Shown here: one piece after another, positions 1-64,000 of the stretch
Numbering within the stretch: the stretch's first letter is position 1
Layout: each line of letters begins with the position of its first letter
NCBI RefSeq assembly: GCF_016463295.1
Contig: NZ_JAEMRO010000001.1
Span: 124,001 to 188,000, forward strand
DNA length: 64,000 nt
Direction of reading: 5' to 3'
Source of the DNA: Brevundimonas sp.
GTDB taxonomy: Bacteria > Pseudomonadota > Alphaproteobacteria > Caulobacterales > Caulobacteraceae
Made by a program: the position numbers and the translations under genes
The notes under the pieces: model-generated
Databases searched by the model: none
Told to the model about the DNA's origin: nothing
The model's input: only the letters and a program-made list of their open reading frames with translations

Positions 1-243
1 CGTCCGCTTAACCTTACGGACGGATTCCGTTTAACACGGTTCTGTGAACACTGGAAAAGAGAAAAAACGCGCTCAGGCCCCGCAACGGGCGTATTTGTTG
101 CCTTCCGACACGTCACCAAGGCTTCAAGGCGCACAGGCGTTCCAGCATGACACCACGCCGTCGCGCAACCAAGTCGCACATGACCTCTATCCGACCAAGC
201 CGGCTCTGAACTTTGCGATTTCAGGAAATGGAATGCCCCGCGC

Positions 244-318
244 TGGCAGTCCCTAGGGGAGTCGAACCCCTCTCTTCAGGTTGAAAACCTGACGTCCTAA
301 CCGATAGACGAAGGGACC
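244..318 (-). tRNA. tRNA-Glu (anticodon UUC)
   Basis: Reverse complement GGTCCCTTCGTCTATCGGTTAGGACGTCAGGTTTTCAACCTGAAGAGAGGGGTTCGACTCCCCTAGGGACTGCCA folds as a cloverleaf; anticodon loop TTTTCAA; T-loop TTCGACT; CCA is encoded. Confidence 0.93.
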
Positions 319-379
319 GCTGCGCGGGGAAGCGGCGATATAGCCGCCGATTTTCGGGGATGCAAGCGCCGAGGAGCGA

Positions 380-2182
380 TTAATTCATCCGCGGATCGGC
401 CACATCCTCGATCTCGAACTGCACACCCTTGCGACCATTCCAGTCGTCCGCCTTCAGACGACCGACGACGCTCAATCCGCCCTGTCCCGACAGCAGGGCC
501 TGGCCTGTGGGCAGGTCGGCACAGCGCCAGGCGATGGCCTTGACCGAGGCCCCGTCGGCCCCGACCAGCCGGCACCGGACATGACCCCCGGTCATCGCCA
601 CGGCATCTCGGGCGCTGACATGCGACATCGCGAACAGGGGTTCCGGATTGGCCGGACCGAAGGGGGCCAGCAGCTCGAACTGTTCGAACAGGCTGCGCGT
701 CGCGGCACCCGGCTCGATCAGGGCATCGATCTCGACCCCGTCCAGAGCCTCGGCCTCCGCTTGTTCGCCTGCCATCCGCTGGTTCAGGAAATCGCGCAGA
801 CGACCGATCTCTTCGACCCGTACGGTCAGCCCCGCCGCCATCGCATGGCCACCGCCAGCGAGCAGCACGCCCTCGTTCCAGGCGGCCTGGATCGCCTTGC
901 CCAGATTCATGCCCGGCTGAGACCGGCCCGAGCCCTTGCCGATGCCGTTGATGGCATCGACGCCGATCACCACGACGGGCTTGCGCCAGCGCTCGCGCAA
1001 CCGACCGGCGACGATCCCCACGACGCCCGGGTGCCAGTCGGCGCCCTCCATCACCACCACGGCGGACCCATCCTCATGCGCGCCCGTCGCCTCGACCCGG
1101 CGCGTCGCCTCCTCGGTCACCAGTCGCTCGACCTCGCGCCGCTCGATGTTCAGGGCGTTCAGTTCGGCTGCCAGCGACGCAGCCTCGGCTTCGTCGTCGG
1201 TCGATAGCAGCCGCGCCCCCAGGTCGGACTTGCCGATGCGCCCGCCCGCATTGATCCGGGGCCCCAGGATGAAGCCCGCGTGATTGGACTTGGCTGGCCC
1301 CGGCTCGGCGCCTGCAGTCGCCAGAAGCGCTCGCAGACCCGGATTGGTCCAGTCCGACATGACCCGCAGACCCAGGCTGGTCAGGGCCCGGTTGAAGCCG
1401 GTCAGGCCCGTCACATCGCAGATCGCACCCATGGCCGCCAGATCCAGCCACTGGCGGATGTCCGGCTCCTTGCGATCGACAAACAGACCCCTGCCCCGCC
1501 CCTCGCGGTTCAGCGCGGCCAGAAGCACGAACACCACGCCCGCCGCCGCCAGATTGCCCTGGCCCGAGACACAGCCCGGCCGGTTCGGATTGACCACGGC
1601 GGCACAGACGGGCGGCTGCTCTCGCATCATGTGGTGGTCGACGACCACGACCTTCAGCCCGATGGCCGACGCGTGGGCCACTGCCTCATTGGCCGCCGCG
1701 CCACAGTCCACGGTGATGACCAGGTCGGCCCCAACCGCCTTCAGCGTGTCAAACGCCTTGGCACTCGGCCCATAGCCCTCGGTCAAACGGTCGGGCACAT
1801 AGATCGGCAGGTCCGCGCCCAGCGCCCGAAACCAGCGGACCAGCAAGGCCGCGCTGGATGCGCCATCGACGTCATAGTCGGCGAAGACATGGATGGACTG
1901 ACCGGCCTGCAGGGCATCGACGATGGTCCGGGCCGCGACGTCCATGTCCATGAAGCTGGACGGATCGGGAAACAGCGCCTTCAGCGTGGGATTCAGGAAG
2001 TTCGCGCCCTGGTCCGCCTGCACGCCGCGCGAGGCCAGTGCCCGTGCCAGCGGCTCGTCCAGCCCCAGCGCCTGCATGTGCGCGCGGATCAGACCGGCCT
2101 CGGCCGGGCGCTGCCGCCAGGCCCGACCCGACAGCGAGCGGGAGATGCCCAGAAACGCAGGCTGGCCCGCGCCGTCGGCCAT
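380..2182 (-). CDS. recJ: Single-stranded-DNA-specific exonuclease RecJ
   Basis: 600 aa ORF with DHH motifs (FADYDVDGASSAALL, VVDHH) and GGGHAMAAGLTV DHHA1-type motif. Confidence 0.95.
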   Translation of the reverse strand: MADGAGQPAFLGISRSLSGRAWRQRPAEAGLIRAHMQALGLDEPLARALASRGVQADQGANFLNPTLKALFPDPSSFMDMDVAARTIVDALQAGQSIHVFADYDVDGASSAALLVRWFRALGADLPIYVPDRLTEGYGPSAKAFDTLKAVGADLVITVDCGAAANEAVAHASAIGLKVVVVDHHMMREQPPVCAAVVNPNRPGCVSGQGNLAAAGVVFVLLAALNREGRGRGLFVDRKEPDIRQWLDLAAMGAICDVTGLTGFNRALTSLGLRVMSDWTNPGLRALLATAGAEPGPAKSNHAGFILGPRINAGGRIGKSDLGARLLSTDDEAEAASLAAELNALNIERREVERLVTEEATRRVEATGAHEDGSAVVVMEGADWHPGVVGIVAGRLRERWRKPVVVIGVDAINGIGKGSGRSQPGMNLGKAIQAAWNEGVLLAGGGHAMAAGLTVRVEEIGRLRDFLNQRMAGEQAEAEALDGVEIDALIEPGAATRSLFEQFELLAPFGPANPEPLFAMSHVSARDAVAMTGGHVRCRLVGADGASVKAIAWRCADLPTGQALLSGQGGLSVVGRLKADDWNGRKGVQFEIEDVADPRMN

Positions 2183-3138
2183 CAGAGCGGGCGGATCGTG
2201 CGGATACGCTGGACCGTGCGGGTCGAGGAATCCATCACCAGGGTGTGAGTCGAGACGAAGCCGTCCCTGACCTGCACCCCGTCCAGCATCGCGCCCTTGG
2301 TCACGCCGGTCGCCGCGAAGATGGCGTCCTTGGAGACCAGCTCATGCAGATCGTATTTCCGGTCGAAGTCGGTCACGCCCGTGCGATTGGCCCGTGCCCG
2401 CTCCTCGTCATTGCGGAAAATCAGTCGTCCCTGAAAATGGCCGCCGACGCACTTCAGGGCGGATGCCGCCAGCACGCCTTCGGGTGCGCCGCCGGAGCCC
2501 AAGTACAGGTCGATGCCCGTTTCCGGCTCGGCCGTGTGGATCACGCCCGCCACGTCGCCGTCGGTGATCAGCATGACTTTGGCCCCGACCTCGCGCAGGG
2601 CGGCGATCAGCTCGGCATGGCGCGGCCGGTCCATGACGCAGACAGTGATGTCTTCCGGGCGCACGCCCTTGGCCGAGGCCAGCGAGCGGACGTTGTCACC
2701 CGGTGTCATGTCCAGATCGACCGTTCCGGGCGTATAGCCGGGGCCGATGGCGATCTTGTCCATATAGGTGTCGGGCGCATGCAGCATGCCGCCGCCCGGC
2801 GACATCGACAGCACCGTCAGGGCGTTGGCCATGGCCTTGGCCGTCAGGGTGGTGCCCTCCAGCGGGTCCAGCGCGATGTCGATGGCCGCGCCTTTGCCGG
2901 TGCCGACCTTCTCGCCGATATAAAGCATGGGGGCTTCGTCACGCTCGCCCTCACCGATCACGATCTTGCCGTCGATATCCAGGGCGTTCAGGGCCGTGCG
3001 CATCGCGTCGACCGCCAGTTGGTCGGCGTGCTTTTCATCGCCGCGCCCGATCTGGGCCCAGGACGCGATGGCGGCCAGTTCGGTCACGCGCGCCGCATCG
3101 GCAGCCAGCGTGGAAGCATAGGGGGCCTGATCGGCCAT
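2182..3138 (-). CDS. glpX: Class II fructose-1,6-bisphosphatase GlpX
   Basis: 318 aa; IGEGERDEAPMLYIGEKVGTG, DPLEGTTL and GSGGAPEGVLAA motifs; overlaps the recJ start. Confidence 0.95.
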   Translation of the reverse strand: MADQAPYASTLAADAARVTELAAIASWAQIGRGDEKHADQLAVDAMRTALNALDIDGKIVIGEGERDEAPMLYIGEKVGTGKGAAIDIALDPLEGTTLTAKAMANALTVLSMSPGGGMLHAPDTYMDKIAIGPGYTPGTVDLDMTPGDNVRSLASAKGVRPEDITVCVMDRPRHAELIAALREVGAKVMLITDGDVAGVIHTAEPETGIDLYLGSGGAPEGVLAASALKCVGGHFQGRLIFRNDEERARANRTGVTDFDRKYDLHELVSKDAIFAATGVTKGAMLDGVQVRDGFVSTHTLVMDSSTRTVQRIRTIRPL

Positions 3139-3204
3139 GGGCGTATCTCCTGAAAGGTATGATCGCCGGATTCTCCGATCCGGGCGAGCGCGTCGGTCAG
3201 GCCG

Positions 3205-3651
3205 CTACTGGCGGCGGGTCACAGGTGGCGGTGCACGACCGCGTTCGCGGGCACGGCGCAGATATTCGTCGATCTCGGCCTGGGTCTGCTGGGTCACCGG
3301 CGCGAGGGCTGTGGCCGCGACCCGTGCCCGCAGCGCCTCTGCAAACGCCGCCGGATCGTCGGTCAGGGTCCAGTCGATGCGCGCCACTTCGCCCGCCAGG
3401 GCACCGCGCGTGACCCTCAGCGTATTGACCTCGGCGGCGATGGCCGTGGGCGTCGGGGCTGGTTCGGTGGACTTCGGAAAGTCGGTCCAACGCGGATATT
3501 CGCGATTCGCATCGACCAGGGCCTGAACCCGCGCCGCGACCGGCGAGGTCTCGTCCGTGCGCGGGTTGAAGGAGGACGCACAGGCCGTCAGCGCCGAGGC
3601 GCAGACCGCCAGGAGCAGGACGCTGCCGATTTTCTGGATCAATGCGTTCAT
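3205..3651 (-). CDS. Putative lipoprotein of unknown function
   Basis: MNALIQKIGSVLLLAVCASALTACAS: signal peptide plus lipobox; divergent from phaC. Confidence 0.7.
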   Translation of the reverse strand: MNALIQKIGSVLLLAVCASALTACASSFNPRTDETSPVAARVQALVDANREYPRWTDFPKSTEPAPTPTAIAAEVNTLRVTRGALAGEVARIDWTLTDDPAAFAEALRARVAATALAPVTQQTQAEIDEYLRRARERGRAPPPVTRRQ

Positions 3652-3740
3652 TTCAGGTGCGCTCATATGCCATGATTGCGACAGGCGGAAGGGCGGGCAC
3701 ATGTCTCTCGCACGACGCGACGATCTCAGGGAGCCCGACC

Positions 3741-5729
3741 ATGGCCAAGTCTCCGTCCTCGCCGCCGCCGTCGGTCGTGCCGCCCGGCCCTCGCAAGTCC
3801 GGTCGCCCCACCTCGGTCAAGCCGCCTCGTCCCCGGGCGAAAGCGGCTCCGGGCGTCGAACCTGCGGCTCCCCCTGTTGTCGAGAACACCGGTGCTGAAC
3901 ACGCCTCGAAGCCACCCCAGCCGCCGGAGACGGCAGCGCCGCCCTTCCCCTTCGCCGACGTCGGCGCCGAACAGCGACAGATGATCGAGACCCTGTCTCT
4001 GAACCTGGCCCGCGCGGCCATGACGGCCCAGACCGCCATCGCCGAGGCTGCACTGTCGCAAGCTGACCGCCCTGCCGCCCTGTCGCCCGATCCCTTCAAC
4101 GTCGGGCCTGCGATGAACAGTGTGATGACCAGCCTGGCCTCGCGCCCGGACCGGCTGTTCGCCGCCCAGGCCGATCTGTTCAACCGTTACATGGACCTGT
4201 GGGCCACCACCACACGTCGTGCGGCGGGAGAGGAAGCGCCTCAGCCGTCGAAGGACAAGCGGTTCAAGGACCCGGCCTGGTCGGAAAATCCGATGTTCGA
4301 CATGATGCGCCAGTCCTATCTGGTCACGGCCGACTGGATGAACGGGCTGGTGTCCAGCGTCGAGGATGTCGATCCCCTGACGAAGCGGCGGGCCGAGTTC
4401 TTCACCAAGCTGCTGACCGACGCCTTTTCGCCGTCGAACTTCCTCGCGTCCAACCCCGCAGCCTTGAAGGCCCTGGCCGAGACCAACGGCGAATCGCTGG
4501 TGCGGGGCATGCAGAATTTCGCCGCCGACATGGAGCGCGGGGCCGGCAAGCTGAAGATCAGCCAGGCCGACTATGGCCGGTTCGTCGTCGGCGAGAACGT
4601 CGCCACCGCGCCGGGTCAGGTCGTCTGGCGCGACGAGCTGTTCGAACTGATCCAGTACGACGCCGCGACCGAGAAACAGCGGGCCATTCCCTTGCTGATC
4701 TTCCCGCCGTGGATCAACAAATTCTACATCATGGATCTGCAGCCGGAGAACTCGCTGATCCGCTGGCTGTCGGCCCAGGGGTTCACCGTCTTCGTCTGCT
4801 CCTGGGTCAATCCGGACGTGGACAAGGCCGACTTCGGCTTCGACGACTATCTGGAAAAGGGCATCTATCGCGCCGTCGCCAAGGTGCTCGAACAGTCGGG
4901 GTCCAAGCGTCTGAACACCGTCGGCTACTGCATCGGCGGCACCCTGCTGGGCGCAGCCTTGGCGCATATGGCCGAAAAGGGCGTCCAACCCGTCGCTTCG
5001 ACCACTTTTTTTGCGGCCCAGCATGACTTCGCCGAGGCGGGCGACCTGTTGCTGTTCACCGACGAGCACTGGCTGGCCCAGATCGAGGAACAGATGGATG
5101 CCGCTGGCGGCGTCCTGCCCGGTGCGGCCATGGCCGACACCTTCAATGCTCTGCGGGCCAACGACCTGATCTGGTCGTTCTTCGTGTCCAACTATCTGAT
5201 GGGCAAGTCGCCGGCGGCCTTCGACCTGCTGTTCTGGAACGCCGACCAGACCCGCATGCCCAAGAAGCTGCACATGGACTATCTGCGCTCCATGTACGGC
5301 CAGAACCTGCTGTCACAGGGCAAGTTCACCATCGGCGGGATCAAGGTCGACCTGTCGAAGGTGACCATCCCGCTGTATTTCCAGGCCAGCCGCGAGGATC
5401 ACATCGCGCCGATGAACTCGGTCTATCGCTCGGCTCGCGCGTTTTCGAACGCCGACGTGACCCTGACCTTGGCAGGATCGGGGCATATCGCGGGGGTCAT
5501 CAATCCGCCCAGCGCCAACAAATACCAGCACTGGACGAACCCGGCTCTGCCCGCCACCCTGGCCGAATGGCAGGCGGGGGCGAAGGAGCATCCCGGCAGC
5601 TGGTGGAACCACTGGGCGGGGTGGCTGCATGACAAGTCGGGCGACTGGGTCGCCGCACGCGACCCCAAATCCGGCCCACTTTCGCCGATAGAACCGGCAC
5701 CTGGCTCCTATGTGAAGGTCAAGAGTTGA
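3741..5729 (+). CDS. phaC: Class I polyhydroxyalkanoate synthase PhaC
   Basis: PHA synthase motifs NKFYIMDLQPENSLIRWL, lipase-like box GYCIGGTL, GSGHIAGVINPP; start chosen at ATG 3741 (MAKSPSS). Confidence 0.95.
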   Translation: MAKSPSSPPPSVVPPGPRKSGRPTSVKPPRPRAKAAPGVEPAAPPVVENTGAEHASKPPQPPETAAPPFPFADVGAEQRQMIETLSLNLARAAMTAQTAIAEAALSQADRPAALSPDPFNVGPAMNSVMTSLASRPDRLFAAQADLFNRYMDLWATTTRRAAGEEAPQPSKDKRFKDPAWSENPMFDMMRQSYLVTADWMNGLVSSVEDVDPLTKRRAEFFTKLLTDAFSPSNFLASNPAALKALAETNGESLVRGMQNFAADMERGAGKLKISQADYGRFVVGENVATAPGQVVWRDELFELIQYDAATEKQRAIPLLIFPPWINKFYIMDLQPENSLIRWLSAQGFTVFVCSWVNPDVDKADFGFDDYLEKGIYRAVAKVLEQSGSKRLNTVGYCIGGTLLGAALAHMAEKGVQPVASTTFFAAQHDFAEAGDLLLFTDEHWLAQIEEQMDAAGGVLPGAAMADTFNALRANDLIWSFFVSNYLMGKSPAAFDLLFWNADQTRMPKKLHMDYLRSMYGQNLLSQGKFTIGGIKVDLSKVTIPLYFQASREDHIAPMNSVYRSARAFSNADVTLTLAGSGHIAGVINPPSANKYQHWTNPALPATLAEWQAGAKEHPGSWWNHWAGWLHDKSGDWVAARDPKSGPLSPIEPAPGSYVKVKS

Positions 5730-6109
5730 CGCGTATCGAACCGAACCTGCTGCTGGCCTTTGCGACCGGCATCCCGCTTCTGCTCCTGACGATGACGGCA
5801 ACCGTCTATGGCGAGCCGGGGCCGGTCTGGCTGAACCCGGCGCTGGCGGTGCTGTACACCGTCATCTTCGTGGGTCTGAACAAGCCGCTGTCCAAGCTGA
5901 TGAAGCTGAATGCCGACCGCCCGCCGATGATCAGTCCGCTGGCCCCGACCTCGGCGATCTGGGCGGGTATTTTCCCGACCATCGTGACGGTCATGGCGGT
6001 CGTGCCCTTCTTCGTCCGTGGCTTTAACTACGGGCTGATGGTCGTGATCGGCTCCATCCTGTTCGGCATCACCATCCAGTCGGCCCTGACAGCCCGGGAC
6101 CAGGGCTGA
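5726..6109 (+). CDS. Small integral membrane protein, unknown function
   Basis: 127 aa, hydrophobic, TTG start overlaps the phaC stop (TTGA), suggesting translational coupling. Confidence 0.65.
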   Translation: MTRIEPNLLLAFATGIPLLLLTMTATVYGEPGPVWLNPALAVLYTVIFVGLNKPLSKLMKLNADRPPMISPLAPTSAIWAGIFPTIVTVMAVVPFFVRGFNYGLMVVIGSILFGITIQSALTARDQG

Positions 6110-6113
6110 CACG

Positions 6114-6611
6114 TCAGGCCGGAACGAACTTCAGCGCCACGCCGTTGTTGCAATAGCGCTTGCCCGTCGGGCGCGGGCCGTCGTCGAACACATGGCCCTG
6201 ATGCCCCAGGCAGCGGGCGCAGTGATATTCCACGCGGGGAATGCCGATCGCATAGTCGGTCTTGGTCCCGATATTGGCGGCGATGACGTCGTAGAAGCTG
6301 GGCCAGCCCGTGCGGCTGTCATACTTCCACTGCGACCGGAACAGCGGCAGGTCGCAGCCGCGACAGACGAAGGTCCCGCGCCGGCTCTCGTTATTCAGGG
6401 GGCTCGAGCCCGGCCGCTCGGTCGCTTCGTGCCGCAGGACGTCGTAGGCGGCACGCGGCAGGCGCTGTCGCCACTGCGCATCCGTCACGCGGCGAAAGGG
6501 CGAGTTGGCGTATTGGCGGGTCGAAGCGTCCGCCGTCTCGGGCGCACAGCCGCTCAAGGCGACCGCACCGGCGGTCAGGAACAAGGTTCGACGGCTCAGG
6601 ATCTGGGTCAT
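6114..6611 (-). CDS. msrB: Peptide-methionine (R)-S-oxide reductase, exported form
   Basis: GTFVCRGCDLPLF, GWPSFYD, EYHCARCLGHQGHVFDDGPRPTGKRYCNNG; N-terminal SRRTLFLTAGAVALSGC. Confidence 0.93.
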   Translation of the reverse strand: MTQILSRRTLFLTAGAVALSGCAPETADASTRQYANSPFRRVTDAQWRQRLPRAAYDVLRHEATERPGSSPLNNESRRGTFVCRGCDLPLFRSQWKYDSRTGWPSFYDVIAANIGTKTDYAIGIPRVEYHCARCLGHQGHVFDDGPRPTGKRYCNNGVALKFVPA

Positions 6612-6659
6612 GACGTGATATACGTCGGCAGGACCGCAGAGGTTTCAAGAGCGCATGTT

Positions 6660-6829
6660 CCTTCTCCCCTTGCGGGAGAAGGTGGCAGCCGAAGGCTGAC
6701 GGATGAGGGGTCGCACCAGCCTACGGTGATCTCTCACTCCATCGGGTTCGGCGGCCATTCTTCACCGCTACGTCAACCCCTCATCCGACCTCACTTCGTT
6801 CGGCCACCTTCTCCCGCAAGGGGAGAAGG
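6660..6829. repeat. REP/MITE-like inverted repeat element with hairpin arms
   Basis: Left arm ccttctccccttgcgggagaaggtggc...cggatgagggg (6660-6710) is repeated inverted at 6777-6829 (cccctcatccg...gccaccttctcccgcaaggggagaagg); each arm holds its own ccttctccc/gggagaagg hairpin. Confidence 0.85.
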
Positions 6830-6830
6830 G

Positions 6831-7763
6831 TCACGAAAGCCACGCCCCTTCGTCCAGCCCCAGCATCAGGTTCAGGTTCTGCACCGCTGCGCCCGACGCT
6901 CCCTTGCCCAGATTGTCCAGCAGCGCCACCAGCCGCGCCTGCCCGCCCGACCGGTCGCCGAACACATGCAGCCGCATCCGGTTGGTGCCGTTCAGGCCCT
7001 TGGGATCGAGGCCCGTCATCGCCTCGGTCGTTTCCAGCTCTGCCACCTCGACGAACCGCTGGCCGTCGTAGGCTTCGGCCAGGGCACCGTGGATGCGCTC
7101 GATGGACGGCGTCTCGGGCAGGGCCGACAGGTGCAGCGGCACCTCCACCAGCATGCCCTGGCGATAGTTCCCCACGGCGGGTGCGAACAGCACGTCGCGC
7201 GACAGGCCCGTGTGCCGCGTCATCTCAGGCACATGCTTGTGTTTCAGCGACAGGCCATAGGCGCGGAAGGCCTCTGCCCCTCCCGCCTCGAACTCCGCGA
7301 TCATCGCCTTGCCGCCACCGGAATAGCCCGACACCGCATTGACCGTGACCGGCCAGTCGGCGGGCACCAGCTTCGCCCGCACCAGCGGCGCGATCAGGCC
7401 GATGAAGCCGGTCGGATAGCAGCCCGGATTGGACACCCGTGTCGCCCCCGCGATCCGCTCCCGCTGACCCGGCTGCATCTCCGCAAAGCCATAAATCCAG
7501 GCCGGATCGACCCGATAGGCCGTGGAGGCGTCGATCACCCGCACCGCCGGGTTGTCGATCATGGCCACCGCCTCCTTCGCCGCCTCGTCGGGCAGGCACA
7601 GGATCACCGCATCGGCCGCATTCAGCGCCTCACGCCGCGCCTCGACCTCGCGCCGCCGGTCGCCCAGCAGGATCAGCTCGAGATCAGCGCGTGCCTCCAG
7701 CCGCTCGCGGATTTCAAGCCCCGTGGTCCCGGCCTCGCCGTCGATGAATATGGTGTGGGTCAT
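6831..7763 (-). CDS. argC: N-acetyl-gamma-glutamyl-phosphate reductase
   Basis: MTHTIFIDGEAGTTGLEIRERL; VSNPGCYPTGFI active-site motif; start at ATG 7763. Confidence 0.95.
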   Translation of the reverse strand: MTHTIFIDGEAGTTGLEIRERLEARADLELILLGDRRREVEARREALNAADAVILCLPDEAAKEAVAMIDNPAVRVIDASTAYRVDPAWIYGFAEMQPGQRERIAGATRVSNPGCYPTGFIGLIAPLVRAKLVPADWPVTVNAVSGYSGGGKAMIAEFEAGGAEAFRAYGLSLKHKHVPEMTRHTGLSRDVLFAPAVGNYRQGMLVEVPLHLSALPETPSIERIHGALAEAYDGQRFVEVAELETTEAMTGLDPKGLNGTNRMRLHVFGDRSGGQARLVALLDNLGKGASGAAVQNLNLMLGLDEGAWLS

Positions 7764-7806
7764 TGACGACTCCCGATCCCTTTCCCGACGGGAGAAGGAT
7801 GAAAAG

Positions 7807-7840
7807 AAAAAGGCGCTCCAGGTTTCCCCGGAGCGCCTTT
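7807..7840 (-). terminator. Rho-independent terminator downstream of rpsI
   Basis: Minus strand AAAGGCGCTCC-loop-GGAGCGCCTTTTTC: perfect stem and T-run. Confidence 0.8.
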
Positions 7841-7863
7841 GTAATCCCACTCGCGGGTGCGAG

Positions 7864-8388
7864 TTAGCGCTTCGAGAACTGGAAGGACTTGCGGGCCTTG
7901 GCGCGGCCGTACTTCTTGCGCTCGACCACGCGGCTGTCGCGGGTCAGGAAGCCGTGCGGCTTCAGGACCGGGCGCAGGGCCGGCTCATAGTGGGTCAGGG
8001 CGTGCGACAGGCCGTGGCGGATGGCGCCGGCCTGGCCGGACAGGCCCGAGCCCTCGACCGTGCAGACGACGTCGAACTCGGTCTCGCGACCGCAGACGAC
8101 CAGCGGCTGGGCGATCATCATGCGCAGGATTTCGCGGGCGAAATACTGCATCTGATCCTTGCCGTTGACCGTGATCTTGCCGGTGCCGGGCTTGACCCAG
8201 ACGCGGGCGATCGCGTTCTTGCGCTTGCCGGTCGAATAGGCGCGACCCTGGGCGTCCAGCTTCTGCTCGTAGACGGGGTGCTCTTCGCCCGCGCCGGGGG
8301 TCTGCATGCTCTTCAGAGCGTCAAAGCCTTGCCCAGTGGTCTGGGGGGCGGTTTCGACGGCGGCTTCAGTGTTGGTGACGTCGGTCAT
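7864..8388 (-). CDS. rpsI: 30S ribosomal protein S9
   Basis: C-terminal [37 protein letters not shown]. Confidence 0.97.
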
Positions 8389-8390
8389 GC

Positions 8391-8867
8391 TCAGACGCTC
8401 CGGGTGTTCTTGGTCGAGGCCGACTTGAAGTCGATCGTCTCGGGCTTCTGGGCTTCGTGGTCGTGGGTCGAACCGGCGAACAGGCGCAGGTGCGTCATCT
8501 GCTTGCGAGCCAGCGGGCTCTCCTTGGGCAGCATGCGCTCGACGGCCTTTTCAAGGACGCGCTCGGGGAAACGGCCGTTCAGGACCTTTTCCGGCGTCGT
8601 CTGCTTGACGCCGCCCGGGTGACCGGTGTGGCGGTAGTAGATTTTGTCGGTGTTCTTCTTGCCGGTGAACACCACCTTGTCGACGTTGGTGACGACAACA
8701 TAGTCGCCGCAATCGACGTGGGGGGTGTAGTCGCCGCGGTGCTTGCCGCGCAGACGGTTGGCGATAAACGTCGCGAGACGGCCCACCACGACGCCTTCGG
8801 CATCGATGTGGATCCACTTCTTCTCGACGTCGGCCGGCTTCAGCGAAGCCGTAGTGCTCTTCAGCAT
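8391..8867 (-). CDS. rplM: 50S ribosomal protein L13
   Basis: [44 protein letters not shown]. Confidence 0.97.
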
Positions 8868-8938
8868 GACGTGGGTTTCCCGGGAAGGCGATACGAGGCC
8901 CCTCCCCGCCAGATGGCCGGAAGAAGCGGAAGGCGCGC

Positions 8939-8967
8939 TTACTAGGGGACGCGACGGGTCAGGTCAA
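8939..8967 (-). promoter_or_regulatory. Candidate promoter for rplM-rpsI
   Basis: Minus strand TTGACC-N17-TAGTAA upstream of rplM, partial resemblance to Caulobacter housekeeping promoters. Confidence 0.4.
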
Positions 8968-9056
8968 TGGCGAGTTTGAGCGCCAATCCGCGCCAAGCCA
9001 CTGATCGATAACGACAAATCAAATACGGTATTAAAATACCGCAGCAGTTCGTAGCG

Positions 9057-10550
9057 TCAGAGCCCCAGCTTGGCCTTCAGGATGTCGTTCACCGCCGCCG
9101 GATTGGCCTTGCCGCCCGTCGCCTTCATTACCTGACCGACGAACCAGCCCAGGGCCTGGGGCTTCTCGGCGACCGCTGCGGCCTTGTCGGGGTTGGCGGC
9201 GATGATGTCGTCGATGGCCTTTTCGATCGCGCCGGTGTCGGTGACCTGTTTGAGGCCGTGCTTCTCGACGACCTCGGACGGCGAGCCCTCGCCGTTCCAG
9301 ACGTGGTCGAAGACCTCCTTGGCGATCTTCGACGAGATGACGTTGGTCTCGATCAGTTCGACCAGCTCGGCGACATGGGCGGCGGGCAGAGGATTGTCGC
9401 TGAAGTCACGGCCGTCGGCGGCGAGACGCGCGGAAACCTCATTGGTCACCCAGTTGGACACCAGCTTCGCATCCCTGCCTTTGGCGGCGGCTTCGAAATA
9501 GTCGGCCTTGGCCTGTTCCGAGATCAGCACCACGGCGTCATATTGCGACAGGCCATAGTCGGCCATCAGGCGACGGCGCTTGGCGTCCGGCAGTTCGGGC
9601 AGGTCGGCCTTGATGCCGTCGATCCAGGCCTGCTCCAGCTCCAGCGGCAGCAGGTCGGGGTCGGGGAAGTAGCGATAGTCCATCGCCTCTTCCTTGGAGC
9701 GCATCGAGCGGGTCTCACCGGCGGTCGGATCATAGAGGCGGGTCTCCTGATCGACCTTGCCGCCGTCCTCCAGGATCTCGATCTGGCGCCGGGCCTCGTA
9801 GTTGATGGCCTGCGAAATGAAGCGGAACGAGTTGACGTTCTTGATCTCGCAGCGCGTGCCCAGATGGCTGAAGTCGCCGGTTTCCTTGAAGCGGGCATAG
9901 CCGCCCTCACGGCAGACGGACACGTTCACGTCGGCGCGCAGATTGCCCTTCTCCATGTCGCCGTCGCAGGTACCTAGATAGATCAGGATGGTGCGGATCT
10001 TCTTGACATAGGCGACCGCCTCTTCCGGCGAACGGATGTCGGGGCGGGAGACGATCTCCATCAGGGCCGTGCCTGCGCGGTTCAGATCGACATAGCTCTC
10101 GGTTGGCGACAGGTCGTGGATCAGCTTGCCGGCGTCCTGCTCCAGATGCAGCCGTTCGATGCCGACGTTGAAGAAGCTGCCGTCCTCGGCCTCCACCTCG
10201 ACGACGCCCTCGCCGACGATCGGGAAATACAGCTGGCTGATCTGATAGCCGGTCGGCAGGTCGGGGTAGAAATAGTTCTTGCGGTCGAACTGGCTGCGTT
10301 TGTTGATCTGCGCATTGAGGCCCAGGCCGGTGCGGACGGCCTGCTCGACGCAGTGTTTGTTCAGGGTCGGTAGCATGCCGGGAAAGCCCGCATCGACCAG
10401 CGACACCTGCTCGTTCGGCCCCGCGCCAAAGCCAACGGCGGCGCCAGAGAACAGCTTGGCCTTCGACGCCACCTGGGCGTGGATCTCCAGCCCCATGACG
10501 ATTTCCCAAGAGCCAGTGCGGCCCTGGATGAGTTTGTCAGTCACGCTCAC
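9057..10550 (-). CDS. gatB: Aspartyl/glutamyl-tRNA(Asn/Gln) amidotransferase subunit B
   Basis: [37 protein letters not shown]; start is GTG 10550 or 10544, overlapping the gatA stop; the ORF-track extension overlaps gatA. Confidence 0.95.
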
Positions 10551-12025
10551 CACCACTTCTCCGGCTTGGCCACAAACCCTGCCGCGTCTTCCAGCGCGCT
10601 CGCCACCTGGAACACCGTCGCCTCGTCCAGCGCCTTGCCGATGACCTGGAGGCCCAGCGGCAGGCCGCCGCTGTCCAGACCGGCAGGCACGGAGATGCCC
10701 GGCAGGCCAGCTAGGTTGGCGGTCACGGTGAAGATGTCGTTCAGATACATCTGCAGCGGATCGATCTGCTTGTCGCCCAGCGCAAAGGCCGCCGACGGCG
10801 TCGATGGGGTGACGATGGCGTCGACCTTGTCCCACACATTGTCGAAGTCCTCGGCGATGCGGCGGCGGACCTTCAGGGCACGGACGTAATAGGCGTCGTA
10901 GAAGCCGGCCGACAGCACATAGGCCCCGATTGTCAGGCGGCGCTGGACCTCCTTGCCGAAGCCCTCGGCGCGGCTGGTCTCGTACAGATCCGTCAGGCTG
11001 CTCGTGCCCTCGGCGCGGTGGCCGAAACGCATGCCGTCATAGCGGGCCAGGTTGGACGACGCCTCGGCCGGGGCGATGATGTAATAGGCCGGCAAGGCGT
11101 ATTTGGTGTGTGGCAGGCTGATCGGCACGATCTCGCAGCCCGCGGCCTTCAGCCAGGCGATGCCCTGATCCCACAGGGCCTGGATCTCGGCCGGCATGCC
11201 GTCGACGACATATTCAGCGGGTACGCCGATGCGCAGCCCCTTGACCGATTTGCCCAGAGACTGGGTCCAGTCGGGCGTTTCGATGTCCAGGCTGGTCGCG
11301 TCCTTGGCGTCGAACGAGCACATGGAGCGCAGCAGGATGGCGGCGTCCTCGACCGTCTTGGTGATCGGCCCGGCCTGATCCAGCGAACTGGCGAAGGCGA
11401 CCATGCCGAAACGGCTGGCGCGGCCGTAGGTGGGCTTTATCCCGACCGTGCCGGTAAAGGCGGCCGGCTGGCGAATCGAGCCGCCGGTGTCGGATGCCGT
11501 GGCGGCCAGGCACAGGTCGCCCGCGACCGCCGAGGCCGAACCGCCGGAAGAGCCACCCGGCGTCAGTTCGGCATTGGAGGTCTTCGACTTCCACGGATTC
11601 TTCACCGGACCGAAGGCCGAGGTTTCGTTGGACGAGCCCATGGCGAACTCGTCCATGTTCAGCTTGCCAAGCATGACCGCGCCGTCGGCCCACAGGTTGG
11701 CCGTGACGGTCGATTCATACGGCGGCACGAAGCCGCGCAGCATGTTTGAGCCGGCGGTCGTCTGGACGCCCTGGGTGCAGAACAGGTCCTTGATGCCCAG
11801 CGGCGCGCCTTCCAGCGCGCCGCCCTCCCCCTTGGCCAGGCGAGCATCGGAGGCTCGTGCCATCTCCAGCGCCTTGTCCGTGGTCTGGACCACGAAGGCG
11901 TTCAGCGTCGGATTGGCGGCGTCGATGTTGGCGACGAAGGCGCGGGTGATTTCCTCGGAGGAAAAGTCGCGGGCCTTGAGGCCGTCGAGGGCAGCCTTGA
12001 GGGTCAATTTGGTTAGGTCGGACAT
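10547..12025 (-). CDS. gatA: Aspartyl/glutamyl-tRNA(Asn/Gln) amidotransferase subunit A
   Basis: Amidase signature [33 protein letters not shown]; start at MSDLTKLTL. Confidence 0.95.
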
Positions 12026-12026
12026 A

Positions 12027-12314
12027 CTATTCGACCACCTTGGGCACGACGAAGAAGCCGTCGGCGGACCGCGGCGCATTGGACAGGACAGCCTCGACCT
12101 TGCCGCCATCGGTGACGACGTCGTCGCGCAGGCGCATGGCCTGGGCCACGTTGGAGGTCATGGGCTCGACGCCGTCGATGTCGACCTCGTCCAGTTGCTC
12201 GATCCAGGCCAGGATGCCGTTCAGCTCCTTGGCCAGCGGCTCCAGCCGGTCTTCAGGGGTCTTGATGCGGGCGAGGTGGGCGACCTTGCGCACCGTCGCG
12301 GCGTCGATGGCCAT
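12027..12314 (-). CDS. gatC: Aspartyl/glutamyl-tRNA(Asn/Gln) amidotransferase subunit C
   Basis: [45 protein letters not shown]. Confidence 0.94.
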
Positions 12315-12440
12315 GCGGCCCTCCAGAAACAGTTCCAAGCGGGCGGGATTAGCGGCCCCGACTGGATTTCACAAGGATTCAGACGCCGCAACGGCTTTGA
12401 CAGCGGGGCCGTGTGCGCCTACCGCCGCGCGGTGAGTGAA

Positions 12441-12908
12441 ATGACCCTCGACGCCCTGTCCGCATCGACCCCGCCTGGAACCGCCTGGCTGGGGCTGGAT
12501 CTGGGCGAAAAGACCATCGGTGTGGCCGTGTCCGACACCAGCCGCATGATCGCCAGCCCGCTGTCGCTGATCCGCAAGGTCAAGTTCACCCAGGATGCGG
12601 AGGCCCTGTTCAAGATCATGAACGGACGCAGCGTGTCGGGACTGGTCATCGGCCTGCCGCTGAACATGGACGGGACCGAAGGGCCACGCGCCCAGTCGTG
12701 CCGGGCCTTTGCGCGCAATCTGCAAAGGCTGCGAGCCGTTCCTTACGCCTTCCAGGACGAGCGGCTGTCGACCAGTGCGGTGGAGCGGTTCCTGATCGAG
12801 GACCTGGATCTGAACCGCAAGCGGCGGGCCGATGTCGTGGATCGCACGGCCGCCGCCTGGATCTTGCAGGGCGCGCTGGACCGGTTGCGCGCTTCCCCTC
12901 CCGCCTGA
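12441..12908 (+). CDS. ruvX: Holliday junction resolvase-like protein RuvX/YqgF
   Basis: [52 protein letters not shown]. Confidence 0.92.
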
Positions 12909-12930
12909 CTGGCCCTATAGCCCGGCCTCG

Positions 12931-13914
12931 ATGAGACAGCCCGACGCCCTCACCGATCTGATTCGCGAACGGCTGATGCCGTTTCCGAAGGCCCATTTCC
13001 TCGCCGCAGGCGACCTCAATGCGGCGACTGCCCCTGCCCTGCTGGATCTGGCCGACGCCTTCGTCGATCTGAACCGGTCGAACGCCAAGGGTCTGGACCT
13101 GATGCGGGGTCGCACGGTGGTGAACCTGTTCTTCGAGAACTCGACCCGGACCAGCGCCTCGTTCGAGATCGCGGCCAAGCGGCTGGGGGCGGACGTCACG
13201 GCGCTTTCGCCCAAGACATCCTCCGTGGCCAAGGGCGAGACCCTGATCGATACGGCGGCGACGCTGAACGCCATGAAACCCGACGTGCTGGTGGTGCGCC
13301 ATTCAGCCTCCGGTGCGGCGGACCTGCTGAGCCAGAAGGTCGGTTGCGCGGTCGTCAATGCGGGCGACGGTCGACACGAGCATCCGACCCAGGCGTTGCT
13401 GGACCTGCTGAGCCTGCGCCGCGCGTTTGGCGATGTCGGGGGTCTGACGGTCGCCATCTGCGGCGACATTGCCCACAGCCGCGTGGCGCGGTCGAACGTG
13501 GCCCTGCTGTCGATGATGGGGGCGCGAGTGCGGCTGATCGGGCCGCCGACGCTGGTGCCCGGCGATGCCGACCGCTGGGGTTGCGAGGTGTTCCACGACA
13601 TGAAGTACGGCCTGCAAGGCTGCGACGTCGTGATGATGCTGCGTCTCCAGCTGGAGCGGATGGAGGGCGCCCTCGTGCCCTCAACCCGCGAATATTTCCG
13701 GTTCTGGGGCCTGGACCGCGAGAAGCTGGCCTGGGCCAAGCCGGGGGCGAAGGTCATGCATCCTGGGCCGATGAACAGGGGCGTGGAGATCGATTCCGAC
13801 GTCGCCGACGACCTGTCGGTGTCCCTGATCCAGGATCAGGTCGAGATGGGCGTGGCGGCGCGCATGGCAGTGCTCGCGGCCTTATCGGTGCGGCTGGATG
13901 GAGCGGCGGCATGA
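12931..13914 (+). CDS. pyrB: Aspartate carbamoyltransferase catalytic subunit
   Basis: [48 protein letters not shown]. Confidence 0.96.
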
Positions 13915-15212
13915 CAGCCTCAACGCCCACGGCCTTGGCCATACTGAATGCCCGCCTGATAGACCCGGCGTCGGACTATGACGGCCCCGGGGCGGTGCTG
14001 GTCGAGGACGGACGGATCGTCGAGGTGATCCGGGGCACTCATGCGGTCGCGCCCGCCGGTATCAAGGTCATCGACGCCGACGGCCGCTGCCTGGCTCCTG
14101 GCCTGATCGACATTCGGGTCAAGACGGGCGAGCCGGGCGCAGAGCCCAAGGAGACGCTGAAATCGGCGGCGCAATCGGCGGCGGCCGGCGGCGTCACCAC
14201 CATCGTCATCCAGCCCGACACCGACCCGGCGCTGGACGATCCGGCAATGATCGACTTCATCCAGCGGCGGGGGGCCGCGCTGGGGCTGGTAAACGTGCGG
14301 GCGGCGGGGGCGGCCACCCGGACATGCGACGGCCAGCGTATGGCCGAGATCGGTCTGATGGACGAAGCCGGCGCTCTGTACTTCACGGACGTCGACCGCG
14401 TGATCTTCAACACCCGCACCCTGCAGCGGGTCATGAGCTATGCCGCCACTTTCAATGCCCTGATCTCCTGCCGCCCAACCGATCCATGGCTGTCCGAAGG
14501 GGCTGTGGCGACCAGTGGCGAACTGGCCACCCGGCTAGGCCTTTCGTCGGTGCCCGCCATCGCCGAACGCATCCAGTTGGAGCGGGACCTCGCCCTGGTC
14601 GAACAGACCGGCGCTCGTTTCCTGGTGGACCAGATTTCGACCGGGGGCGCGCTGGAAACCCTGGCCCGTGCGCGCGCCAAGGGGCTGGAGATCGCCGCCT
14701 CGGTGTCGGTGAACCACCTCTGCTTCAACGAGATCGACATCGGCGACTACCGCACCTTCTATCGGCTGGACCCGCCGCTGCGCAGCGAGGCCGACCGAAA
14801 GGCCCTGATCGAGGCGGTGCGCGAAGGCCTGATCGACGTCATCACCTCCGCCCACGCCCCTGCCCCCGCCGAGGACAAGCGCCGTCCCTTCAGCGAGGCG
14901 ACGCCCGGAGCCATCGGCCTGGAGACTTTGTTGCCCGCCGTCCTGACCCTGCACCACGAAGCCGGGCTAGATCTGCTCGACATATTGCGTCCCGTGACAC
15001 ATGGCCCGGCCAGCCTGCTGGGTCTCGAGGCCGGACGACTGGCCGAGGGCACGCCCGCCGACCTCATCCTGTTCGACGCCAACGCCCCAGTCGTCATCGA
15101 CGCGGTCACGCTGAAATCCAAATCCAAGAACTCGCCGTTCGATGGGCGCCGCCTGCAAGGCAAGGTCTTGCTCACCATCGTCGGTGGCCGCATCGTCCAC
15201 GGCGAAGAATGA
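13911..15212 (+). CDS. pyrC: Dihydroorotase (PyrC-like amidohydrolase)
   Basis: [51 protein letters not shown]; 4-bp overlap with pyrB. The usual HxH metal motif reads '[12 protein letters not shown]', so it may be a catalytically degenerate PyrC-like partner of PyrB. Confidence 0.85.
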
Positions 15213-15799
15213 AGTCTGTGTCCAGGACAGCGTGGTGGTTGGTCGGCATCTGGTTTGCCGTAGCCGCACTGACATTGCTGGCCAGCGATTGGCTGACGGA
15301 GATCAATATCTTTCTCGCCATTGTCGCTGTCCCACTCGTGGGTCTTGGCGGATTGGTTGTAATGGCTGCGCTGGCCTTTTCGGGTGAGGGAAAGGCCGTG
15401 GGCGCACTGATCGTCGCAGCGCTCGTTCTCGTGCTGCTGCCCCTTCCGAGCTGGGGCGGTCGCCTGTGGTTCTTCATCAGCTTCAACCAGCATCGCCAGG
15501 CCTATGATGCCATAGTGGCCGAGGCCGACAGACTGCCCAGAGATGGAACCCGTCATGGCGTCTCCTATCGCATCGAATCCGGGCCGCCGATCAGGGTCGC
15601 CTTTCCCCAGCCGGTCGGCATCGCAGACAACTGGGGTGCAGTCATTCACGACCCTTCGGACGGCGTGGCCACGGCGAAAGGCTGGGGCGAAACGAATGGT
15701 GACTACACTATTCGCCCGGATTTGCAGGAACTTTGGGGCGGCGACATCGTGAGCTGTTCGCGAATCACCGGCCACTACTATCGCTGCTGGTTCACCTGA
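15209..15799 (+). CDS. Hypothetical membrane protein
   Basis: [29 protein letters not shown]...; several hydrophobic segments; ATG overlaps the pyrC stop. Confidence 0.7.
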   Translation: MKSVSRTAWWLVGIWFAVAALTLLASDWLTEINIFLAIVAVPLVGLGGLVVMAALAFSGEGKAVGALIVAALVLVLLPLPSWGGRLWFFISFNQHRQAYDAIVAEADRLPRDGTRHGVSYRIESGPPIRVAFPQPVGIADNWGAVIHDPSDGVATAKGWGETNGDYTIRPDLQELWGGDIVSCSRITGHYYRCWFT

Positions 15800-15841
15800 G
15801 ACATGGCGTGATACACACGCGCAAGCTGTTCGAGGAATGAC

Positions 15842-16495
15842 GTGATCGACCCCACCGCTTCTATGCTCGGGACATTCGCCCTGATGGCGGTCGGCGGCTA
15901 TCTGCTCGGCTCCATTCCGTTCGGGGTGATCCTGACGCGGCTGGGCGGCGCGGGCGATGTGCGCAGCATCGGCTCGGGCAATATCGGCGCGACCAATGTG
16001 CTGCGGACCGGGCGCAAGGACCTGGCCATCGCGACCCTGCTGCTGGATGCGGGCAAGGGGGCGGCGGCTTTGCTAGTGGCCAAATACCTGCTGGGCGGTA
16101 CGAACGCGAATGCCGAGATCGCGGGTGCGGTCGCGGGTGGCGCGGCCTTTCTCGGCCACCTGTTTCCGGTCTGGCTGAAGTTCAAGGGCGGCAAGGGGGT
16201 GGCGACGTTCTTTGGCCTGATGCTGGCGGCCTGGTGGCCGCTGGGCTTGGTGGCGGCGGCGATCTGGCTGCTGACGGCGGCCTTGCTGAGGATGTCATCC
16301 CTGGCGGCGTTGGTCGCTTCAGCGGCGACGCCTCTGGTAGGGCTGGTACCCGCGGCCGCGCTGAAACTGGCCGCGCCTCAGCCGATCGTTATGTTGGCGG
16401 CGTTTACCGCCGTGCTGATCTGGGTGCGGCACCATGAGAATATCGCCCGCCTGTTGAAGGGCGTGGAACCGCGCATCGGGGCCAAGTCGGCGTGA
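15842..16495 (+). CDS. plsY: Glycerol-3-phosphate acyltransferase PlsY
   Basis: [52 protein letters not shown]. Confidence 0.95.
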
Positions 16496-17583
16496 GCTCT
16501 GGCCTGAGCGCGGCCGAGCGTTTCGCGCGGCTCCGTCTGGCCCGCACGGACAAGGTCGGTCCGGTCACCTTTCGCCAGTTGCTGGATCGGTTCGGCAGCG
16601 CGACGCACGCTGTGGAGGCCCTGCCCGACCTGATCCGCAAAAGCGGCGGCGGAACGGGGCACACCCTGCCCACGGTCGCCTCCGTCGAGGCCGAACTGGC
16701 GGCGGGCGAGCGGATCGGCGCGCGGCTGATCGTGCTGGGCGAGGCCGACTATCCCGAAATGCTGGCCGCGCTTGACCCGCCGCCACCCCTGCTCTGGACG
16801 CGGGGCGATGTCGGGCTGATGGCCCGGCCCTGCATTGGCATCGTCGGCGCGCGCATCGCCTCGGCCGGTGGACAACGGATCGCGCGAGGTCTGGCCCAGC
16901 AACTGGGTCAGGCAGGCCATGTCGTGGTGTCGGGTCTGGCCCGCGGTATAGACGGGGCAGCTCATGCCGGAGCGCTGGAAACAGGCACTGTCGCCGTTCT
17001 GGGTGGTGGCGTGGACGACATCTATCCGCCAGACAATGCCGACCTGTATGCTCAGATCGTGGAGCGCGGCTGTATCGTGTCCGAAAGCCCTGTCGGCGCG
17101 CGAGCCCAGGCGCGGGACTTTCCCCGCCGCAATCGCATCATCTCGGGCCTGTCGCGCGGGGTGATCGTCGTGGAGGCGGAAATCCGCTCCGGCTCGCTGA
17201 TCACCGCGCGTCTGGCCGGCGAACAGGGGCGCGATGTCTTCGCCGTGCCGGGCTCGCCGCTCGACCCCCGCTCGAAAGGGCCGAACGAACTGCTGCGTCA
17301 GGGGGCCATCCTGTGCGAGGGGCTGGAGGATGTGGAGCGGGCGTTCAACACCCTGCGGACCCTGCGCGAGCCGGAGCGCGTCAATCCTTTCGACGGCGCG
17401 CCGGATGAGCTGGATGAGGCCCTGATCGAACAGGTGGCTGGTCTGCTGTCGCCAACGCCGACACCGCGAGACGAACTGGCCCGGGCCCTAGGCGTCTCGA
17501 TCGGCACGGTGGCCGCGGCCCTGTTGGAACTCAGCCTGGCTGGTCGCGCGACCCTGCTGGCCGGAGGATTGGTCTCGCGCTAG
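16492..17583 (+). CDS. dprA: DNA processing protein DprA
   Basis: Rossmann motifs [61 protein letters not shown]. Confidence 0.95.
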
Positions 17584-17855
17584 CTGGCGCGCCGGCGGCG
17601 CGGGGCCGGATCGCGCACGGGCGCAACCGCCTTGGGCACATTGGCCAGTCGTGCGGCCGCTTCCAAAGTTTGTGCCAGCGCAGGATCGCCGTCCCAAAGC
17701 GCCATCTGTGCCAGCTCTATCGACATGGCGCGGATATATTCCCGCACGGGATAGTCGCCCAGATCGACCGCCCTCTCGGTCTGCCTGGATTCGGAGGTCG
17801 TCGCCGTCTCGGTTCGCATGCCCAATCCCTCTCTCGCGCCCACCCAATGTTGCAC
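17580..17855 (-). CDS. Hypothetical protein
   Basis: 91 aa ORF filling the dprA-topA gap on the opposite strand; coding status uncertain. Confidence 0.5.
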   Translation of the reverse strand: MQHWVGAREGLGMRTETATTSESRQTERAVDLGDYPVREYIRAMSIELAQMALWDGDPALAQTLEAAARLANVPKAVAPVRDPAPRRRRAS

Positions 17856-17973
17856 AACCTATGGTGTGTTAGCAATCTACGACACAATCCTAAATATCTT
17901 CTGACATAGGTGCGATTGACAGCGAGCCTTGCGCCAACCACCTTCCCGGCCCTCTGAAAGGCCCCCTCCCCGC

Positions 17974-20601
17974 ATGAACCTCGTCGTCGTCGAGAGCCCC
18001 GCAAAGGCCAAGACCATCAACAAATATCTCGGCTCGGACTACACCGTCCTGGCCTCCTACGGTCACGTCCGCGACCTGCCGTCCAAGGACGGCTCGGTCC
18101 TCCCGGACGACGATTTCGCCATGTCGTGGGAGATCGACGCCAAGGCCTCCAAGCGTCTGAGCGAGATCGCAGAGGTCGCCAAACGCTCCGATCGCGTCAT
18201 CCTGGCCACCGACCCCGACCGCGAGGGCGAGGCGATCAGCTGGCATGTGCTGGAGATCCTGACCAAGAAGAAGGTCCTGAAGGACACGCACGTCGAGCGG
18301 GTCACCTTCAACGCCATCACCAAGTCGGCTGTGCTGGAGGCCATGGCAGCCCCGCGCCAGATCGACATGGAACTGGTCGAGGCCTATCTGGCCAGGCGCG
18401 CGCTGGACTATCTGGTGGGATTCAACCTGTCGCCGGTCCTGTGGCGCAAGCTGCCGGGCGCGCGCTCTGCGGGGCGGGTGCAGTCGGTCGCCCTGCGTAT
18501 CGTCGTCGACCGCGAGATGGAGATCGAGAAGTTCAAGCCTCAGGAATACTGGTCCGTCGAGGCCGACCTGAACGCCGACAGCCCGCCGTTCACCGCCCGA
18601 CTGGTCAAACATGCCGGCAAGCGGGTGCAGCGTCTGGATATCGTGTCCGAAGCCATGGCCACGGCCGCGCGCGACGCCATCAACGCCGGGACCTTCACCA
18701 TTAACTCGGTGGAAAAGAAGCCAGTCAAGCGCGCGCCCAGCCCACCCTTCATGACGTCAACCCTGCAACAGGAAGCCAGCCGCAAGCTGGGCTTCACCGC
18801 CCAACGCACCATGCAGGCGGCGCAGAAGCTGTATGAAGGCGTGGACGATCAGGGCGGCCTGATCACCTATATGCGGACCGACGGCCTGTCGGTCAGTCCC
18901 GAAGGCATTGCTCAGGCCCGCGAGGTCATCGGCGACCGTTTCGGCCCCGCCTACGTCCCGGAGCAGCCGCGATACTACAAGACCAAGGCCAAGAACGCTC
19001 AGGAAGCGCACGAGGCCATCCGCCCGACCAACATGACCCGTGCGCCCGAGACCCTGCGTCTCGATGGCGATCTGCAGAAGCTGTACGAACTGATCTGGAA
19101 GCGGACGATCGCCAGCCAGATGGAGTCCGCCCGTCTGGACCGCACCACGGTCGAGATCGAGGAGCCGACCGGCCAGACCGCCCTGCGCGCCACCGGCCAG
19201 GTCGTGGCCTTCGACGGCTTCATGGCCGTGTACGAAGAGGGCCGCGACGACAAGCCCAAGGACGGGGCCGACGACGAGGACGACACCACCCGCCTGCCCG
19301 CGCTGAAGGAAGGGGCCTTCGCCAAGGTCGATGCGATCCGCACCGACCAGCACTTCACCGAACCGCCCCCACGCTATTCGGAAGCGACCCTGGTCAAGAA
19401 GCTGGAAGAGCTGGGGATCGGCCGACCTTCGACCTATGCCTCCATCCTGACGACCCTGCGCGACCGCGAATACGTCCGGACCGACAAGAACCGCTTCTAT
19501 CCGGAGGACAAGGGACGGCTGGTCACGGCCTTTCTGGAACAGTTCTTCGCCAAATGGGTCGAGTACGACTTTACCGCCGCGCTGGAAAACCGGCTCGATG
19601 AGGTCTCGGCCGGCGACCTGAACTGGAAGGTGCTGCTGCGCGAGTTCTGGACGGACTTCCATGCGGCGACCAGCGCGGCGGGCGAGCTGCGCACCACCGC
19701 CATCCTGGATGCGCTGAACGAGTCGCTGGGGCCGCATATCTTCCCGCAGAAGGAGGATGGATCCGATCCGCGCGAGTGCCCGCTGTGCCATCAGGGTCAG
19801 CTGAGCCTGAAGACCAGCCGGTTCGGGGCGTTTGTCGGTTGCTCGCGCTATCCCGACTGCAAATTCACCCGGCCCGTCGCGTCTCCGGATGCGGCGGTCG
19901 GCGGGGCCGAGGGTGGCGACCGCGAACTGGGCGTCGATCCCGCGACCGGCCAGCCGGTGCAGCTGAAGATCGGGCGGTTCGGGCCCTATGTGGAAACCAC
20001 ACCGCCCGGTGAGGAGAAGCCGAAACGCTCGTCCCTGCCCAAGGGTTGGTCACCCGCATCGCTGGACCTGGATCAGGCCCTGCGCCTGCTAGCCCTGCCA
20101 CGCGAAGTCGGGCCGCATCCCGAGGACGGCAAGATGATCACGGCCGGCCTCGGCCGCTATGGCCCCTTCGTGCTGCACGCCGGCACCTATGCCAATGTCG
20201 CCGATATCGACGAGGTGTTCGAGGTCGGGCTGAACCGTGCCGTCGTCCTGCTGGCCGAAAAACGGGCGGGCAAGTTCGCCGGGCGTGGTGCCGCAGCGGC
20301 TCCGCTGAAGGATTTGGGCGCGCACCCGGAAACGGGCGAGCCCATCCACGTCATGGCCGGCCGCTTCGGCCCCTATGTCAAATCGGGCAAGATCAATGCG
20401 ACCCTGCCCAAGGGGACGGCACCCGAAGCCCTGACGCTGGAAGAGGCCCTGCCCCTGCTGGCGGCGCGCGCGGCGGCGGCCCCGGCCAAGGGCAAGAAGG
20501 CTCCGGCCAAGAAGGCGGCACCAAAGAAGGCGGCGGCGAAAAAACCTGCGGCCAAGAAAAAGGCTCCGGCGAAGAAGAAGGCTGCGGCAGAGACGGCCTG
20601 A
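17974..20601 (+). CDS. topA: DNA topoisomerase I
   Basis: [20 protein letters not shown]; active-site region [13 protein letters not shown]; Lys/Ala-rich C-terminal tail. Confidence 0.96.
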
Positions 20602-20675
20602 GACCCGGCCAACTTTCTGTGAGCAACCGAATCATCGGCCTGCCAAACGGGGCGAATCAACGACACAGTGTCGCC

Positions 20676-21533
20676 ATGAACGCCGCCGTCGCCCTCGCCG
20701 ATCTTCACGCCCGCACCGGGGCCGCGCCTGCCGACCATCCGGAGTGGCAGTATCTGAATCTGCTGCGCGATATCCTGGACAATGGCGCACGGCGCGACGA
20801 CCGGACGGGCACGGGGACGCTGGGCGTGTTCGGGCGTCAGATGCGGTTCGACCTGTCCAAGGGCTTTCCCCTGCTGACGACCAAGAAGCTGCATCTGCGC
20901 TCCATCATCGTCGAACTGCTGTGGTTCCTGCGCGGCGAGACAAACATCGGTTACCTCAAGCACCACAACGTCCGCATCTGGGACGAATGGGCGGATGCCG
21001 AGGGCGAGCTGGGCCCCGTCTATGGCAAGCAGTGGCGATCCTGGACCGCGCCGGATGGCCGGGTCATCGACCAGATCGAGAAACTGGTCCACGGACTGAA
21101 GACCAATCCCAACAGCCGCCGCCACATCGTCACCGCCTGGAACCCCGCGGACGTGGACGACATGGCCCTGCCGCCTTGTCACTGCCTGTTCCAGTTCTTC
21201 GTGGCCGACGGCAAGCTGAGCTGCCAGCTGTATCAGCGCAGCGCCGACGTCTTCCTGGGCGTGCCGTTCAACATCGCCTCCTATGCCCTTCTCACCATGA
21301 TGATCGCCCAGGTCGTGGGGCTGGAGCCCGGGGAGTTCGTCCACACCTTCGGCGACGCCCACCTGTATCTGAACCACGTCGAACAGGCCGAGACCCAGCT
21401 GAGCCGCGAACCCCTGGCCCTGCCGACCATGACCATCGCGCCGAAGGATGACCTGTTCGCCTATGCGCTGGAGGACTTCGTGCTCAGCGACTACGCGCCC
21501 TGGCCGCACATCAAGGCGCCGATCGCGGTCTGA
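20676..21533 (+). CDS. thyA: Thymidylate synthase
   Basis: [29 protein letters not shown] catalytic Cys motif; [21 protein letters not shown]. Confidence 0.96.
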
Positions 21534-21833
21534 TGACGCTGGACCTCAAGGCCTTGCAAGACGACGTCCTGCGCATCTCCGACATCTATGCCGCCGAGCA
21601 CGGGATCGACCGGTCCGGCGACTGGGCATTGCTGAAGCTACAGGAGGAGCTGGGCGAGCTGACGGCCGAGCATCTGCGCATCAGCGGGCGAGCGCGGGGT
21701 CAGGCGGATGTGCAGGCACAAGGCGATGAGGCGGCGGATGTGCTGGGATGCTGCTGATCTATTGCGACGGCGCGGGCATCGACCTGGAGGCGGCGATGCG
21801 TCGCAAATGGCTGAAATGGCTGGAGACGACCTG

Positions 21834-21834
<1 letters not shown>
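21533..21834 (+). pseudogene. MazG-like nucleotide pyrophosphohydrolase, apparently frameshifted
   Basis: Frame 2 encodes EELGELTAEHLRISGRARGQADVQAQGDEAADVLG (MazG EExxE...ExxD) then CC-stop; reading frame 1 from 21748 continues MLLIYCDGAGIDLEAAMRRKWLKWLETT* ending at 21834, overlapping the folA ATG. Confidence 0.7.
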
Positions 21835-22357
<523 letters not shown>

Positions 22358-22361
<4 letters not shown>

Positions 22362-23134
22362 CTGCGGTCTTTGACTTCGGGCATGGCATCCGTGCCGCAC
22401 AGCCGATCCCAGAAGCGCAGGTGAAGGCCGAAGTTGGTCTTCATATGGGTGTGGTGGCGGCCATGATGGGTGGCGGTGATCAGGTGACGCCCCAGCGGTG
22501 AGCGCACCCAGCGATCCGGCCACATCTCCCAGCCGCAATGGTTCATCACGGCGGTCACTGTCATGACCGTGAGCAGCAGGGCCACGACCCACAGATTGAC
22601 CGGGATCAGGAACACCATCAGCGGCAGGACCCAGGCGGTCAGGACTGCCTCGATGGGGTCGAAGGCGAAGCTGGCGAAGGGGCTGGGCTCGCGCGAGCGG
22701 TGATGGCCGGCATGGGCGATGGCGAACAGCTTTGGGTGATGCAGCAGCCGGTGCGTCCAGTAATAGTGGGTGTCCTGCACGATCAGCAACAGCAGAAAAC
22801 TGACCGGCAGCCACCAAAGGCCGTATTGCGCCGGGTCCAGATACATCCGGGTCCCCCCCGCCTTGAACGCCTCCAGCGCGATGGCCGCAGGCAGGGCATA
22901 GATGGGGGTGGCGATCAGGGAGAAGCGGATTTCCTGAAGCATCAGACGGCGCGACGGGCGGTCACGGTTCAGCTGTCGCCCCAGGCCCCGCGCCCTGCCC
23001 CACTGCATCCACCACACCCCGCCCGCGATCAGCAGATAGCGCAGCCCGATGATCAGGCTGAGCCAGGCGGTGGTGATCAGGACGGCGAGGAGCAAGGGAG
23101 GTTCGAGGGATGAGGGATGAGGGATGTCGGCCAT
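22358..23134 (-). CDS. Sterol desaturase / fatty acid hydroxylase family protein
   Basis: His-box pattern HYYWTHRLLHH, HAGHHRS, HHGRHHTH; several TM segments. Confidence 0.88.
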
Positions 23135-23194
23135 CCCCGCTGGGACTCGACCCTAGGCCAAGACCCTCATCCCTCAAACCTCTAACCTCGTCCC

Positions 23195-24292
23195 TTAGGT
23201 CAGCGTCGCCATCGCGGAGCGATCGAACGCCATCAGTTCGTCATTTCGCCCCTCGCGGACCTTCTCGACCCAGCGCGGGTCGGCCAGCAGGGCGCGGCCT
23301 ACGGCGATCAGGTCGAACTCGTCGCGCTCCATCCGCTCGATCAGGCCGTCCAGCGACGCCGGGTTGGAGCCCGCACCGCCGAAGGCCGCGATGAACTCGC
23401 CGTCCAGTCCGACCGAGCCCACGGAAATGGTCGGCTTCTTGGTGATGACCTTGGCCCAGCCGGCGAAGTTGAGGTCAGACCCCTCGAATTCCGGCTCCCA
23501 GAAGCGGCGCTGCGAGCAGTGGAAGACGTCGACACCCGCGTCGGACAGGGGCAGGAGCCACTCGGCCATCTCGTCGGGATTGTGGGCGATCTTGGCGTCG
23601 TAGTCCTGCTGCTTCCACTGCGACAGGCGGATGATCAGAGGAATGTCGGGGCCCAAGCCCTCGCGCACCGCCTTGACGACCTCGACGCCGAAGCGAGCGC
23701 GCTCCGCGATCGTCGGGCCGCCCCAGCGATCGCCCCGCGCGTTCAGACCGGCCCAGTAGAACTGATCGATCAGATAACCGTGGGCGGAATGGATTTCGGC
23801 GGCGTCGAAGCCAAGATCGCGGGCGGCACGGGCCGACCGACCGAAGGCGGCGATGGTGTCGGCGATGTCCTCTTCGGTCATGGCCTCATATTTCTGCTTG
23901 CCCGGGGCAACGAGACCGGAGGGGCTGTCGACCTGACCCAGCGGCTGCCAGTCCGCACCCTGGCCGCGCGCCGCACCGACGTGCCAGATTTGCGGCGCGA
24001 TCAGGCCACCCGCGGCGTGAACCTCTTCCACCACCTTCTTCCATTCCGGCAGAGCCTCGCCGTGAAAGACCGGGACGGCGGCGTCGTTGCGAGCGGCGGG
24101 CCTTTCGACCACCGTGCCCTCGGTGATGATCAGTCCGACGCCGCCTTCGGCCCGCCGGCGATAATAGGCGGCGACGTCGCTGGTCGGAATGCCGCCCGGC
24201 GAGAAGGACCGGGTCATCGGGGCCATGACGATGCGGTTCGGCAAGGTCAGGTTCTTGACGGTAAACGGACGGAACAGGGTCTCGACGGACAT
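23195..24292 (-). CDS. NADH:flavin oxidoreductase (Old Yellow Enzyme family)
   Basis: LFRPFTVKNLTLPNRIVMAPMTRSFSPGGIPT; GFDAAEIHSAHGYLIDQF; DLIAVGRALLADPRWVEKV. Confidence 0.92.
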   Translation of the reverse strand: MSVETLFRPFTVKNLTLPNRIVMAPMTRSFSPGGIPTSDVAAYYRRRAEGGVGLIITEGTVVERPAARNDAAVPVFHGEALPEWKKVVEEVHAAGGLIAPQIWHVGAARGQGADWQPLGQVDSPSGLVAPGKQKYEAMTEEDIADTIAAFGRSARAARDLGFDAAEIHSAHGYLIDQFYWAGLNARGDRWGGPTIAERARFGVEVVKAVREGLGPDIPLIIRLSQWKQQDYDAKIAHNPDEMAEWLLPLSDAGVDVFHCSQRRFWEPEFEGSDLNFAGWAKVITKKPTISVGSVGLDGEFIAAFGGAGSNPASLDGLIERMERDEFDLIAVGRALLADPRWVEKVREGRNDELMAFDRSAMATLT

Positions 24293-24391
24293 CGCGGTCT
24301 CTCTGGCAACTATCCCGGGCGAGCGGGACTGGAACCGCCAAGGTGGCGATTCAGGTTGCGTTTGAAAACCCTATCGGTCGAAAAAGTTGGC

Positions 24392-25474
24392 TCATCCGCA
24401 GACCTCCTTCTTCGGGGCCGTGTCGGGGAAGTAGCGGCGACCCAGCCATAGGGCGACAGAGACGAGCAGGATCAGCACCGGCACCTCGACCAGCGGCCCG
24501 ATGACGGCAGCAAAAGCGACCGGAGAGGCCAGGCCGAAGGCGGCGATGGCGACGGCAATGGCCAGTTCGAAATTGTTGGACGCCGCCGTGAACGCCAAGG
24601 CCGTGGTGCGCGGATAATCGGTCTGGATCAGCCGCCCCATCAGAAAGCTGACCACGAACATGACCAGAAAATAGATCGTCAGCGGAATGGCGATGCGAAG
24701 CGCATCCAGCGGCAGGGCGACCACCTCGCCGCCCTTCAGACTGAACATGGCCGTGATGGTGAACAGAAGGGCTATCAGGGTCACCGGTCCGATGCGGGGC
24801 AGGAACCGGCTCTCGTACCAGTCGGCTCCCTTGCGGGCGATCAGCACCCGGCGGGTCAGAAAACCACCCAGGAACGGCAGGCCCAGATAGATCAGGACGG
24901 CGACGGCTATGGTCCAGAAGCCGACGTCCACCACGCTGCCTTCCAGACCGAATAGGGGCGGCAGAACGGTCAGGAACAGCCAGGCATAGATGCTGAAGAA
25001 GGCAATCTGGAAGATCGAGTTGAAGGCCACCAGACCCGCCACATACTGATTGTCGCCCCGCGCCAGCTGGTTCCAGACCAGGACCATGGCGATACAGCGG
25101 GCCAGGCCGATCAGGATCACCCCGGTCATGTATTCCGGCTGGTCGCGCAGGAAGATCACGGCCAGGGCGAACATCAGCACCGGGCCCAAAACCCAGTTCT
25201 GAAACAGCGAGAGGGCCAGCACCCGCTTGTCGGCAAAGACCCGCGGCAGTTCCTCGTATTTCACCCGCGCGAGTGGCGGATACATCATCAGGATCAGGCC
25301 GATGGCGATAGGGATGTTGGTCGAGCCGACCGACAGGCTGTCGATCCAGCCCGGTAGGCCGGGCACCACCGTTCCCAGCAGAACGCCCAGCCCCATGGCC
25401 ACGAAAATCCACAGCGTCAGCCAGCGATCCAGAAAGGACAGGCGGGCTCGCTTGGCGACGGCGGCCTCGGTCAT
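24392..25474 (-). CDS. ACR3-family arsenite efflux transporter
   Basis: 360 aa multi-[38 protein letters not shown] typical of ACR3; follows arsC. Confidence 0.92.
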
Positions 25475-25896
25475 CCGCGAACCCGGCGTCCATCACCATC
25501 GACGACGACCTCTCCATCCTCCTTTGTGAAGGGCTTGAGCCCCTCGGCCGGGAGCAGGTCCAGCACCACTTCCGACGGGCGGCAAAGCTTCACGCCCAGC
25601 GGCGAGACCACCAGCGGTCGGTTCATCAGGATCGGATGGGCCTCGATCGCATCAAGCAGCTGGTCGTCGGTGAGGGACGGCTCGTCCAGACCCAGCTCGG
25701 CATAGGGCGTGCCCTTCTCACGCAGGAGGTCGCGGACGCTGCCACCCATGCGCCGGACCAGCGATGCCACCAGGGCCCTGCTGGGCGGAGTCTTCAAATA
25801 TTCAACGACATGCGGCTCGATGCCGACATGCCGGATCAGTGCCAGGGTGTTGCGCGACGTGCCGCAGGCGGGGTTGTGATAGATGACGACGTCCAT
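25471..25896 (-). CDS. arsC: Arsenate reductase (glutaredoxin-coupled ArsC)
   Basis: [39 protein letters not shown]. Confidence 0.94.
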
Positions 25897-25902
25897 GGGG
25901 CC

Positions 25903-26238
25903 TCAGGCGCAGCAGGGGGCCAGTTCGGCCACCAGGGGTTGGCACAGTTCCGACCGGCCCTGGCAGCAGTCCTTGACCAAGAACAGCACCAGATCGCTGA
26001 GCCGGCTCAGGTCGGCGCGATAGATGATCGAGCGGCTGTGGCGCGTGGCCGTGACCAGGCCGGCGCGAGACAGCACCCCCAGATGGGCCGACAGGGTGTT
26101 GGCCGGGACCGCCAGGCGATCCGCAATCTCGCCCGCCGCCAGACCCTCGGGCTCATGGCGCACCAGCAGGCGGAAGGTCTCGAGGCGCGTCGATTGGCTA
26201 AGCGCCGCAAAACCAAGCAGGGCAGATTCGGTTTCCAT
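25903..26238 (-). CDS. arsR: ArsR-family transcriptional regulator
   Basis: LAVPANTLSAHLGVLSRAGLVTATRHSRSIIYRADL winged-helix; first gene of the ars operon. Confidence 0.92.
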   Translation of the reverse strand: METESALLGFAALSQSTRLETFRLLVRHEPEGLAAGEIADRLAVPANTLSAHLGVLSRAGLVTATRHSRSIIYRADLSRLSDLVLFLVKDCCQGRSELCQPLVAELAPCCA

Positions 26239-26240
26239 AG

Positions 26241-26256
26241 TTCCACGATAGTGGAA
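26241..26256. promoter_or_regulatory. Candidate ArsR operator
   Basis: Perfect dyad TTCCAC-GATA-GTGGAA 3 nt upstream of the arsR start; candidate -10 CATAAT (minus strand, 26256-26261) abuts it. Confidence 0.65.
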
Positions 26257-26285
26257 TTATGGATTGCTGCAAGACAGGATGGCCG

Positions 26286-27359
26286 TCAGTTCAGCGCCAG
26301 AGCCTCCCGGATGGCACCGGCGAAGGCCATGAACCGCTGGGCGACATTGCCACCCGGCTCATTGACCACAACGGGCCGACCCGCATCGCCACCCTCGCGT
26401 AAGCTGGCGTCCAGCGGCAGGTCACCGAGATAGGGCACGTCCAGACGCCCCGCCTCGGCCTCCGCCCCTCCCCGACCGAAAACGTCGCCGCACATGTTCT
26501 CGATCAGCCCGAGTGTCTGCACCCCGACCTTCTGGAACAGCGCATGCGCCCGGCGGGCGTCGGCCAGGGCGACTTCCTGCGGCGTGGAGACGATGACGGC
26601 CCCGTCCAGCGGCGTCTTCTGGATCAGCGTCAGCTGCACGTCGCCAGTGCCGGGCGGCAGGTCGACGACCAGTATGTCCAGCGGCTCCTCGGCGGTGCCC
26701 CAGCGCGTCTGGGTCAGCATCTGGGTCAGGGCCTGGGACGCCATCGGCCCACGCCAGACCATGGCATCCCCCGCCCCGGTCAGCAGGCCCACCGACATGG
26801 CCTTCAGCCCGTACGCCTCATGCGGCTGCATCATGCCGTCGCGGTACTCCGGCTTGCCGGAGAGGCCCAGCATGGTTGGCAGAGACGGGCCGTAGACATC
26901 GGCGTCCAGCAGGCCCACGCGCAGCCCCTGCGCCGACAGGGCCGCCGCCAGATTGACCGCGACCGTCGACTTGCCCACCCCGCCCTTGCCGCTGGCGATG
27001 GCCAGGACCCGGCGAACATGCGCAGGCCGATCGGTCGGGACGGGAGCCTTGGCGCGGGTCTGGTCCACCGCCTGGGGCGACAGGGACGCGGTGCGCACCG
27101 GCTTGGTCGCCGGCGCCGTCTCGGCGGTCAGGACGACGGAGACGCGGGTCATGCCAGGCAAGGCCTTCAGGGTAGCCTCGGCGGCGTCGCGGATGGGCGC
27201 ATACAAGGCGGTGTCTCCCGCCGGCACCTCCATGACGAAGCCCGCGCGATCCTCGGTGACGGTCAGCCCCTGCGCCAGTCCTGCCGCGACCAGCCCCTGC
27301 CCGCTTTTGGGATCGAGGATGGCATCAAGGGTGGCGATAACGGTGTCGCGGTCGGGCAA
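26286..27359 (-). CDS. mrp: Mrp/NBP35 (ApbC) family Fe-S cluster carrier ATPase
   Basis: VLAIASGKGGVGKSTVAVNLAAALSAQGLRVGLLDADVYGPSLPTMLG; proposed TTG start at 27359. Confidence 0.92.
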   Translation of the reverse strand: MPDRDTVIATLDAILDPKSGQGLVAAGLAQGLTVTEDRAGFVMEVPAGDTALYAPIRDAAEATLKALPGMTRVSVVLTAETAPATKPVRTASLSPQAVDQTRAKAPVPTDRPAHVRRVLAIASGKGGVGKSTVAVNLAAALSAQGLRVGLLDADVYGPSLPTMLGLSGKPEYRDGMMQPHEAYGLKAMSVGLLTGAGDAMVWRGPMASQALTQMLTQTRWGTAEEPLDILVVDLPPGTGDVQLTLIQKTPLDGAVIVSTPQEVALADARRAHALFQKVGVQTLGLIENMCGDVFGRGGAEAEAGRLDVPYLGDLPLDASLREGGDAGRPVVVNEPGGNVAQRFMAFAGAIREALALN

Positions 27360-27444
27360 GACGCGGCCTCTGGAAGGAGCTTCGGGGTTGCGGTGCGTGT
27401 GCGGGCCTTCTATCGCCGAAAGCCCCCTCTCCGCGAGCGCCGAT

Positions 27445-28320
27445 TTGTCCCGACCGCCCCAGATCGAATTGATCGCCGGACCGACCGCCTCGGGCAAGTC
27501 GGCCCTGGCCATGGCGCGGGCCCGCGAAACCGGGGCGGTCATCATCAATGCCGACAGCCAGCAGCTGTATGCAGACCTGCGGGTGCTGACCGCCCGTCCT
27601 TCGGTCGAGGACGAGGCGGCGGTCGAGCACCGGCTGTACGGCGTGGCCGATGCGGCAGAGGCCTGGTCCGTCGGCCGCTGGGCCCGCGCCGTCATGCCCA
27701 TCCTGGCCGAGTTGGGCGAGGCCGGTCGTCAGGCGCTGCTGGTCGGGGGAACCGGACTATATTTCACAGCTTTGACCAAGGGGTTAGCGGATATTCCCGA
27801 TGTACCAGTCGAGGTCCGCGATACCGTCGAGCAGACGTTCGATGCCGAGGGCGAGGCCGCATTCCGCAGTCGGCTATCGACCCGGGACCCGCAGGCGGCA
27901 CAGCGGATCGAGACGGGCGACCGTCAACGCCTGATCCGGGCCATGTCCGTAGCCGAGCACACCGGACGCGCCCTCAGCGACTGGTCCGCCGACACGACGC
28001 CTCTGCTCGCCCCGGGGTCATGGACCGGCTGCGTCGTCGAACCGGACCGAGCGGTCCTCTATGCCCGGTGCGACCGTCGCGTGGAGAGTATGATCGCCAA
28101 CGGGGCACTGGACGAGGTCCAGGCTCTGATCCGGCGAAAGCTGGACCCCGCCCTGCCCGCCATGAAAGCGGTAGGCGTCCGAGAACTTTCGGCGCATCTG
28201 GGCGGCTCGATCAGCCGGGATGACGCCATCGCGGTCACACAGCAGGCCACACGCAACTATGCCAAGCGCCAACTGACCTGGTTCCGCAACCAGACGGCGG
28301 ATTGGCCCAGAGCAGCCTGA
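27445..28320 (+). CDS. miaA: tRNA dimethylallyltransferase MiaA
   Basis: IELIAGPTASGKSALAMARARETGAVIINADSQQLYADLRVLTARPS; proposed TTG start at 27445. Confidence 0.93.
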   Translation: MSRPPQIELIAGPTASGKSALAMARARETGAVIINADSQQLYADLRVLTARPSVEDEAAVEHRLYGVADAAEAWSVGRWARAVMPILAELGEAGRQALLVGGTGLYFTALTKGLADIPDVPVEVRDTVEQTFDAEGEAAFRSRLSTRDPQAAQRIETGDRQRLIRAMSVAEHTGRALSDWSADTTPLLAPGSWTGCVVEPDRAVLYARCDRRVESMIANGALDEVQALIRRKLDPALPAMKAVGVRELSAHLGGSISRDDAIAVTQQATRNYAKRQLTWFRNQTADWPRAA

Positions 28321-28357
28321 CCATTGAACCGTCGCATGGTCCAGCCGTTCAGACCCT

Positions 28358-28543
28358 ATGGACCCGCATGACATTCAGGACCGGGGCCTTTTCCCCGAAG
28401 ACCCCGCCGATCCAACGGCCAATCTCACACCGGACGCGAGCCTGTGTCCCGAATGCGAAGGGCGCGGCACCCTGACGTCGGGCGACACCTGTCCGGTATG
28501 TGAGGGCACCGGCAAGGCCACGGGCCGCACAGGCGGAGGGTGA
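28358..28543 (+). CDS. Small protein with two DnaJ-type CxxCxGxG motifs
   Basis: 61 aa: CPECEGRGTLTSGDTCPVCEGTGKATG. Confidence 0.7.
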   Translation: MDPHDIQDRGLFPEDPADPTANLTPDASLCPECEGRGTLTSGDTCPVCEGTGKATGRTGGG

Positions 28544-28566
28544 CGACCGTTCGGCGTCATGCCCCT

Positions 28567-28594
28567 TTGAACGGGGGAACGGATGCCCTATATT
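28567..28594 (+). promoter_or_regulatory. Candidate promoter of ssrA
   Basis: TTGAAC (28567-28572), 16-bp spacer, TATATT (28589-28594), just upstream of the tmRNA acceptor piece. Confidence 0.6.
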
Positions 28595-28599
28595 GATGG

Positions 28600-28892
28600 A
28601 GCCGGGGCTTGCTCCGGATATGGCGATAAACGCGCTTGTAATAAGCGGACCGGACCCGGGTGCGATTCCCGGCGGCTCCACCATTTCTCCCCGCGTTATC
28701 GGCGGAGGCATATGGGGCCGACTAGCATCGACGGACGTGTAAAGAAGACTGCTTTCGCTCGTCCTGGCCCACCGTATCGGGCCATTTTCTAACTGCGAAC
28801 GATAACTTCGCTGGGGAATACGCTGTCGCCGCGTAATGCGGTTCCGGTAATTCCAACTTAAGTCCTGGGGGTTCAGATCCTCAGGCGGGGCC
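28600..28892 (+). ncRNA. ssrA: Circularly permuted (two-piece, alphaproteobacterial) tmRNA; outer boundaries approximate
   Basis: Acceptor piece ends CCGGGTGCGATTCCCGG-CGGCTCC-A-CCA (CCA 28681-28683); coding piece starts GGGGCCG at 28714, pairing with CGGCTCC (28673-28679); tag ORF gcg aac gat aac ttc gct ggg gaa tac gct gtc gcc gcg taa (28795-28836) = ANDNFAGEYAVAA*. Confidence 0.93.
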
Positions 28893-28928
28893 GCCAGGGG
28901 GCCTGCCAACAGAACCCCTGGCACTTTT
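28893..28928 (+). terminator. Putative terminator of ssrA
   Basis: GCCAGGGG...CCCCTGGC hairpin followed by actttt. Confidence 0.65.
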
Positions 28929-28995
28929 CCCTCAAAAGCCACCTTTCGTCCGCCGCGCGGCCCCGCTACACCTCGCGCGAACACGAGAGCGATCC

Positions 28996-29484
28996 ATGGC
29001 CGAAGAGACGCCCCCCGTCGACGAGATGCACTATGACGCCCTGGCGCAGGATGCCTTGCGCGGCGTCATCCGGCTGGCGCTGGAACGGGCCGCCATGCCC
29101 GAGGGCATTCCTGGTGCGCACCATTTCTACATCACCTTCAAGACCCGCGCGGCGGGCGTCAGCGTGCCGCCCGACGTCCTGGCCAAATACCCCGAAGAGA
29201 TGACCGTGGTGCTCCAACATCAGTACTGGGACCTGACGGTGGAGCCGACGCGGTTTTCGGTCATGCTCAAGTTCGGCGGCATGCCCAAGGTCCTGTCCAT
29301 GCCCTATACGGCCGTGACGCGGTTCTATGACCCCTCGGTCCAGTTCCTGCTGCAGTTCGAGGAGCCGGTCACCGTCGACGAGATCGTGCAGGAGATCGAG
29401 GCGGCCGAGCCCGCCAAGGCTCCCACTCCAAGCGACGACGACGGCCCCAAGGTCGTTTCGCTGGACCAGTTCCGCAAGAAATAG
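28996..29484 (+). CDS. sspB: SspB-family ClpXP adaptor (alphaproteobacterial type)
   Basis: HFYITFKTRAAGVSVPPDVLAKYPEEMTVVLQHQYWDLTVEPTRFSVMLKFGGMPKVLSMPYTAVTRFYDPSVQFLLQF. Confidence 0.93.
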   Translation: MAEETPPVDEMHYDALAQDALRGVIRLALERAAMPEGIPGAHHFYITFKTRAAGVSVPPDVLAKYPEEMTVVLQHQYWDLTVEPTRFSVMLKFGGMPKVLSMPYTAVTRFYDPSVQFLLQFEEPVTVDEIVQEIEAAEPAKAPTPSDDDGPKVVSLDQFRKK

Positions 29485-29550
29485 TCTAAGAAGACCGTCC
29501 TTCCCGAGCGAACAGATGCTGTAACCTCCCCACCGACAAGGGTGGGAGCA

Positions 29551-29970
29551 ATGGCTATGCGGTATCTGGTGGCGTTCGCGGCGACGCTGTGTCTTGGCAG
29601 TTGCGCCAGCGGGACTGCGGGGCCCGACGATCCTTTTGCTGAAATGTTCAGCGGCGTTCCAGCCGAACGCGCTGACAGGATCGCGGCGGGTCTGACCGGG
29701 CATCCGCTGAGCAGCGAAGCCAATCCAATCAGGGTCAACATGCCTCCCGGCCAGCGCGACTATGTTTCCCGTCTGCGCTGTTCAGACAATCGGGCACCAC
29801 AGTTCGAGCGGATCGGCAGTATGGGCATGGGTCCTTACGGCCAGATCGTCGATGGTTATGATGTTCAATGTCCTGGCTCGTCGCCGAGTAAGACAACCCT
29901 ATACCTCGACATGTACCACCCTACGCATGTCGAAACCCAGGCACCTCCTGGTTTCAGGCTGGTACAATAG
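29551..29970 (+). CDS. Hypothetical lipoprotein
   Basis: MAMRYLVAFAATLCLGSCASG: signal sequence and lipobox. Confidence 0.65.
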   Translation: MAMRYLVAFAATLCLGSCASGTAGPDDPFAEMFSGVPAERADRIAAGLTGHPLSSEANPIRVNMPPGQRDYVSRLRCSDNRAPQFERIGSMGMGPYGQIVDGYDVQCPGSSPSKTTLYLDMYHPTHVETQAPPGFRLVQ

Positions 29971-29973
29971 GCT

Positions 29974-30327
29974 TTATGCCCTCGGAAAAACCCGGATCGT
30001 GATCCGCTCCCGCTCGCCCTGGCGGCGCTCGACCAGCAGGCGCGCGACCTGGCTGTCGTCGTGGAACAGATAGCCCTTGATGGCGTCCAGCAGGGCCTTG
30101 GCCAGATTGTCCAGGTCCATCCACGGCGGATCGCCGATATGCTCCATCAGGATTTCGACCGTGTAATCGCCGTAGGACGGCCGCGACGACCACTCCTTGC
30201 GCATGAACTCATAGACCAGCGGCTTGTAGTATTTGGCCTGGGTCGTCAGGCCCTCGATGGTGATCTCGACGACGTCGCCGGTCTCACGCGCGCGGACCTT
30301 GCCGGTGCCGATCCAGCTGGCGGTCAT
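29974..30327 (-). CDS. RusA-like Holliday junction resolvase family protein
   Basis: MDLDNLAKALLDAIKGYLFHDDSQV resembles the conserved RusA acidic motif pattern. Confidence 0.75.
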   Translation of the reverse strand: MTASWIGTGKVRARETGDVVEITIEGLTTQAKYYKPLVYEFMRKEWSSRPSYGDYTVEILMEHIGDPPWMDLDNLAKALLDAIKGYLFHDDSQVARLLVERRQGERERITIRVFPRA

Positions 30328-30433
30328 GCCCTGGCCCCTGTTCGCATGATGGCCGCTCCGTCCTTGCCCCTTCGCGCCTCCGTGCTACACGCCTGCGCAT
30401 TCCTCCGCCACGTCTGAGAGAGCCGCCCGCGCC

Positions 30434-31825
30434 ATGACCGAACACCGCACCGAGACCGATACCTTTGGCCCGATCGAGGTCGCCTCGGATCGTTATTGGG
30501 GCGCCCAGGCGCAGCGCAGCCTCGGCAACTTCAGGATCGGCTGGGAAAAACAGCCTCTGCCCATCGTCCGCGCCCTGGGAATCGTCAAACGCGCGGCGGC
30601 CGAAACCAATATGGCGCTTGGGCGGCTCGATCCCGCCATCGGCAACGCCATCGTCCGCGCCGCCGACGAGGTGATCGAGGGCAAGCTAAACGACCACTTC
30701 CCGCTGGTGGTCTGGCAGACCGGCTCCGGCACCCAGTCGAACATGAATGCCAATGAGGTGATCTCGAACCGCGCCATCGAGATGCTGGGCGGCGAGATGG
30801 GGTCCAAGAAACCGGTCCATCCCAACGACCACGTCAACATGAGCCAGTCGTCCAACGACACCTATCCCACGGCCATGCACGTCGCCTGCGCCGAAGAGGT
30901 GGTCCACCGCCTGCTGCCCGCGCTCCAGACCCTGCACAACGCCCTGAACGACAAGGCCCAGGCGTGGAAGGACATCATCAAGATCGGCCGCACCCACACC
31001 CAAGACGCCACCCCCCTGACCCTCGGTCAGGAGTTCTCCGGCTACGTCCAGCAGGTCGCCAAGGGCATCGAGCGGATCGAATCCACCCTGCCCGACCTGA
31101 TGCAACTGGCCCAGGGCGGCACCGCCGTCGGCACCGGCCTGAACGCGCCCATCGGCTTCGCGGAAGGCGTCGCCGACAAGATCGCCCAGATCACCGGCCT
31201 GAAGTTCACCACCGCCCCGAACAAGTTCGAGGCCCTGGCCGCCCATGACGCGATGGTTATGAGCCACGGCGCGATCAACACCGTCGCCGCCTCGCTGTTC
31301 AAGATCGCCAACGACATCCGCTTCCTGGGCTCCGGCCCGCGTTCAGGCTTGGGCGAACTGGCCCTGCCGGAAAACGAGCCCGGATCGTCGATCATGCCGG
31401 GCAAGGTCAATCCGACCCAGTGCGAAGCCCTGACCCAGGTCTGCGTCCAGGTGTTCGGCAATCACGCGGCGATCACCTTCGCCGGCTCCCAAGGGCATTT
31501 CGAGCTGAACGTCTTCAACCCCGTTATGGCCTACAACTTCCTGCAGTCGGTCCGGCTGATGGCCGACGCGGCCGTCAGCTTCACCGACAACTGCGTCGTC
31601 GGCATCGAGCCTCGCATCGACAATATCGAGCGTGGCCTGAACAACTCGCTGATGCTGGTCACCGCCCTGAACGGCAAGCTGGGCTACGACGCCTGCGCCA
31701 AGATCGCCAAGACGGCGCACAAGAACGGCACAACCCTGCGGGAAGAAGCCGTCGGCGGCGGCTATCTGACCGACGCCGAGTTCGATGAGGCCGTGCGCCC
31801 CGAGAAGATGATCTCGCCTGGGTGA
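30434..31825 (+). CDS. fumC: Class II fumarate hydratase
   Basis: [44 protein letters not shown] fumarase signature. Confidence 0.97.
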
Positions 31826-31829
31826 GGCA

Positions 31830-32516
31830 ATGCAAACGCCAGACTTGGACTTTGAGGGAGATGGTGCCCGTCACTTCGCCGGCGTGATCTCCCGGTCCGA
31901 TGCCGAAGGTTTGGCGGCGCGACTTGCTTGCAACCTCAATGGAATGCCAGGCCGCAGGCTACTGGTCGAGCCGGACGTCGAAGCGCTGCTATCGGTTGCC
32001 GGTTCAGTCGGAGGCATCGCCGCCTCACTGATTGGCACGTCTGCACGACCGGTTCGCGCTGTGCTGTTCGACAAGACCCGAGACGCAAACTGGACCGTCG
32101 CATGGCATCAGGACCGGACCATACCGGTTTGTGCACGTCACGATGTCGAGGGCTTCGGCCCCTGGTCGGTAAAAGACGGGCTTTGTCATGTTGCTCCGCC
32201 GATGGGGGTGCTTGAGCAAATGGCTACGCTGAGGTTGCATCTAGATGACTGCGATAACAGCAATGCGCCCCTGACGATTGCTCTCGGCTCCCATCGCCTT
32301 GGCCTTGTTCCGGCAACTGAGTCAGCATCCGTAGCGGCGCGTCATGCGCAGTTCACCTGCCTCGCTAAGACAGGTGATGTCTGGGCCTATTCAACGCCCA
32401 TACTCCACACCTCCGCAACGACCGTCAGCGACCGACGTCGGCGAGTGTTGCAGATCGACTATGCCGCGATAGATCTGCCCCAGCCGCTTAGTTGGCTCGG
32501 GATCAGCTGCGACTAA
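31830..32516 (+). CDS. Phytanoyl-CoA dioxygenase-like protein
   Basis: WHQDRTIPV, LRLHLDDCDNSNAPLTIALGSHRLG, GDVWAYSTPILHTSATT. Confidence 0.75.
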   Translation: MQTPDLDFEGDGARHFAGVISRSDAEGLAARLACNLNGMPGRRLLVEPDVEALLSVAGSVGGIAASLIGTSARPVRAVLFDKTRDANWTVAWHQDRTIPVCARHDVEGFGPWSVKDGLCHVAPPMGVLEQMATLRLHLDDCDNSNAPLTIALGSHRLGLVPATESASVAARHAQFTCLAKTGDVWAYSTPILHTSATTVSDRRRRVLQIDYAAIDLPQPLSWLGISCD

Positions 32517-32956
32517 GGCTTGTCGCGTATCGTCCGTCCGATGGGAGCCAGGGCCAATTTGGCCAGTTCCAGATCCTTCAGCGCGAACGGGATGCCGATG
32601 ATGGTAATGGCCTCGGCCACCGCGATCAGCACATGGGCCAAGGCGATGTACCAGCCGGCGAAGACGAACCAGATCACGTTCAGACCGATGCCGAAACAGC
32701 CCGCGCCCAGGGCCGTGGCGTCCGGCTCGCGCCACACCACCTCGCGCCCGAACGGCCAGAAGGAATAGCTGGCGATCCGCCAGGCGGCGAAGGTCCACGG
32801 CAGGCCGACGATCGTGAGGGCCAAAACCGCGCCGCCGAACAGCCACAACAGGCCTGCGGCCCAGCCGCCGAGGATGAACCACAGCACATTCAGAATCGGA
32901 CGGATCAACTCGGTTGGTCTCCCTGCACCCGGATGGTGCCGTCTCCAGATATGCAA
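32513..32956 (-). CDS. YccF domain-containing membrane protein
   Basis: ILNVLWFILGGWAAGLLWLFGGAVLALTIVGLPWTFAAWRIASYSFWPFGREVV; true start is likely downstream of the ORF start, near 32910. Confidence 0.8.
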   Translation of the reverse strand: MHIWRRHHPGAGRPTELIRPILNVLWFILGGWAAGLLWLFGGAVLALTIVGLPWTFAAWRIASYSFWPFGREVVWREPDATALGAGCFGIGLNVIWFVFAGWYIALAHVLIAVAEAITIIGIPFALKDLELAKLALAPIGRTIRDKP

Positions 32957-32983
32957 AGGCCCCGCCGATATCAGCGGGGCCTT
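32956..32983 (-). terminator. Rho-independent-type hairpin between the DUF2171-like and yccF-like genes
   Basis: AAGGCCCCGC-cgatatca-GCGGGGCCTT perfect 10-bp stem. Confidence 0.7.
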
Positions 32984-33008
32984 CGTGAATTCGTGGTAAG
33001 CCTGCGGC

Positions 33009-33245
33009 CTAGTGGGGCTTCTCGGTCCAGCGCGACTTGGCCTCGTCCTTGGTCAGGTTCAGGTGGACATGCTCGTCCACGCGCTCGACCCAGCTGACCG
33101 GGATCATGTGATGTTTGAAGCCACCGGCCAGGTCCAGCTTGGCCAGTTCGATCTGGTCGCCCAGCACGTGATCGACGCGTCCGACATGTTCGCCGTCCGA
33201 GCCGACGACTTCGAGGTGTTCCTTGATCAGGGTGGGGTCTACCAT
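33009..33245 (-). CDS. DUF2171-like protein
   Basis: MVDPTLIKEHLEVVGSDGEHVGRVDHVLGDQIELAKLD, PRC-barrel-like pattern. Confidence 0.75.
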   Translation of the reverse strand: MVDPTLIKEHLEVVGSDGEHVGRVDHVLGDQIELAKLDLAGGFKHHMIPVSWVERVDEHVHLNLTKDEAKSRWTEKPH

Positions 33246-33303
33246 GGGGAGGTCTCCTGTTGCGGTGTCCCTCAAAAATGCACGCCGCACGGGACGGTTT
33301 CGT

Positions 33304-33495
33304 ATGGCAGAGGTCGGCATGGGCGAGATCATCAATCTGAACCGGGCGCGCAAGACGCGGGCCAAGGCGGCCAAGACGCTGGAGGCCACGGCCAATCGGG
33401 CCGCCTCAGGCCGGACCAAGGCAGAACGGCTGGCTGCCAAGGCCGAGCGTGATCGTATCCAGGCCGTCCTGGATGGCGCGAAGCGCGAGGACTAG
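33304..33495 (+). CDS. DUF4169-like small protein
   Basis: MAEVGMGEIINLNRARKTRAKAAKTLEATANRAASGRTKAERLAAKAERDRIQAVLDGAKRED. Confidence 0.7.
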   Translation: MAEVGMGEIINLNRARKTRAKAAKTLEATANRAASGRTKAERLAAKAERDRIQAVLDGAKRED

Positions 33496-34433
33496 GCCGC
33501 CGACACCTTGGGTGCCCGGATCAACAGCACCTGCCCGGCCAGGACCAGTACCAGTCCCACCAGCGCGGGCCAGCCGAAGCGGGCATCCTCGAACAGCACG
33601 GACACCAGCATCGCAATCGGCGGCGTCAGGGCCGAGATATAGCTGGCCAGGGCATAGCCGCGGGCGCGCGCGATGGTGAAATACAGGCCGAACGCGATCA
33701 CCGAGCCGAACACCGACAGATACAGCAGCGAGCCGATGTAGCTGAGCGACAGCTCTATCGACCACTCCACGCCCGTGGCCAGGCCATACAGAGCCAGTAC
33801 GACGGCCCCATAGGCCATGGCCCAGGCCGTGGACGGAATGACGGCGGCGCCCGCCGCCTGGCCCTTGAACGCGAACAGATTGCCAAACGCCGAGGCCGCC
33901 ACGGCCAACAGGGCGAAACCGACACCGGTCGCCGCCCCCTGCCCCAGTCCTGCCCCCAGGATTTCCGAGCCGGACAGGACGCCCACCCCCACAAGTCCCA
34001 GCAGGGCTCCGCCCCAGGACGCCAGCGCCGCTCGCTGGCCGGCCGCCAGACGGAACAGAACCAGGTTGATGAAGGCCAGCGACGCAAAGATCACCGCCAC
34101 GATGGCAGAGGCGATCAGCCCCTCGGCCGCATAGGTGAAGCTGTAGCTGATGGAGAAGGCAAACACGCCTTGAGCAGCGACCGCCAGATGCTGGGCGCGG
34201 GTCAGTCTCAGCGGCAGTCGAAAGATCAAACAACCGAGAAACAGCAGGATCGCCGCTAGACCGAAACGCCAGACAATGGAGGCTAGCGGTGCCACTGTCC
34301 CCAGCTGCAGGGTGATCGCATACCAGGTTGTTCCCCAGATCAGGGCGCAGATGCCTACGCCGCCGATCGCCAGGACGGCGGGCGATAGGATGCGGCGGGT
34401 CACGGCTGCGGGAGACGGTTCAGGGCTTTGCAC
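33492..34433 (-). CDS. EamA/DMT family transporter
   Basis: 10-TM pattern, IWGTTWYAITLQLGTVAPLASIVWRFGLAAILLF. Confidence 0.88.
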   Translation of the reverse strand: MQSPEPSPAAVTRRILSPAVLAIGGVGICALIWGTTWYAITLQLGTVAPLASIVWRFGLAAILLFLGCLIFRLPLRLTRAQHLAVAAQGVFAFSISYSFTYAAEGLIASAIVAVIFASLAFINLVLFRLAAGQRAALASWGGALLGLVGVGVLSGSEILGAGLGQGAATGVGFALLAVAASAFGNLFAFKGQAAGAAVIPSTAWAMAYGAVVLALYGLATGVEWSIELSLSYIGSLLYLSVFGSVIAFGLYFTIARARGYALASYISALTPPIAMLVSVLFEDARFGWPALVGLVLVLAGQVLLIRAPKVSAA

Positions 34434-34522
34434 CCGGCCCGATTGAACGGTTGCCGGTCAGGACGCAAGCGGGTTCGACACCTTGCGCCACAAGCCAAAC
34501 TTATGACCGCCGAAAGCCGCGA

Positions 34523-35278
34523 TCAGGCCCGTAGCTTAAGGCTGGCCCGCACCTCGGGCGACACCGCGTGATAGACGCTGGCAGGCCGGATATTCAGTCG
34601 CAGGCGGGCGACCTCCAGCGGTTGGGCGAACAGCGCCTCGTAATCCAGGCCCGGCAGCCAGTGCGCGGCCTTGCCGTTGCGATAGGCCTGCCAGACCGCG
34701 CGGCGGGCCGGCACGGCCCGCACCTCGCGCTGAATTTCCCGCGCCGCGCCCCATCCGATGAAGGCAAAGCCCAGGTTTCGGGTCTGGGCATAGGAGAAGG
34801 CGACCACGCAGGCTTCGCCCAGAGCGTCGGTCTCGTAGCCCGTCAGCACGTGCCAGATGTCGTGCACGTCTCGAATGCGCCGTGAATACCAGACGACCGG
34901 ATGCTGGGCATCGATCTGCGGCCCGATCTTGCGGGCCTCGTCGGCCAGGCCCTCGGCGGTGAAGCCGCGCACTTCGCGGAAGGCGCGGTAGCTGGCTCCG
35001 ACCGTGCCGGGCTCGAACCGGGCCAGCCAGACCGGATCGTCCAGCTTGTGCGCCAGTTCCTCGGCCAGATAGGCTTGGCGCCCACCCTCCTGCGTCTTGA
35101 GCATGTGATTGTAGCCGCGCGCCAGAGACCGGCCCGACAGGGCGCGCATGATCTCGAACACCTGGGCGGTGTCCTCCTTGTCGGCCACCAGTTTGCGGAA
35201 GGCACGTAAGGCCGTCAGCGGCTCGATCCGCTGAGGCTGAAGGCGCGTGTAGGTGTCGAAGTCGGCGGTCGCGGTCAT
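34523..35278 (-). CDS. Coq4-family protein (ubiquinone biosynthesis-related)
   Basis: RRIRDVHDIWHVLTGYETDALGEACVVAFSYAQ, Coq4 HDxxH-type motif. Confidence 0.85.
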   Translation of the reverse strand: MTATADFDTYTRLQPQRIEPLTALRAFRKLVADKEDTAQVFEIMRALSGRSLARGYNHMLKTQEGGRQAYLAEELAHKLDDPVWLARFEPGTVGASYRAFREVRGFTAEGLADEARKIGPQIDAQHPVVWYSRRIRDVHDIWHVLTGYETDALGEACVVAFSYAQTRNLGFAFIGWGAAREIQREVRAVPARRAVWQAYRNGKAAHWLPGLDYEALFAQPLEVARLRLNIRPASVYHAVSPEVRASLKLRA

Positions 35279-35406
35279 GGGCGGTCCTGTGACGAAGCAC
35301 AGGTACTCTAGCGCGAAAACCCCAAGGGGTGAACGCTGATCATATGATGACGGTGGGGCCCGTCGGCACGATCTGCTACATTCATGACAGCCGCAAGGAG
35401 ACCGAC

Positions 35407-35829
35407 ATGCGCCGCATCCTGACCGCCCTGCCTCTGGCCGCCGTCATGGCCGCCTGTGCGACCCTGCCCGAGGCGGGTGCCGACGCCGGGATCGGCATGA
35501 TCCCGGTCGCCGTGTCGGTCACCTATCGCGAACGCATCCTGCTGCCGCCGGGTCATCGCCTGACGGTTCGGCTCGAGGACGTCAGCCTGGCCGACGCGCC
35601 CGCACGGGTGCTCTCCGAGGCTGCAGAAGACCTCGACGGTCGCAGCCCGCCCTATGCCGTGAACCTGTCAGTACGAGAGGCCGACATCGACCCGCGCCAC
35701 ACCTATGCGGTGCGCGCCGAAATCCGCGATCCGGCGGGAGCCCTATGGTTCACGACCGACACGCGCCACGCCGTTTTGACGCAGGGCGCAGGGGCTCGGG
35801 CGGATATCGTCCTGGTCGGGGTTCGATGA
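35407..35829 (+). CDS. YbaY-like lipoprotein
   Basis: MRRILTALPLAAVMAACATLP; VSVTYRERILLPPGHRLTVRLEDVSLADAPARVLSE. Confidence 0.78.
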   Translation: MRRILTALPLAAVMAACATLPEAGADAGIGMIPVAVSVTYRERILLPPGHRLTVRLEDVSLADAPARVLSEAAEDLDGRSPPYAVNLSVREADIDPRHTYAVRAEIRDPAGALWFTTDTRHAVLTQGAGARADIVLVGVR

Positions 35830-35839
35830 GTTTCGGGTC

Positions 35840-36064
35840 GTGAGCCGTCTGGCCAAGCGGTCGGTGACCCTGTCCGGGCACGCCACCTCCGTCGCCTTGG
35901 AACCAGCCTTCTGGAGGGTATTAGACGACGTCGCAAAGGCGCTCGATCTCTCGCATGCGGGTCTGATGAAGCGCATCGACGAGACCCGGGGGCGGACCCC
36001 CCTGGCCTCGGCCTGTAGGCTGCTAGCCCTTGCCTGGGCCAGCGGTGACCGGTCGTTCCACTGA
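35840..36064 (+). CDS. Ribbon-helix-helix domain protein
   Basis: KRSVTLSGHATSVALEPAFWRVLDDVAKALDLSHAGLMKRIDETR. Confidence 0.78.
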   Translation: MSRLAKRSVTLSGHATSVALEPAFWRVLDDVAKALDLSHAGLMKRIDETRGRTPLASACRLLALAWASGDRSFH

Positions 36065-36088
36065 CGCAAAACGACCGGCCGTCGTCGC

Positions 36089-36409
36089 TTAGTTGGACGG
36101 TGCCGGGTTCGGCTGGGGCACCGACGGCGGTTCGATATTCGGCAACTCCGGCATCTCCGGAGCCGCCGGCAGTTCCGGCAGGTTCACATCGACGTCGACA
36201 TTGGTGTCCTTGGTCTCTCCGCCGAATCCACCGTTCGAGAAGACGATGAAGCCGATGACCAGGGCGGCCACGACCAGTCCGCCCACGATGAAGGCAAGCG
36301 CCCCGCCGCCACCGCTGCGACGCTCGGGTGTCGGGGCCGCATTGATGGTCGTGTGATGGACGACTTCGGGTCGTTCCTGCGGATCGATCGGGCGATTGGG
36401 ATCAGTCAT
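36089..36409 (-). CDS. Small single-TM protein, paralogue of the adjacent ORF
   Basis: GALAFIVGGLVVAALVIGFIVFSNGGFGGETKDTNVDVDVNLPELP. Confidence 0.7.
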   Translation of the reverse strand: MTDPNRPIDPQERPEVVHHTTINAAPTPERRSGGGGALAFIVGGLVVAALVIGFIVFSNGGFGGETKDTNVDVDVNLPELPAAPEMPELPNIEPPSVPQPNPAPSN

Positions 36410-36412
36410 GGC

Positions 36413-36604
36413 TCAGTTCCCCGGTGTTGCGGGTGCCGAAACTTCCGGCAGGTTGACGTCGACATTGACGTCCTTGGTCTCGCCGCCCATGCCGCCGCCG
36501 CGTCCGAAGACGACCCAGGCGACGATCGCCACGACGACCAGGAGCCCCCCGACGATGAAGGCCAGACCGGCGTTGCCGCCGCTGCCACTCGTGTTCTCGG
36601 CCAT
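36413..36604 (-). CDS. Small single-TM protein, paralogue of the adjacent ORF
   Basis: MAENTSGSGGNAGLAFIVGGLLVVVAIVAWVVFGRGGGMGGETKDVNVDVNLPEVSAPATPGN; start ATG 36604. Confidence 0.7.
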   Translation of the reverse strand: MAENTSGSGGNAGLAFIVGGLLVVVAIVAWVVFGRGGGMGGETKDVNVDVNLPEVSAPATPGN

Positions 36605-36721
36605 GTGTAGTGTCCCTTCCCTATTGCAGATGCAGCCGAAACGACGGCCACGCTTGGCGGTTCCGGATGCGGATGACACACCGGCGCTGACATATGGCCC
36701 CGTGCCCCTTATGTTCTCCTG

Positions 36722-39070
36722 ATGAGTCTGCCTGATCTTCCCGCACCGCGTATCTCCGACCTGGCCCGTTCGCGCGGACCGGGCGGCGTAGAAGCCCCTG
36801 CTGTCGACTATCTGCAGGGTCTGAACCCCGAACAGCGCGATGCCGTGCTGACCGTCGATGGGCCAGTTCTGGTTCTGGCAGGGGCCGGCACGGGCAAGAC
36901 GCGGGTGCTGACGACGCGGCTGGCGCACATCCTTGCGACCGGCCGGGCGCGACCGTGGGAACTGCTGGTCGTCACCTTCACCAACAAGGCCGCGCGCGAG
37001 ATGCGCGAGCGGATCACCCATCTGATCGGCCCGTCGTCCGAGGGCCTGCGCTGGCTGGGCACCTTTCACAGCGTCGCCGCCCAGATACTGAGACGGCATG
37101 CGGAGCTGGTCGGGCTGAAATCCAGCTTCACCATCCTGGACACCGACGATCAGGAGCGGGTCTGCAAACAGGTGCTGGAGGCCCAGAACCTCGACACCAA
37201 GCGCTGGACGCCCAAATCCCTGTCCGGCCTGATCGACCACTGGAAGAACCGCGGCTGGACGCCTGAGAAGCTGCCGCCGTCCGAAGACTTCGCCAACGGC
37301 AAGGGCCAGTCGCTATATGCCGCCTATCAGGCCCGGCTGGTCAGTCTGAACGCCTGCGACTTCGGCGACCTGTTGCTTCACAACCTGACGATCCTGTCCA
37401 AACATGCTGATATCGCTGAGGAATATCGCCGTCGGTTCCGCTACATCCTGGTCGACGAATATCAGGATACCAATGTCGCCCAATACCTCTGGCTGCGGCT
37501 GCTGACCTCCTCCACCGGCAACGTCTGCTGCGTCGGCGACGACGACCAGTCCATCTATGGCTGGCGCGGGGCCGAGGTGGACAACATCCTGCGGTTCGAG
37601 CGCGACTTTCCCGGAGCCAAGGTCGTAAGACTGGAGCGTAACTATCGCTCGACAAAGCATATTCTGGGCGCGGCCTCGGGCCTGATCGCGGGCAACCGCG
37701 ATCGTCTGGGCAAGACCCTGTGGACCGAGGAAGAGGGCGGCGACAAGGTGCGCGTGCGCGGCGTCTGGGACGGCGAGGCCGAGGCCCGGCTGATCGCCGA
37801 CGAGATCGAGACGGCGCGTCGTGCGGGCATCGCCTACAAGGACATGGCCGTGCTGGTCCGGGCCTCCTTCCAGATGCGGGCCTTCGAGGAGCGGTTCGTC
37901 CTGTTGGCTGTGCCCTATCAGGTGATCGGCGGACCGCGCTTCTTCGAACGAGCCGAGATCCGCGACGCCCATGCCTATCTGCGGCTGATCGTCAGCGAAG
38001 ACGACGACCTGGCCTTCGAGCGGATCATCAATGTGCCCAAGCGCGGCATCGGCGACACCAGCGTGCAGAAGATCCTGCAGATCGCCCGCCTGTCCGGCGT
38101 CTCGGCCATGTCGGCCGTGCGCGACCTGATCGGATCGGACGAGCTTCAGGCGCGGACCCGCACCGCCCTGTCCAACTTCGTGCGCGACATCGATCGCTGG
38201 CGCGGTTTTGCCCAGACCCTGCCGCACTGGGAACTGACCGAGACCCTGCTGGAGGAGAGCGGCTATACCGACATGCAGAAGGCCGACCGCGCGACCGGCC
38301 AGACGCGGCTCGACAACCTGAAAGAGCTGACCCAGTCGATGCAGCAGTTCGAGACGCTGCAGGCCTATCTGGAGCATGTGTCGCTGGTCATGGACCTGGA
38401 TCGCGGCGACGCGGATGCCGACGGGTCGGGCGCGGTCCAGATCATGACCCTGCACGGGGCCAAGGGGCTGGAGTTCCCGCTGGTCTTCCTGCCGGGCTGG
38501 GAAGAAGGCGTCTTCCCCAGCCAGCGCAGCATCGACGAAAAGGGCGAAAAGGGTCTGGAGGAGGAACGCCGCCTCGCCTACGTCGGCGTCACCCGCGCCA
38601 AGTCCGACGCCCGCATATCCTTCGCCGCCAACCGGCTGGTCTATGGCCGCTGGACCTCGCAACTGCCCAGCCGCTTCGTCGACGAACTGCCCATCGACCA
38701 CGTCGAGGCCGAGAGCGACACCGGCTACTATGGCACCACGCCCGGCATGAAGGACGCCAAGTCCCGCTGGGACGAAATGCCCAGTTTCGGCAGCGGCTAT
38801 TCCTCCCCCGGCTGGAAACGCGCCCAGTCCTTCACCGCCGCCCACACTCCGACCGCGCGCCCGGCCCGCCACACGGTCATCGAGGGCGAAGGCCGACTGG
38901 TCGCCACCGCAGACCCCAAGGCCGCCTCCGGCTGGACCCGCGGCCAGCGCGTCTTTCACCAGAAATTCGGCTACGGCTCCGTCCGCGCCATCGAAGGCAA
39001 CAAACTGGTCGTGGCGTTTGAGAAGGCGGGGGAGAAGAAGGTGATCGATACGTTTGTGGAGAAAGCCTGA
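36722..39070 (+). CDS. uvrD: UvrD/PcrA-type ATP-dependent DNA helicase
   Basis: LNPEQRDAVLTVDGPVLVLAGAGTGKTRVLTTRLA; VDEYQDTN; GDDDQSIYGWRGAEV; MTLHGAKGLEF. Confidence 0.95.
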   Translation: MSLPDLPAPRISDLARSRGPGGVEAPAVDYLQGLNPEQRDAVLTVDGPVLVLAGAGTGKTRVLTTRLAHILATGRARPWELLVVTFTNKAAREMRERITHLIGPSSEGLRWLGTFHSVAAQILRRHAELVGLKSSFTILDTDDQERVCKQVLEAQNLDTKRWTPKSLSGLIDHWKNRGWTPEKLPPSEDFANGKGQSLYAAYQARLVSLNACDFGDLLLHNLTILSKHADIAEEYRRRFRYILVDEYQDTNVAQYLWLRLLTSSTGNVCCVGDDDQSIYGWRGAEVDNILRFERDFPGAKVVRLERNYRSTKHILGAASGLIAGNRDRLGKTLWTEEEGGDKVRVRGVWDGEAEARLIADEIETARRAGIAYKDMAVLVRASFQMRAFEERFVLLAVPYQVIGGPRFFERAEIRDAHAYLRLIVSEDDDLAFERIINVPKRGIGDTSVQKILQIARLSGVSAMSAVRDLIGSDELQARTRTALSNFVRDIDRWRGFAQTLPHWELTETLLEESGYTDMQKADRATGQTRLDNLKELTQSMQQFETLQAYLEHVSLVMDLDRGDADADGSGAVQIMTLHGAKGLEFPLVFLPGWEEGVFPSQRSIDEKGEKGLEEERRLAYVGVTRAKSDARISFAANRLVYGRWTSQLPSRFVDELPIDHVEAESDTGYYGTTPGMKDAKSRWDEMPSFGSGYSSPGWKRAQSFTAAHTPTARPARHTVIEGEGRLVATADPKAASGWTRGQRVFHQKFGYGSVRAIEGNKLVVAFEKAGEKKVIDTFVEKA

Positions 39071-39898
39071 TCAGGCGGACGCGCGAAGTCCCTGCAACAG
39101 GCTCGGGTTTTTCCTGAGGTATTTGACCGCTTGCCGCCGCAATCCCTCGATTTCCGGCTTCAGATAATGCGCTACCTCACCTTCGTCGCCGCGCAGCTCC
39201 CCAAAAACAGCCAACGCAAAGGCCCAGCTTCGCGGTGAGAGATAGCCCGAAGATCGGCTGCGCCAGCCCTGGCCGAATGCGTCGCCATGTTGCTCAAAGC
39301 TGAAGCAGGAGTTGGCACCGAAAAGGCCAAAGCCCACGAAGGCCACCGTCAGGTCGGTCATGAGCTCGTGGGTTTCGTCTTCAACAAGATCAGCTTCCGA
39401 GGCCAGCAGATAGTGCGCCAGTTCGTGGGCAAAGGTCGCTACCAGCCCGGTGGGGTCGTCCAAGAGCTCTGGTGCATAAGAGATAACGACATCGCCGCCC
39501 GCTTCGATTCGAAATGTACCGTTTGGTGTCTCATCGCCACCAAGGTGAACGAATTCGGAAACTTGCTGACCCGACCTTCGGCGTCCTTGAGGCTCGAGAC
39601 TGCAGGGCCAGTCTGAAAGCCCCATGATACCCTTCACACACTCAAAGATATGTTCGGCCTTCGCATGACCGATAGCTTCTGTAGGCGGGAAATATTGCCT
39701 GGTCGGGAGCACAAGCGGCGTATCAGCGATCGCGACTGTGTCGCCATAGCGTTCAATCAGCATTGCCCACACGTCGAGATGCCACGCCTCAATGTCCGGA
39801 TCCAGAAAACTGCGAGCGCCGAACAAGGCAGAAAGCATTAGTTGTCTCTCTGAAATCGGCGGTCGGACCCTCACCAACCGTTCGTTAAGGCCGTTCAA
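39071..39898 (-). CDS. Uncharacterised protein with an HExxH metallopeptidase-like motif
   Basis: LVATFAHELAHYLLASEADLVEDETHELMTDLTVAFVGFG; no family recognised; an alternative start (MLSALF) lies near 39838. Confidence 0.7.
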   Translation of the reverse strand: MNGLNERLVRVRPPISERQLMLSALFGARSFLDPDIEAWHLDVWAMLIERYGDTVAIADTPLVLPTRQYFPPTEAIGHAKAEHIFECVKGIMGLSDWPCSLEPQGRRRSGQQVSEFVHLGGDETPNGTFRIEAGGDVVISYAPELLDDPTGLVATFAHELAHYLLASEADLVEDETHELMTDLTVAFVGFGLFGANSCFSFEQHGDAFGQGWRSRSSGYLSPRSWAFALAVFGELRGDEGEVAHYLKPEIEGLRRQAVKYLRKNPSLLQGLRASA

Positions 39899-41264
39899 CG
39901 ACCCTGCATCGGTGCGCTTGTCCCGTCCAGATCACAGTTTGATCGAACCCGCCCCCGCCTGGTGGGAGTATCTGACGTGTGGGCTGATCATCGCCATGCT
40001 GACCGGGGCCCTTATCGGTCCCGTGTTTGCACCCCTGCAGGAAGAGACGCCGGTCCTCCGTCTGGTCTGGCTACCGGCGTATGCGGCTATTGCCGTGCTG
40101 GCGGTGGCGCGACTAGATCGGGTGTGGCGGGCCTGGCCGGCGGCGATCCTGGTCGGGGCCATTGTGGCACTCTGCTTCGCCTCCAAATACTGGTCGATCG
40201 ACTATCACACGACCGACCGTCGGGTGATCGCCCTGGCCATCAGCGGGGTGTTCGCCCTGTATCTGGGGGCCGCGTTCCGGGGGCCGCATCTGCCGCGCCT
40301 GCTGATGTATACGACCCTGGTCATGGCGGCGGGCAGTCTGGTGATGATCTTCGCCTTCCCCGCCATCGGCGTGCACCAGTTGGAGAACGCCGGCCTGTGG
40401 CGCGGCCTCTGGTACGAGAAGAACCAGATGGGGGCGGTCATGGTCATCGGGGCCACAGCCTCGGCCGCCTGTCTGGCCTCGCCCGATCCGCGCAAGCTGC
40501 TGCCGCTCGCCGCCCTGATCCTGTCGTCCGCCCTGGTGCTGGCGACCCAGTCCAAGACGTCGCTGCTTTGCCTGGTCGTCGGGGTCGGTCTGGTCGGAGG
40601 CTTCTGGGCGATGCGCAGGGGTGGACCTGCGTTCGCCGTCTTTGCCGCCTGGATGGCCGTCGTCCTGAGCGGCCTGGGCCTGTGGATCTGGGACACCCAC
40701 TCCGTCGAGGTGCTGGAGGCACTGGGCAAGGACCCGTCGCTGACCGGCCGTACCGACATCTGGGCCAGTCTGATGCGCCGCGTCGCCGAGCGGCCGATGA
40801 CGGGTTATGGCTATGGGGCCTTCTGGGGCCGCATCGGCGAATCGCCCCCGGCCGACTGGGTGCGTCAGGAGACCGGCTGGCTGGTGCCCTCGGCGCACAA
40901 CGGCTGGATCGACCTGCTGGTCCAGCTCGGCTGGCCCGGTGCCATCCTTGTCGGTTTCAGCCTGGCCCTGACGACCGTAATCCTGATCTTCCGCTCGGGG
41001 GCTTCGGGCATGCGCGAGGGCTGGTGGGGCCTGGGCTTCATGGCGGCCTTTGTCGTGCTGAGCCTGTCCGAGAGCATCCTGCTGACCCACCAGAACCTGC
41101 CCTGGGTGCTGTTCATGGCGGTGATGACGCGCGCGATGCTGCCGTCGTCCACAGCTGCGACCGTGCCGCTTGCCGTAAAGCGTCGCCGGGCCTACCAGAC
41201 CCGTCCCCGAATCGCCGCACAGTATGCAGATGGGCCAGTCCAGCAACCTTCCTTCCCTGTTTGA
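39858..41264 (+). CDS. O-antigen ligase-like polysaccharide polymerase; start uncertain
   Basis: Multi-TM; GLWRGLWYEKNQMGAVMVIGA; SLTGRTDIWASLMRRVAERPMTGYGYGAFW; PSAHNGWIDLLVQLGWPGAIL. Confidence 0.85.
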   Translation, partial: GGRTLTNRSLRPFNDPASVRLSRPDHSLIEPAPAWWEYLTCGLIIAMLTGALIGPVFAPLQEETPVLRLVWLPAYAAIAVLAVARLDRVWRAWPAAILVGAIVALCFASKYWSIDYHTTDRRVIALAISGVFALYLGAAFRGPHLPRLLMYTTLVMAAGSLVMIFAFPAIGVHQLENAGLWRGLWYEKNQMGAVMVIGATASAACLASPDPRKLLPLAALILSSALVLATQSKTSLLCLVVGVGLVGGFWAMRRGGPAFAVFAAWMAVVLSGLGLWIWDTHSVEVLEALGKDPSLTGRTDIWASLMRRVAERPMTGYGYGAFWGRIGESPPADWVRQETGWLVPSAHNGWIDLLVQLGWPGAILVGFSLALTTVILIFRSGASGMREGWWGLGFMAAFVVLSLSESILLTHQNLPWVLFMAVMTRAMLPSSTAATVPLAVKRRRAYQTRPRIAAQYADGPVQQPSFPV

Positions 41265-43335
41265 CGACATCCCCGAGCCGAAAGGCCCGGCGACGCCCCC
41301 TGCCCCGCAGCCAGAACCCGCCCTGTCGCCCCAGGCCGCCGCGCCGCGTCCGGAACCGGTGCCTGCCGCTGCACCCAGGCCGGAACCCTCGGCCCCGCCC
41401 GTGCCCGGCAGCTATTCCGCCAGCTCTATCGAAGTGCTCGAGGGGCTGGAGCCGGTCCGCAAACGCCCCGGTATGTATATCGGCGGCACCGACGAACGCG
41501 CCCTGCACCACCTGTTCGCCGAAGTCCTGGACAATGCCATGGACGAGGCCGTGGCCCGCCATGCCAAGCTCATAACCGTCGATCTGGACGCCGACGGTGT
41601 GCTGTCCGTTCGCGACGACGGGCGCGGCATCCCGGTCGACCCGCACCCGAAACACCCCGGCAAGTCGGCGCTGGAAGTCGTGATGACCGTGCTGCACTCG
41701 GGCGGCAAATTCTCGGGCAAGGCCTATGAGACCTCCGGCGGCCTGCACGGCGTCGGCGTTTCGGTCGTCAATGCCCTGAGCGACCGGCTGGACGTCACCG
41801 TCTGGCGCGACGGCTTCGAGTGGAAGCAGTCGTTCAGCCGCGGCCTGCCACAAGGGCCGATCCAGCAGATCGGGCCGTCCAAGAAGCGCGGCACCCTGAT
41901 CCGTTTCCACCCGGACGAAGAAATCTTCGGCGTCGGCGCGGCCTTCAAGCCTGCGCGCCTGTTCCGCATGACCCGGTCCAAGGCTTATCTGTTCCGAGGC
42001 GTCGAGATCAAATGGACCTGCGCGCCGGAACGGATCACCGACGCCACGCCCACCGAGGCCACCCTTCACTTCCCCGGCGGCCTGGCCGACGCCCTGGCCG
42101 AACGGATCGGCGAGCTGGAAACCGTCACGCCTGCCTTTGCCGGCCGGGTCGAGCGCAAGGGCGAGACCGGGGCCATCGAATGGGCCGTGACCTGGTCCCC
42201 CATCGGGTTCGGAGAGGCCGACGGCTTCGTCCAGTCCTATTGCAACACGGTCTCGACGCCCGACGGCGGCACGCATGAGGCGGGTTTCCGCGCGGCCCTG
42301 GTCAAGGGGCTGAAGGCCTACGGCGAACTGACCAATGAAAAGCGCGCGGTCCAGATCACGGCCGAGGACGTGATCGCCAATGCCGGGGCGCTGATCAGTG
42401 TCTTCATCCGTAATCCCGAGTTCCAGGGCCAGACCAAGGACCGGCTATCCTCGCCCGAGGGTCAGCGGCTGGTCGAGCAATTGCTGCGCGACCCCCTGGA
42501 CCATTGGCTGACCGAAAGCCCGAAGCAGGCCAATGTGCTGCTGGGTTTCGTCATCGACCGGGCCGAGGACCGTCTGCGTCGCCGCAAGGACAAGGAGGTC
42601 CAGCGCGCTCAGGCCACCCGCAAGCTGCGCCTGCCCGGCAAGCTGTCGGACTGCTCGCGGCAATCCGCCAACGGCACTGAACTGTTCATCGTCGAAGGCG
42701 ATTCGGCCGGCGGCTCGGCCAAACAGGCGCGGGACCGGACCACCCAGGCCATTCTGCCGCTGCGCGGCAAGATCCTGAACGTCGCCTCGGCCACGGCGGA
42801 CAAGCTGCGGGCCAATATCGAGCTTTCGGACCTGGCTCTGGCGCTGGGCGTGCAGCCCGGCAACCGCTTCAACATCGACGACCTGCGCTATGAGCGGATC
42901 GTGATCATGACGGACGCCGACGTGGACGGCGCACACATCGCGGCCCTGCTAATCACCTTCTTCTATCGCTCCATGCCCGAGGCGATCCGCCAGGGCCGGG
43001 TCTATATGGCCCTGCCGCCACTGTACCGCATTCAGGCAGGCCCCCTGTCGGAATACGCCCGCGACGACGCCCACCGCGACGAACTTCTCGCCACTGTCTT
43101 CAAGGGCAAGAAGACCGAGATCGGACGGTTCAAGGGCCTGGGCGAGATGATGGCTTCCCAGCTCAAGGAAACCACCATGGATCCGAAGAAGCGCACCCTG
43201 GCCCGCGTAACCCTGCCCGCATCGGAAGACGAGATAGAGGATCTGGTCGAGCGGCTGATGGGCAAAAAGGCTGACGCCCGCTACCAGTTCATCCAGGAAA
43301 ACGCCCGGTTCGCGGTGGCCGATCTGGACGTGTGA
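41224..43335 (+). CDS. parE: DNA topoisomerase IV subunit B
   Basis: GHKL region LEPVRKRPGMYIGGTDERALHHLFAEVLDNAMDEAV; LFIVEGDSAGGSAKQARDRTTQAILPLRGKILNV; IMTDADVDGAHI. Confidence 0.95.
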   Translation: MQMGQSSNLPSLFDDIPEPKGPATPPAPQPEPALSPQAAAPRPEPVPAAAPRPEPSAPPVPGSYSASSIEVLEGLEPVRKRPGMYIGGTDERALHHLFAEVLDNAMDEAVARHAKLITVDLDADGVLSVRDDGRGIPVDPHPKHPGKSALEVVMTVLHSGGKFSGKAYETSGGLHGVGVSVVNALSDRLDVTVWRDGFEWKQSFSRGLPQGPIQQIGPSKKRGTLIRFHPDEEIFGVGAAFKPARLFRMTRSKAYLFRGVEIKWTCAPERITDATPTEATLHFPGGLADALAERIGELETVTPAFAGRVERKGETGAIEWAVTWSPIGFGEADGFVQSYCNTVSTPDGGTHEAGFRAALVKGLKAYGELTNEKRAVQITAEDVIANAGALISVFIRNPEFQGQTKDRLSSPEGQRLVEQLLRDPLDHWLTESPKQANVLLGFVIDRAEDRLRRRKDKEVQRAQATRKLRLPGKLSDCSRQSANGTELFIVEGDSAGGSAKQARDRTTQAILPLRGKILNVASATADKLRANIELSDLALALGVQPGNRFNIDDLRYERIVIMTDADVDGAHIAALLITFFYRSMPEAIRQGRVYMALPPLYRIQAGPLSEYARDDAHRDELLATVFKGKKTEIGRFKGLGEMMASQLKETTMDPKKRTLARVTLPASEDEIEDLVERLMGKKADARYQFIQENARFAVADLDV

Positions 43336-43368
43336 CACTAGGCTGCGGGCGACAGTAGGAGTTTAACC

Positions 43369-44166
43369 ATGCGTTTCGCCGGTCTGGTCACGACCTTTGT
43401 GCTCGCCATCTCGACCGCCGGCCCCTCTCTCGCGCAGAAGCAGCGGGCGCCCGACCCTGTCCCGATCACCGAATGGTCTCGCGACAAGATCGTCGCCATG
43501 GGGCAGGAGATCCACCGACAGGATGTCGCCGCCTGGGTCGCTACCGACGCCCTCATGGAAAAGTTTCGCGGCACGCCGCCTCAAGGCCTCGCCGGCTGGA
43601 TTGTGATTCCGGATGGCCGCGACCAGAAGGTCCGGTTTCTGAAAGCCGAAGGCAACGTCGTCACCGCGGGTTGGGACGTCGTCGTACGCAATGGCCGGGC
43701 CGGTGACGTTGTCGATGCGACCGGCGGCGTACTGTCCGATCAGGAGCAGGCGCGCTTCCGGGCCCGAATGACGGCAGCATCCAATATCGGACGCCTGCGG
43801 TGCTCGGCCAATATGAACGCGGTCGTTGCCGATGATCCCGACAGCGACGGCTGGCTGGTCTGGCTGCTGACCTCGACAACCGATGCCAACATCGTGCCGA
43901 TGGGGGGCCACTATCGCTTTCTGATCAGCGCCGACGGCACCACGGTGCAACAACGTGACATGCTGAGCAACTCCTGCCTGCCCATGTCGCGCACCGTGCC
44001 CCAGGGCGGGCAGATCGCAGCGCTGAACGTCAGCCAGATCGTGTCGGACGGCCCTGTGGAAACGCACGTCTTCCTGTCGCTGCAGCAACGTCTGCCGATC
44101 TACGTCATCGCCGACGACAAACTGTTCGAGGTCAACGGTGCCCGCATCCGCGACGTTCGCCGCTAG
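43369..44166 (+). CDS. Hypothetical exported protein
   Basis: MRFAGLVTTFVLAISTAGPSLAQ signal peptide. Confidence 0.7.
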   Translation: MRFAGLVTTFVLAISTAGPSLAQKQRAPDPVPITEWSRDKIVAMGQEIHRQDVAAWVATDALMEKFRGTPPQGLAGWIVIPDGRDQKVRFLKAEGNVVTAGWDVVVRNGRAGDVVDATGGVLSDQEQARFRARMTAASNIGRLRCSANMNAVVADDPDSDGWLVWLLTSTTDANIVPMGGHYRFLISADGTTVQQRDMLSNSCLPMSRTVPQGGQIAALNVSQIVSDGPVETHVFLSLQQRLPIYVIADDKLFEVNGARIRDVRR

Positions 44167-44705
44167 TCAGCGGCGGAGCAGTCCGAGGGCGCGCCATAAC
44201 GCGTGGTGACGCCAGACACGCTGTCGCCCTGAAGACGCAGGGTCAGCAGACGATCATACTCGCATTCCGACATGTTCGGCGTCGCCTGGCCTAGCGCACG
44301 AGCAATTAGCGGTACAGTGTTGCTGTGTCCGACGACCAGCACAGTTGTGTCTGGCGATTGTTCACGAATAAGCCGAACAACTTCATCGACGTGCTGTCGA
44401 AGGCTTCGGCCCTGGATCGGTACGACCGCAACCGTGGGCCTTCGCCCATCTTCGGTTTGCTCAGTGAGACCTGCAGCCGTCATACCGGTACGTCGTAGAG
44501 GCGTCCGGATGATCATTCTTGGCCGCTGATCTGAGAGCCGTTCCGCCAGAGCCCGCGCTCTCGCCTCCCCCGCCTCTGAAAGGACCGGATCGGTGCTCTG
44601 ATCCGCTTTTTCGGCATGTCGAACCAGAATGACTGTCTGGGCCAAGGCAGGTGTGCCCAAGATCAGCGACAAGGCGACGGCAACCGGTGGGATAATGCGG
44701 GTCAT
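44163..44705 (-). CDS. Histidine phosphatase family protein, exported
   Basis: signal peptide; QTVILVRHAEKADQ (RHG-type motif); VLVVGHSNTVPLIA. Confidence 0.88.
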   Translation of the reverse strand: MTRIIPPVAVALSLILGTPALAQTVILVRHAEKADQSTDPVLSEAGEARARALAERLSDQRPRMIIRTPLRRTGMTAAGLTEQTEDGRRPTVAVVPIQGRSLRQHVDEVVRLIREQSPDTTVLVVGHSNTVPLIARALGQATPNMSECEYDRLLTLRLQGDSVSGVTTRYGAPSDCSAAD

Positions 44706-46093
44706 GCCTTCACCGTCTCACGAACCGAACTGCCCCGGAAGGCATTCGCGCCACTGACTTCCGCATAGACGTCGCTAAGATCCTCAAACACGCGGGTCCA
44801 GGCGAAGCGTTCGACCATGCGGGCCCGCGCAGCCACGCCTATGGCCTCGATATCTCGCGCGAACAGGGCCTCGACGGCGGCAGCATATTCGATCGGATCG
44901 GCGCTGGCGGCCAGCTGGCCGACCTCGTGGTCCACCGTTTCGGCGACGCCACCGGAATTGACGCCCACGACGGGCCGCCCGCAGGCCATGGCTTCGAGCA
45001 CGATCAGGCCGAAGGGCTCCTTGTCATTGGCATGCACAAACGCGTCGCAACTGGCGATGATCCTGGCTACAGCCTTGGGATTGGCCTCGTAGGGAAGCGA
45101 GATCACCCGCTCCTCGGCCGGCATCCCCGCGCCCGCGCCAACCAGCACCAGATGATAGGGCTCGCCCAGACGCTGCACCGCCTGGATCAGCACGTCGATA
45201 TTCTTCTCTCGCGCCGGACGACCGGCGAAACACAGCAACCGCGCCGAGGCGGGCAGACCCAACTTCTTCAGCAACCAGTCGCGGTCGCGCCGGTCCGGAC
45301 GGAAGGTATCGATCTCGACCCCCAGAGGCCGGATCACGATATTGCCGACGCCTGCCTCTTCCAGCCGACGCGCGATGTAGCGGCTGGGCGACACCACCTT
45401 GTCAAATTGGCCGAACAGCCGGGCCCAGCGTTTCTCCACCGGCTTCTTGGCCCATTCGCCGAAATGCAGTGCGGCCAGGCCGGCGGGGTCGGAGTGGCAG
45501 AAGCCGATGACAGGGCAACCCGCCCTCTGACCAGCCTCCAGCGCCCCCTGCCCCGGCGTATAGGGGTCGCCCGCCTCGATCACCGTGGGATGCAGCGCGG
45601 CCACCCAGGCCCCCCAACGCCGTACCGACGTGGGCCAGCGATAGCCGTCTCCGAACGGAAGCTTGGTCGCGTGAAGCTGCACCACGCCATCCTCGCCCGC
45701 CCTGTGATGCGCGCCCGGCACGACCAGCGAATGGGCCACGCCCGGCCGATGCCTCTCCAGCCAGGCCTTCTTGGACTGCAGATACCGCTTCACGCCGCCG
45801 GACTTCGGAGCATAAAGCATGGTCGTATCGACCAGACGTGGTCTCTCGTCCTCGGCCGCCGCTTTCAGGGCCGCCAGGGTGTTCGAAACCTCCTCGTCCC
45901 AGCCGGGGATCAGACGCAGTTCGCCCTCTTCCACCTCCAGCCCGGCCAGGCTCATCAGCTCGGCTTCCTGCGGGCTGACGGTGCCCGTGCGGCGCACGCG
46001 CTTCTGGATGCGGCGGGCCTTGCGAACCCGGGACATGTGAGACTTCACCATATCCGGGCCGTAGCGCCGCTGGATGGCAATCTCAAGCGTCAT
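44702..46093 (-). CDS. Glycosyltransferase family 4 protein
   Basis: LLCFAGRPAREKNIDVLIQAVQRLGEPYHLVLVGAG; KEPFGLIVLEAMACGRPVVGVNSGGVAETV. Confidence 0.9.
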   Translation of the reverse strand: MTLEIAIQRRYGPDMVKSHMSRVRKARRIQKRVRRTGTVSPQEAELMSLAGLEVEEGELRLIPGWDEEVSNTLAALKAAAEDERPRLVDTTMLYAPKSGGVKRYLQSKKAWLERHRPGVAHSLVVPGAHHRAGEDGVVQLHATKLPFGDGYRWPTSVRRWGAWVAALHPTVIEAGDPYTPGQGALEAGQRAGCPVIGFCHSDPAGLAALHFGEWAKKPVEKRWARLFGQFDKVVSPSRYIARRLEEAGVGNIVIRPLGVEIDTFRPDRRDRDWLLKKLGLPASARLLCFAGRPAREKNIDVLIQAVQRLGEPYHLVLVGAGAGMPAEERVISLPYEANPKAVARIIASCDAFVHANDKEPFGLIVLEAMACGRPVVGVNSGGVAETVDHEVGQLAASADPIEYAAAVEALFARDIEAIGVAARARMVERFAWTRVFEDLSDVYAEVSGANAFRGSSVRETVKA

Positions 46094-46291
46094 CCGCTGA
46101 CGGAGGTTTCAAGGTCACAGCCCGGGCATGAAACGCAGCCTGACCCACCAGCCACGCTTGCCACACGGCCATTCCGTCCGCCTTCGGCCTTGCATTCGCC
46201 TCAAATTCGAGAAACTTGAGGCATGCTGGCGTGGTCCCTGATAGAGGATCGTCGGCGTCTCGGCGTGTCTCGTCCACGGGGTTTTCTTCGA

Positions 46292-49200
46292 ATGCGTATT
46301 CTACTTGCGACCGCCGTTGCGATCGCTCCCCTGATGGCCGCAAGCGGCGCGTTGGCCGAGGTCGTGATCACCACGAGCCGCACCACGCCGATTACGACTG
46401 GCAATGCGACCGGTACGGGACCGGACAACGTACGGATCGGCCAAGGGGGCGTGATTTCCCTGACTTCGGGGACAGCTGTAACCGTTGATTCGAACAACAC
46501 CTTCACCATGAATGGCAACGGCACGATCAGCATGGCCAATGCCGCCAATGGTGCGACCGCAGTCCTGGTGAATCCAGGCGTGACCACGACCCTGCAACTC
46601 GACAACACAATCTCGGTCACGGACTCGATCGAGACCTATCCTGACTCCGACAATGACGGTGACATCGACGGACCATGGGCGACAGGATCGGGTCGATACG
46701 GCGTACGCCTCGCCGGCGGGACCCCCGTCACCGGAAACATCACCATCGCCCCCAGCACCGGCAGCATCCTTGTCGAGGGCAACGAGTCCTACGCCGTGTC
46801 CATCGAGTCGGGACTGATCGGTAATGTGCAGAGCCAGGGCAGCATCCGTGTGTTCGGCGACAACTCGATCGCTTTCAGAACCACGGGTGACGTCACCGGC
46901 AATGTCGCTCTGCTCGGTCAGGTCCAGGCACGCGGCCAGGGTTCGTCGGCAGTGTCGATCGGAGCGGACATCAGTGGCCGACTGACGCTCCAGGGCAGCC
47001 TCAGCGCCACAGGTTATCGCTACACGGCACGCGGAACAGACGAGTTCATGGCGAAGCTGGAGGCCGAAGATAAGCTTCAGGGTGGCCCAACCGTGATTGT
47101 GGCCGGCAATGTCGCGGGGGGCGTGGTGGTCGATGGTCCGCCTACGGCCAGTACAACCAATCCTGACGTTGATGGCGACGGCATCCTCGATGCCAACGAG
47201 GGCACCGCGCAGATCGACAGTTACGGGTCGTCGGCAGCCATCCAGGTGGGATCCGCCACCGAGTCCATCACCCTTGGCGCCATAGGCACCGGTGACGACG
47301 CCTACGGCTTCATCAACCGCGGCACTTTAAGCGGTCAAGGCGTCTATGATCAGATCGACGCCAATGCGGTGGTGTTCGGCGGTAACGCCGGACAGACCGT
47401 CAATCTGATCGGCGGCATGCGTAACCAAGGAACGATATCGGCCCTCGCGACCAAGGCTGACGCAACGGCCGTTCGCTTCGGGACAGGCACGATCGCACCA
47501 GCCATCCTCAACTCCGGAGCGATCGCAGCGGGTATCTCCAGCGACATTGCGGCGACGGCCGTAGCCATCCAGATTGATCAGGGTGCCAATGTTCAAAGCC
47601 TGACGAACAACGGGTCGATCCTGGCCAGCACGGGGGGCGGCGTAGCAGACGTCATCGCCATTAACGACGCGAGCGGCACACTCACGTCGATCATCAACCA
47701 GCGCTCTATCCAGGCCAACATCAGCCCCAATGATGCGGGCGATCCCATCACCGGGACCAGCACCGCTATTGACGTAAGCGCCAATACGTCCGGTGTGACG
47801 TTGATCCAGCGCGGCGTCGCCGCGACGCCCACCGAAGTCAATCCCGACACGGATGGCGACGGCGTGCCGGACGACAACGAGCCGGCGATCCTCGGCGATG
47901 TTCTGCTGGGTTCGGGCAGCGACACGGTCAGCATCGAGAACGGATTTGTCATCGGCCGGCTGTCGTTCGGAGCCGGCGCCGACACGCTCGGCATCTCTGG
48001 CGGTGGCGAGGTTCGCGCCACCATCGCTGACGCCGATGGAGCATTGAGCATCAATATCACCGACGGCACCCTGGACGCGCGAAATACGACCGGTTTCGAT
48101 CTGACGACGCTTAACGTCGGCGAGGACGGCAGGCTGCTTGTGAGTCTGGATCCGTCAGCAGGCACGGCAGGGACGTTGAATGTCGCAGGCAACGCCAACC
48201 TGGCCACGGGCGCGGAACTGGGCGTTCGCTTCAACTCGCTCCTGGCGGCCCCCACACGCTTCAACCTGATCGATGCGGGTACGCTGACGCTGGGCACAGT
48301 CGATCTCTCGACCATCGGCGAAAACTCGCCCTACCTGTATGTCGTCGAAGCGGGCACGGACCAGCCGAACGGCATCGTCTTTGCCGATGTCCGTCAACGC
48401 ACGACGACCGAGGCGGGCATGATCGGCTCGGAAGCCGGCCTGTACGATGCCTTCTACAGCGCCCTGGGTCGCGACGAAGACATCCGCAACGCCTTCCTGG
48501 CCCAGGTCGGACGCGACAACTTCTTCAACCTGTACGAACAACTACTGCCGGAAAGCTCGGGCGGCCCCTTGCTGTCGCTGGCTTCGGGCGTCGACGCCGT
48601 CACTCGCGCCCTGACCGGTCGTAACGCCTCGGCCGCGCCGGGCGAAACCAGCGCCTGGGTGCAGGAGATCAACTTCTACGCCGACAAGGATCGCACCGAT
48701 ACCTACGGCTTCCGCTCGGAGGGCTTCGGCGTCGCCGGTGGCGTGGAGCGTGGCACCGGCCTGGGGGCTGTCGGCCTGTCGGTCGCCTTCACCTCGTCCG
48801 ATCTGGAGGACCCGGAGTCCGAAGCCGAGGAAGTCCTGTCGGCCAATCTGCTGGAACTTGGCCTCTACTGGCGGGCCCAAGGGCAGTACTGGACGACCTG
48901 GGCCAGGGCCGCTGCAGGCTATGCCTCGTTCGAATCCGAGCGCCGTCTTGTCGGCGGTGGGCTGAACCTGCGCAATGAGGCGGACTGGAACGGTGTCACC
49001 CTGGCTGCGGCCGGTGGGGCCTCCTACGAACGCAACTTCGGCCGTTTCAGCGTCCGTCCTGAAATCTATGCCGAATATTTCTCGCTCAGCGAGGACGGCT
49101 ATACCGAGACCGGGGGCGGCGACGGCTTCGATCTGGATATCGACGATCGCGAGGGACACCTGTTTTCGGCGACCGCGGCCATCAACATCGGCATGGGCAT

Positions 49201-49468
49201 GGGCGAAAACAGCTGGCTGAGGCCGGAGGTTCGTCTGGGCTGGCGTCAGAATATTTCGGTCGATCCGGGCGACACCGTCGGCCGCTTCACGTCCGGTGGG
49301 CCGGACTTCCGGCTGGATCCCGCGACCGTCGAAGGCGGCGGGCCGCTGCTGGGCTTCCGCCTGAACGTCGGCAACGAGCTGGGCATGCTGTCCATCAGCG
49401 CCGACGCCGAACTGATCGAGGACTATGTCCGATACATGCTGTTCCTCCGGGCCAGCTTCCGCTTCTAG
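46292..49468 (+). CDS. Autotransporter beta-domain protein with Asp-rich inserts in the passenger
   Basis: signal peptide MRILLATAVAIAPLMAASGALA; repetitive passenger; C-terminal barrel ending RYMLFLRASFRF. Confidence 0.9.
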   Translation: MRILLATAVAIAPLMAASGALAEVVITTSRTTPITTGNATGTGPDNVRIGQGGVISLTSGTAVTVDSNNTFTMNGNGTISMANAANGATAVLVNPGVTTTLQLDNTISVTDSIETYPDSDNDGDIDGPWATGSGRYGVRLAGGTPVTGNITIAPSTGSILVEGNESYAVSIESGLIGNVQSQGSIRVFGDNSIAFRTTGDVTGNVALLGQVQARGQGSSAVSIGADISGRLTLQGSLSATGYRYTARGTDEFMAKLEAEDKLQGGPTVIVAGNVAGGVVVDGPPTASTTNPDVDGDGILDANEGTAQIDSYGSSAAIQVGSATESITLGAIGTGDDAYGFINRGTLSGQGVYDQIDANAVVFGGNAGQTVNLIGGMRNQGTISALATKADATAVRFGTGTIAPAILNSGAIAAGISSDIAATAVAIQIDQGANVQSLTNNGSILASTGGGVADVIAINDASGTLTSIINQRSIQANISPNDAGDPITGTSTAIDVSANTSGVTLIQRGVAATPTEVNPDTDGDGVPDDNEPAILGDVLLGSGSDTVSIENGFVIGRLSFGAGADTLGISGGGEVRATIADADGALSINITDGTLDARNTTGFDLTTLNVGEDGRLLVSLDPSAGTAGTLNVAGNANLATGAELGVRFNSLLAAPTRFNLIDAGTLTLGTVDLSTIGENSPYLYVVEAGTDQPNGIVFADVRQRTTTEAGMIGSEAGLYDAFYSALGRDEDIRNAFLAQVGRDNFFNLYEQLLPESSGGPLLSLASGVDAVTRALTGRNASAAPGETSAWVQEINFYADKDRTDTYGFRSEGFGVAGGVERGTGLGAVGLSVAFTSSDLEDPESEAEEVLSANLLELGLYWRAQGQYWTTWARAAAGYASFESERRLVGGGLNLRNEADWNGVTLAAAGGASYERNFGRFSVRPEIYAEYFSLSEDGYTETGGGDGFDLDIDDREGHLFSATAAINIGMGMGENSWLRPEVRLGWRQNISVDPGDTVGRFTSGGPDFRLDPATVEGGGPLLGFRLNVGNELGMLSISADAELIEDYVRYMLFLRASFRF

Positions 49469-49474
49469 GACTGA

Positions 49475-49508
49475 CAAAGGCCCGCCCGCTTCCGCCGGCG
49501 GGCCTTTT
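49475..49508 (+). terminator. Rho-independent terminator, possibly bidirectional, between the autotransporter gene and phhA
   Basis: AAAGGCCCGCC-cgcttccgcc-GGCGGGCCTTTTAT. Confidence 0.8.
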
Positions 49509-49523
49509 ATCCGGAGCGATCAC

Positions 49524-50402
49524 TCAGGCTGCGAAACGTCCGCCCTTGGTCGCATAGGCCTGGGTGCCACGCGTGATGACCTCATCGGTTGGCATAACGG
49601 CGTCGATGGCGATCGTCTCGGCACCCTGCAGGCGATCGTAGATCGGACCGAAGTCCTGAAGCGTCACCGCTTTCAAGGCATCGATACTGTCGATGACGAA
49701 ATAGACCTGCTGAAAGTCGTCGATGCGGTAGAGCGTCTTCATCACGCGCTCCAGATCGAACGCGATGCGATTGGGCGACGGGTCCTCGACCGCGAACACG
49801 CTCTCCGTGGCCGAGGACACGATCCCGGCCCCATAGATTCGCAGGCCGTCCTCTTCCCGCATCAGTCCGAACTCGACCGTATACCAGTACAGGCGCGCCA
49901 GATTGGGTAGCATGCCCAGCGACGCCGCCCGCTGCCCACCCTTGCCATAGGCTTCCATATAGTCGGCGAAATCCGGGTCAGTCAGCATGGGCACATGGCC
50001 GAAGACGTCGTGAAAGATGTCCGGCTCCTGGAGATAATCCAGTTGGTCCGGCTTGCGGATGAACTGACCCGACGGGAACCGGCGGTTGGCCAGGTGATCG
50101 AAGAACACGTCGTCGGGTACCAGGCCGGGCACGCAGACGACAGTCCAGCCGGTAAGCGCCTGAAGCTTGGGATTCATCACGGAAAAATCCGGAATGCCGC
50201 CGGTGTTCAGATCGAGCGCCTCCAGCCCCTTCATGAAGACATCGGCCGCTCGACCCGGCAGGATCTTCATCTGGCGGGCATAAAGCGTGTCCCAGGTCTG
50301 GTGCTCGACCGACGTATAGGACGACCAGTCTTGGGGGATGGTCCAGTCCGCAGCCGCGCCGTCAGGTGGCGTTTCGAACACATGGGCAAAATCGGACATC
50401 AA
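49524..50402 (-). CDS. phhA: Phenylalanine 4-monooxygenase
   Basis: WTVVCVPGLVPDDVFFDHLANRRFPSGQFIR; EPDIFHDVFGHVPMLTDPDFADYM; RLYWYTVEFGL. Confidence 0.95.
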   Translation of the reverse strand: MMSDFAHVFETPPDGAAADWTIPQDWSSYTSVEHQTWDTLYARQMKILPGRAADVFMKGLEALDLNTGGIPDFSVMNPKLQALTGWTVVCVPGLVPDDVFFDHLANRRFPSGQFIRKPDQLDYLQEPDIFHDVFGHVPMLTDPDFADYMEAYGKGGQRAASLGMLPNLARLYWYTVEFGLMREEDGLRIYGAGIVSSATESVFAVEDPSPNRIAFDLERVMKTLYRIDDFQQVYFVIDSIDALKAVTLQDFGPIYDRLQGAETIAIDAVMPTDEVITRGTQAYATKGGRFAA

Positions 50403-50478
50403 CGCGCTCCTCGCACCGTGGCCCTTGAGGGCTCTATGGAGGCAATCTAGGCTTCAAGCCAATCCACGCCAATGCCCG

Positions 50479-50778
50479 TCAGTGAAGGGCGTGATCGACC
50501 GGCGTGAAGCGCCCTTCGGCATGCACGGTAAAAAGCCTGCGTGCATCGTCAGGGTGCAGAACGGCCTGATTGGGATCGGCGACCAGCTCATCTTCCCGTG
50601 TGTAGGCCGTGAAGCCCCCATCGGGGCCGACAGCCAGAATGTGATAGAAGGGCTGCATCGCTTCTGACGAGCGGTCGTCGAAAGATGGATCGATGTCGAT
50701 CACTACGCCGCGAAAGCTGGCATCGCGTCGCTGAACGACATCGCCGAGACGAAATCTGGCTATGGTCAGGCATTCCAT
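50479..50778 (-). CDS. hspQ: Heat shock protein HspQ
   Basis: ARFRLGDVVQRRDASFRGVVIDIDPSF...QPFYHILAVGPDG...AYTREDELVADPN. Confidence 0.88.
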   Translation of the reverse strand: MECLTIARFRLGDVVQRRDASFRGVVIDIDPSFDDRSSEAMQPFYHILAVGPDGGFTAYTREDELVADPNQAVLHPDDARRLFTVHAEGRFTPVDHALH

Positions 50779-50924
50779 AAGACAGCTTTGCCATGGGGCG
50801 TGTGAGCGCCGACCGGCTGTCCTGTTCATTTTCATGACAGGATCGCTTGGCGCGGAGCAATCGGCGGGCCTAGAGTGATCGGGACGGGTGCCGCGATGGA
50901 CCACCCACCTTGAAAGATTCGGCC

Positions 50925-52073
50925 ATGCCGGAGACCGACAACGCGCCCGTGCGCGGTCAGCGGTCCCAGCCCGGTCGCCCCAGCGGAGCGCGCGCCGGCA
51001 GCGGCGAGCGTCACGGCGCGAGGGCATCGGGCCGTGAGGCGCCCCTTTACGCGGCGCTGGACCTTGGGACCAACAACTGTCGGCTGCTGATCGCGCGGCC
51101 GACGCGGGAAGGCTTTCGCGTCGTCGACAGCTTCAGCCGGATCGTGCGGCTGGGCGAAGGGCTGGGGCGCACCGGTCGGCTGGCCGACACCGCCATGGAC
51201 CGCGCCTATGAGGCCTTGAGCCTTTGCGCCGAACGCGTGGCCAGGAAGGACATCGACCCCTCGCGCCTTATGGCGATCGCCACTCAGGCCTGCCGCCAGG
51301 CCGAGAATGGTGCGGCCTTCCTCGAGCGCGTGCGGATCGGCACGGGGTTGAAGCTCCGCATCATCGATCCGATCGAGGAAGCCCGCCTGGCGGTGCAGGG
51401 ATGCCTGAACCTGTTCGACACGACCGCACAGGCCGTGCTGGTCGTCGATGTCGGCGGGGGTTCGACAGAGTTGAGCTGGCTAAAGAAGACCGGATCGGGC
51501 TTCGAGCTTTTGGGCTGGATGTCGGCACCGGTGGGGGTCGTCACCCTGGCCGAGCGACATCCGGAACCCGTCGGGGGGACATCTCAGACTCTGGACGCGT
51601 GGTACGAAGCCATGGTGGCTGACATGGGCCGCGCGATCGCCTCCGCTCCGGTCGATCTGGCGTTGCGGGACCTCTTTGTCGCCGGTCGGGCCCATATGGT
51701 GGGAACGTCGGGCGCGATCACCAGCCTGGCGGGCATTCATCTCGGCCTCAGACGCTATCAGCGCAATCTGGTCGATGGGCTCTGGATGACGCGCAGCGAT
51801 TGCGAGCGGGCGGCGCAGACGCTCAAGAACCTGGGTCCGGGCGGACGAGCGTCCGAGGCCTGCATCGGGCCTGACCGAGCCGATCTGGTCCTGGCCGGGG
51901 CCGCGATCATGGAGGCGATCCAGCGGGCCTGGCCCTCGGAGCGCGTCCGCGTCGCCGACCGGGGCCTGCGCGAAGGTCTGCTATTACAGCGCATGCGTGA
52001 GGATCACCGCCCGGCGCGCCGGCGCCGGCGTCGCCGCCGCAGCACCGATCAGGCGGCCGGACCCGCGACCTGA
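50925..52073 (+). CDS. Ppx/GppA family phosphatase
   Basis: LYAALDLGTNNCRLLIARPTREGFRVVDSFSRIVRLGEGL; VLVVDVGGGSTELSW. Confidence 0.92.
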   Translation: MPETDNAPVRGQRSQPGRPSGARAGSGERHGARASGREAPLYAALDLGTNNCRLLIARPTREGFRVVDSFSRIVRLGEGLGRTGRLADTAMDRAYEALSLCAERVARKDIDPSRLMAIATQACRQAENGAAFLERVRIGTGLKLRIIDPIEEARLAVQGCLNLFDTTAQAVLVVDVGGGSTELSWLKKTGSGFELLGWMSAPVGVVTLAERHPEPVGGTSQTLDAWYEAMVADMGRAIASAPVDLALRDLFVAGRAHMVGTSGAITSLAGIHLGLRRYQRNLVDGLWMTRSDCERAAQTLKNLGPGGRASEACIGPDRADLVLAGAAIMEAIQRAWPSERVRVADRGLREGLLLQRMREDHRPARRRRRRRRSTDQAAGPAT

Positions 52074-52951
52074 ACCGGCAAGCTGATGTCACAGACCGAA
52101 AAGTCCGCGCCGCGCGCGGCTCGAGTCTCTGCGACCAGGGCCTGAAAGCGCGGTGACGCGGTATCCAGCACTTGAACCGACGGCCGCTCGGCTTCCGGCA
52201 GGTCGGAGGCGACACGGACGCGGGTCATGCGGTCGGGTTCTGTACCCACCATGCCGTTATCGCCCTCGCCGACCTTGAGGGTGCGGACGACGTCCAGCCC
52301 CGCCACCGTCATGCCCCAGACGGAATAGCGTTTGTCCAGCGCGGGATAGGACTGGCGCATCAGGAAGAACTGGCTGTTGGCCGTGTCATTGCCCTCGTCG
52401 CGCGCCATGCCCGCCACGCCCGGACAGTACAGGCCCCATCCGTGCACCTTGCCGTCGCCAGTCAGGGCAAAGGCGGCGTCGGGCTGGGTCTGGATCGGCA
52501 GCGACTGGAGAAAACCCACCTGAGCCCCTGAAGGCGCGGCCACCGGCACAAAGGGCTGGCTCGGGTCGCGGCGGAAGGTGAACTCGCCCTTCAGGTCGGG
52601 ATAGGGGCTCTGACCCTCACCGTTGCCCAGAGGATCACCGGTCTGGGCCATGAACCAGTCGATGACCCGGTGCCAGGCCAGATTGTCGTAAAAGCCATTG
52701 CGCGACAGCAGTCGTATCCGCTCAACATGCAGGGGCGCGACCTGAGGCATCAGTTCGACCATCACCCGACCCTTGGTCGTGTCGATGACCAGCAGGTTCT
52801 CGGCCGGGATCGCGCGCCACTCCGGGGCGGGCACAGTCGTCTCCGGCGTCGGTGCCGGAGGGGGTGGCGGAGGACCCCCGACATCCTGGGACACAGCGGA
52901 ACTGGCGATGGCCAGCGCTGTGACAACGATAAGTCCTGAAAGATAACGCAT
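52049..52951 (-). CDS. Exported cyclophilin-type peptidylprolyl isomerase
   Basis: signal peptide; VIDTTKGRVMVELMPQVAPLHVERIRLLSRNGFYDNLAWHRVIDWFMAQTGDPLGNG. Confidence 0.9.
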   Translation of the reverse strand: MRYLSGLIVVTALAIASSAVSQDVGGPPPPPPAPTPETTVPAPEWRAIPAENLLVIDTTKGRVMVELMPQVAPLHVERIRLLSRNGFYDNLAWHRVIDWFMAQTGDPLGNGEGQSPYPDLKGEFTFRRDPSQPFVPVAAPSGAQVGFLQSLPIQTQPDAAFALTGDGKVHGWGLYCPGVAGMARDEGNDTANSQFFLMRQSYPALDKRYSVWGMTVAGLDVVRTLKVGEGDNGMVGTEPDRMTRVRVASDLPEAERPSVQVLDTASPRFQALVAETRAARGADFSVCDISLPVQVAGPAA

Positions 52952-52975
52952 GCTTTCCCCCGCCCCCTGCAAGCC

Positions 52976-53878
52976 TCAGCCGCCGACCAGTTGAGCCGGT
53001 GGCAGGGCGTCGCAGATCGTAAACCGCGTGCCCCGCGCCGTCCGACGTTCGGTGACCAGCGCGGCATAGGCCGGATGGGCGACATCCATGACCTGCACCG
53101 AAGGGCGCTCGGCCTCGGGCATGGCGGCTGCCGTTCGCACGCGGGTCATGACGTCGGGATCGGTCACGCGACCATTGGCGGCCTCCGGCCCGACCTTCAG
53201 CGCCGCCACGACCTCCTGACCGACCAGCACACGACCGAATGGTGTGTAGGTCCCATTCAGATTGGCGCTTTCGGCAAGGGTCAGGAAAAACTGGCTGTTG
53301 GCGCTGTTCGGGTCGGTGTTGCGTGCCATGCCGGCGATGCCTGTGCAGAACAGGCCAATGGCATCAGTCCGCCCGTCGGCATTGAACATCATCTGGGCGT
53401 CAGGCTGGGTTTGCAGGGGCACAAACCCCATGATGCCGCGCGTCCCCGCCCCGCTTTCCGGCACGGTCACGAAGCCGGCGTCACGCCCGCGCCGAAACTG
53501 GAACTCGCCCGGCACGTCCGGCAGGTCGCTGCTACCTGCGCCATTGCCCAGCGGATCGCCGGTCTGGGCCATGAAGCCGGCCATGACCCGATGCCACGTC
53601 AGACCGTCATAGAAGCCACGATCAGCCAGGGTCCGGATACGCTCGACCGATTGAGGGGCCAGCCGCGGGTCCAGCCCCACGAGGATGCGGCCCTTGTTGG
53701 TGTCGACGACTAGCAGGTTCTCTGGCGCTACAGTCCAGGTCGCATCGGCGGGGATAGGTGTCGCGGCAACTGTCGGCGCAGGAGCCGCCGCGCTCTGCGC
53801 TCCTACCGGACCGCCGAACAGGGTAGCGCAGCACAGAGCGGACGCCATCAGAAGATTGAACTGCATCGAGGTTTTCAT
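52976..53878 (-). CDS. Exported cyclophilin-type peptidylprolyl isomerase, tandem paralogue
   Basis: signal peptide; VVDTNKGRILVGLDPRLAPQSVERIRTLADRGFYDGLTWHRVMAGFMAQTGDPLGNG. Confidence 0.9.
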   Translation of the reverse strand: MKTSMQFNLLMASALCCATLFGGPVGAQSAAAPAPTVAATPIPADATWTVAPENLLVVDTNKGRILVGLDPRLAPQSVERIRTLADRGFYDGLTWHRVMAGFMAQTGDPLGNGAGSSDLPDVPGEFQFRRGRDAGFVTVPESGAGTRGIMGFVPLQTQPDAQMMFNADGRTDAIGLFCTGIAGMARNTDPNSANSQFFLTLAESANLNGTYTPFGRVLVGQEVVAALKVGPEAANGRVTDPDVMTRVRTAAAMPEAERPSVQVMDVAHPAYAALVTERRTARGTRFTICDALPPAQLVGG

Positions 53879-54363
53879 ACGCTAGTCTTCACCTTGGCCC
53901 GCACCGCCTCGGCGACCGTGGGGCTCACGAAACTGTCGATCGCACCATCGAGTCGGGCGATTTCCTTGACCAGGCGCGAGGCGATGGCCTGGTGCCGGGG
54001 ATCGGCCATCAGAAAGACGGTCTCGATGTCGGCATTGAGGCGCTGGTTCATCGCCGTCATCTGAAACTCGTATTCGAAATCGGCCACGGCGCGCAGCCCC
54101 CGTACGATAATATTGGCGTCCAGTTCCTCGGCGAAATGCATCAGCAGGCTGGAAAAGGGCCTGACCTCGATCTTGTCGCCGAACCGGGCGACTTCGCGCC
54201 GGACCATTTCCACCCGCTCGGCCGTAGAGAACAAGGGGCCCTTGTCGTCGTTCTGGGCGACGCCGATCACCAGACGATCGACCAGCTTCACGGCCCGGCC
54301 GATGATGTCCATATGGCCGTTGGTGACGGGATCGAATGTGCCCGGATACAAGCCGATCTGCAT
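53875..54363 (-). CDS. coaD: Phosphopantetheine adenylyltransferase
   Basis: MQIGLYPGTFDPVTNGHMDIIGRAVKLVDRLVIGVAQN. Confidence 0.96.
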   Translation of the reverse strand: MQIGLYPGTFDPVTNGHMDIIGRAVKLVDRLVIGVAQNDDKGPLFSTAERVEMVRREVARFGDKIEVRPFSSLLMHFAEELDANIIVRGLRAVADFEYEFQMTAMNQRLNADIETVFLMADPRHQAIASRLVKEIARLDGAIDSFVSPTVAEAVRAKVKTSV

Positions 54364-54411
54364 GGTGTCCCCCTGCCTTTCCCGAGGTTTAGCAGGTGCC
54401 ACAGGCCCGGC

Positions 54412-55206
54412 CTAGATCGTCTGGATCGGCTGTGAAAGCCATGTTTCGGTCAGTCGGTCGATCAAGGCTGAATCGGGCTCGAACGTCCGGTCGCCGACGG
54501 CGACAATCGACGCGGCGGGCGTCGCGCTGTTGCAAAGAAAGGCGGCCGTGAAGTGGGACAGGTCCGCCACTGTAACGGGCCGGGTCGTCTGGGCGACGCC
54601 TCGGACAAGCAGGCCCTCCGACAACAAAGCCTGTGTCACTCCGGCCAGCATGGGGGCCTCGGGCCAGACGATGGTGTCGCCTGACAGGAAGCCGATGTTC
54701 CAGAGCGAACCCTCCGAAATACGCCCGTCGCGGCCCACGAAAAGCGCGTCGTCGAAGCCCGCCGCCCTGGCGGCCCGGCGCGCCCGCAGCAGACCGAAGG
54801 TGGCGACATGTTTCAGGTGCGGAGCCTCGCGCTCATAGGTCTGAAGCTGAAGCCGGACTGCGCCTGCGAGAGCTGACGGCGGATCGAAAACCCCGACCAT
54901 CACGCGCGGCGCGCCTTCTGCCGTTGGGTCGCGGTTGGACAGGGCATCGGAGAACAGGCTGACCCGCAGCCAGGCGTCCTGGCGCGGGCCCAAGGCGGAG
55001 CGCATCAGGGCACGCAGTCGCCCGCCCTCCACCGCCTGACCGAACAGCTCGACGGCCGCGTTCTCCAGACGCTCCAGATGCAGGTCGAGGCCGCGCACAC
55101 CCCCGTTCTCGACGCGGAAGGAGGTATAGGCCCCATAGTTCACGAGGGCCTGGTGCGCGAGGTCGGCCTCGGTGGCGGGGGAACCGTCGATGAACAGATT
55201 GGGCAT
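54412..55206 (-). CDS. Class IV pyridoxal-phosphate aminotransferase-fold protein
   Basis: GAYTSFRVENGGVRGLDLHLERLENAAVELFG; ISEGSLWNIGFLSGDTIVWPEAPMLAGVTQALL. Confidence 0.87.
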   Translation of the reverse strand: MPNLFIDGSPATEADLAHQALVNYGAYTSFRVENGGVRGLDLHLERLENAAVELFGQAVEGGRLRALMRSALGPRQDAWLRVSLFSDALSNRDPTAEGAPRVMVGVFDPPSALAGAVRLQLQTYEREAPHLKHVATFGLLRARRAARAAGFDDALFVGRDGRISEGSLWNIGFLSGDTIVWPEAPMLAGVTQALLSEGLLVRGVAQTTRPVTVADLSHFTAAFLCNSATPAASIVAVGDRTFEPDSALIDRLTETWLSQPIQTI

Positions 55207-55232
55207 GGCTATCCCTCCCGCCGGAAGCCGGA

Positions 55233-58001
<2,769 letters not shown>

Positions 58002-58191
58002 GGAAATCGGGCTTTGAATGGCCGGAATCGGAACGTGATCCGCTACCGCATTTTCTAGCAGTCCGGCCGGCCCAAGGCAAAGTCGCCGCGACCGGGCACC
58101 CGTTCAATGCACGAAGAATTTTGTCCGTGTGCATGCTCTCATGCGCTGCGGTCTCATCGTTGGCTGAAGACGGGCCTGTAATTTCGTCCCG

Positions 58192-58755
58192 TCACTCGCT
58201 GACGGGACGTGTCAGATCGAATTCCACGCGGAAGTGACGGTTGGTCCGCCGCAGTTCATACGCATAAATCTGCCCCGGATGGACCTCGACGGCCCAGACA
58301 TTGGTGGTCGAGACGGCGGCGTTCCCGGCGTTGAACAGCTCGATGGAGAAATCATCGACAGGAAACTCCTGGCGATTGCCGGTTCCGGTGCTGGTCGTGT
58401 CGCCACCGTACCAGTGCAGGCCATCGGGATTGCCCTGCGGGTCGCGATGGTCGTGCTTCAGCGTCAGGCCACCCTGTTCGTTACGGCTGATCACCCAGGT
58501 GCGGGATCGGTCCTCGCCGACCCAGAACGGAATACGGACTTCCTCGGCCGTACAGTCGCGCACGTGCATCAGCAGGCGCTGGCTGGCGAAGTCGGCATCC
58601 GCCGCGTCGGTCGTCACGACCCGCCCCACGAATCGCTGGCCACACAGGGCGTTGAGGTTGGCCATGAAGGCGGTCTGCTGAGCCGCAGGCCTGGGTGTGG
58701 TCGCGCAGGCGGAGAGTGTCATCAGCGCGACGGCGGCAAGGGCGATCTGTTTCAT
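58192..58755 (-). CDS. Hypothetical lipoprotein
   Basis: MKQIALAAVALMTLSACATTPRP lipobox. Confidence 0.75.
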   Translation of the reverse strand: MKQIALAAVALMTLSACATTPRPAAQQTAFMANLNALCGQRFVGRVVTTDAADADFASQRLLMHVRDCTAEEVRIPFWVGEDRSRTWVISRNEQGGLTLKHDHRDPQGNPDGLHWYGGDTTSTGTGNRQEFPVDDFSIELFNAGNAAVSTTNVWAVEVHPGQIYAYELRRTNRHFRVEFDLTRPVSE

Positions 58756-58899
58756 CGGCCAACCCTAGCCGTTAGGCTCCAGATCGCCTAATCGCGGCCA
58801 ATGCAGGTCGCTGCGCAATGCGCGTTGACTTCCGGGCGCGCCTGAGTATGTTCCGCGCCTCATATTTTAGCGGCTTTCGCCGTCGCAGAGGTAATTTCG

Positions 58900-59067
58900 A
58901 TGGCCAAGCCAGCTTCAATCAAGATCCGCCTGAACTCGACCGCCGACACCGGCTTCTTCTACGTCACCAAGAAGAACGCCCGCACCATGACGGAAAAGAT
59001 GGTCGTCAAGAAATACGATCCCGTCGCGCGCAAGCACGTCGAGTTCAAGGAAGGCAAGATCAAGTAA
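58900..59067 (+). CDS. rpmG: 50S ribosomal protein L33 (cysteine-free form)
   Basis: [55 protein letters not shown]; 55 aa, absent from the supplied ORF track, where another frame is listed instead. Confidence 0.95.
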
Positions 59068-59093
59068 TCCCTTGATCCTGATCCTTTCGAAAG

Positions 59094-59120
59094 CGCCCGG
59101 TCGAAAGGCCGGGCGTTTTT
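59094..59120 (+). terminator. Rho-independent terminator of rpmG
   Basis: CGCCCGG-tcgaaagg-CCGGGCG-TTTTT. Confidence 0.88.
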
Positions 59121-59160
59121 CGTTGGCCGGCACACAGCAGACGCATGCTAGGCTTGCGCC

Positions 59161-59352
59161 ATGAACGACGCTGAACGCGACCCGATGGCTGCTGCCGAAG
59201 AGCCAGCGAGCGAGACACCCATCCAGAAGGCCCTGCGGCTGAAGCAGGCGACCATCAATGCTCGCCCGACACCACCCAAAGGCGGCAAGTTTCAGCGCGA
59301 GCAGGCTGCGCGGATTGCTGCGGGCAAGTCCAAGCCCTGGATGAGCCGCTGA
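59161..59352 (+). CDS. Small basic hypothetical protein
   Basis: MNDAERDPMAAAEEPASETPIQKALRLKQATINARPTPPKGGKFQREQAARIAAGKSKPWMSR. Confidence 0.65.
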   Translation: MNDAERDPMAAAEEPASETPIQKALRLKQATINARPTPPKGGKFQREQAARIAAGKSKPWMSR

Positions 59353-59394
59353 CGGCAGCGGCACAGGCTCGGCCTTCAGCCCACATCGCCTGGG

Positions 59395-59760
59395 TCAGCG
59401 CGTGCGGCTGCCCCGGTCGTCTCCGCCGATAAACCAGCCGGCGATCCAGCTGACGATGCCCGTCACGATGGCCGCGCCGATCCCCGCCCACAGGCCATCG
59501 ACCACGAAGCCTTCCAGGAACATGGCGACCAGCCCGATCACGGCGGCATTCACGACCAGCAGGAACAGGCCGAAGGTGATGACCGTCAGGGGGAAGGTCA
59601 GAATGGTCAGGATCGGCCGCACCACCGCATTGGCGATCCCCAGCAGCAGGGCCGCGATCAGCAGCGTCGTCGTCGACGCGACCGCGACACCCGGCACGAC
59701 CTGGGCTGCCAGCCACAGCGCCAAGGCGGTCACGGCGAACTGAATGATGAAACGCAGCAT
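59395..59760 (-). CDS. Phage holin-family / YvlD-like membrane protein
   Basis: MLRFIIQFAVTALALWLAAQVVPGVAV...ANAVVRPILTILTFPLTVITFGLFLLVVNAAVIGLVA. Confidence 0.82.
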   Translation of the reverse strand: MLRFIIQFAVTALALWLAAQVVPGVAVASTTTLLIAALLLGIANAVVRPILTILTFPLTVITFGLFLLVVNAAVIGLVAMFLEGFVVDGLWAGIGAAIVTGIVSWIAGWFIGGDDRGSRTR

Positions 59761-59847
59761 GGCAAAGCCTCCGGTCAGAACCTTGACCATAACGCGAACT
59801 GCTTGATCCGGCTCCCCTCATTCGCAACGATGGGTCAGGAGATTTCG

Positions 59848-60294
59848 ATGACGCTTCACGCCCCCTACGATCCCGACAACATCTTCGCCAAAATCCTGCG
59901 CGGAGACATTCCTTCCGTGAAGGTGTGGGAGGACGAGCACATTCTGGCCTTCATGGATGTGTTTCCCCAGTCCGAAGGCCACGTCCTGATCATCGCCAGG
60001 CAATCGACAGCCCGCAATCTGCTGGAAATCGAGCCGGAGATTCTGGCCCGTGTCGTCGCCGCGACCCAGCGTACGGCACGGGCGGTGGAAAAGGCGCTGA
60101 AGCCGGAGGGCTTCCAGATTTTGCAGTTCAACGGTGAGGCCGGCGGCCAGACCGTGTTTCACCTGCATTTCCACATCGTCCCGCGCTGGACCGACCGGCC
60201 GATGAAGGGCCACGGCCATGCGCTGATGGCGGATACGGCGGTTCTGCAGGCGCTGGCCGAACGGATCGCGGCTGAATTGGAGCCCATCAGGTGA
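59848..60294 (+). CDS. HIT family hydrolase
   Basis: IFAKILRGDIPSVKVWEDEHILAFMDVFPQSEGHVLII; GQTVFHLHFHIVPRW (HxHxH). Confidence 0.93.
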   Translation: MTLHAPYDPDNIFAKILRGDIPSVKVWEDEHILAFMDVFPQSEGHVLIIARQSTARNLLEIEPEILARVVAATQRTARAVEKALKPEGFQILQFNGEAGGQTVFHLHFHIVPRWTDRPMKGHGHALMADTAVLQALAERIAAELEPIR

Positions 60295-61346
60295 ACCGGA
60301 TGGCCGGCCCCGGGTTCGGAGAGCCCGCACCGACGTTTTCCACGCCGGGGGTCAGCAATCCGCGCTACGTCTTCGACACGGCGGCGGGACGATATCTGCT
60401 GCTAGCCATCGTCCATGCCGGACCGGCCGTCGATGCAGCGGTCCGAACGCTCCAACAGCGGCGCAAGATACTCGATGACATCCACGCCAGCGCTTTCGTG
60501 CTGATCGTCGGTACCGATTCGAAGCGCAACAGCCGCACGGATGAACTGCCAGGCCTGCGTTTCCTGTTCGACAGCGAGGGCGAAATAGCCGCGCGCTATG
60601 GGGCCGCCGAGACGGATCGCTGGTTCCTGATCGATCCGGCCTTGCATGTGCTGGCTGCGGCACCGCCCGATCAGGCTGAGCGGATGATCGAGCGGCTGGC
60701 TCAACTCCCGCCGCCGGCCCATCATTCCGGCTCGGACGGGTTGGCACCGGTACTGATCACCCCCCGCATTTTCGAGCCTGCGTTCTGCGACGCGCTGATC
60801 GCCCTCTATCGCGACAAGGGCGGCGAAACCTCAGGCTTCATGCGAGAAATCGACGGGGTGACCACGCTGATGGTCGATGACAATCACAAGCGTCGCAGTG
60901 ACGTCATCGTCGAGGAAGAACCGCTCCAGAAGCAGATCATGACCCGCCTGCGTCAGCGTCTGGTGCCGCAGATCGTAAAAGCCTTCAACTTCGAGCCGAC
61001 CCGGATCGAGCGCTATCTGGTCGCACGTTACGATGCCGAAACCGGCGGCTTTTTCCGCCCGCACAGAGACAATACGACCCGCGGCACGGCGCATCGGCGG
61101 TTCGCCGTCTCGATCAATCTGAACGCGGATTACGACGGCGGCGACCTGCGGTTTCCGGAGTTTGGCGACCGGACCTATCGCCCCCCGCCGGGCGGAGCCT
61201 GTGTGTTTTCCTGCTCGGTCCTGCACGAGGCGACGCCGGTTACCCGGGGCGAACGGTTCGCCTTTCTGCCCTTCCTGTATGACGAGGCGGCGGCGGCGAT
61301 ACGCGAAGCCAATCTGAAGTATCTGGACCCGGCCCTGACGGCGTGA
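60291..61346 (+). CDS. 2OG-Fe(II) oxygenase (prolyl-4-hydroxylase-like) with N-terminal redoxin-like domain
   Basis: N-term GEPAPTFSTPGVSNPRYVFDTAAGRYLLLAIVHAGP; C-term RYLVARYDAETGGFFRPHRDN (HxD), VLHEATPVTRGERFAFLPFLYDE. Confidence 0.85.
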   Translation: MNRMAGPGFGEPAPTFSTPGVSNPRYVFDTAAGRYLLLAIVHAGPAVDAAVRTLQQRRKILDDIHASAFVLIVGTDSKRNSRTDELPGLRFLFDSEGEIAARYGAAETDRWFLIDPALHVLAAAPPDQAERMIERLAQLPPPAHHSGSDGLAPVLITPRIFEPAFCDALIALYRDKGGETSGFMREIDGVTTLMVDDNHKRRSDVIVEEEPLQKQIMTRLRQRLVPQIVKAFNFEPTRIERYLVARYDAETGGFFRPHRDNTTRGTAHRRFAVSINLNADYDGGDLRFPEFGDRTYRPPPGGACVFSCSVLHEATPVTRGERFAFLPFLYDEAAAAIREANLKYLDPALTA

Positions 61347-61350
61347 CCAG

Positions 61351-63201
61351 TCAGGTCACTCTGAACTGCAGGTCCGCCAGCCGGGCATAAAGACCGCCCT
61401 GTGTAATCAGCGAGGCGTGGGTCCCCTCCTCCACGACGCGCCCGTCCTCCATCACCACGATCCGGTCGGCCCGCAGCACGGTGGCCAGGCGGTGGGCGAT
61501 GACGATGGTGGTGCGGGTCTCCATGGCCTGATCCAGCGCCATCTGGACCAGCTGCTCGCTCTCGGCGTCGAGGGCGGACGTGGCCTCGTCGAGCAGCAGG
61601 ATAGGCGCGTCGCGAACCAGCGCTCGGGCGATGGCCATTCGCTGACGCTGCCCCCCCGACAGGCTCTTGCCGCGTTCGCCTAGAGGCGTATCGAATCCTT
61701 CGGGCAGGGCCTCGACGAAGGTCAGGGCCTGGGCCTCCCTAGCGGCCTCGCGGACTTCGGCATCCGAGGCAGTATCGCGCCCGAAGCGGATGTTTTCATT
61801 GGCCGAACCCGAGAACAGTGGGGCCTCCTGCGACACCCAGGCGAAACGATTGCGCACGGCGACCGGATCGGCGTCGCGGACATCGACCCCATCGACCGAC
61901 ACCACGCCCGACTGTGGGTCGTAGAAGCGCAACAACAGCCGGAATACCGTGCTCTTGCCCGCGCCAGATGGACCGACCAGGGCCACGGTCTCGCCCGGCC
62001 GAACCGTCAGGCTGAACCCGCGCAGCGCCGGCAGGTCGGGACGGCCGGGATAGGTAAAGCCCACATCGGTCATCGAGACCTGCCCCACCGGTGGCTCCGG
62101 CAGAGTCACGGGCACAGGCGGCGCGGCGATGGCGGCCTGGCTGCGCATCAGTTCATCGATCCGCTCCATGGCCCCGGCGGCCTTCTGGACATCGCCCCAG
62201 CTCTCGCCCAGGGCACCGACGGCGGCCGCAGAGAAGACCGACAGCAGAACGAACTGAAGCAGCGCCCCCGTGCTCATCCGCCCGGCGATCACATCCTGGG
62301 CTCCTAACCAAAGCACCAGGGTGACCCCGCCGAACATGACGATGATGATCAGGGCCGTCATCAGGGCCCGGGCCCTCATGCGAATCAGGGAGACGCCGAA
62401 CGCCTCCTCCACCGCCTGGCCGAAGCGGGCGATCGACGACGCCTCGCGCCCAAAGGCCTGAACCGTCTCGATGGCGTCCACGCTCTCGCCTGCAAAGCCC
62501 ACGGCTCCCGCAAACCGGTCCTGCGACCGGACCGTCAGCTTGCGGACCGTACGTCCGAAGACGAACAACGGCACGATCAGCACCGGCACGATCAGCAGGA
62601 CGAACGCGGTCAGCTTGGGGCTGACGATGAACAGCAGGATCGTCCCCCCGACCAGCGTCAGCGCATTACGGATCGCATAGGAGACCGAGGTCGTCATCAA
62701 CGTCTCGATCAGGGCGATGTCGGTCGTCAGACGTGACAGCACCTCGCCTGTCCGCATCTTCGCATAGAAGGACGGATCGAGCGTCAGGATGCGCTCGAAC
62801 AGCCCCTTGCGCAGATCGGCGATGACCCGCTCGCCGCTCTTGGTCACATAGAAATAGCGGATCGCCGTAGCCAGGCCGAGGAACAGCGCATTGGCTCCCA
62901 GCACCAGGAACCACAGGTTCAACTGGCTGCCGCCGTCCTTGAAACCGTTGTCGATGGCACCCCGTGCGGTCGCCGTCAGGCCCAGAGACGCCGCCGTCGA
63001 GGCCAGCAGCCACAGGCTGGCCATGACCAGCTGGCCCTTGTGACGCAGCGCATAGGGGACCAGCCGCAGCAAGGGACGCACATCGCGCGACTTGGTGCGA
63101 CGCGCGGCTGCCTCCGAAATCTGTTCGCTGAGCTGAGCGCCCGCACCGGGTCGCGCCCTCAGGTCGGCGGAATCGGTCTGGGCGGCAAAGGTTTCGGTCA
63201 T
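61351..63201 (-). CDS. ABC transporter, fused permease and ATPase (exporter type)
   Basis: six-TM domain; VALVGPSGAGKSTVFRLLLRFYDPQSG Walker A; LSGGQRQRMAIARALVRDAPILLLDEATSALDAESE. Confidence 0.94.
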   Translation of the reverse strand: MTETFAAQTDSADLRARPGAGAQLSEQISEAAARRTKSRDVRPLLRLVPYALRHKGQLVMASLWLLASTAASLGLTATARGAIDNGFKDGGSQLNLWFLVLGANALFLGLATAIRYFYVTKSGERVIADLRKGLFERILTLDPSFYAKMRTGEVLSRLTTDIALIETLMTTSVSYAIRNALTLVGGTILLFIVSPKLTAFVLLIVPVLIVPLFVFGRTVRKLTVRSQDRFAGAVGFAGESVDAIETVQAFGREASSIARFGQAVEEAFGVSLIRMRARALMTALIIIVMFGGVTLVLWLGAQDVIAGRMSTGALLQFVLLSVFSAAAVGALGESWGDVQKAAGAMERIDELMRSQAAIAAPPVPVTLPEPPVGQVSMTDVGFTYPGRPDLPALRGFSLTVRPGETVALVGPSGAGKSTVFRLLLRFYDPQSGVVSVDGVDVRDADPVAVRNRFAWVSQEAPLFSGSANENIRFGRDTASDAEVREAAREAQALTFVEALPEGFDTPLGERGKSLSGGQRQRMAIARALVRDAPILLLDEATSALDAESEQLVQMALDQAMETRTTIVIAHRLATVLRADRIVVMEDGRVVEEGTHASLITQGGLYARLADLQFRVT

Positions 63202-63350
63202 CGTGCGCGCCTCTTGCCCCGGAACGCCCCCCGGTGTAAACGCCGCCGCTCATTCCCGCCGGGTTCTGTTGTCACAGGCACGGCGGGTTTCTCATTTTCG
63301 CGCACCGACGGTCGGCATCGTCACCGCGCCAGAGACTACGGACGACGACC

Positions 63351-63575
63351 ATGAAGCCCGACACCCACCCCGACTACCACTTCATCACCGTCACCATGAC
63401 GGATGGTACGACCTATCAGACGCGCTCGACCTATCAGAAGGAAGGCGCTGTCCTGAACCTGGACATCGATCCCCTGACGCACCCCGCCTGGACCGGCGGC
63501 AACCAGCAGATGCTGGACCGTGGTGGCCGCGTGTCGCGCTTCAACAACAAGTTCGCCGGCTTCATCAAGAAGTAG
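63351..63575 (+). CDS. rpmE: 50S ribosomal protein L31 (cysteine-free form)
   Basis: [71 protein letters not shown]. Confidence 0.94.
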
Positions 63576-63750
63576 GCCCTACCCGCCGGTGTGTGCGCCA
63601 AAGCCACACCCTGAGGTTTGCAGATCACGAAGGCGTTGGGCCCCGGCCCAGCGCCTTTCTGTTTGGCCGGAACGCCGGTAATATGAACGCGTTGACCGTC
63701 GCGGGGCGTGGACGTGGTGTCCGCATCGACGGCCGAAAGATGCGACTGAG

Positions 63751-64000
63751 ATGAACCGTAGGGAATTGGGTCTGGGCGCGGCTGTGACGGCCATGGCCTC
63801 GGCGGCTGGTCTGGCCGCACAGGCACAGACCCGCGATCCGGCCGCCGTCGCCTTCTACAACGGCTTCAACGACCAGCTGGCCCGCCTTCCGGAGGCGATC
63901 CAGCCCGACGTGCGCGCCTTTTATGAACTGAACGGCTGGCGTCCCGTCTGGACGGCCGATCGTCTGCGCGGACTTCAGGCCGCCTCGATGCGGGCCGAGC
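63751..64000 (+). CDS. N-terminal part of a putative L,D-transpeptidase-family exported protein, truncated by the window end
   Basis: MNRRELGLGAAVTAMASAAGLAAQAQTRDPAAVAFYNGFNDQLARLPEAIQPDVRAFYELNGWRPVWTADRL; 'FYELNGWRPVWT' resembles the YcbB-type N-terminus; frame open to 64000. Confidence 0.6.
   Translation, partial: MNRRELGLGAAVTAMASAAGLAAQAQTRDPAAVAFYNGFNDQLARLPEAIQPDVRAFYELNGWRPVWTADRLRGLQAASMRAE

Follow-up and report, generated by a model that had tools for sequence, protein, structure and literature searches.

A circularly permuted ssrA gene adjacent to sspB in Brevundimonas, and the variation of its tag within the genus

Does the 64,000-nucleotide stretch of Brevundimonas DNA analysed here (the window) carry the ssrA gene of its host, and is the tag that it encodes, which departs from that of Caulobacter, in any way out of the ordinary? 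The original prediction had described a circularly permuted ssrA, with the 3' half of the gene lying upstream of the 5' half. The Rfam covariance model alpha_tmRNA (RF01849, gathering score 50 bits) matches the forward strand of the window from 28562 to 28925 over its full length (model positions 1-355 of 355), with a score of 221.7 bits and an E-value of 6.9e-63 that rules out chance as the source of the ssrA structure, and direct reading yields the same order of halves. A second model, tmRNA_permuted (RF04321), also matches the locus at 124 bits through the tRNA-like domain and the tag frame, but this model is general and the comparison reveals nothing distinguishing. The span first assigned to the gene, 28600-28892, does fall within it, but omits an upstream promoter-like block and a 3' hairpin that the model includes.

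With a probability of roughly 0.98, the locus is a single ssrA gene in the circularly permuted form usual in Alphaproteobacteria, whose product, by analogy with known relatives, is predicted to be a two-piece tmRNA subject to alanine charging and active in tagging and ClpXP degradation. The anatomy and conservation of the gene are described below, and the same genome encodes both SspB and SmpB (PF01668, 184.5 bits). It is most improbable that the locus is instead a decayed or mobile-element copy distinct from the host ssrA: only one ssrA occurs in the genome (assembly 95.6% complete), the neighbouring genes are fixed among relatives, searches of phage records gave no match, and the stems are intact. 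The notion of a second or mobile ssrA was likewise rejected on copy number, conserved neighbours and phage records.

The acceptor piece region (28622-28683, forward strand), delineated by direct reading, the Rfam match and related loci, comprises a tRNA-like half with a T-arm, CCGGG-TGCGATT-CCCGG (28656-28672), the 3' strand of the acceptor stem, CGGCTCC (28673-28679), the discriminator A at 28680 and an encoded CCA at 28681-28683. The T-loop is identical in 170 of 183 related loci. The mRNA-like piece begins with the 5' strand of the acceptor stem, GGGGCCG (28714-28720). As originally proposed, the two strands pair over 7 bp with one G-U; this is the third pair, G3-U70, and together with the discriminator A it is present, with the same stem, in all 119 loci from the genus. 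All seven pairs are kept across the 183 related loci, G3-U70 without exception, and position 5 shows a compensated change from C-G to G-C in three distant loci. G3-U70 is a known identity mark for alanyl-tRNA synthetase, a role of the G-U pair that had been overlooked. Between the CCA and the 5' half lies a putative internal transcribed spacer of 30 nt (28684-28713), the removal of which is expected from known two-piece tmRNAs. Among the 183 related loci the length of this spacer varies, mostly between 26 and 33 nt, and its flanks are constant; variable length within fixed borders is the look expected of a processed spacer, and processing is predicted.

Upstream, a promoter-like element, TTGAAC-16-TATATT, occupies 28567-28594 on the forward strand, as a consensus match only, with one found where 0.2 were expected. 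In Rfam alpha_tmRNA this element is covered by the model's 5' unpaired block: at 28562-28600 the conserved block (CCUAUAUU) overlaps the -10-like sequence, and what is modelled as RNA may therefore in part be promoter DNA. At the other end of the gene, folding reveals a GC-rich hairpin at 28893-28922 with arms GCCAGGGG (28893-28900) and CCCCTGGC (28915-28922), followed by ACTTTTC (ACUUUUC in the RNA). The region 28885-28935 folds at -26.5 kcal/mol with a z-score of -2.45. A simple terminator scan does not flag the hairpin at 28893-28922. Nevertheless, a stem followed by a short U-run is present where a hairpin terminator had been placed, after the tag frame, and the hairpin is probably a terminator.

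The gene is readily missed by a standard tool. ARAGORN at its default settings does not report the window ssrA, which the Rfam models detect, and its output includes only 46 of 185 related tag-bearing loci, missing about three quarters. At a lowered threshold the window gene is found with the same tag, amid false calls. As the default settings overlook the majority of the permuted ssrA genes surveyed, annotations resting on ARAGORN alone will be incomplete.

The tag frame, ANDNFAGEYAVAA followed by the stop TAA, was read directly at 28795-28836 on the forward strand, in agreement with the location first given between the paired halves and the hairpin, and was also identified by tag comparison. 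Its codons are GCG AAC GAT AAC TTC GCT GGG GAA TAC GCT GTC GCC GCG TAA, and the frame ends in a hydrophobic-Ala-Ala degron. Counting the alanine carried by the tmRNA, the full tag is AANDNFAGEYAVAA. In comparison with the two-piece tmRNA of Caulobacter (RF01849), both genes are permuted, with a 7-bp acceptor stem containing G3-U70, an encoded CCA, a tag start of ANDNFA and an AVAA end; the middle of the tag is GEY in the window and EEF in Caulobacter, and the remaining differences are ordinary variation. The substitution, with retention of the AANDNF start and the AVAA end, had thus been read correctly, and the Caulobacter tag quoted for comparison is the established one. Its EEFAVAA ending is seen in Caulobacter loci L087, L097 and L107.

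GEY is less of an oddity than the original prediction implied. Among tags from 119 species of the genus, the window gene included, 50 are ANDNFAGEVRLAA, 50 are ANDNFAGEVALAA and 10 are ANDNFAGEYAVAA; the rarer forms are ANDNFAEEYAVAA (four), ANDNFAEEVRLAA (two), and ANDNFAEEIRLAA, ANDNFAEEFAVAA and ANDNFAEGYAVAA (one each). The commonest endings are therefore GEVRLAA and GEVALAA, at 50 each, with GEYAVAA a recurring minority of 10, and the Caulobacter-like EEFAVAA is found once. Position 8 is Gly in 108 of the 116 genus species with an aligned SspB; YAVAA recurs within the genus, and both G8 and the Tyr are found elsewhere in the Caulobacteraceae. Because GEYAVAA accounts for 10 of 119 tags and is scattered on the tree, GEY is neither unique nor lineage-wide, and the idea of a uniquely variant tag was rejected by this survey. 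The ssrA gene and its variant tag are real but ordinary, a confirmed instance of a known gene form.

The next gene downstream, on the same strand, is sspB (28996-29484; 162 amino acids; PF04386, E-value of 1.7e-40), which encodes the ClpXP adaptor for ssrA-tagged proteins and is the only sspB in the genome. Its adjacency had gone unremarked. The closest solved chains are 2QAS and 2QAZ, presumably both Caulobacter SspB, and alignment to 2QAS extends over residues 1-154 (E-value of 5.7e-56); the window protein shares PF04386 with these chains, and the divergence in sequence is ordinary. In both Caulobacter and E. coli, SspB delivers ssrA-tagged proteins to ClpXP. In the genus loci that yielded both genes, sspB shares the strand of ssrA and follows the tag stop at a distance of 150-353 nt, apart from a single locus in which the distance is 658 nt. 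Comparable distances separate the two genes in most loci from Phenylobacterium and Caulobacter, as well as in some Alphaproteobacteria further removed, with 1-2 kb intervening in several. The ssrA-sspB order is thus a genus-wide feature, shared by most of the other Caulobacteraceae examined. A literature search returned no open paper on this adjacency or on Brevundimonas tags, and the adjacency may already be published.

By analogy with characterized systems, tRNA-processing enzymes would cleave a single ssrA transcript and remove the spacer of about 30 nt. The two products, an acceptor piece charged with alanine and an mRNA-like piece, would stay joined through the 7-bp acceptor stem and a second helix of the tRNA domain. 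With SmpB, the tmRNA would enter stalled ribosomes and append the full tag to the unfinished protein. SspB from the adjacent gene would then bind the tag by its constant first half and pass the protein to ClpXP, which is expected to grip the C-terminal AVAA.

Why, then, do the tags differ? Across the 116 species for which SspB was aligned, ANDNFA (positions 2-7), E9 and the final two Ala residues (positions 13 and 14) are invariant, leaving the variation to the middle of the tag. Positions 10 and 12 are coupled in all 119 genus tags, Tyr or Phe with Val, and Val or Ile with Leu (loci L001, L013 and L002, for example). We placed the tags on a tree built from SspB and MiaA (85 rows, nearly all of them genus members, plus an outgroup locus), on which the tag types require 12 changes, as against 34.7 when shuffled. 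GEYAVAA by itself accounts for three changes, at least two of them forced by well-supported branches. One explanation is a specific functional adaptation, such as a tag with GEY for EEF coevolving with ClpX or the adjacently encoded SspB. The adjoining of tag and adaptor genes across the genus, the 10/12 covariation and the dozen or so switches of tag type all speak for it, but the variable positions fall outside the invariant ANDNFA half, and a Caulobacter with EEFALAA departs from the coupling itself. Moreover, SspB columns correlated with tag type do exist among the 116 species, but largely track shared ancestry: each tag position offers only two to four independent, well-supported contrasts, of which at most about one came with a difference in SspB. 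With 0-1 informative independent pairs, no SspB-tag association can be claimed, and we regard adaptation as unlikely.

Near-neutral drift in the middle and end of the tag, bounded by the SspB-binding half and the C-terminal hydrophobic-Ala-Ala, is the explanation that we favour, with modest confidence. Invariant ends around a variable middle and the scattered recurrence of GEYAVAA are both consistent with it. Against free drift, few combinations are in use and positions 10 and 12 covary, which together imply some constraint, perhaps at the RNA level. A bolder proposal gives the degron half in Brevundimonas two coupled states, aromatic-Ala-Val-Ala-Ala and Val-(Arg/Ala)-Leu-Ala-Ala, with repeated switching from one to the other beside a conserved sspB, perhaps as an adjustment to the local protease or adaptor. 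We consider this doubtful; if true, the rate at which rescued proteins are destroyed would be altered. Taken alone, the locus is of little consequence; the gene order and the ARAGORN misses are side results of modest use. With a degradation tag encoded beside its adaptor, the Caulobacteraceae lend themselves to testing, through natural variants, how well tag and adaptor match.

Two further observations concern sspB and its surroundings. An alphaproteobacterial-type sspB is present in two loci with discordant titles, L062 (Pseudanabaena biceps), which also has the ANDNFAGEVRLAA tag, and L109 (Bacillus sp.); these are probably contaminated or mislabelled assemblies. In the window, a gene of the RusA family of Holliday junction endonucleases, a family often found on prophages, lies between sspB and fumarase on the reverse strand (29974-30327; PF05866, E-value of 1.1e-11).
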